DNA of 25,898 nt from a virus. The number at the start of each line of letters is the position of its first letter. Position 1 is the stretch's first letter. The DNA is taken from the IMG/VR virus record IMGVR_UViG_3300005099_000072, positions 1-25,898 of that record; one strand, written 5' to 3'. The position numbers and the translations under genes were made by a program. This document shows positions 1-25,898 of this stretch, one piece after another. The notes beneath the pieces were generated by a model. That model worked only from the letters and a program-made list of their open reading frames with translations, did no database searches and was not told the origin of the DNA.

Positions 1-766
1 CGCTGGGATATAGGAAGTATTCATGTAAATCTGGGCGTTGAACCCCGGCCTTTACCTTTCCTAGCCATATCGCACACATATATGCATCTTTATATGCGGT
101 GGCGCCTACGTCACCGGCTTCGATGATATATGATTTATCGAAGAGGACATATTTCTCTATAAGCTTCGCATCTTCCGGACCGATAATTAATTCTTTCTCC
201 GCCTTTACTGCTGTACTTGGTTCTTGAGCAGACGGCTTTACTATAGCTAGGCCTTTTGATACATTACCTGTCCTGGGGTCCCGTCTACCTATCAGCGTGT
301 CAAAGTAATCTGGGATAGCATTTTGTGTTATGACCCATTGGACAAACGCATTCTTAAACTTCATTCGCAGGTCAACATGGATGGAGTGACCTTCTATAAG
401 TTTTGCAAAGGAGAGCTTACCTCTCTGATATGCTTGCGTATCATCTGGGTCTAAGCCTCTAATATGCATTTGTGCCCAGGCAATGCCCTCATCATAATTA
501 ACATAGCAAATCTTTGGCAAGGGCTTAAGCTCCTCAGCAATTTCCTCGTATATCTCCTCGGGAATATGCTTCTTCTCCAGCCAGCTACAAACATCCTCCT
601 TCTTAATGGCCTTAAGCAGCACCTCAATCTTCGACCACAGAGGTATGGAGTCAAATAGTTCCGAATAATATATCTCCGTAGCATCATCGGATGAAATGCC
701 TTGAAATCCGTTAAGCGATTTTGCATAGACTATCTCACCATCATCTCGCAATAACTTAAAAGTCAT
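1..766 (-). CDS. LigD 3'-phosphoesterase-like protein (partial, runs off left edge)
   Basis: The frame is open from ATG at 766 to the window edge (255 codons, no stop), so the C-terminus is missing. Residues 126-134 read GHSIHVDLR and are followed by an F-x-x-W stretch. This resembles the H-x-D-L-R signature of the 3'-phosphoesterase (PE) domain of bacterial and archaeal LigD, which trims 3'-phosphate or ribonucleotide ends before ligation. The segment near 216-252 (EAGDVGAT, then GVQRPDLHEYFL) also has a LigD-PE flavour. Residues 1-110 are not recognised. The start overlaps the end of the upstream ligase fusion by 11 nt and has a GGGGT stretch just before it, so translation is probably coupled. 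The PE assignment rests on short motifs and is tentative; the reading frame itself is secure. Confidence 0.6.
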   Translation of the reverse strand, partial: MTFKLLRDDGEIVYAKSLNGFQGISSDDATEIYYSELFDSIPLWSKIEVLLKAIKKEDVCSWLEKKHIPEEIYEEIAEELKPLPKICYVNYDEGIAWAQMHIRGLDPDDTQAYQRGKLSFAKLIEGHSIHVDLRMKFKNAFVQWVITQNAIPDYFDTLIGRRDPRTGNVSKGLAIVKPSAQEPSTAVKAEKELIIGPEDAKLIEKYVLFDKSYIIEAGDVGATAYKDAYMCAIWLGKVKAGVQRPDLHEYFLYPS

Positions 767-3700
767 ACCCCAACGCTGATGCTTGTTCGAGGACAGCATG
801 CAAGTAGGAGGCGAATTCTCGGCCTTGAGAATATATATTTGCCATGTCGAAGGCTTCAGCCCGTGCAATAGCATCTCTTGTAGCTGTGGTGATATCTGGA
901 CCGATACCTATGCCTGCAGCCACAACTACATCACCTGGAACAAACCAGATGTTATCATCTTGCTTTATAGCTCGGCGATATGCAATCCAATCCGTATCAT
1001 CCCGATTATATCGGATAATCCTCCAGGTCTCAGCATCATCCGTATAGACGCCGATTTGAACGGAGTATTTATCGAGAACTTTAGGCGTTAGAGTATCACC
1101 ACGTGCTACACCCAACATGAACTCCGAATAGTTCCTAAATACTTTCGGATATGCGTAAGAGCAGATATATGGAAAGCGAGGAGTGACATCAGTAACGTAG
1201 ACTTTAGAGCCATCCCAAAAGCCTTCCAAGCAGAACATACCAACGTAACCATTTTTTCGTAGCCAAGGCTCTAGTTTCTCAAGAATGTCTCTCCAAATAC
1301 TTTCATGGATAGTATTAAATTTCGTTGCGTTCCCACAACCCTTCATTTCTATCGTATCAGCAACGACTTCATTAAATTCTCGTCCGTTAAACCAAGCATC
1401 TACACCGATTTCGATGCCATTAAGCTTTTCCTCGACTATAAAGGAGACATCATCGCCTAATACTTGAAACGCACCTCGTGAAAGTAGCATTGCTGCCTCA
1501 TCCGGGTCATCAGTGCCGAATGTCTCCACATCTCCTCTGACTCGACTGATTTTAACGAAGACCTTTTCCTTCGCTGCCTTTACTGCATCAATCACTCCCT
1601 GCACTCCCTTTACGATTTTACCAGGAGGAATTGGAATATTTAACTGCTCGAATATTTTTCTAACATATGCCCGATCAAGCTCCAAACGTTCGCTAGTTCC
1701 ATCACCACCTATAACATAATATCCTTTTGAGCGAAGCCATTCTGCAAGATGACCGAAGCCGGAATCAGTGAAGATTACATAACTTGCATCCTTTTCAAGG
1801 CCTTCACCCCAATCCCAGATTTTGATTATCTCTGGAAATCCTAGCCCACATACTTCATCTTGAATTCTTGGATAAGGTTGGCTGTGTGCTATAGCAAAGA
1901 ATGTTTCATAGCCATCTAATCCGAATCGGCGTGCATGCTCAAGTCCAAGATTTGTATCAACAACCAGAATTTTATCATCCTTTGATTCTGCCTTCCGCTT
2001 CATATCATAGTCATCATCGACCGGAAAGAAATAATGGCCATTTGATTTCAACACACCTCTCTTTAATTCCTCAGGATGCTCTTTCCAATGTCTAAGTACA
2101 TCAACTGGAATTCGCATTGGTTCGAAAGATGATAGTTTGTCTATTGTCTCAATCGAGTCTGTAACGTTCTTCTCCGGGACTGGCTCTAAAACTCGGCCGA
2201 TATAGAACGAATAACGAGGATATTCTGGATGTTTCGGATTATCAAATTTAAGGACCTCTTCAGCAGCAATTCTGATAATGTCGCCGACCTTGACTGGCTC
2301 TTCTTCTTTGTGATTATCGGATTTACCCATAAGGGTCACAAACGTTACACTCTTATCATCGAGATAGTTCTTTGCGTCCTTCCCTACAGCTAGAATTTTG
2401 CCATTCTTGTATACATGAACTTTACCATACCATGCCTTCTTACCAACATCGAGATAAGCTTTGGCATAATCTCTTGGAGTATCATATCCGAGATAGTAGT
2501 TATAGACATCTTTCGTACCTTTGACGAGTTTCTTTCCAAGGACTCTCAAGTCAAGTTCGTGATAGAATTTAACCTTCATCCAGCCTTTATTTTGAGGCGT
2601 TTCATAAGGATGGTCAAGGCGCTTAATCATTATACCTTCAGCACAGAATTTAGGCCTGCCATTCTTGCTCTCCTCAAGGATTTCAGCGACTTTTAGAATA
2701 GTCTTTACATCACTTCCATCACAGATATAACCATCTGCTTTTTTAGAGAGTGTTTTGGATACTCGCTCAATCCATATATGCTTAGTTGGCTTTAGTTGTG
2801 ACAGGTATTCCAGACGCTCATGTAGTGGCTGGTCACGGACATCTAGTCCCTTAAAAAATATAACATCAAAGACTACGATAATAGCGAATTGCTCTAACTC
2901 CTCACCAGATATTTTGGAATTGAGAAGTGAGTTAGCGACAGTGCGATGAAGCATTTCTTTACCATTGGGATGGAGTGCAAGGAATTCGCTGTCTAATACA
3001 GTGTTATCAGGAAAGTTTTCTTCAATCTCCTTAATAATTGCCGGAATTCGGTTAGAAACATTCGGGCTCTTTTTCTTCACATCCTCTGGGTCGACGTAAG
3101 CGAAACCTTTACCATTGACCTTCCCAATCGTCATTCTTAATCCGTCCCACTTGCAGTCTACTAATACCTTGGTTTTGTCCCAACCGATGGATTTAAGCTC
3201 TTCTGCTAATTCTTGGAAATAGCCTCTGTAATAAGGCTTAGATTTTGAGTAATATCCAGGTTTGATTTTCGCTTTCTTTATCACACCTTTACGCTTCTCA
3301 TCCCACTCTTTAGCTTCCTCAATAGTCTTTGGTGGTTTAGATTTCATGTACTTTTCTGCTTCTTTATAGCATTTCCAGAATGATGACTCCTTTGCTTTCT
3401 TAGGGTCTTTGCCGTAATAAGCTTTATAAAGCTTCTCATCGAATGGTGGAATCAGTGGAAAGTAAATTGAACGGAGTGTATCAACAATCTTAGCAAAGTA
3501 TTTCAATACATCGGTTAGCTTCCAATCACCCCATTTCTTTCCAGCCTTTAATCGTGGATATGCTGAATTGCCTAAGTACCGGAGGTCAGCTATAAGCTCT
3601 TTCCATCGTTCTTTAGGATGAGCAAGGTCATAATCAACACCTTCGCTTCTGAATTCATCGAGGTGAAGCTTTTCGGTTATGTAATATTGTTCGATATCAT

Positions 3701-4718
3701 TTACGAATGTTTGTATGCCCTTTGGCAACTTAAGAGCTTTCTTTTTACTAAATGGGCTAAATGACTTTATGGGATATGCGTAAAGAGGAAAATTCCAATT
3801 CCACTTTCGAACTTCTGCTGGAGAAATTAGATGTTCCTTTGCATGAAGATAGAATTCCTTCCAGCTACGAATTATTATTGGCTCATCTAGAATAATATTG
3901 CCATAAGCATATTCATTGTCGCAAAGCACGTATTTCTTATTCGCCATATCAAATTTCCTTGATTTGAGAATCATGGTCTTAAGTCCTTTATAGATAAACT
4001 CTGCATGAGGCTTAACTAGGTATAAGCCATCCGCCTTTCGGATTGCCTTAACCTTAATTTCGAATTCATCACCATCATTAAGGAACTCGCCTTTCCACGG
4101 CTTTAAGGCTTCTAATATCTCTTGTTTATGTTTGAGGAGGGATGTCCTATAGTTCGTGATGTAAATCTTTTGTGGTTTTAGTTCCTCCGCAAGAGCGAGT
4201 AAGTCTTTAAATGTTGCTTTATGGTCATCACTTCGAGGCTTTTCATATTCACCAACGCCGATAATCCATATAGCGCCCTTCATCAATTCCTTCTCTTGAT
4301 CACCGAGTCGAATAAATTCCGGAATTATAACCAGAGCATTCCGACCGCTGCCGATTTTAAAAGCAACTGCTGGTTTGCCGACCATCTTTGGAATTGCCAT
4401 TAGTTTAATGGACTTGCCACCTAACTTAATTGGCTTCTCAGTTCGCTTCCAATTTGCCTTCGGAAGAAGCAAACGCATATGACTAATCACAGCTCTTGTT
4501 GAGTATATCGGTGTGTCAGGATATTTCTCGAGATATTTGGGAAGGTAGCGCCAATGGTCTTCATCAGGCGAGGATAAGAGAATAAAATCAACAGGCTCTG
4601 TATATTTAACTGCTGGGTCAATCCAAGCACGCTTGCCTCTATGCTCTAATATAAGGGAGAAATGTTTTTTGCCTTTCAATCCGTATGATGCCCAACTCCC
4701 AAGAGAAATTACCTTCAT
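756..4718 (-). CDS. MBL-like / ATP-dependent DNA ligase / PurD-like ATP-grasp fusion protein (1320 aa)
   Basis: Three domains are visible. Residues 1 to about 225 look like a metallo-beta-lactamase fold (WIDP, then FILLSSPDEDHW at 45-56), but the usual HxHxDH is degraded to SxDxDH. Residues about 500-850 are an ATP-dependent DNA ligase: motif I KWDG (K523), DSEFLAL (576-582), VVFDVIFF (615-622), AEGIMIKR (693-700), WMKVKF (713-718), and an OB-type segment ending near HPEYPRYSFYIGRV (830-843). Residues about 915-1320 resemble PurD-type ATP-grasp enzymes: GGDGTSE (1004-1010), VFVKISRVRG (1053-1062), FIVEEKLNG (1093-1101), VTDVTPRFP (1175-1183). Residues 225-500 are unassigned. Known ATP-dependent ligases seal nicks through enzyme-AMP; the other two domains could process ends or perform a second ATP-dependent ligation, which is inference. 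The start overlaps the HIT gene stop (ATGA) behind GAGG. The ligase domain is near certain, the ATP-grasp likely and the MBL plausible. Confidence 0.88.
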   Translation of the reverse strand: MKVISLGSWASYGLKGKKHFSLILEHRGKRAWIDPAVKYTEPVDFILLSSPDEDHWRYLPKYLEKYPDTPIYSTRAVISHMRLLLPKANWKRTEKPIKLGGKSIKLMAIPKMVGKPAVAFKIGSGRNALVIIPEFIRLGDQEKELMKGAIWIIGVGEYEKPRSDDHKATFKDLLALAEELKPQKIYITNYRTSLLKHKQEILEALKPWKGEFLNDGDEFEIKVKAIRKADGLYLVKPHAEFIYKGLKTMILKSRKFDMANKKYVLCDNEYAYGNIILDEPIIIRSWKEFYLHAKEHLISPAEVRKWNWNFPLYAYPIKSFSPFSKKKALKLPKGIQTFVNDIEQYYITEKLHLDEFRSEGVDYDLAHPKERWKELIADLRYLGNSAYPRLKAGKKWGDWKLTDVLKYFAKIVDTLRSIYFPLIPPFDEKLYKAYYGKDPKKAKESSFWKCYKEAEKYMKSKPPKTIEEAKEWDEKRKGVIKKAKIKPGYYSKSKPYYRGYFQELAEELKSIGWDKTKVLVDCKWDGLRMTIGKVNGKGFAYVDPEDVKKKSPNVSNRIPAIIKEIEENFPDNTVLDSEFLALHPNGKEMLHRTVANSLLNSKISGEELEQFAIIVVFDVIFFKGLDVRDQPLHERLEYLSQLKPTKHIWIERVSKTLSKKADGYICDGSDVKTILKVAEILEESKNGRPKFCAEGIMIKRLDHPYETPQNKGWMKVKFYHELDLRVLGKKLVKGTKDVYNYYLGYDTPRDYAKAYLDVGKKAWYGKVHVYKNGKILAVGKDAKNYLDDKSVTFVTLMGKSDNHKEEEPVKVGDIIRIAAEEVLKFDNPKHPEYPRYSFYIGRVLEPVPEKNVTDSIETIDKLSSFEPMRIPVDVLRHWKEHPEELKRGVLKSNGHYFFPVDDDYDMKRKAESKDDKILVVDTNLGLEHARRFGLDGYETFFAIAHSQPYPRIQDEVCGLGFPEIIKIWDWGEGLEKDASYVIFTDSGFGHLAEWLRSKGYYVIGGDGTSERLELDRAYVRKIFEQLNIPIPPGKIVKGVQGVIDAVKAAKEKVFVKISRVRGDVETFGTDDPDEAAMLLSRGAFQVLGDDVSFIVEEKLNGIEIGVDAWFNGREFNEVVADTIEMKGCGNATKFNTIHESIWRDILEKLEPWLRKNGYVGMFCLEGFWDGSKVYVTDVTPRFPYICSYAYPKVFRNYSEFMLGVARGDTLTPKVLDKYSVQIGVYTDDAETWRIIRYNRDDTDWIAYRRAIKQDDNIWFVPGDVVVAAGIGIGPDITTATRDAIARAEAFDMANIYSQGREFASYLHAVLEQASALGYDF

Positions 4719-5080
4719 ATTCTCTTCCTCAAATCAGGTAACTTTTTAGGGTCAACCACTCCATGTTGGATATATGCATGGAAATGATCTGGCTCATAGC
4801 GCCTATCAATCTTAAGATATATTCCTTGACCAAACAAACGCCTCGCATGATAGAGCATATAGCCCCAACGTGTCTTATCAACATCAGGTATGTGCTCGGA
4901 TGCTACCACAACAGGCTTATGATTGAAGGGACAGTCAATTATGATGAGCATTCGTTCACCTATGCGATGAGGCTCAGGATAGTATAACTTGGTTGGCGGT
5001 CGTTTGGATTTTATTATCTCACAAAATTTACAGCCATCAACGAGGAATGGCCTGTCATAGAGTTTATCTAATTCTAGCAT
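4715..5080 (-). CDS. HIT-family protein (aprataxin-like candidate)
   Basis: A 121-aa protein read from ATG at 5080; a longer frame starts at 5140 but lies inside the protease gene. C17 and C20 (CKFCEI) match the CxxC-x-I opening of HIT hydrolases. PFNHKPVVVASEH (51-63) matches the family's P-x-N-x-G-H-x-L-V-x-P-x-x-H strand. DHFHAYIQHG (98-107) sits where the H-x-H-x-H-x-x histidine triad belongs, with the last His replaced by Tyr (H99, H101, Y103). HIT proteins hydrolyse or transfer nucleoside monophosphates. Aprataxin removes AMP left on DNA by failed ligation, and the ligase lies immediately downstream with an ATGA overlap, so that role is attractive but inferred. The altered triad could change the chemistry. 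It overlaps the protease gene by 17 nt. Confidence 0.68.
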   Translation of the reverse strand: MLELDKLYDRPFLVDGCKFCEIIKSKRPPTKLYYPEPHRIGERMLIIIDCPFNHKPVVVASEHIPDVDKTRWGYMLYHARRLFGQGIYLKIDRRYEPDHFHAYIQHGVVDPKKLPDLRKRI

Positions 5081-5546
5081 CTTTACACGCCGGATTAGTG
5101 ACGATTGCACATCCGAAAAATTCAATGTCATCCACGACAATGCACTTTTTCAAATAATCATAGTGGTCAGTTGTTATTATCTCAGATGACAAGTGGTTAA
5201 CCATCCCATTATCAATGAGAGCAATCGTGTCACGAGCTACAGTCGTATAGGGAAATATATAGAGGTCACCCTTTACCGCACCTTCTTCCCATCGAGGATT
5301 GACAATATAACCAACTCTATGAATCACCGATTGAGAGTGATCGATGTTCACATAATTAGAAGACCAGTTAGTGGCATATTTACGTAGAACCTCGGGTGTG
5401 TAAAGAACATAGTCCTTCGTCAAGGAATCAGCATACTTTCCCGGCGTTAGGATGACTACACCTTTATAGATTTTGGCGTTTGTAGCCTTTGATACGGTCT
5501 TGCTATCGTATTTAAAATTTATATCCACAAACCGCTTATGATGCAT
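5064..5546 (-). CDS. Prohead (capsid maturation) protease
   Basis: A 160-aa protein with the features of HK97-type prohead serine proteases. NIDHS places the catalytic His at 70, HLSSEI offers the serine at 120 or 121, and the end CAIVTNPACKDARI (146-159) matches the family's V-x-x-P-A-x-x-A-x-I pattern. This enzyme cleaves scaffold and capsid precursors inside the assembling head. The gene follows the portal with an 11-nt overlap and is preceded by GGAG at good spacing, the classic portal-protease order. In related viruses the major capsid gene usually comes next; here the HIT and ligase genes intervene and no capsid gene is seen. The protein has only a few residues after the protease core, so there is no fused scaffold. 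Confidence 0.82.
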   Translation of the reverse strand: MHHKRFVDINFKYDSKTVSKATNAKIYKGVVILTPGKYADSLTKDYVLYTPEVLRKYATNWSSNYVNIDHSQSVIHRVGYIVNPRWEEGAVKGDLYIFPYTTVARDTIALIDNGMVNHLSSEIITTDHYDYLKKCIVVDDIEFFGCAIVTNPACKDARIR

Positions 5547-6774
5547 TTAGCATCTCCTTATATTCAGACCTGAGTTTCTTTAGCTGCTCTTCAGTAAATG
5601 GCGGAAATCCAAACATTGACCTTATTTCATTAATCGTGAATGGCTTCAATTCATTCTTATAACCACGAAGGAGATTTCCAAGCCATTTCGCTTTCATTGC
5701 CTCATCTTCATCAGTAACACTTCTAAAGACCACTCGTAAGTCCTTCATGTCCTCTTCGGTGTAGCCATATCCTTGGAGAAACGGCTTAAATATTTCACGA
5801 ACCAGGAATGATGCAAGCTTTAATTGGAATGATTTAATCATACGCTCATACATAACGGCCTTAATGTAAGCTGTAGCCTCGGTGGAGCCTCTACCCAAAC
5901 CCAGAGCTTCTTCAGGACAAAGCAAGCCTACAATAAGCTGTGTCTGGAAATAGTTGAAGTATTCCTCTACTCCAGATATGCCTCGCTCATCAATCGTCTC
6001 GACATTTATGGTCCAGGGTACAATAATCTCATTTTTCTCAGTTATATTCCTTAGCTCCTGTTTAATCTGCTCAAATACCGCATCAGGTATAGGTTCATTG
6101 ATTTTATCGGAGCCAATAGAGACAACATATTTCGGTGTTCCATGTCTAATAATCGCATTAGCTATTGCTTTGTCTGTCCTGACCTTTCGCTTAAGCGTGT
6201 CTATAGAGGGTGATATGATAGAGATGCCATATGGCGTATCTGGGTCAGGGAAGAATCTAAAATGAGCAATATACTTCGGCTCTATTAAATCACCCTTCTG
6301 GCCATTGATGACCTGATAATAGCCCTCTATTCTCCCGTATTTGTCATATGCAATCTCCATTGTGATTGGGTTGACAACTTTGACGTCAAGAAGCTTATCC
6401 TCGGTCTTGTTAAATATTCGCTCTATAAATGCGTCACCGAAGACAAGACAATATATCACTGAATCAAGCAGCTTCGAGTCAAGGTCGGTATCAAGCCTAA
6501 ACTGCTCAAGCAGAAGCCTAATCTCCTCATTGGAGGTGAGGATATCATAGCCACTCATCACCGTGTTGAATGCGGTGTAGTTAATGGATGCAAAGATGGT
6601 GCTCTCGCCAGTGTAATACGACCATAGATTTTTAAGCGATTGTGGAGACCTCTTACTGGAGGAGATGCTAAAGCCCAAATCGCTTTCATCCGTTTTTATG
6701 ACAGTCCTTGGCCTACCTTTATCGTCAAGGAAGTAGGAACTCAATCCCAATAACCTCTTCAATCTATTAAACAT
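5536..6774 (-). CDS. Portal protein
   Basis: A 412-aa protein with the layout of phage portal proteins (HK97/SPP1-like superfamily). It has an N-terminal YYTGESTIFASINYTAFN-type helix region (52-69), then a domain with FGDAFIERIFN (112-122) and VVNPITMEIAYD (133-144). A helical segment with EALGLGRGSTEATAY (288-302) is typical of portals, where the L-G-x-G-x-S stretch precedes the stem. It forms the dodecameric DNA entry ring at one capsid vertex and docks the terminase. Its position between the large terminase (with the Alba gene between them) and the protease supports the call. The stop overlaps the protease start. The intervening Alba gene ends one base before the region of this start. Confidence 0.85.
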   Translation of the reverse strand: MFNRLKRLLGLSSYFLDDKGRPRTVIKTDESDLGFSISSSKRSPQSLKNLWSYYTGESTIFASINYTAFNTVMSGYDILTSNEEIRLLLEQFRLDTDLDSKLLDSVIYCLVFGDAFIERIFNKTEDKLLDVKVVNPITMEIAYDKYGRIEGYYQVINGQKGDLIEPKYIAHFRFFPDPDTPYGISIISPSIDTLKRKVRTDKAIANAIIRHGTPKYVVSIGSDKINEPIPDAVFEQIKQELRNITEKNEIIVPWTINVETIDERGISGVEEYFNYFQTQLIVGLLCPEEALGLGRGSTEATAYIKAVMYERMIKSFQLKLASFLVREIFKPFLQGYGYTEEDMKDLRVVFRSVTDEDEAMKAKWLGNLLRGYKNELKPFTINEIRSMFGFPPFTEEQLKKLRSEYKEMLNAS

Positions 6775-6775
6775 A

Positions 6776-7027
6776 CTAATCCGATTCAGCTAATATTATA
6801 TCAATTGTCGAGACAAACCTGTCATTAACTTTCTGGCTTCCTAAAGTAACCATAACAACTGGATTCTTCATATAGCGTTTGACTATCTCCTCTATGTCCA
6901 CGGCTTTTTTGATATATCGGCCTCTTGCAGATATTTTCACTTTATTTTCTCCGCTTTTCTGCAAAGCAGAGAGACATGCAGTTATATAACGACTTATGTC
7001 CTTATTCCCTACAAATATCTGCTCCAT
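6776..7027 (-). CDS. Alba-family nucleic-acid-binding chromatin protein
   Basis: An 83-aa protein, close to the usual 85-95 aa of archaeal Alba. Landmarks match along the length: IFVGNKDISRYITACLSAL (4-22) against the canonical G-K-K-P-x-x-x-Y opening, KVKISARGRYIKKAVDIEEI (29-48) against the I-x-A-R-G-x-x-I-x-K-A-V-D loop, and VTLGSQKVNDRFVSTIDIIL (60-79) against the G-S-x-V-x-x-x-x-x-x-S-T-I-x-I end. Alba dimers coat DNA and RNA in archaeal cells and are acetylation-regulated in some species. Here the gene sits between the large terminase (11-nt gap) and the portal (1-nt gap), suggesting late expression and a role in condensing viral DNA before or during packaging. That role is inferred; the family call is strong. 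Confidence 0.9.
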   Translation of the reverse strand: MEQIFVGNKDISRYITACLSALQKSGENKVKISARGRYIKKAVDIEEIVKRYMKNPVVMVTLGSQKVNDRFVSTIDIILAESD

Positions 7028-7038
7028 ATCATCCCTCC

Positions 7039-8418
7039 TTACACTTTCACAACTTTTTGACTGAGACCTCTATTGAGGGAGATAATTTGAAGAGCCTCAC
7101 GCCAGTTATATGTGGATGATTGACGAGATGCTAGTATTGCAAACGATAAAGCATCAACCGTATCATCATATTTGCCTCGAGGGAAAGTAAGTAGCTCATC
7201 AATCAGAACCTCAAAGCCTCTACTCGGAATGTACACTCTGCCAGTTTCAAACAATACAGACATCTGCTCGACTCTGGACATCTTATCAATTGATGATTTT
7301 ATCGGAGTGATAGGTAGAGTAGTAGACCGAATCAATTCGTCTGTGAATAACTTTTGCATAGCATTAGCTTCAATGCCTATCTTGATAGGCTCCCATTTCT
7401 CAGCCAATTCCCTAATAAGGTCGAATTGACGAAAGAGAGTTGCGTGAGTGCGTATCATATCCAAGACATAGATATCCCCGTTTTCGCTGATTCCGATAAT
7501 CACTATAACGAAGTAATCGCCTTTACTGTCACCAGCACTCATATCGACTCCCATGAAACGCCGAAGTCCTTGCGGAGCTTCATCATAGAACCGTAACCAA
7601 TCGTATTTAATGACTGCATCTTCAGAGGAGATGAATTCATTTTGAAATTGCATAGCGAAGACTGCTCTGCCTATCTGTTCCCGTATTTCGACCAACTTCT
7701 CATAAGGGAAGCGTTCTGGCCAGAGCACTTTCTTTTCTTTCTCATTGATGATGGCCTTGTAGACCTTAGATACGTAAGAGGGCTTAGACATCAGAAAGCC
7801 GTGGATGTCATTTTGATGAAAGCGTGTTCCTATATCAATTATCTGTCCGTTCGGGAGTAACATTGGAAGCAATATATGTGAATACCAGTCTTGCAATTCA
7901 CGTCTTCGGTGTTCAGTTCTGCTATTTTGCAGGTCAGTTATGTCGTCAAGGACGATAAGGTCGTAATGCCCCGATATCATTTTTGATTCTACGCCCAGCA
8001 CCTCAAGAGTTGGCTCTTTGTGAGCCACTCCGCTAATCCCCTGACGTTTAACTCGAAGCTGATTACGGGACCATTCACCTGTTCCTTTCTGTTCACCAAA
8101 TATCTCAATCAGTTTCTCGTTCTTTTCTAAGTGATGCTGAATGAAGGTCATCATTTCATTAGCCTTATTCTGATTGATGGTGACTATAAGAATACGGATA
8201 TCAGGGTCACGAACTATTCGCCAAATAATGTATCCACCGACAATGGTTGTCTTACCGAAGCCTCTTGGAGCAAGCAATACGACAAATTTATGCTTTTCAA
8301 ACAGCTCTATCCACTCTTTATGGAAATCCTTGATTTCTAAACCGAGAATGTCCTCCATGAAGGCGATGGGATCATTGGCGTAATAAAGTAAACGGTCGTA
8401 TACCTGCATGCCACTCAT
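7039..8418 (-). CDS. Terminase large subunit (ATPase/nuclease)
   Basis: A 459-aa DNA-packaging motor. The N-terminal ATPase has Walker A APRGFGKTT (50-58), Walker B LIVLDD (154-159) and coupling motif IGTRFHQND (196-204). The C-terminal RNase H-like nuclease has acidic positions in GVDMS (D292), IGIEAN (E350) and YDDTVDAL (D418/D419). It binds the portal, cuts concatemeric DNA and pumps it into the prohead. The start ATG at 8418 has GAGGT directly before it; ATG at 8409 (Met4) has better spacing to that sequence and is equally possible. The length is typical of the family and all catalytic residues are present. Confidence 0.95.
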   Translation of the reverse strand: MSGMQVYDRLLYYANDPIAFMEDILGLEIKDFHKEWIELFEKHKFVVLLAPRGFGKTTIVGGYIIWRIVRDPDIRILIVTINQNKANEMMTFIQHHLEKNEKLIEIFGEQKGTGEWSRNQLRVKRQGISGVAHKEPTLEVLGVESKMISGHYDLIVLDDITDLQNSRTEHRRRELQDWYSHILLPMLLPNGQIIDIGTRFHQNDIHGFLMSKPSYVSKVYKAIINEKEKKVLWPERFPYEKLVEIREQIGRAVFAMQFQNEFISSEDAVIKYDWLRFYDEAPQGLRRFMGVDMSAGDSKGDYFVIVIIGISENGDIYVLDMIRTHATLFRQFDLIRELAEKWEPIKIGIEANAMQKLFTDELIRSTTLPITPIKSSIDKMSRVEQMSVLFETGRVYIPSRGFEVLIDELLTFPRGKYDDTVDALSFAILASRQSSTYNWREALQIISLNRGLSQKVVKV

Positions 8419-8484
8419 GACCTCAACAGCAAGTTAAAACATAAATACAGACATCGGAGAGGTGCTTTGGTGGTAGCAGCGAGA

Positions 8485-8592
8485 TTAGACCGAGAATATC
8501 GGTCCAATCACTTTGATGAAGCCAATGAACGCAAAGATTACTAGGATTGTCTCTCCGAACTTTGCCATTATGCTCTCCCAATCAATCTCCAT
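8485..8592 (-). CDS. Small single-pass membrane protein (35 aa)
   Basis: A 35-codon frame from ATG at 8592, preceded by GAGAGGTGAGTAT, an excellent ribosome binding site. The N-terminus is polar (MEIDWESIMAKFGE). Residues about 15-34 form one hydrophobic segment (TILVIFAFIGFIKVIGPIFS), enough for a single membrane span. It lies between the 67-aa two-span membrane protein and the large terminase. No family is recognised. Small membrane proteins beside terminase genes are often holin-like or antiholin-like, but nothing here proves that. Confidence 0.65.
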   Translation of the reverse strand: MEIDWESIMAKFGETILVIFAFIGFIKVIGPIFSV

Positions 8593-8645
8593 ATACTCAC
8601 CTCTCTTGTTCTACGAAACAACATCACAAAACATAGCAAGCCTAA

Positions 8646-8849
8646 TCAGTCATTTCTATGCTTGAGGTAGTTCTGGATAGCAAGGAGTATAGAGAGCAGT
8701 ATGCCGGTATATAGAGAATATTCTGGAGGGAATTCTGTAACCTCTAGAAAATCGATAGTGTAGGCAAGAGCTGTTATACCGAGAGTGTAGCCTAAACCGT
8801 AAAGGAATTTTTTAAGTGTTATTTTCGGATCAAATCCTGACTTCGCCAT
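8646..8849 (-). CDS. Small two-span membrane protein (67 aa)
   Basis: A 67-aa protein with a basic N-terminus (MAKSGFDPKITLKK), a first hydrophobic span at about 15-35, an acidic turn with FPPEYS, a second span at about 46-61 (TGILLSILLAIQNYL) and a charged KHRND tail. This layout fits a holin-like protein but is not diagnostic. The start overlaps the end of the small-terminase candidate by 20 nt, and no strong ribosome binding site is seen, so it probably depends on translational coupling. With the 35-aa protein downstream it may form a membrane pair, which is inference. Confidence 0.7.
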   Translation of the reverse strand: MAKSGFDPKITLKKFLYGLGYTLGITALAYTIDFLEVTEFPPEYSLYTGILLSILLAIQNYLKHRND

Positions 8850-9414
8850 CTAACTCTAATATCTTATTTGCAACACGCCTTCTACATTCAGGACACAACT
8901 CTTTTGAGAAAAGCAGGAGCATATTCTTAATCTTCACTTCCTTGTGCATATCAATCTGAATGATGGGCTTAATTTGACGTTCTGCATATTGGACGAGAGA
9001 GACTAAATTCTTTCTAAGCTGTTCGATGTTCTGACGCTGCTCTCGGAGATAATTGAGAAAATTCTTAATATCATGCCTTTCTTTCGCTTCCTCAAGCAAC
9101 TCATCAAGAAGCTTATCTCGCTCTTCCATCTTTTTAATCAGCTCAAGCATTTTACTGCGGAATTCCTGGTAAATCTTCTCGATTATTTCGTCTTCGGTTG
9201 CACCAGATTGAAGTTTCTGTTTGAGTTCCTCTCGAGCCAAAGCTTCAAAGAATCTAGAGACAGACATTCTTGAGATGTTTTTCAGTTCTGGATATTTATC
9301 GCCATACCGTTCAGCGATAGTCCGAGCTATTTCACCGTCACTCATTCCTTCGTTCTTGAGTTGCTTAACCAAATCTACAAGACCGTATTTAACAATCTTA
9401 TTTATATTCGCCAT
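8830..9414 (-). CDS. Terminase small subunit candidate (HTH, coiled coil, CxxC)
   Basis: A 194-aa protein from ATG at 9414. Residues about 11-58 look like a DNA-binding helix-turn-helix (EGMSDGEIARTIAERYG, then NISRMSVSRFFEAL). Residues 60-150 are strongly helical and probably coiled coil. CPEC at 174-177 may form half of a metal site, perhaps shared between subunits. Its place just upstream of the large terminase supports a small-terminase role, recognising viral DNA for packaging. The frame is open further, to 9540: ATG at 9522 could be used as a leaderless start from a TTTAAATA box at about 9540-9547. A TATA-like box at 9506-9517 favours 9414 instead, leaving a GC-rich leader with a palindrome. 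The start is uncertain. Confidence 0.6.
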   Translation of the reverse strand: MANINKIVKYGLVDLVKQLKNEGMSDGEIARTIAERYGDKYPELKNISRMSVSRFFEALAREELKQKLQSGATEDEIIEKIYQEFRSKMLELIKKMEERDKLLDELLEEAKERHDIKNFLNYLREQRQNIEQLRKNLVSLVQYAERQIKPIIQIDMHKEVKIKNMLLLFSKELCPECRRRVANKILELDGEVRI

Positions 9415-9442
9415 TTTTCCACGATGTAATTTAAGCCCACCA

Positions 9443-9456
9443 CCCAGAGCTCTGGG
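9443..9456. repeat. Perfect 14-bp palindrome near small-terminase start
   Basis: CCCAGAGCTCTGGG is a perfect palindrome in a G/C-rich patch (about 9435-9475) that stands out from AT-rich surroundings. If the small terminase starts at 9414 it lies in the leader; if it starts upstream it is inside the coding region. It could be an operator, an RNA hairpin or a packaging recognition site, since terminases often act beside their own genes. Which of these applies is inference. Confidence 0.6.
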
Positions 9457-9505
9457 CCCCGACCCTAGCTTCGTCACACCCTGCGTGTTAACAAACCTCT
9501 CTCCA

Positions 9506-9517
9506 TTTATATATATT
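9506..9517 (-). promoter_or_regulatory. TATA-like promoter for packaging/head operon
   Basis: On the minus strand the sequence reads AATATATATAAA, a TATA-box candidate. Archaeal start sites lie about 25-27 bp downstream, here near 9484, giving a leader of about 70 nt before ATG 9414. No strong BRE is visible, and the box overlaps a possible upstream coding extension. Confidence 0.4.
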
Positions 9518-9652
9518 GTCATCATAAATGCACTTCTCATATTTAAAGCTTACGAATTTGGCTAAATCTAGACTTATCCGGCTTGAGATTCGCCTATATA
9601 GGACCAATCGAAAATTCCGTTAATGCTCTGATGGATGACTGAGTCTTGGCTC

Positions 9653-9708
9653 TGAAAATAAAAAATTAAGATTTCTTTATGTTTTCATGAAAAAGAAAGA
9701 GAGAGAAG
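9653..9708 (-). terminator. U-rich transcription terminator candidate
   Basis: Downstream of the 46-aa gene, the minus strand carries CTTTCTTTTTC and then a TTTTTTATTTTC run. Archaeal RNA polymerase stops at such T-rich stretches without needing a hairpin. This would end the 9855-10418 / 46-aa transcript before the small-terminase promoter. Confidence 0.4.
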
Positions 9709-9709
9709 G

Positions 9710-9850
9710 TTAGAGAAGATAAGAGATTTCGTTTTCGATTTTTAAGAGATACTCGGAAATCTGGTTTTTCGTATCTACTGGTATTGTCGGATTCTGGTTT
9801 ATCTGTTGTCTTAACTGTTGAATCTTCAGAAAGATACCTTCTATTGTCAT
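9710..9850 (-). CDS. Small helical protein (46 aa), unknown
   Basis: A 46-codon frame (MTIEGIFLKIQQLRQQIN..., ending ENEISYLL) beginning 4 bases after the stop of the 187-aa gene. AAGGA lies about 10 nt before the ATG. The protein is rich in Gln, Ile and Leu and looks like one or two amphipathic helices. No family is recognised. The tight spacing says it is the second gene of a two-gene operon. It may be a partner of the 187-aa protein, whose C-terminus is also Gln/Ile/Leu-rich (NQIINQIINLLSQLKD); that is inference. Confidence 0.6.
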   Translation of the reverse strand: MTIEGIFLKIQQLRQQINQNPTIPVDTKNQISEYLLKIENEISYLL

Positions 9851-9854
9851 GTTA

Positions 9855-10418
9855 TCAATCCTTCAGTTGAGATAATAGGTTGATTATCTGGTTGATTATC
9901 TGGTTTTTGTCTTTTGGTTTTTCTGATGTATCGGTGATCTCGGATTTTTGGTTTTTCGATTTTTCGATAAATTGTCTTCTGATCCGTATTATCTCCCTGA
10001 GATTGTCTTTTAGTATCTTATCTCTCCACTTTTCGATATATTTCGATAATTCTGTGAAATTAAGTTTTGTAGCATGCTCGATAAGTTTATTGGATATCCT
10101 GATAAAATGATAGATATCCTTTGCTCTGTGGTTCTTGATCAACCGCCAACTGAAAATATGGAATAATTCACGGATCACTATTTGACTATTGGTTCTATTT
10201 TGTCGTTTTAACCAGTTATGGAATTTTTCAGTGCCTATTAACTTATTCTGTATTATCTGAGAACATACCCTTGATAGCGTGTTACCTTGTGTAGGTCTAT
10301 GTGGTAAGTATCTTTCATACAATTCTATTCTTTCTTCTTTATTCATAATCTCTGGATCACTATTTGAGATCACTGGATCACTAACTTCAAAATTACCTAT
10401 CTCCTTTCTCTTTCCCAT
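9855..10418 (-). CDS. Helical basic protein of unknown function (187 aa)
   Basis: A 187-aa, mostly alpha-helical, Lys/Arg/Ile-rich protein with no recognised domain. A GGGGTAGGTAGAT stretch precedes the ATG, which lies about 120 nt downstream of the start site predicted from the promoter at 10567-10585. CATGCCCA repeats lie in that leader, so the gene may be regulated through them, possibly by its own product. The codon composition is very AT-rich. The 3' end has a tandem 12-bp repeat giving NQIINQII. Its place as the first leftward gene from the control region suggests an early regulator or replication factor. No helix-turn-helix is clear enough to claim. Confidence 0.7.
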   Translation of the reverse strand: MGKRKEIGNFEVSDPVISNSDPEIMNKEERIELYERYLPHRPTQGNTLSRVCSQIIQNKLIGTEKFHNWLKRQNRTNSQIVIRELFHIFSWRLIKNHRAKDIYHFIRISNKLIEHATKLNFTELSKYIEKWRDKILKDNLREIIRIRRQFIEKSKNQKSEITDTSEKPKDKNQIINQIINLLSQLKD

Positions 10419-10457
10419 ATCTACCTACCCCTATCTGGTTTTTCAGAATACGTTTTT

Positions 10458-10535
10458 CATGCCCAGATTCGGGATTATCCCTACTTACATGCCCATTCAG
10501 GGATCGCAACCATTTTGGGCATGTTTACTGGGCAC
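10458..10535. repeat. CATGCCCA direct and inverted repeats
   Basis: CATGCCCA occurs at 10458-10465 and 10488-10495 (30 bp apart, each followed within a few bases by a CGGGAT or AGGGAT motif). The inverse TGGGCATG lies at 10516-10523, with a partial TGGGCAC at 10529-10535. They fall in the leader of the leftward 187-aa gene, downstream of its promoter, fitting repressor sites or origin iterons. Confidence 0.6.
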
Positions 10536-10566
10536 ACATCTTCATGATTCTATATGCATAAAAAAC

Positions 10567-10585
10567 TATATAAACTTATCGGAAA
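10567..10585 (-). promoter_or_regulatory. Leftward archaeal promoter (BRE/TATA)
   Basis: The minus strand reads TTTCCGATAAGTTTATATA, a purine-rich BRE-like part followed by TTTATATA. The predicted start is near 10543, serving the 187-aa gene. It mirrors the rightward promoter at 10602-10620, differing at one base. Confidence 0.7.
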
Positions 10586-10601
10586 CAAAGGTATTTAAAC
10601 C

Positions 10602-10620
10602 TTTCCGATAGGTTTATATA
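10602..10620 (+). promoter_or_regulatory. Rightward archaeal promoter (BRE/TATA)
   Basis: The plus strand reads TTTCCGATAGGTTTATATA; the predicted start is near 10643. The next plausible gene begins 600 bp away behind its own promoter, so this one probably drives a non-coding transcript or firing through the repeat array. Confidence 0.65.
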
Positions 10621-10646
10621 ACCTTTATTTCGACTGGAGCCGTATT

Positions 10647-10766
10647 CAAATCAGACCCAAAGACGTCAAATTGGATGGGTCTTCATGAATATCAAATAGG
10701 ACGTGTAGGCGTCAAATTGGACTGTATTCGCAAAGACCAAATCAGCCCATAAGACAGCAGATTGGA
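10647..10766 (+). repeat. Three tandem copies of composite motif CAAATCAG-N9-CGTCAAATTGGA
   Basis: Copies lie at 10647-10675, 10693-10721 (first half CAAATAGG) and 10738-10766 (second half CAGCAGATTGGA), starting 46 and 45 bp apart. The two half-motifs are conserved while the middle varies, as expected for a bipartite protein-binding site. A fourth copy lies at 12644-12671. Confidence 0.7.
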
Positions 10767-10798
10767 TGTGTGCGTGTGTTTATGAATATGGCACTTAG

Positions 10799-10844
10799 TT
10801 CTTTTCCCTCCCTTTCCCTTCCTTTTTCCTCTATTCACTTTTTT
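10799..10844 (+). terminator. Pyrimidine-rich terminator candidate
   Basis: An almost pure C/T tract with several T runs, ending TTTTTTAG, on the plus strand downstream of the rightward promoter at 10602. Archaeal polymerases terminate at such tracts. Confidence 0.4.
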
Positions 10845-10896
10845 AGCCACTCTGTCTTCATATCTTGCACTGCCCGTAGGAAGCCCGTATTCGCCC

Positions 10897-10959
10897 GTAG
10901 AGAAGAGTTTTTCGAAAACGAGACCAATAATATTCGTAAAGACTAAAACTCCGCTCTAC
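10897..10959. repeat. 15-bp imperfect inverted repeat
   Basis: GTAGAGAAGAGTTTT (10897-10911) faces AAAACTCCGCTCTAC (10945-10959). The arms pair except at two central positions, with a 33-bp AT-rich spacer. It could extrude as a cruciform or bind a dimeric protein. Confidence 0.6.
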
Positions 10960-10963
10960 GTCC

Positions 10964-11022
10964 ATTTCTGAGCCTCTCAGGGCTATTCACGAACAGGGTT
11001 GCAACCCTTTTCAGAAATAGCC
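10964..11022. repeat. Nested palindromes around AGGGTTGCAACCCT
   Basis: The core AGGGTTGCAACCCT (10995-11008) is a perfect 14-bp palindrome. Outside it are GGCTATT (10981-10987) with AATAGCC (11016-11022), and ATTTCTGA (10964-10971) with TCAGAAAT (11011-11018). CTGAGCCTCTCAG (10968-10980) adds another small inverted repeat. Alternative foldings are possible, as at some replication origins. Confidence 0.6.
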
Positions 11023-11192
11023 ATAGAAAGCCCGTATTTGGGCATAGAGCGAAGTTTAGATTTTCACAGGAAGAGTCAAATAAACCGAAACTGATTTATA
11101 AGACCGTTTCTTTCTATTTGTGCACGGAATAACGGAATAGAATATTCTGTCTTCGCACGCAAGATTAGATATTCGCCCAAATACACTCCTTG

Positions 11193-11210
11193 TCGAAAGG
11201 TTTATAAACC
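11193..11210 (+). promoter_or_regulatory. Archaeal promoter for rightward operon
   Basis: TCGAAAGGTTTATAAACC combines a BRE-like CGAAA with a TTTATAAA box. The predicted start near 11231 leaves a very short leader holding GGTGATG before ATG 11243. The same core recurs at 12362 and 12406. Confidence 0.75.
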
Positions 11211-11242
11211 AGTTCGTGCTACACCTTAAGTGGTGATGCGAT

Positions 11243-11431
11243 ATGAAAAGAAAAGAAGAAAAAATAGATGTGTTGGAGCAAGTGAAAGACAGAATACGAG
11301 AGATGTATAAGATGTCAGCGATGGCGATAATAGATGGGAAAAATCCCTATGAAAACAAAGTAAGGGCAAATACCTTGGAATACGTGATGAAAGAAATAAG
11401 AAGAATAGAGGGTGAGATAAATGAAGACTGA
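11243..11431 (+). CDS. Small charged helical protein (62 aa), unknown
   Basis: A 62-aa protein rich in Lys, Glu and Arg, apparently helical throughout (KIDVLEQVKDRIREMYKMSAMA, then YVMKEIRRIEGEINED). No family is recognised. It is the first gene after the promoter at 11193-11210, with GGTGATGCGAT just before the ATG. It overlaps the next small gene by 11 nt. As first gene of the rightward arm it may be an immediate-early regulator; the sequence does not show how. Confidence 0.7.
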   Translation: MKRKEEKIDVLEQVKDRIREMYKMSAMAIIDGKNPYENKVRANTLEYVMKEIRRIEGEINED

Positions 11432-11543
11432 AACATCTAAAATGATAGAAAGAATAGCAAAGACAACAACAATAATACAGCAAATAATCAACCTCGAAGA
11501 GAAGACAGCAGGAGTAAAAGGAGGTGGTCTACTATTCGCATAA
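11421..11543 (+). CDS. Small protein (40 aa), unknown
   Basis: A 40-codon frame (MKTETSKMIERIAKTTTIIQ..., ending GGGLLFA) with GGTGAGATAA before the ATG, a strong ribosome binding site. It is Thr/Ile/Lys-rich with a possible helix and a glycine-rich tail. No family is recognised. It overlaps the preceding gene by 11 nt, and its 3' end contains the AGGAGGTGG that could serve the next frame. Confidence 0.55.
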   Translation: MKTETSKMIERIAKTTTIIQQIINLEEKTAGVKGGGLLFA

Positions 11544-11620
11544 AGAAAAGCGAATTCGAGGAGTTTTGGGAAGAATATAAAAAAGAATACTGTTTCGATA
11601 GAGTAGGGTGGATATCATGA
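11534..11620 (+). CDS. Possible 28-aa peptide with non-standard start
   Basis: The frame reads IRIKKSEFEEFWEEYKKEYC and on to GWIS, with protein-like composition, ending in a TGA that overlaps the next ATG (ATGA). AGGAGGTGG lies 5 nt upstream of an in-frame ATT at 11534, and an ATA follows at 11540, but there is no ATG, GTG or TTG. It could be a real gene with a rare start, a frameshift extension of the preceding gene, or chance. Confidence 0.25.
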   Translation: MRIKKSEFEEFWEEYKKEYCFDRVGWIS

Positions 11621-12291
11621 TTGGCGATATTCGTCAAATATACCCTATGCCAGACGAAAAGAACTACAACCAAGCGAAAATCGTGAGGGAATACCAAAGA
11701 GTCAAGGCAAATGGAAAAACAGTGTTCAAAATTGGTGGCATAACGTCAGCGTCTTACATAGATATTGGTGAGGTCAGTAAAATCTACTCTTTCGGTGCAC
11801 CAGAAAAAAGAATAAGTCAAGATATCGAAGTATCTAACGGCAAAGAGAAATACACTCGAACATATTGGTCAGTCCTAAAGACGCCAGAGGGCAAGTATAT
11901 TCCCGATAACTACTTCGTGTCGAGAGTCATCCAGTATTACGCAAAGATAAAAGGGCTGTCATACGCCGAAATATACTATTCAGTGAAAAGGATAACAGGG
12001 CGAGACCTAATAGGAATACTCATCGAAATCAGAAAAGCCATTGAAGACAAGAATCCAAAGGTCTTCGATAAATATGGCGTCCCAAAAGTGTCAAAGACAT
12101 GGATAAATCGGATGATACAGTATTTACAGGAAGAGTTTGACCTGACAATACCGATAAAACTCGTAAGAGACACTCATCGTCTTCTGACCACAAAGAAAAC
12201 AGCAGACCAATACCTCAAAGAGCATCTCAAAGAACTGGATGAACAAAAACGAATAGAGGTGGATAAATATACTGACCAAGAGGAATGGTAA
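11617..12291 (+). CDS. Unknown protein (224 aa), last gene of first rightward operon
   Basis: A 224-aa protein; ATG 11617 is preferred over the in-frame GTG 11608 because GGGTGGATATC sits just before it. The N-terminal half is mixed strand and helix (VFKIGGITSASYIDIGEVSKIYSFG). The C-terminal half is helical and basic, with KRITGRDLIGILIEIRKAI and then VPKVSKTWINRMIQYLQEEF, the latter possibly a helix-turn-helix-like unit. No family is recognised with confidence. It overlaps the preceding frame by ATGA and is followed by a pyrimidine-rich terminator. A DNA-binding or replication role is plausible from position only. Confidence 0.75.
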   Translation: MIGDIRQIYPMPDEKNYNQAKIVREYQRVKANGKTVFKIGGITSASYIDIGEVSKIYSFGAPEKRISQDIEVSNGKEKYTRTYWSVLKTPEGKYIPDNYFVSRVIQYYAKIKGLSYAEIYYSVKRITGRDLIGILIEIRKAIEDKNPKVFDKYGVPKVSKTWINRMIQYLQEEFDLTIPIKLVRDTHRLLTTKKTADQYLKEHLKELDEQKRIEVDKYTDQEEW

Positions 12292-12325
12292 AAATCTCCC
12301 CTCTCATCTTCTTCTTTTATATTTT
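12292..12325 (+). terminator. Pyrimidine-rich terminator candidate
   Basis: Directly after the stop of the 224-aa gene, the plus strand carries CTCCCCTCTCATCTTCTTCTTTTATATTTTAG-like sequence, T-rich and without a hairpin, as for archaeal terminators. Confidence 0.45.
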
Positions 12326-12361
12326 AGAGTGAAGAGAAATATCTTATTTTGGCGTTACCTG

Positions 12362-12379
12362 TCGAAAGGTTTATATACC
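12362..12379 (+). promoter_or_regulatory. Archaeal promoter (first of pair)
   Basis: TCGAAAGGTTTATATACC matches the promoter at 11193 in its first 14 positions. The predicted start is near 12400. Confidence 0.7.
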
Positions 12380-12405
12380 AGCAAATGGCTCTCTCCTTAT
12401 GGCAA

Positions 12406-12423
12406 TCGAAAGGTTTATAAAGG
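12406..12423 (+). promoter_or_regulatory. Archaeal promoter (second of pair)
   Basis: TCGAAAGGTTTATAAAGG, 44 bp downstream of the first promoter. The predicted start near 12445 gives a leader of about 330 nt before ATG 12777, unusually long for this genome. Confidence 0.7.
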
Positions 12424-12643
12424 TTTCGGTAAGGCACAGTATCCTTACGGACAGCCAAAGCAAAAGATAACAGAAACAACAGAAAACACTAAAAAAAGAT
12501 AGATAAGGAGAAAACAGAGAACAATATTCGCTTTGGTTGTCCCAAGTAGTCTTCTTTAAGACTGCTTGCCTCTCTTCATACGCAATATGCCCGAAAGAGA
12601 GGGAAGGGCTAACTGACATCCTAATATCCAAAAAAAAAAACAG

Positions 12644-12671
12644 CAAATCAGAATACAAACGTCAAATTGAA
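12644..12671 (+). repeat. Fourth copy of the composite motif
   Basis: CAAATCAG-N8-CGTCAAATTGAA, matching the motif repeated at 10647-10766, with an 8-base instead of a 9-base spacer. It lies downstream of the promoter pair and upstream of the leader hairpin. Confidence 0.55.
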
Positions 12672-12704
12672 CAGTATACCCGACTTCTCTCCTCTTCTTT
12701 ATTT

Positions 12705-12768
12705 TTTAGACGGGGAGTATTTCCGATGATAAGAGGAATGCTCCCCTAAAAATAGGAAGAGGGAGGTG
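12705..12768 (+). promoter_or_regulatory. Structured leader RNA, copy 1 (candidate translation switch)
   Basis: After TTTAGA comes a hairpin at 12712-12746: GGGGAGTATTTCC pairs with GGAATGCTCCCC around a 10-nt loop. A conserved A-rich linker and GGAAGAGGGAGGTG follow. The 3' arm CTCCC could pair with its own 5' arm or with the GGGAG of the ribosome binding site, giving open and closed forms. Copy 2 at 13381-13442 keeps the fold with different stem bases. Confidence 0.6.
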
Positions 12769-12776
12769 ATGTGGAA

Positions 12777-13082
12777 ATGGCGTATAAGTTGGGAGAAATT
12801 GTTGAGGAAAATGGAAGAAGATATGTGATGACGACAGAGGGCTTGATACCGATATCTTCGAGAGCAAAACCGAGAGCAGTTTTTGAAGAACCGCAGGTCT
12901 TGAAAGCCTTTAGAACAGGAAATAAGACCATAATCGAACTCGTAAAGACTATCGCAAAAAGAGGAGCAGAAAATACGGTTCTCTATGTTCTCAGGAAGAG
13001 AATTGAACTCAAAGACCGCTCGGTAATCGCAAAGGCAGTCGCTGTTCCTGAGGACATCGCAAAGAAACTCTTCAAATTCTAA
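12777..13082 (+). CDS. Unknown small protein (101 aa)
   Basis: A 101-aa protein. ATG 12777 is chosen over GTG 12771 because GGAGGTG is then 8 nt away. The first 45 residues look like beta strands (YKLGEIVEENGRRYVMTTEG, LIPISS). The rest is helical and basic, with TIIELVKTIAKRGAENTVLYVLRKRIEL, and it ends VPEDIAKKLFKF. The helical part could be a DNA-binding unit, but no family is recognised. Its expression is probably controlled by the structured leader just upstream. Confidence 0.7.
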   Translation: MAYKLGEIVEENGRRYVMTTEGLIPISSRAKPRAVFEEPQVLKAFRTGNKTIIELVKTIAKRGAENTVLYVLRKRIELKDRSVIAKAVAVPEDIAKKLFKF

Positions 13083-13109
13083 TCTTTCTATATTTCGAAA
13101 GGCGAGAAT

Positions 13110-13259
13110 ATGGAAGAAATAGTGGTCGGAGACATCCATATTAAAGGCAGAAAGATTACCGAATATGAAGACAGAGTCCTTGTAGAAATCTCTTATTTAT
13201 CAAAAGCAGAAATCGAAATACCGAATAGAAAGAGGATAGTTATCGTTTCAGCCACGTAG
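13110..13259 (+). CDS. Unknown small beta-rich protein (49 aa)
   Basis: A 49-codon frame (MEEIVVGDIHIKGRKITEYE..., ending KRIVIVSAT) with GGCGAG before the ATG. The pattern of alternating hydrophobic residues suggests four or five beta strands, like a very small barrel or sheet. No family is recognised. It lies 27 nt after the preceding gene and 8 nt before the zinc-ribbon gene, so it is part of the same transcript. Confidence 0.6.
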   Translation: MEEIVVGDIHIKGRKITEYEDRVLVEISYLSKAEIEIPNRKRIVIVSAT

Positions 13260-13267
13260 GTGAAGAA

Positions 13268-13357
13268 ATGAGAGAGCGGTATAAAATCTGCCCAGATTGT
13301 GGTATTCTAAATTGGCATCGTGAAAAGGAATGCTGGGTCTGTGGCTACAAATTCTAA
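13268..13357 (+). CDS. Zinc-ribbon mini-protein (29 aa)
   Basis: A 29-codon frame with AGGTGA five bases before the ATG. It has two knuckles, CPDCG (8-12) and CWVCG (22-26), typical of a four-cysteine zinc ribbon. At this size the whole protein is one zinc ribbon. Such proteins bind nucleic acid or partner proteins; no specific role can be read. It is one of several Cys-rich small proteins in this arm. Confidence 0.65.
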   Translation: MRERYKICPDCGILNWHREKECWVCGYKF

Positions 13358-13380
13358 ATCTTCTTTAAACCTCTTTCATA

Positions 13381-13442
13381 TTTAGATTGGGAGTTGTGCC
13401 TTTCTAATAGGCACGCTCCCATAAATAGGAAGAGGGAGGTGG
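13381..13442 (+). promoter_or_regulatory. Structured leader RNA, copy 2 (candidate translation switch)
   Basis: TTTAGA, then a hairpin at 13388-13421 (TGGGAGTTGTGCC with GGCACGCTCCCA), then ATAAATAGGAAGAGGGAGGTGG. The linker and ribosome binding site are almost identical to copy 1, while the upper stem (GTGCC/GGCAC) differs from copy 1 (TTTCC/GGAA) yet still pairs. The CTCCC arm can again pair with the GGGAG of the ribosome binding site. Confidence 0.6.
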
Positions 13443-13594
13443 TAAAGACGGTAGTCTATCTGGTAAGTGGTCAATCGAAAATAGATAGCAGGATGTGTAA
13501 ATACTGCGATTTCTACGACAAAATTGGCAACTACTGCCTTTTATTGAAAATGAAAGGAAGATGCAAATATGGTCAAATAGAACTCCAGATGTGA
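13439..13594 (+). CDS. Cys-rich small protein (about 51 aa, start uncertain)
   Basis: An open frame ending at 13594 whose last 33 residues are MCKYCDFYDKIGNYCLLLKM and on through GRCKYG, with C-x2-C, then C and C, a likely zinc site. Possible starts are GTG 13439, which overlaps the conserved GGGAGGTGG, or ATG 13493, which gives 33 aa but has only a poorly placed AGCAGG. The frame is open back to 13394 through the leader hairpin, which is unlikely to be translated. The leader argues for regulated translation near 13439. No family is recognised. Confidence 0.5.
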   Translation: MVKTVVYLVSGQSKIDSRMCKYCDFYDKIGNYCLLLKMKGRCKYGQIELQM

Positions 13595-13598
13595 TATT

Positions 13599-13745
13599 AT
13601 GACTAAATACGAGCCAGCATTTCAAATAGAAGATTACGAAGGCACAAGATTTGCATTTGAGGCAGTCTTAAGAAGACTCTTAGGTGTAATACCGCCAGAC
13701 AAATACATCAAAGTCAAGATGACTGTGGAAATAGAAAATGGGTGA
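13599..13745 (+). CDS. Unknown small protein (48 aa)
   Basis: A 48-codon frame starting 4 nt after the Cys-rich gene, with GTGAT before the ATG. It has an amphipathic helix (TRFAFEAVLRRLLGV) flanked by strands (YIKVKMTVEIENG). Its end carries GGGTGATGAG, which is the ribosome binding site for the next gene. No family is recognised. Confidence 0.6.
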   Translation: MTKYEPAFQIEDYEGTRFAFEAVLRRLLGVIPPDKYIKVKMTVEIENG

Positions 13746-13749
13746 TGAG

Positions 13750-14484
13750 ATGATATATGCAAAACTGCCGTTGTATGATGAAATAAAGAATAGTGAAGCA
13801 CGGCAAAAGATAATCGAGATATTCAATGAGATTGAAGAGCATGCAAAGAAAATCGATAAGCAAATAGAGTATTTAACCAGTGTATTCGAAAGAGGACTGG
13901 CATTATGCTTCCGCTCAAAACCCTCTAAAATTCGGTCTTCTGGCTATGGCTTCATCGTATTACGAAACGATGGAATATATCGACAGTGGTATGAAAACGG
14001 TCATTATCGGTCATTTTCACTCCGAGATAAGGACGATATGAATCGCCTTTTAGACGTAAGAGATGCAGTGATTGAATCTGCAAAGTCGTCTCAAAAAGGA
14101 CTCATCCGAGAAGTCATGAAAATGATAGCTGAATACGCAGAGAAGCGTCTTTACAATTCAATTAATTTGGAAATTGAGGTAACGACGGATGCTAATTACT
14201 TTTCAAAAGAGCCTCAAAAACGAAGCCTCGAAATTTCAGTTAAGCCACCATATGTCTATTTCCGCTTTTCCACATCCTCATATTATCATCCGAGTATTAA
14301 TTTCGACAGTTATGTCGACAATCTCTATCTCTACCCGATATATGACCATGCTATTAATCTTTTGATAAAGACAAAAGAAGCAACTCGAAAACGCCTTGAA
14401 GATATTGAGGAATTCTTAAAACGGTGGGATGGCTTAATTAGGCGGATAGAGGTTATGTGGAAATTTAAAGAGGGAAATATATGA
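13750..14484 (+). CDS. Unknown protein (244 aa) preceding the vWA-metallopeptidase
   Basis: A 244-aa protein from ATG 13750; the in-frame ATG 13738 lies before the ribosome binding site GGTGATGAG. It has an N-terminal helical segment (IEEHAKKIDKQIEYLTSVFE), a central beta-rich part (GYGFIVLRNDGIYRQWYENG), then helices and another sheet (LEISVKPPYVYFRFSTS), ending in a coiled-coil-like KEATRKRLEDIEEFLKRW. It overlaps the vWA gene by four bases (ATGA), so the two are translationally coupled and may act together. No family is recognised. Confidence 0.75.
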   Translation: MIYAKLPLYDEIKNSEARQKIIEIFNEIEEHAKKIDKQIEYLTSVFERGLALCFRSKPSKIRSSGYGFIVLRNDGIYRQWYENGHYRSFSLRDKDDMNRLLDVRDAVIESAKSSQKGLIREVMKMIAEYAEKRLYNSINLEIEVTTDANYFSKEPQKRSLEISVKPPYVYFRFSTSSYYHPSINFDSYVDNLYLYPIYDHAINLLIKTKEATRKRLEDIEEFLKRWDGLIRRIEVMWKFKEGNI

Positions 14485-15701
14485 GCCTCAGCCCAAAAGA
14501 GCAGATAACGAAAACCAGAATCTCATTATCCAGAAAATACCCATTCTTCGGCTATTTGGCGATGTATCTTAAGCCAGTCATCACAAATAAAGTAGAGACT
14601 GCCTGTGTTCAACTTGATGGAACACTCAAAGTAAATCCGAAATTTTTCAGCGAATTGGATGATGCCGAAAAAGAGGCAGTAATAGCCCATGAAGTCATGC
14701 ATTTAGCATTAGAGCATATTCAGAGAAGTAAGGGCAAAGAGCCAAAACTAAGGAATATTACTGATGATGCTGTCAATAATGCCATCCTACAAAAATCTGG
14801 CTTCAAACTTCCAAGAGGTGCTATTGTGCCAGATTATAATGACGTCTTCAGGTGTGCGATAGTTACTGAAAACGGCTATAAGACCGTCGAAATACCAGAT
14901 TGTAGTAAAAAGACATCCGATGAGATTTATGACATCCTCTACGCTCTTTACAAAAAGCATAATGGAACAGGATGGAAACTCAGCAATAATGCTCGTCCTT
15001 TAGATGAACATGCTACTGCACCGAAAGGCGATAATGGAGACACAAGTCAGAAAATGAAACAACAAGCGGAAATTTGGGCAAAAAGAGTGAAGGAAGCACT
15101 TGAGTATGCAAGGCAAAGAGGCAAAATGCCAGCAGGTCTCGATAGACTCATCGACAAGATATATGCCTCAAGAATACCATGGAGACAACTGCTTTACAAA
15201 TTCCTGATAAAATACCTGCCGATTGACTACACATATGCAAGACCGCATAAGAAATCCTATTCACTGAAAACTTACTTACCGTTCATTAAACGTGAAGGCA
15301 TCAATATAGTCGTCAGTATTGACACGTCAGGAAGCATTCGTCCTGAGGAACTGGAAGATGCATTATCAGAAGTAGTTGGGATAGTCCGCTCTGTTAGGAA
15401 TTCGAAAATGACGGTCATATATTCAGATGCAAAGGTTCAAAGAGTAGAGACCTATCACTGTCCTTCTGTCCACGACATCCTGAAATCGAAGCCAAAAGGT
15501 GGCGGTGGAACAGACCATAGACCTGTATTCAAATACATCGAAAAGAACTGTCAGGATGCCTCAGTAGTCATCGCATTCACAGACTTATGGACTGTCTTTC
15601 CAGATAAATTCAATAAGCCGACAATCTGGATTAACTTCGATGCATCAAATACAAAGAAGCCACCATTTGGGACAGTCATAAACTATTCAAAGAGGGGTTG
15701 A
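14481..15701 (+). CDS. vWA domain metallopeptidase-like protein (DUF2201/COG3864 type)
   Basis: A 406-aa protein. The N-terminal half has a zinc-protease motif HEVMH (70-74) within KEAVIAHEVMHLALEH, then TDDAVN (94-99), as in the putative metallopeptidase domain of this family. The C-terminal half is a von Willebrand A domain with MIDAS parts DTSGS (281-285), GGGTD (341-345) and FTDLW (366-370). Members of this family are commonly encoded beside MoxR-type AAA+ ATPases, as here, and such pairs act as remodelling or metal-insertion machines for target proteins. The viral substrate is unknown. All metal-binding motifs look intact. Confidence 0.88.
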   Translation: MSLSPKEQITKTRISLSRKYPFFGYLAMYLKPVITNKVETACVQLDGTLKVNPKFFSELDDAEKEAVIAHEVMHLALEHIQRSKGKEPKLRNITDDAVNNAILQKSGFKLPRGAIVPDYNDVFRCAIVTENGYKTVEIPDCSKKTSDEIYDILYALYKKHNGTGWKLSNNARPLDEHATAPKGDNGDTSQKMKQQAEIWAKRVKEALEYARQRGKMPAGLDRLIDKIYASRIPWRQLLYKFLIKYLPIDYTYARPHKKSYSLKTYLPFIKREGINIVVSIDTSGSIRPEELEDALSEVVGIVRSVRNSKMTVIYSDAKVQRVETYHCPSVHDILKSKPKGGGGTDHRPVFKYIEKNCQDASVVIAFTDLWTVFPDKFNKPTIWINFDASNTKKPPFGTVINYSKRG

Positions 15702-15763
15702 ACCCTTGCTAAAATTTGCTCTGAGAGCCACAGAAATGGCTTCTGAGGCGAGTTTTGATGCCA

Positions 15764-15780
15764 CCGAGACATATATATTC
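15764..15780 (+). promoter_or_regulatory. Possible promoter upstream of the 63-aa/AAA+ genes
   Basis: CCGAGACATATATATTC offers a TATA-like box about 95 bp before the TTG start at 15863. GAGAC (15766-15770) faces GTCTC (15795-15799). It would allow the AAA+ gene to be expressed apart from the vWA gene. The sequence differs from the main promoter motif, so confidence is low. Confidence 0.35.
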
Positions 15781-15862
15781 GTAAGTCCAAAATCGTCTCT
15801 ACGGGCAAATATGAGCCGTATACGAATGCTATTAGTTAGCAATATGATAAAAAGGTGGTAGT

Positions 15863-16054
15863 TTGGAGCGAATAGAGGATTTAGAGGATTGTGTTGGGAA
15901 GACGGTCAAGAAAATTAAATTGAAGAAAGTTGAAGACCAATTCGGAGTAGAGAAGGCTGTGTTAAGAATAGAATTTACCGATGGGAGCTTTATAGAATTT
16001 GAGAGTTGGGATTATGAAGGCTATATGTCTGGAATAGCCATCCGAAGGAGGTGA
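15863..16054 (+). CDS. Unknown small beta-rich protein (63 aa) between vWA and AAA+ genes
   Basis: A 63-aa protein starting at TTG, supported by AAGGTGGTAG just upstream. Helical start (RIEDLEDCVGKTVKKIKLKK), then strands (KAVLRIEFTDGSFIEFESWD), ending in Arg residues. The fold may be a small barrel of the type seen in many phage accessory proteins. It is 4 nt from the AAA+ gene and its 3' end carries that gene's AAGGAGGTGAGAG. It may be a co-factor of the vWA/AAA+ pair; that is inference. Confidence 0.7.
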   Translation: MERIEDLEDCVGKTVKKIKLKKVEDQFGVEKAVLRIEFTDGSFIEFESWDYEGYMSGIAIRRR

Positions 16055-16058
16055 GAGC

Positions 16059-17186
16059 GTGAAATTGGAGGTAAATCATGAGGAGCTAAAGCAGATTTTG
16101 AAGGTGGTATGGAAAGCCAAACTGCCCTTGTTTATTTGGGGAGCACCAGGAATTGGGAAATCCTATATGGTCAGGGATGTCGCTAAAGAGATAGCAAAGG
16201 AGCTTGGAAGAGAATTCGTGGAGCTTAATAAGATAGACAAAGCCAAACGAAAAGAGATAGAGGCAAATCCTGAGAAGTATTTCGTTCTTTATGATATCAG
16301 GCTTAGTCAATACGACCCATCTGACCTAAGAGGACTGCCTGCATTAAATGGACAGGAAACTGTCGAGTGGCGGATAAATGACTGGGTGTATCTCTTCAGC
16401 AGACCTAATATCGCAGGCATAATCTTCTTTGATGAATTGAATCTTGCACCGCCATCAATACAGGCATCAGCATATCAGATTATCTTGGACAGGTGCATAT
16501 CCGATACGCCAATCGCAAAAGATGTTCTGATTGTATCAGCAGGCAATAGACTTGAAGATAAGGCAAATGTATTTGATATGCCAAAGCCACTTCAAAATAG
16601 ATTCCTTCACTGCACTCTGAGAGTTCCTTCAGTAGAGGAGTGGACTAAATGGGCACAAGAACATAATCTTGACATGAGGGTCATTACTTATCTGAATAGC
16701 AGACCTTCACATCTCTTCAAAATGGATGAGGAAAGCAATGACGAAGCATTCCCGACACCAAGAACCGTAGAATTCTGGGCAAGACTAATTAGGGATGTTC
16801 CTGATGAAGACCTTAATACGCTTGAGAAATTGACGGCAATAGCAGTAGGGACTGGAGTCGCTCTTGAGTTCGTATCATTCATTAAATTGAGAAGGCAGAT
16901 TGACTTCAAAGACTTGCTGGAGCATCCAGAAAAGTTGAGGCAAATAGAAGAGGTCGATATGAAATACGCTATTGTATCGCTAATAGCAGACTACTGGAGA
17001 AACTCCCGTAAAGATATGAAGACATTCGCTAAGTTGTTTAAGATTATCAAAGAATTCCCAGAGGCAGAATTCCAGATTATCACGCTTAGAGAAATACGCA
17101 GGCAGAGTCCAAAGATATTGTTCAATGCATTGATGAAAGTGCCAGAATATAATGAATGGGCGAATAAGATAATCCAGTATCTGTGA
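16059..17186 (+). CDS. MoxR-type AAA+ ATPase
   Basis: A 375-aa protein starting at GTG behind a near-ideal AAGGAGGTGAGAGC. Walker A GAPGIGKS (28-35), Walker B IIFFDE (121-126), sensor 1 AGN (161-163) and the arginine-finger region NRF (180-182) are all present. An insertion between Walker A and B with LSQYDPSDLRGLPALNG (82-98) is the MoxR-like pre-loop. MoxR ATPases work with vWA partners as chaperones that remodel or activate proteins. The partner here is the vWA-metallopeptidase 360 bp upstream. Confidence 0.9.
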   Translation: MKLEVNHEELKQILKVVWKAKLPLFIWGAPGIGKSYMVRDVAKEIAKELGREFVELNKIDKAKRKEIEANPEKYFVLYDIRLSQYDPSDLRGLPALNGQETVEWRINDWVYLFSRPNIAGIIFFDELNLAPPSIQASAYQIILDRCISDTPIAKDVLIVSAGNRLEDKANVFDMPKPLQNRFLHCTLRVPSVEEWTKWAQEHNLDMRVITYLNSRPSHLFKMDEESNDEAFPTPRTVEFWARLIRDVPDEDLNTLEKLTAIAVGTGVALEFVSFIKLRRQIDFKDLLEHPEKLRQIEEVDMKYAIVSLIADYWRNSRKDMKTFAKLFKIIKEFPEAEFQIITLREIRRQSPKILFNALMKVPEYNEWANKIIQYL

Positions 17187-17188
17187 AT

Positions 17189-17509
17189 ATGCAGAAAATC
17201 CTCGATTATATTAGGGAGTTAAAGCACCTCACTGACATTTCCAGTCCAAGACCAAACTGCATAACATTCAAATTTGCACAGTATGACGAAGAATCAGGAG
17301 ACTACGACCTCTCCTACTATTATTTAATTACCATCACTAAGATTGATATGGGTGAAGATGCGAGAGGCTATGCAATAATCATTCGGACTGTGAAGGACAG
17401 AGACAGCATTTATATAGAGGATGAGTATTCGCTATTTGCTATGACTGAAGATGAAGCCATAAAACTTATCCAGCATGCGTATCTTGATTTTAAGGTGAGG
17501 AAACTATGA
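17189..17509 (+). CDS. Unknown small protein (106 aa)
   Basis: A 106-aa alpha/beta protein: N-terminal helix (MQKILDYIRELKHL), four or five acidic strands (CITFKFAQYDEESGDYDLSYYY, YAIIIRTVKD) and a C-terminal helix (EDEAIKLIQHAYLDF). It could instead start at GTG 17183, which overlaps the AAA+ stop. It is the first of a chain of about nine overlapping small genes after the AAA+ gene. No family is recognised. Similar size and layout in neighbours hint at a diversified group. Confidence 0.7.
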   Translation: MQKILDYIRELKHLTDISSPRPNCITFKFAQYDEESGDYDLSYYYLITITKIDMGEDARGYAIIIRTVKDRDSIYIEDEYSLFAMTEDEAIKLIQHAYLDFKVRKL

Positions 17510-17898
17510 AGATAGTCGAGATTCCAAGAAACGTCGGTAAAGAAGTTAAAATTTATGCTCGATTCAGAGTGAAGGACAAGAAAGGCAAGGTTCGGTATTT
17601 TCAGATACATGCCTCGAAAAGTCCATTCTCTAACACATTTTGGGTAAAGACTTATGTCCTCATAGACAACGATTTAATCTCATTAAGTGGATGGAGGCGA
17701 GTTATTAGATACCCGCTTACGATATTCTATCATTCTAATCCGAGATTAACCAAATTAGGAACATACTGGGAACGTATTGAAGAATTTCACAGGCTGTTAG
17801 ATGCTGTCGTCGATGCATACAAGCAACTGATAGACGTGACAGGATTAAAAGAGAAACTGGCTGGCTTCCTACTATCAATAGAGATGGAGAGTGAATAA
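17506..17898 (+). CDS. Unknown small protein (130 aa)
   Basis: A 130-aa protein with GGTGAGG before an ATGA-coupled start. It is beta-rich and very basic at first (KEVKIYARFRVKDKKGKVRYF, FWVKTYVLIDND), with a C-terminal helix (ERIEEFHRLLDAVVDAYKQL). The basic strands could bind nucleic acid. No family is recognised. It abuts the next gene without a gap. Confidence 0.7.
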   Translation: MKIVEIPRNVGKEVKIYARFRVKDKKGKVRYFQIHASKSPFSNTFWVKTYVLIDNDLISLSGWRRVIRYPLTIFYHSNPRLTKLGTYWERIEEFHRLLDAVVDAYKQLIDVTGLKEKLAGFLLSIEMESE

Positions 17899-18288
17899 AT
17901 GCGGATGTTGTTAGGCAAATTCCGAATACTGGATATTAAAATGGACTATCAACATGATATCCCTGTTTGGCTTGAAGTCAGAAAATGGGCTGACACTTAC
18001 GTTATAAGAGCCTTTTTTACGGATTATTATAAGTGTTTGCGTGAAATCGGTCTCCTTATTTCTAATCTTCCTGTATTCCCAGTTGAAATGTTTGACCATC
18101 AAAGGCGATATTATAACAAATGGATTATTACTGAAGTTTGCACACCCGATTGGGATAAGCTCGAAGAAGATTTAAAGGACTTATGGTCATTTAAAGCTAA
18201 GAGTAAATATTTCAAAGCTGAATTCGTTCCATCATTCTCATCTCCCAAAGATGTGGTAAACGGCTTAAGATTGGAGCTGGGTGTGTGA
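17899..18288 (+). CDS. Unknown small protein (129 aa)
   Basis: A 129-aa alpha/beta protein rich in aromatic residues (VWLEVRKWADTYVIRAFFTD, then RRYYNKWIITEVCTPDWDKL). A GGAGAGTGA stretch precedes the ATG. Its layout (strands, helix, strand pair, helix) resembles the neighbouring small proteins, but sequence similarity is weak by eye. No family is recognised. Its 3' end overlaps possible starts of the Gp88-like gene. Confidence 0.7.
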   Translation: MRMLLGKFRILDIKMDYQHDIPVWLEVRKWADTYVIRAFFTDYYKCLREIGLLISNLPVFPVEMFDHQRRYYNKWIITEVCTPDWDKLEEDLKDLWSFKAKSKYFKAEFVPSFSSPKDVVNGLRLELGV

Positions 18289-18289
18289 G

Positions 18290-18874
18290 ATGTATGTTCA
18301 ATGGAATGGAAACCGAAAGATGGATGTGCCAGTATGGTCATTACCGCCAAAGCTAACATGTATCGGAGCAACAGAATTATGCAAAAAGATATGCTATTCA
18401 AATAAAGCGTGGAGATGGCAAGCGGTAAGGCAAAGAAGAATGGAGAACTATGTTCATTCGAAGAGTAAAGACTTTCCGAAAGCGATGATAAAGCTGATTC
18501 AAGAGCGATTAGAGAAGAAGCCATTTGATAAATTCAGAATCCACGAGTCTGGTGATTTCTATTCGCAAGAGTATTTCGATAAGTGGTGCAAGATAGCCGA
18601 AGCATTTCCGAATATAAAATTCTTGGCATTCACGAAGTCTTACCAGATTGACTTCTCAAAACACCCAGATAATCTTGTCATCTACTATTCAGTCATGCCA
18701 GATACAAAGATAATACCCAAGAATATGAGGCTTGCATTCGTGATAGGCAAAGGACTGAAATACAGAACGATAAGACCAACTGGACGAGTCTGTCCCTATC
18801 CTGAAAAGAATTGTAGAGGATGTGGATATAAATGTTGGGATGGTGATAGCAATGTCATCTTCAGAAAACATTAA
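18290..18874 (+). CDS. Gp88-like Cys-rich phage protein
   Basis: A 194-aa protein from ATG 18290 (GTG 18281 is also possible). TCIGATELCKKICY (23-36) has Cys at 24, 31 and 35, and the C-terminal VCPYPEKNCRGCGYKCW (167-183) has Cys at 168, 175, 178 and 182. The middle has RIHESGDFYSQEYFDKW (83-99) and FLAFTKSY (111-118). This combination resembles the Gp88 family of mycobacteriophages and related phage proteins whose fold is thought to be like radical SAM enzymes. Two Cys clusters suggest iron-sulphur or zinc binding. The role is unknown in known members. Confidence 0.65.
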   Translation: MYVQWNGNRKMDVPVWSLPPKLTCIGATELCKKICYSNKAWRWQAVRQRRMENYVHSKSKDFPKAMIKLIQERLEKKPFDKFRIHESGDFYSQEYFDKWCKIAEAFPNIKFLAFTKSYQIDFSKHPDNLVIYYSVMPDTKIIPKNMRLAFVIGKGLKYRTIRPTGRVCPYPEKNCRGCGYKCWDGDSNVIFRKH

Positions 18875-19199
18875 GACATATCAGGATAGGGATGTAGATA
18901 CGGTGTTTGCAAGGCTAATCAAAGAATTTGACTTTGCATCCGTGCATCATATCGGTTGCACTCAAGGATGCTATACACTCACTGGTCATTTAGATGGCGA
19001 TATCTACGTTGAATTGAGAGTAGAACATGCTCTTGTAGCCAACCATCATAGACTGCATGCCACTTTTAGAAGAGCAATAGATGAGGAAAAGACGATTTCG
19101 CTTCTAATCACTCTGCCATTCGACAATAGAATTTTCGATTCTTTGAGGCAGTATTTGAAGGTGTTTAAGAGCTTGATAGTTGGTGAGGTGTTGAAATGA
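18852..19199 (+). CDS. Unknown small protein (115 aa)
   Basis: A 115-aa protein from ATG 18852, chosen because GGTGATAGCA lies just before it; the frame is open further to 18822 inside the Gp88-like gene. Helix, strands and a His-rich middle (FASVHHIGCTQGCYTLTGHL, VANHHRLHATF), then a C-terminal helix. C and H residues might bind metal but no defined motif is seen. No family is recognised. It overlaps the Gp88-like gene by 23 nt. Confidence 0.65.
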   Translation: MSSSENIKTYQDRDVDTVFARLIKEFDFASVHHIGCTQGCYTLTGHLDGDIYVELRVEHALVANHHRLHATFRRAIDEEKTISLLITLPFDNRIFDSLRQYLKVFKSLIVGEVLK

Positions 19200-19600
19200 A
19201 TCCAGACGGTGAAGTTGTTATTCGATTTGATCGTCGCCGATACAGAGTGCCATTCACATTAACTCGGTTAGATGAAAATTCACTTAATATTCGACTGCAT
19301 CCTAAAGATTATAATGACCTGAGTGACTTATATGTTGGCGTGCGTTTCTTTCAAGCTAAACCTTTAGGTATTGCTTTCCATTCTCGTTATGATCTTGAAA
19401 GGAGATATCTATTCATCCACCCAAATATGATTGGTTTTTCAATTTACGACCTTTTACATAAATCAGTAAAATTTAATGTGCCAGTGTTACTTGGCAATCA
19501 TTGTTTTCATCTTAAAGAATTCGCTATAAAAATTATTCCGTATGAGTCGCTGAAAAAAAAGCTTAAATGGAGGAAGCTGAAATCATGTTTAGAAGATTGA
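19196..19600 (+). CDS. Unknown small beta-rich protein (134 aa)
   Basis: A 134-aa protein with GGTGAGGTG before an ATGA-coupled start. Predominantly beta (GEVVIRFDRRRYRVPFTLTR, then VGVRFFQAKPLGIAF), ending in a Lys-rich tail. It uses more T-rich codons (GTT, CGT, ATT) than neighbours, possibly a different origin. No family is recognised. It overlaps the next gene by 16 nt. Confidence 0.65.
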   Translation: MNPDGEVVIRFDRRRYRVPFTLTRLDENSLNIRLHPKDYNDLSDLYVGVRFFQAKPLGIAFHSRYDLERRYLFIHPNMIGFSIYDLLHKSVKFNVPVLLGNHCFHLKEFAIKIIPYESLKKKLKWRKLKSCLED

Positions 19601-19941
19601 TTGGCAAATTCTTGGACAGACCACTATGGCTGATTAAGCGGGACAATGGCTATGGAGTGTTCTTTACAGTTGGAGATAATAGAGTCGATGAGGTCATCAA
19701 AAAACTCAGGAAATCTCCAGTCTTCTGGGTAAAGGTTGCAGTAAATGGCTCTTACTATGCAGGCAACCGAATACGCACATACTCCTACTACAAGATTTAT
19801 CTATCAAAGGATGGCTTCTTCTCACCATTTTGTGGTCCAATAAATGCAATATGTGAGCTACTTGAATCACTTGCAGAAATAGGCTTGGTAGAACGGAAAT
19901 ATACAGATGTGGAACTGATAATGCTCTTAGGTGAGTTGTGA
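19585..19941 (+). CDS. Unknown small protein (118 aa)
   Basis: A 118-aa alpha/beta protein. ATG 19585 is chosen because GGAGGA lies upstream; ATG 19567 is the longer option. Basic N-terminus (MFRRLIGKFLDRPLWLIKRD), strands with many Tyr (SYYAGNRIRTYSYYKIYL), then an acidic C-terminal helix. No family is recognised. The layout resembles the 129-aa protein at 17899, which may be a distant paralogue. Confidence 0.7.
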   Translation: MFRRLIGKFLDRPLWLIKRDNGYGVFFTVGDNRVDEVIKKLRKSPVFWVKVAVNGSYYAGNRIRTYSYYKIYLSKDGFFSPFCGPINAICELLESLAEIGLVERKYTDVELIMLLGEL

Positions 19942-20213
19942 TGGTCATGGAAAATTCTAATTTGAGGCTGAAAATTAAGGTCAATGAATACGGAAGGACA
20001 CGATATTATTATGACATTGGACTAAGAGGTGACAGCAAATTGTCAAAATGGGTAGATGATTGTGGAAGGAGAAGACCAAGGTATTTAGAGGACTTCATAG
20101 AAGTCTATGGAGCTGAGAATGTTCAGATTTTATCATGGGGCAAATATAGGCGAATGAAAGATAAGATTCTGGAAGTGATACAAGATGGAAAAGTTAAAAG
20201 CAATATATATTAA
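19941..20213 (+). CDS. Unknown small basic protein (90 aa)
   Basis: A 90-aa protein whose ATG overlaps the previous stop by one base (TGATG) behind AGGTGAGTTG; ATG 19947 is a second choice. Basic and Tyr-rich (RLKIKVNEYGRTRYYYDIGL, KYRRMKDKILEVIQDGKVK). It could bind nucleic acid by charge, but no domain is recognised. It overlaps the next gene by 29 nt. Confidence 0.65.
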   Translation: MVMENSNLRLKIKVNEYGRTRYYYDIGLRGDSKLSKWVDDCGRRRPRYLEDFIEVYGAENVQILSWGKYRRMKDKILEVIQDGKVKSNIY

Positions 20214-20493
20214 ATGGCTATTCAAAAGTTTAGCCAAGAAACTAAAGCGAGAATTTGGCTGTGAAGATTTAATAATCGATTTTAAGCAGGGCTTTTTTTA
20301 TCTGGCAGCAGAAAAGCAGAACATTGGAGTATATCTATTATGTGCCACACCGAACTCTCTGATGAAAGGGACTATTATATTCGACGACTACCATATAATA
20401 AAAGAAAGGACATTTACACTTGAGGATATCAAGAATGGTGTGTTCCTAAATTGGATAAGAACGTCGTTCTTGGAAATGCTGATTGGTGATTAA
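20185..20493 (+). CDS. Unknown small protein (102 aa)
   Basis: A 102-aa protein with GGAAGTGAT before the ATG. Basic N-terminal helix (IKWLFKSLAKKLKREFG), then strands (FFYLAAEKQNIGVYLLCATP) and a C-terminal helix. Same overall layout as neighbours. No family is recognised. Its end carries the GGTGAT that serves the next gene. Confidence 0.65.
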   Translation: MEKLKAIYIKWLFKSLAKKLKREFGCEDLIIDFKQGFFYLAAEKQNIGVYLLCATPNSLMKGTIIFDDYHIIKERTFTLEDIKNGVFLNWIRTSFLEMLIGD

Positions 20494-20841
20494 ATGACCT
20501 GCCTTCCAAACAAATGGCTTCCTCAACTAATTGCATATTCAGTAGGAGTATCCAAAGCACCAATGCCTGATATAGACAAAATCAAGGGCATCAAATTACG
20601 CATCCGCATTCATACTAAAATGCCAGCTATAGGAATCCCATCAGATACGCCGATAGAAGTGTGTGAAGCATTAGGCTATGTTGCTCAAAAAGTATGCGAT
20701 AAAATTAGCGTACCAGATATTTATCCGATTGAAGCAATGGACGAGCTCGGAGGCAGAGAAGAAATTATTATAGACTTAGGCGACCGACCGCTGGAGGCAT
20801 TAGAACACTTCTTTAAATATTATATGCTGAGGCGGATATGA
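20494..20841 (+). CDS. Unknown small protein (115 aa)
   Basis: A 115-aa protein starting directly after the previous stop (TAAATG) with GGTGAT upstream. Residues 20-50 are Lys/Ile/Pro-rich strands (IDKIKGIKLRIRIHTKMPAI), followed by a helix (IEVCEALGYVAQKVCDKI) and an acidic strand (REEIIIDLGD). No family is recognised. It overlaps the next start by ATGA. Confidence 0.65.
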   Translation: MTCLPNKWLPQLIAYSVGVSKAPMPDIDKIKGIKLRIRIHTKMPAIGIPSDTPIEVCEALGYVAQKVCDKISVPDIYPIEAMDELGGREEIIIDLGDRPLEALEHFFKYYMLRRI

Positions 20842-21599
20842 TGGTAGAGCCATTTAGATATAAGGAAGTGAAGGAGAATGAAGATAGGCAATTAGCAGTA
20901 GAGAACAGAGATAAGCTCATAGCTTTAAACAGACGACTACATACCGAATTAGATAAGCTTATAAAGATGTGTGTGGATGCTCTAAAGCTCTCTATGCCTT
21001 CCTCACCAAAACGCTTTACTGTTGGAGACATAGCTTGGAAAGTAAGTAGACGCTTTATTGGTTGGAAGAATATCGGAAGCATGTATTACCATTCTGTCAC
21101 AAATCCAACAATAGATACGATAAGAAAACTTGCATCCAATCGAAAGGTTTTATTAGATTCTGCTAAATGTAAAGAATTGGCTGAGGCATCACTCCGTATT
21201 CTGAGTGAGATAGCAAGGAGTGATTTACTCGAAGATATAGTCCTGAGTTCAGCTCCATTCCGAGTAAGGCATGTATATTCTTGGGAGGAATTCGATGAAA
21301 AATGCGGTAGCACAATGTCTTTGGTTTGTTATGTATCGCCTTGGCGTTATTCAGTTGTCACCACTGGATTATATCCAGCTGGACATCAAATTCATAGCCC
21401 GTCAGCGATAATCGGTGTCAATCCACAATTAGTTTTTCATGCATATTTCTATCTTGACTTATTCCCATTATACAATAGCCTACTTAGCAACTGCATGAGG
21501 ATAATGCATAAGCGACTGGAATCTTTTGAACAGCTAAAAAAACGATTGAAGAAAGAATTGGCGGTAGTCAAGAAGTTTGTCACTCTCTCCATCCTATAG
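20838..21599 (+). CDS. Unknown protein (253 aa)
   Basis: A 253-aa protein, last of the chain before a new promoter. N-terminal coiled-coil-like helix (NEDRQLAVENRDKLIALNRR), a central helical part that could be a DNA-binding module (FTVGDIAWKVSRRFIGWKNI), a beta-rich aromatic part (SLVCYVSPWRYSVVTTGLYP) and a basic C-terminal helix (SFEQLKKRLKKELAVVKKFV). No family is recognised. The 3' end runs into the promoter at 21598-21613. Confidence 0.7.
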   Translation: MMVEPFRYKEVKENEDRQLAVENRDKLIALNRRLHTELDKLIKMCVDALKLSMPSSPKRFTVGDIAWKVSRRFIGWKNIGSMYYHSVTNPTIDTIRKLASNRKVLLDSAKCKELAEASLRILSEIARSDLLEDIVLSSAPFRVRHVYSWEEFDEKCGSTMSLVCYVSPWRYSVVTTGLYPAGHQIHSPSAIIGVNPQLVFHAYFYLDLFPLYNSLLSNCMRIMHKRLESFEQLKKRLKKELAVVKKFVTLSIL

Positions 21600-21613
21600 A
21601 AAAGTTTATATGC
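21598..21613 (+). promoter_or_regulatory. Archaeal promoter for the second rightward operon
   Basis: AGAAAAGTTTATATGC has an A-rich BRE-like part and a TTTATATG box. The predicted start near 21635 leaves a leader that begins close to the GGAGGAAGGGAGA before ATG 21653, as for the 11193 promoter. Confidence 0.6.
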
Positions 21614-21652
21614 TTTACTGTCCTATTAGAATAATAATTGGAGGAAGGGAGA

Positions 21653-21982
21653 ATGGACATTCAATATCAGTTTAGCAAGCTGGTGCAGGCGTTAGATGAG
21701 AACTCCTTGAGATTCCTGAAATCCAAGTATCAGAAAGAGCTGTATCGATACCGTAAGGAGCATAATCTGAATCAATTGGAGTGTGCACAAGAATATAAGC
21801 GATTGCAACAGAGACTGAAAATGATAGTCACTGAGCTTAAACTCAGAAGCAAGCTAAAGCAGAAGGAAACAGATGTGTATTTCAATGGCGACTATCTGGT
21901 CATAACAACACCAGATGGTAAGCAGGAGAAATACGTAGTTTTGGAGGGATGTGATGATATTATATTAAGGCGGATAGAATGA
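21653..21982 (+). CDS. Unknown helical protein (109 aa)
   Basis: A 109-aa protein from ATG 21653 behind GGAGGAAGGGAGA; TTG 21638 is the longer alternative. Residues 10-70 are a long charged helix or coiled coil (SLRFLKSKYQKELYRYRKEH, QEYKRLQQRLKMIVTELKLR). The end is a beta hairpin (YFNGDYLVITTPDGKQEKYV). No family is recognised. It is the first gene of the promoter at 21598 and overlaps the next by ATGA. Confidence 0.7.
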   Translation: MDIQYQFSKLVQALDENSLRFLKSKYQKELYRYRKEHNLNQLECAQEYKRLQQRLKMIVTELKLRSKLKQKETDVYFNGDYLVITTPDGKQEKYVVLEGCDDIILRRIE

Positions 21983-22443
21983 TAAGGCGAGAGGACTATG
22001 AGGGTCTCACCATTGAAGAAATTGCACGTCTTATAAACGAGCATAGACTCGCTCTTAAAATCCTCACATCCTTATACGCCAAGCATAGAGCAGAACGAGA
22101 AGAACAATCAGACCTGGATATCAATATAGACATCCTGATTGACAGTCTTGGTTATAACAAACAACCAATAATCAAGGCTGATGCAAAGGAGCTGGCTAAA
22201 TTCTATACAGAAGAGACAGTCTATAAAAAGAAACATTCAAAGCGGAGTGTAGAATTAATAGCAACAGCAGTAGTGGCAGAAGTATTGGACTATCATAACT
22301 GTCATTATGAGCTTAATGAGCTTCTTGATATCTTCGGCGTATCAAAGAAGGCGTTCTTTAAGGAGAAAGAGCGAGTTGAGGAGTTTGCAGATGCTGTTTA
22401 TTGGAAGTATCCAAAGGAAGTAAGGTTGCATAAGGAGGCGTGA
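21979..22443 (+). CDS. Unknown helical protein (154 aa)
   Basis: A 154-aa all-helical, charged protein. The C-terminal part (KRSVELIATAVVAEVLDYHN, then ELLDIFGVSKKAFFKEKERV) has the rhythm of a cyclin-fold repeat as in TFIIB, or of a helix-turn-helix, but the similarity is too weak to claim. The N-terminal EGLTIEEIARLINEHRLALK is another possible helix-turn-helix. A DNA-binding regulator is a reasonable guess. Its end carries AAGGAGGCGTGA for the next gene. Confidence 0.65.
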   Translation: MIRREDYEGLTIEEIARLINEHRLALKILTSLYAKHRAEREEQSDLDINIDILIDSLGYNKQPIIKADAKELAKFYTEETVYKKKHSKRSVELIATAVVAEVLDYHNCHYELNELLDIFGVSKKAFFKEKERVEEFADAVYWKYPKEVRLHKEA

Positions 22444-22444
22444 A

Positions 22445-22732
22445 TTGAAAAAAGGTGATGTGATGGTTTATGATGGCGAGGATAAGGAGCTTCCGAAAGT
22501 TATAAATCGAGCCTTATATAAAGCAGTGCAGTCATTTTATAAAGAATTGGAAAAGGCAGGATATGATGGAGCATACTTCGGGCTTAAAATCCAGATATTT
22601 GAATACACTTATAGCTTTGATAGCATCTTATCAGTCCTGTCATGGGACAACTTAGGTTCGAGTGTAGTCCGACATGAGATACTTAAAATAAATAAGATAG
22701 TTCCAGATACGAGGATAGAGGGAGAGGAATGA
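22445..22732 (+). CDS. Unknown small protein (95 aa)
   Basis: A 95-aa protein starting at TTG with GGAGGCGTGAA upstream; ATG 22463 with its own GGTGATGTG is an alternative start seven codons in. One long helix (VINRALYKAVQSFYKELEKA), then strands (YFGLKIQIFEYTYSFDSILS). No family is recognised. It overlaps the zinc-ribbon/YopX gene by ATGA. Confidence 0.65.
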   Translation: MKKGDVMVYDGEDKELPKVINRALYKAVQSFYKELEKAGYDGAYFGLKIQIFEYTYSFDSILSVLSWDNLGSSVVRHEILKINKIVPDTRIEGEE

Positions 22733-23259
22733 AGAAATGTAAGAAATGTGGACAAGAAATCAGAGGGAAATGGTCACTACCTCTCTGTCCTGATTGCTAT
22801 ATGGAAGAGATAGTCGAAGAATGGAATAAACTTAAGGAGGCTGAAATGAGAGAAATAAAGTTCAGAGCTTGGGATAAGAAAAATAAAAAAATGTTGTATC
22901 CAGGTAATGAATGGTATGATATTTGTTGTGGTGCAGTAGAGGGAGTGCTCGCAATACCACACTCCTCTGTCTATGATGGAGTTGAAAATAAAAGTAAAGA
23001 ATGGATTCCGATGCAATATACAGGTCACAAGGACAGGAATGGCAGGGAAATTTACGACAGTGATATTGTCGAGTGGAGAGTTGGAAACACATCGGGAACA
23101 GGCATAGTTGAGTGGTCAGACAAAGAAGCATCTTGGATTATCCGCATAAAGGAGCCAAAAGGACGACTTGACTATTGGTTTTTGAGTGGAATAGATGAGA
23201 TAGAGGTCATAGGCAATATATATGAGGGTGTAAAGAAGAAGACAAAGAGGTATGCATAA
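22729..23259 (+). CDS. Zinc ribbon plus YopX-family protein (possible two products)
   Basis: A 176-aa protein. Residues 4-23 form a zinc ribbon (C4, C7, C20, C23). From M40 the sequence REIKFRAWDKKNKKML begins a classic YopX domain, continuing WIPMQYTGHKDRNGREIYD, DIVEW and IEVIGNIYE. YopX proteins are small, widespread phage proteins of unknown function that usually start exactly at M-R-E-I-K-F-R-A-W-D. Here AAGGAGGCTGAA lies directly before that internal ATG (22846), so a 137-aa YopX protein could also be made from the same frame. Confidence 0.85.
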   Translation: MKKCKKCGQEIRGKWSLPLCPDCYMEEIVEEWNKLKEAEMREIKFRAWDKKNKKMLYPGNEWYDICCGAVEGVLAIPHSSVYDGVENKSKEWIPMQYTGHKDRNGREIYDSDIVEWRVGNTSGTGIVEWSDKEASWIIRIKEPKGRLDYWFLSGIDEIEVIGNIYEGVKKKTKRYA

Positions 23260-23351
23260 TGAAATGCTATATTTGTAAGCAGGAGATTGAAGGCGAATAC
23301 GTATTAATTGATGGAAAGCCTGTATGTTTAGAATGCTTCTCTAAAATGTAG
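23259..23351 (+). CDS. LIM/zinc-ribbon-like mini-protein (30 aa)
   Basis: A 30-codon frame starting on the last base of the YopX stop (TAATG). CYIC (3-6) and CLEC (23-26) form a four-cysteine site resembling a LIM or treble-clef half (KQEIEGEYVLIDGKPVCLEC). No strong ribosome binding site is seen, so it depends on coupling. Its role is unknown; it joins the other Cys-rich mini-proteins of this arm. Confidence 0.6.
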   Translation: MKCYICKQEIEGEYVLIDGKPVCLECFSKM

Positions 23352-23363
23352 GGAGGTGATATA

Positions 23364-23981
23364 GTGGGAAAAATTCTAACATTTGAGGACGCAAAGAAGA
23401 TACTGGAAGAGAACCCAAGGCGTTTGATAATAAGAGAAGAGCATGGCATAGTGGAAGTGAAATTCTTGAGCCCAATAGAAGCAATAGAGCCAGGCGAGGT
23501 GGATATGGCGGGCTTTACTTGGAATCCAGACAATCCATGGACAAAGCACGAAGCAAAAGTAGAATACAATGGCGTAGCCCATATACTGAGCTTAGGCGGA
23601 GAAAGGTCTGGATTGCTGATTCAGATATTAGACCAGTGTATCAAAAACGGCTTCAAACCTGATGAGATAGCCGGAACTGTATGGCGGATAAAGCGAGAAG
23701 GCAATGGGTATTTTGTTGAGTATGTCGGTAGAGAGGGAGAGACACAAGCGAAATCTGATGATACATACGAAAAGATTAAAGCAACTATTCAATCCATAAA
23801 ATCAGATATGCCACAGTATCTGGAGAAGGGTGTTAGTAAAGAAGAGTTCATTAGCGGAGTGGTCATTAAAGCCAATATGACCGGATATGCAGACATTAAG
23901 CGGGAGCAGGTTGAAGAAGTGTTCGATAGACTCGTTCAGGATGGGGTAATAAAATTAGAAAATAACTTGGTGAAGGCATGA
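23364..23981 (+). CDS. Protein with C-terminal winged-helix-like domain (205 aa), possible ssDNA-binding role
   Basis: A 205-aa protein starting at GTG behind GGGAGGTGATATA. Residues 1-125 are a mixed fold (EVKFLSPIEAIEPGEVDMAG, then GTVWRIKREGNGYFVEYVGR). Residues about 150-205 look like a winged helix (SKEEFISGVVIKANMTGYAD, REQVEEVFDRLVQDGVIKLE). The layout, an OB-like or beta core plus a winged helix, resembles single-stranded DNA-binding replication proteins such as RPA32, but no family motif is seen. It is coupled by ATGA to the DHH phosphoesterase, which favours a replication or recombination role. Confidence 0.6.
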   Translation: MGKILTFEDAKKILEENPRRLIIREEHGIVEVKFLSPIEAIEPGEVDMAGFTWNPDNPWTKHEAKVEYNGVAHILSLGGERSGLLIQILDQCIKNGFKPDEIAGTVWRIKREGNGYFVEYVGREGETQAKSDDTYEKIKATIQSIKSDMPQYLEKGVSKEEFISGVVIKANMTGYADIKREQVEEVFDRLVQDGVIKLENNLVKA

Positions 23982-24880
23982 AGATACACTGTCATAACGA
24001 TGCGGATGGAGTAACATCAGCCCTCTTCGCATGGTTTGGAAATCCGGAATATGAGATAGTGATGAAGAAAGAGTTCGGTGATACCAGTGGTTGGGAAAGC
24101 GGAGACATAATGGTCGATATGAGACCTGATGACCCAAGCATAGAGGGTCTCGTTATTGACCACCATCCTGGGCATCCAGACAATCGCAATTATTATCTAA
24201 TATGGGATGTATATCCTGCCTCCTATATCGCTTTTAATCACTTTAAGGAGTACATTCCAAAATCGCAGTATTGGAAGCTTGCAATAGGACTGGGCGGTGA
24301 TAATCAGCTTGAATTACTTGATGCAGAAATATTCGAGACAGAACCACAGCTCCTCTATAAAGTAAAGACCTATGCCTTTCATTCCTATGGCTCATGGCAA
24401 TTAGCTTACTATCCACTCTACAAACTCCTATCATCTCTCATAAATTCAGTGATAAGGATTGGTGACTTCGAAAACGCAATAAATTTGTTAAGATTTGCTG
24501 AACGACCTCTGGATATCTATCACTCGGAGATAGCACAGGAAGCAAGAAATAAAGTGCGAGATGAAGTGAAGAGGATAATGTCCTCATGCGATATAATCAA
24601 TCTTAAAGACGTCCATATAGTCATCTTCGAGTCAGATTATAAGCTAACCGGATATATCGCATCTGTAGTCGAGGCATCAAAGGACACATATGGCTCCACA
24701 ATTATGGCGATAAATAGGAAGGATGGCTCTCTGTCAGTCAGAGGTGATTTAGCATTATACATCAAACAGAAGCTTGAGAAACTGCCTTATATCGAAATCG
24801 ATGGGCATCCTGGATTTATGGGTGGACGAATCAAGCACAATCCATATGCCTTTATAGATGAACTGGCTAAGCTAATATGA
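23978..24880 (+). CDS. DHH-family phosphoesterase (RecJ-like)
   Basis: A 300-aa protein. Motif I HCHNDADGVTSALF (4-17) has the D-x-D pair, MVDMRP (45-50) is motif II, DHHPGH (61-66) is the DHH motif, and the C-terminal GHPGFMGGRI (about 277-286) matches the DHHA1 glycine-rich motif. Family members are exonucleases such as RecJ, archaeal GAN partners of the replisome, or nucleotide phosphatases. At 300 aa it has both catalytic domains but no extra DNA-binding domain, so a nano-RNase-like or small exonuclease activity is possible. It lies between a possible ssDNA-binding gene and a RadA-like gene, joined by ATGA overlaps. Confidence 0.88.
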   Translation: MKIHCHNDADGVTSALFAWFGNPEYEIVMKKEFGDTSGWESGDIMVDMRPDDPSIEGLVIDHHPGHPDNRNYYLIWDVYPASYIAFNHFKEYIPKSQYWKLAIGLGGDNQLELLDAEIFETEPQLLYKVKTYAFHSYGSWQLAYYPLYKLLSSLINSVIRIGDFENAINLLRFAERPLDIYHSEIAQEARNKVRDEVKRIMSSCDIINLKDVHIVIFESDYKLTGYIASVVEASKDTYGSTIMAINRKDGSLSVRGDLALYIKQKLEKLPYIEIDGHPGFMGGRIKHNPYAFIDELAKLI

Positions 24881-25898
24881 AGATACTGAATGCATCTTTC
24901 GATAATGATGGAATTGCTAGGATTGAAGTGTTATCAGATTCTAACAATTGTTATATGGTGTGTATCGATGGTGAAACTCTAAAAACATGGTGTGACTGTC
25001 CAAGATGGGTCTATAAAAAGGAACAGTGCAAGCATATTAAGTTTGTTCTTGAGAATGTGAATTTGTCTGGTTTGAGGAGGTTAGAGAATATGGATGTGTT
25101 GAAAAGTGAATGTGTCACTATCGACACCCTTTTAGGCGGTGGCTTCCCTTATGGGATGGTGGTATCAGTAACAGCAGAGCCTAACATCGGTAAGACTAAA
25201 TTGGGCTTGCAACTTGCTGTTGCTAATATCAAAAAGACCGGTAAGAACTCCATCATAATAGAAACTGAGGGTGAGTCCCTTGATGACCAATTTGTGATTC
25301 TTGAGAAGTTTGGTAAGCGATATGGAGTGGACAAAAATACGCTTAAGGCAAAGATAAAATTCTATCAGCCGATAGGTGACACTAAAGAATATGGCATTCA
25401 AAAGTTAATGAAGTTACTTGGATATGACCTCGGCTTATCACTCAGTAAAGGCGGTAAATTCTCTGTTGATTTTGCTCAGACTAAACTTGGATTAGATGAG
25501 AAGGTATTGCAAAATTCATCCTTCATATTGCTCGATTCGATTACTACTCCAATTAAGGAATCAGTAGGCTCAGAGACTCAAAATCTACCAGCAAGAGCTG
25601 CAATAGTTCAAAGACTTTATGGTAGGCTTTATCAGATAGCGAAGACATACAATATGCTGATTGTAGTAAATCACCACACATCCTTAAATCCAGTTATGCC
25701 GTTCGGGAAAGACCTCGGAAAGATTTATGGAGGACAACCAGTCCTATACAACTCTAAATATGCAATTCAGATATTGCCATCTACATCCGAGTTGAAGAGA
25801 AAATACTATCAGGGATTTGAGGAGGAGGCACGGAGAGTCAAACTAATCAGACATCCTTATATAGTCGCAGATGGCAAGATGTATAACGTAAGATTAAA
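24877..25898 (+). CDS. SWIM zinc finger fused to RadA/RecA-like ATPase (partial at right edge)
   Basis: The frame is open for 340 codons to the window end. Residues 39-53 form a SWIM finger, C-x-C-x9-C-x-H (C39, C41, C51, H53). From M72 the sequence is RecA-like: VTIDTLLGGGFPYGMVVSVT, Walker A EPNIGKT (101-107, Ala instead of the usual first Gly), Walker B FILLD (216-220), IVVNHH (262-267) and GGQPVLYNSKYAIQI (285-299). It is probably a strand-exchange or recombination mediator. SWIM proteins such as Sws1 partner Rad51 paralogues in eukaryotes, so the fusion makes sense. A strong GAGGAGG site precedes the internal ATG 25090, so the RecA part may also be made alone. The end is missing. Confidence 0.8.
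   Translation, partial: MKILNASFDNDGIARIEVLSDSNNCYMVCIDGETLKTWCDCPRWVYKKEQCKHIKFVLENVNLSGLRRLENMDVLKSECVTIDTLLGGGFPYGMVVSVTAEPNIGKTKLGLQLAVANIKKTGKNSIIIETEGESLDDQFVILEKFGKRYGVDKNTLKAKIKFYQPIGDTKEYGIQKLMKLLGYDLGLSLSKGGKFSVDFAQTKLGLDEKVLQNSSFILLDSITTPIKESVGSETQNLPARAAIVQRLYGRLYQIAKTYNMLIVVNHHTSLNPVMPFGKDLGKIYGGQPVLYNSKYAIQILPSTSELKRKYYQGFEEEARRVKLIRHPYIVADGKMYNVRL

Follow-up and report, generated by a model that had tools for sequence, protein, structure and literature searches.

The window analysed here is the entire 25,898-bp record IMGVR_UViG_3300005099_000072 (IMG/VR), over which a search for terminal repeats found none. All of its head genes, and the module described below, lie on the minus strand. 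In reading order they comprise the large terminase (TerL, 7039..8418; PHROG 38, E 3e-100), an Alba-family DNA-binding protein within the head operon (6776..7027; Pfam Alba, E 5e-14), the portal (5536..6774; PHROG 9232 portal, E 3e-24; Pfam Portal_Mu, E 3e-7) and a small S78-like, protease-like protein (5064..5546; Pfam Peptidase_S78, E 0.019, under the cut-off). There follow a 121-aa HIT-like zinc protein (4715..5080), a large fusion to which domain matches assign MBL, ASCH-like, ligase and ATP-grasp parts (756..4718), and a LigD-PE-like protein (2..766) that is incomplete, the contig stopping inside its gene. The protease and HIT genes overlap by 17 nt, HIT and fusion by 4 nt, and fusion and PE-like by 11 nt; this is the order, with overlaps of 4 to 17 nt, that had been read from the sequence in the original prediction. 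The downstream continuation in a close relative is visible in contig L018, which is 96% identical to the window across a 597-bp overlap. The gene order is present in more than 10 related viral contigs and is kept in every relative long enough to judge; it is therefore not a chance arrangement. Viruses with such sealing enzymes among their capsid genes are tailed and come mostly from hot-vent and seep sediments. The Alba gene occupies the same position in most relatives and suggests an archaeal host; bins were rejected as an unsafe guide to the host, since relatives were binned in both a Thermoplasmata MAG and a Planctomycetota MAG.

At the centre of the fusion is an ATP-dependent DNA ligase nucleotidyltransferase domain (residues 496-720, 2559..3233, minus strand), with catalytic Lys523 in a KWDG motif and a match to Pfam DNA_ligase_A_M (E 1e-17) that lies above the curated cut-off. 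Motifs I (KWDG), IV (EGIMIK) and V (WMKVK) are intact in the window and its close relatives, and with the family match they uphold the proposed ligase identity. The C-terminal ligase domain that follows (residues 721-885, 2064..2558) is conserved in alignment A3, and a PHROG 114 ligase match reaches into it as far as residue 832; from its position and from family knowledge we take it to be OB-like. Both Pfam and PHROGs group the module's ligase with DNA ligases and not RNA ligases, the exception being a weak additional RNA_ligase match in L108. Some copies may be inactive: the OB end is missing from the ligase parts of L110, L111 and L113, and KxDG is replaced by KFKG in L110. One intein is found within the ligase of L007 and another within the PE of L033; inteins usually insert at conserved sites of important proteins. 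All along the module dN is low and dS is saturated, a pattern that extends throughout the MBL domain and that indicates strong purifying selection.

The N-terminal MBL-fold domain of the fusion (residues 1-225, 4044..4718) matches Pfam Lactamase_B_2 at E 2e-4, under the curated cut-off, with the MBL domains of relatives reaching E 1e-28. The window's clade has SPDEDH at the position where HxHxDH is expected, so that the metal ligands are lost; elsewhere the motif is intact in L102 (HxHxDH), reads THAHPDH in L188 and is HxHxDA in L111 and L186. In the window's clade the MBL part is probably a non-catalytic scaffold. Next comes an ASCH/PUA-like domain (residues 226-345, 3684..4043), which had no place in the earlier description of the fusion. 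Its profile (A10) matches the solved protein TTHA0113, an ASCH chain by Pfam, along its entire length (E 0.005), and the corresponding domain of L186 scores E 0.025 against ASCH. Comparison with archaeal ASCH proteins by hhalign was not significant and no better than a reversed control, so the ASCH-like assignment derives from the PDB profile match. A linker that is conserved in alignment A3 and matches no family (residues 346-495, 3234..3683) leads into the ligase. At the other end is an ATP-grasp domain (residues 886-1320, 759..2063; Pfam GARS_A, E 0.009) that is fused only in the window: it is a gene of its own in L004 (9011-10387, GARS_A E 3e-6) and L005, and is absent from L002, L003, L007 and L008.

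The likeness of the downstream protein to LigD-PE held at the profile level, and there only once distant viral relatives had been added. Aligned against cellular LigD_N/PE proteins, the wide viral alignment gave an hhalign probability of 94.4% (P 8.6e-8), with reversed and other-family controls at or below 0.3%. The window-clade alignment alone reached a probability of 2% against cellular PE in hhalign and had no match in Pfam, PDB profiles or folds; PDB profile searches with the PE alignments, the wide one included, returned nothing. An AlphaFold model from the shallow family alignment (pLDDT 48) gave no meaningful fold match. The window protein carries an HxDxR motif (HVDLR, at about 379-365), and HxDxR or HxDxM is present throughout the viral set; that set has no clear counterpart of QKH and EDHxxxYxxFEG, which cellular PE proteins conserve, and keeps HEYFL instead. 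That ligase and PE form one unit, as had been proposed, is borne out by their fusion into single proteins in L003, L019, L102, L109, L113, L114/ANMV-1, L186 and L188.

A further enzymatic part lies close by. The downstream head protease/scaffold of the window's relatives includes, by fusion, a nucleotidyltransferase domain of the Pol beta type, which scores 77% in hhalign against members of PF01909; in other viruses such a domain is joined directly to the ligase, and the description of the set as polymerase-less is accordingly doubtful. This downstream protein also contains a clearer S78 protease, fused to nucleotidyltransferase and scaffold (L002:10954-12579, E 8e-10). In L109 a single protein combines ligase and PE with an XkdF head protease (E 3e-25). 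Ku was not found among the subset of window genes scanned, on a contig that is itself partial, and no AEP-type primase-polymerase was seen in the module.

The position of a ligase/PE unit in the head-gene operon proved to be shared by many viruses. Next to the portal gene of deeply diverged head operons lie fusions in which MBL, ASCH-like, nucleotidyltransferase, ligase and PE domains are arranged in different orders; terminase identity among the virus groups that bear them is only about 20-30%. Operons exchange the ligase cassette at the same slot; methyltransferases have been added in L188 and L112. In ANMV-1 (L114) the fusion begins at 3200, just after the end of the portal at 3193. This virus was reached by way of L102, L186 and L188; a tblastn search of INPHARED with the window's own fusion and PE yielded no matches. 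In a related clade (L031, L046 and L048-L051) the slot either holds a second paralogue of the capsid protein or is empty, and the unit is therefore dispensable.

The HIT-like protein has a different history. Its four best PDB profile matches are all HIT proteins, albeit weak (best E 0.015), and the HxHxH triad is complete in L030, L031, L033, L046, L050 and L051; because of this ranking and these triads, we consider a HIT fold likely for the window protein. The match to archaeal HIT proteins in hhalign is weak (3%), and a model from a shallow alignment (pLDDT 71) retrieved HIT structures only at ranks 42-44, with low scores that were not significant. The window protein has a CxxC N-terminus, and the zinc residues are invariant among relatives. 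Its own triad is degenerate (DHFHAY, at about 4786-4772): Tyr takes the place of the third His in the window, and at the middle, nucleophilic position L019 has Cys and L049 has Tyr. By this comparison the catalytic histidines are eroding. Between the window and L008, identity is 33% for HIT, 53% for the portal and 80% for the ligase; on these values HIT divergence tracks the portal and head genes and not the ligase, and coevolution of HIT with the ligase was rejected. The HIT-like gene is also retained in the six contigs that have neither ligase nor PE at that place (L031, L046, L048-L051), and the ligases of L102, L108, L111 and ANMV-1 have no recognised HIT-like neighbour. The HIT-like product is, from its sequence, a separate, predicted zinc-binding protein of the head operon that the ligase/PE unit would not need.

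We hypothesize, at a level of belief that we would place midway between doubt and conviction, that the MBL, ASCH-like and ligase parts (with ATP-grasp where present) and the PE-like protein constitute a single late, head-associated enzyme for repair of DNA breaks or ends, probably located in the procapsid. The ASCH-like and MBL-fold parts would bind nucleic acid or partner proteins, the PE-like part would trim blocked 3' ends, nucleotide addition or filling may fall to the nucleotidyltransferase that the neighbouring head protease/scaffold carries, and the ligase would adenylate and then seal. Uptake into the procapsid near the portal is the most likely route, because the coding sequence lies between those for portal and capsid and because of the protease fusion in L109; the target would be the viral genome itself, in which the enzyme would seal nicks or close ends at about the time of packaging or upon entry. 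Gene order, domains, motifs, fusions and the exchange of the cassette are what the sequences show; substrate, timing and location we infer. The earlier suggestion that the enzyme may be carried in the virion is strengthened by the XkdF fusion in L109, and RNA may be a substrate of the ligase fusion.

Among the closest known systems is LigD/NHEJ of bacteria and archaea (PF13298, TIGR02779), with which the module shares the linkage of an ATP-dependent ligase to a 3'-end domain of PE type, and a nucleotidyltransferase close by. It differs in that no Ku or AEP-type primase-polymerase has been seen, the PE is too diverged for Pfam, MBL and ASCH-like parts are added and the genes lie among those of a viral head. 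The ANMV-1 'ATP-dependent DNA ligase' AJP62006.1 belongs to the same portal-adjacent family, and its nucleotidyltransferase, ligase and PE-like parts make up a single polypeptide; neither an MBL nor an ASCH-like part was found in it, its annotation is that of a ligase only, and the paper text covered (PMC4372165) does not mention a ligase. According to the abstract of PMC5537341, the PolX-ligase fusion of Phaeocystis globosa virus and the repair set of African swine fever virus also employ a Pol beta-type nucleotidyltransferase and a ligase to mend the viral genome; these are unrelated eukaryotic viruses whose sets are not in a portal-capsid operon, and no PE, MBL or ASCH-like part is described there. 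PHROGs 1530 (annotated as DNA methyltransferase) and 14859 (annotated as RNA ligase) match the XkdF region, as L109 does, and place XkdF inside proteins annotated as nucleic-acid enzymes, but not as a DNA ligase with PE. Among the titles, abstracts and searched passages that we covered, subscription papers being outside that scope, the arrangement is not described.

An alternative is that the protein is an injected, counter-defence 'polyvalent' protein, a toolbox of swappable domains (ligase, MBL, ASCH-like, methyltransferase) that acts on host targets. We regard this as unlikely; such a protein might, for example, mend RNA cut by host nucleases or modify viral DNA or signal nucleotides. Cassette exchange, domain shuffling, giant size and the methyltransferases added in L188 and L112 would fit it, as would the known activity of ASCH relatives on RNA or nucleosides. 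Injection of large, swappable, multi-domain proteins with the DNA is moreover a known phage theme (PMC7824862). Compared with those proteins by general description, the recurring core here is a coherent DNA-end set, the ligase and PE that LigD pairs for end joining; the grouping with DNA ligases (the L108 match aside) also points elsewhere, and the window proteins match no anti-phage defence-system profile. An enzyme that mends nicks or gaps in the concatemer during head filling, or processes ends, and that need not stay in the virion, seems to us improbable to a similar degree. Packaging in T4-type phages depends on nick repair, and the module is usually near portal and terminase; however, the head-protease fusion of L109 points to the procapsid interior, not the motor, and the slot contains no ligase in some relatives whose terminase is of the same type.

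Far less probable is the kit originally proposed, a Ku-less, NHEJ-like set in which HIT would reverse abortive adenylation in the manner of aprataxin. The three genes adjoin and overlap one another in the window and its relatives, and the likely fold and the six intact triads favour it, but the six contigs with HIT and no ligase, the ligases with no recognised HIT neighbour, the discordant divergence of the two genes and the loss of catalytic His in L019 and L049, and of the third His in the window's clade, all argue against such a partnership. Least probable of all, and very unlikely indeed, is a host-derived repair gene without a head function that is transcribed late by accident of position. 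Its absence from some related viruses and its movement as a cassette would suit a passenger; the same portal-adjacent position in deeply separated viruses, together with the protease fusion, is hard to ascribe to accident, and the strong purifying selection also speaks against it.

Returning to the head-associated repair enzyme, we suggest more tentatively, with doubt somewhat outweighing belief, that it represents a widespread and undescribed class of tailed-virus enzymes that travel in the capsid and that process and ligate ends of the viral genome independently of Ku. Such a class would have its base in the neighbourhood of head protease and portal and would have arisen as MBL, ASCH-like, nucleotidyltransferase, ligase and PE domains were shuffled among deeply separated viruses. 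DNA ligases are usually regarded as early-expressed genes of replication or repair. A ligase and a LigD-type end-cleaning domain tied to the portal and head protease in several very distant virus groups suggest that genomes are mended, or their ends closed, within virion assembly or entry. The module offers a concrete candidate for the means by which viruses in hot and subsurface habitats deal with DNA breaks inside their particles, and its divergent ligase-PE enzymes form a new family; the head-operon ligase fusion suggests a little-noticed route by which viral DNA may be mended or closed in assembly or on entry.

The minus strand near the left end of the window carries a tightly packed set of genes for the terminase large subunit, an Alba protein, the portal, a small S78-like protease, a HIT-like protein, a 1320-aa fusion protein and a PE-like protein, the last interrupted by the contig end; the overlaps on gene coordinates are 17, 4 and 11 nt, in exact agreement with the 4 to 17 nt given for this chain in the original prediction. 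The window is the entire IMG/VR record (25,898 bp), in which we looked for end repeats and found none, and is probably a fragment of a viral genome. Beyond its end, the close relative L018 (96% identity across a 597-bp overlap) encodes a protein of 92 aa, one that joins nucleotidyltransferase, S78 protease and scaffold parts, and an HK97-type capsid protein. The Alba-family DNA-binding protein (6776-7027, minus strand) lies between terminase and portal, as in most relatives. We also noted, on the plus strand, a DUF2201 metallopeptidase/VWA protein (E 2e-34) near a MoxR-like AAA ATPase (14481-15701 and 16059-17186), a chaperone-like pair that is unusual for a virus, and a RecA/Rad51/KaiC-like ATPase (24877-25896) that bears a SWIM zinc finger at its N-terminus and is interrupted by the contig end.

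The identity of the fusion's ligase core (Pfam E 1e-17, catalytic motifs all present) is, on sequence grounds, beyond doubt. The MBL and ATP-grasp domains predicted to share its polypeptide were confirmed; however, the MBL domain, homologous to relatives that score E 1e-28, has in the window clade lost the first two histidines of its metal site (SPDEDH or TQSDEDH). Elsewhere this site reads HLHPDH (L102, a Thermoplasmatota-bin contig) or THAHPDH (L188, a distant contig). Because the window-clade domain shows low dN with saturated dS, on a par with the terminase, despite the missing histidines, a structural role is suggested. Between MBL and ligase sits an ASCH-like domain, absent from the original prediction, whose profile matches the whole of TTHA0113 (E 0.005); this solved chain is ASCH by Pfam, and the version in contig L186 itself scores as ASCH (E 0.025). 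The C-terminal ATP-grasp is fused in the window only; among relatives it is a stand-alone gene in L004 and L005 and missing from L002, L003, L007 and L008.

The window-clade PE-like sequences alone gave zero Pfam or PDB matches, and a structure model derived from them was useless, giving no fold support. When this set was widened with diverged sequences from L102, L104, L109, L113 and ANMV-1 (L114), hhalign against archaeal PE proteins fetched with PF13298 returned 94.4% probability (P 8.6e-8), with an alignment running through the HxDxR motif, the glycine-rich stretch PxGxxGA and the GRF/GRY strand at the terminus. Since controls (reversed sequences and the HIT, ASCH and nucleotidyltransferase families) all stayed at or below 0.3%, we regard the protein as PE-like. 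The predicted homology to LigD-type PE thus stands; the cellular positions QKH and EDHxxxYxxFEG do not, being replaced in the viral set, where HEYFL is conserved instead, so PE chemistry cannot be assumed.

The search for the same gene order envisaged in the original prediction found it in related viral contigs: portal, protease, HIT, MBL/ligase, PE, small protein, nucleotidyltransferase/S78/scaffold, cement and capsid recur in L002-L009, L018, L019 and L033, each judged up to its contig limits. L030 has this order minus the MBL part until its contig ends inside PE. In L003 and L033 a single polypeptide carries PE and MBL/ligase; in L019 PE is joined to the ligase. Inteins occur in the ligases of L007 (L007:5576-9361) and L023, and L033 carries three, in the terminase, PE and nucleotidyltransferase/protease/scaffold protein. 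Ligase identity to the window disagrees with portal identity: L003, the closest by portal (84%), has 74% in the ligase, L008 has 53% and 80%, and L019 has 35% and 73%. The ligase cassette is swapped between operons at a single fixed slot.

The HIT-like protein (top four PDB profile matches all HIT proteins, best E 0.015) had been counted as a member of the ligation kit, an assignment that fails. It persists in the same head operon of L046 and L048-L051, where ligase and PE give way to small genes and a second paralogue of the capsid protein (in L046, E 1.5e-9 against Pfam Phage_capsid), and in L031, where both are likewise missing. Between the window and L008 it is 33% identical, a divergence that tracks the portal rather than the ligase. 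The HIT-like protein is thus a head-operon protein and a chance neighbour of the ligation unit. Nor is its nucleophile conserved, given the triad variants HxYxE (L049) and HxCxH (L019); the window clade has HxHxY, and L030, L031, L033, L046, L050 and L051 have the full His triad. A CxxC and two histidines, which would make up the zinc site by analogy with other HIT proteins, are invariant across relatives. The second capsid paralogues, diverged HK97-type proteins that share 37-39% identity with the main capsid protein, occupy the exact slot of the ligase unit (L046:5482-6426, L048:2560-3489, L049:5773-6699, L050:8421-9368 and L051:6337-7299).

A wider family of fusions lies directly after the portal, or at most two genes away, in L102, in L108-L113 (found by searching with L102), in L186 and L188 (found with the ASCH-like alignment; the L188 portal is assigned by position only) and in ANMV-1, and protease and capsid genes usually follow. 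In L102, a contig seen also as viral contigs L103-L107, the fusion (1144 aa; ASCH-like/MBL/ligase/PE) accompanies a terminase and portal that differ from the window's. Members of this family combine, in varied order, MBL, ASCH-like, ligase and one or two PE-like domains with a Pol beta-type nucleotidyltransferase and sometimes a methyltransferase. The nucleotidyltransferase domain reached 77% with hhalign to PF01909 members, against 0.3% for the reversed control, and in L186 it scores E 0.015 with Pfam. In L188 a 1745-aa protein (L188:7517-12754) combines two PE-like stretches with nucleotidyltransferase, ligase, MBL, ASCH-like and D12-type DNA methyltransferase domains, and a capsid protein forms the C-terminus of its downstream neighbour. 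The nucleotidyltransferase domain is homologous to one at the N-terminus of the head protease/scaffold protein of L002 (L002:10954-12579) and its homologues. At the end of the L109 fusion polypeptide itself lies an XkdF head protease (E 3e-25), a region matched by two PHROG families whose annotations are DNA methyltransferase (1530) and RNA ligase (14859). Terminase identity among the wider groups is ~20-30% or undetectable, except within the closer trio L110, L111 and L113; terminases so diverged indicate that the portal-adjacent arrangement is either old or repeatedly assembled.

Co-location, fusions, motif conservation, purifying selection and cassette exchange are directly observed for the unit of fusion and PE-like protein, and we propose that it works on the viral genome at DNA breaks or ends: the PE part would clean 3' termini, filling or tailing may fall to the nucleotidyltransferase, and the ligase would seal the DNA. 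Because the unit is fused to, or co-encoded with, the head protease and scaffold, it would be placed in the procapsid; it could act at about the time of packaging, within the particle or upon entry. An RNA or counter-defence role is a possible alternative (cf. PMC7824862), and the DNA-repair reading has its weak points: the related clade that includes L046 and L048-L051 manages without the unit, and some ligase parts, those of L110, L111 and L113, are missing the OB end, so that they may be inactive.

The components of the unit are individually of known kinds, the nearest comparisons being LigD, the PolX-ligase fusion of Phaeocystis globosa virus (PMC5537341) and phage polyvalent proteins (PMC7824862). 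In INPHARED, ANMV-1 alone matched over more than one domain, and the papers searched yielded no report of this domain combination, its lock to portal and head protease or its wide occurrence among deeply diverged viruses. There is a real chance that the DNA-repair unit represents a separate class of repair enzyme associated with the virion.
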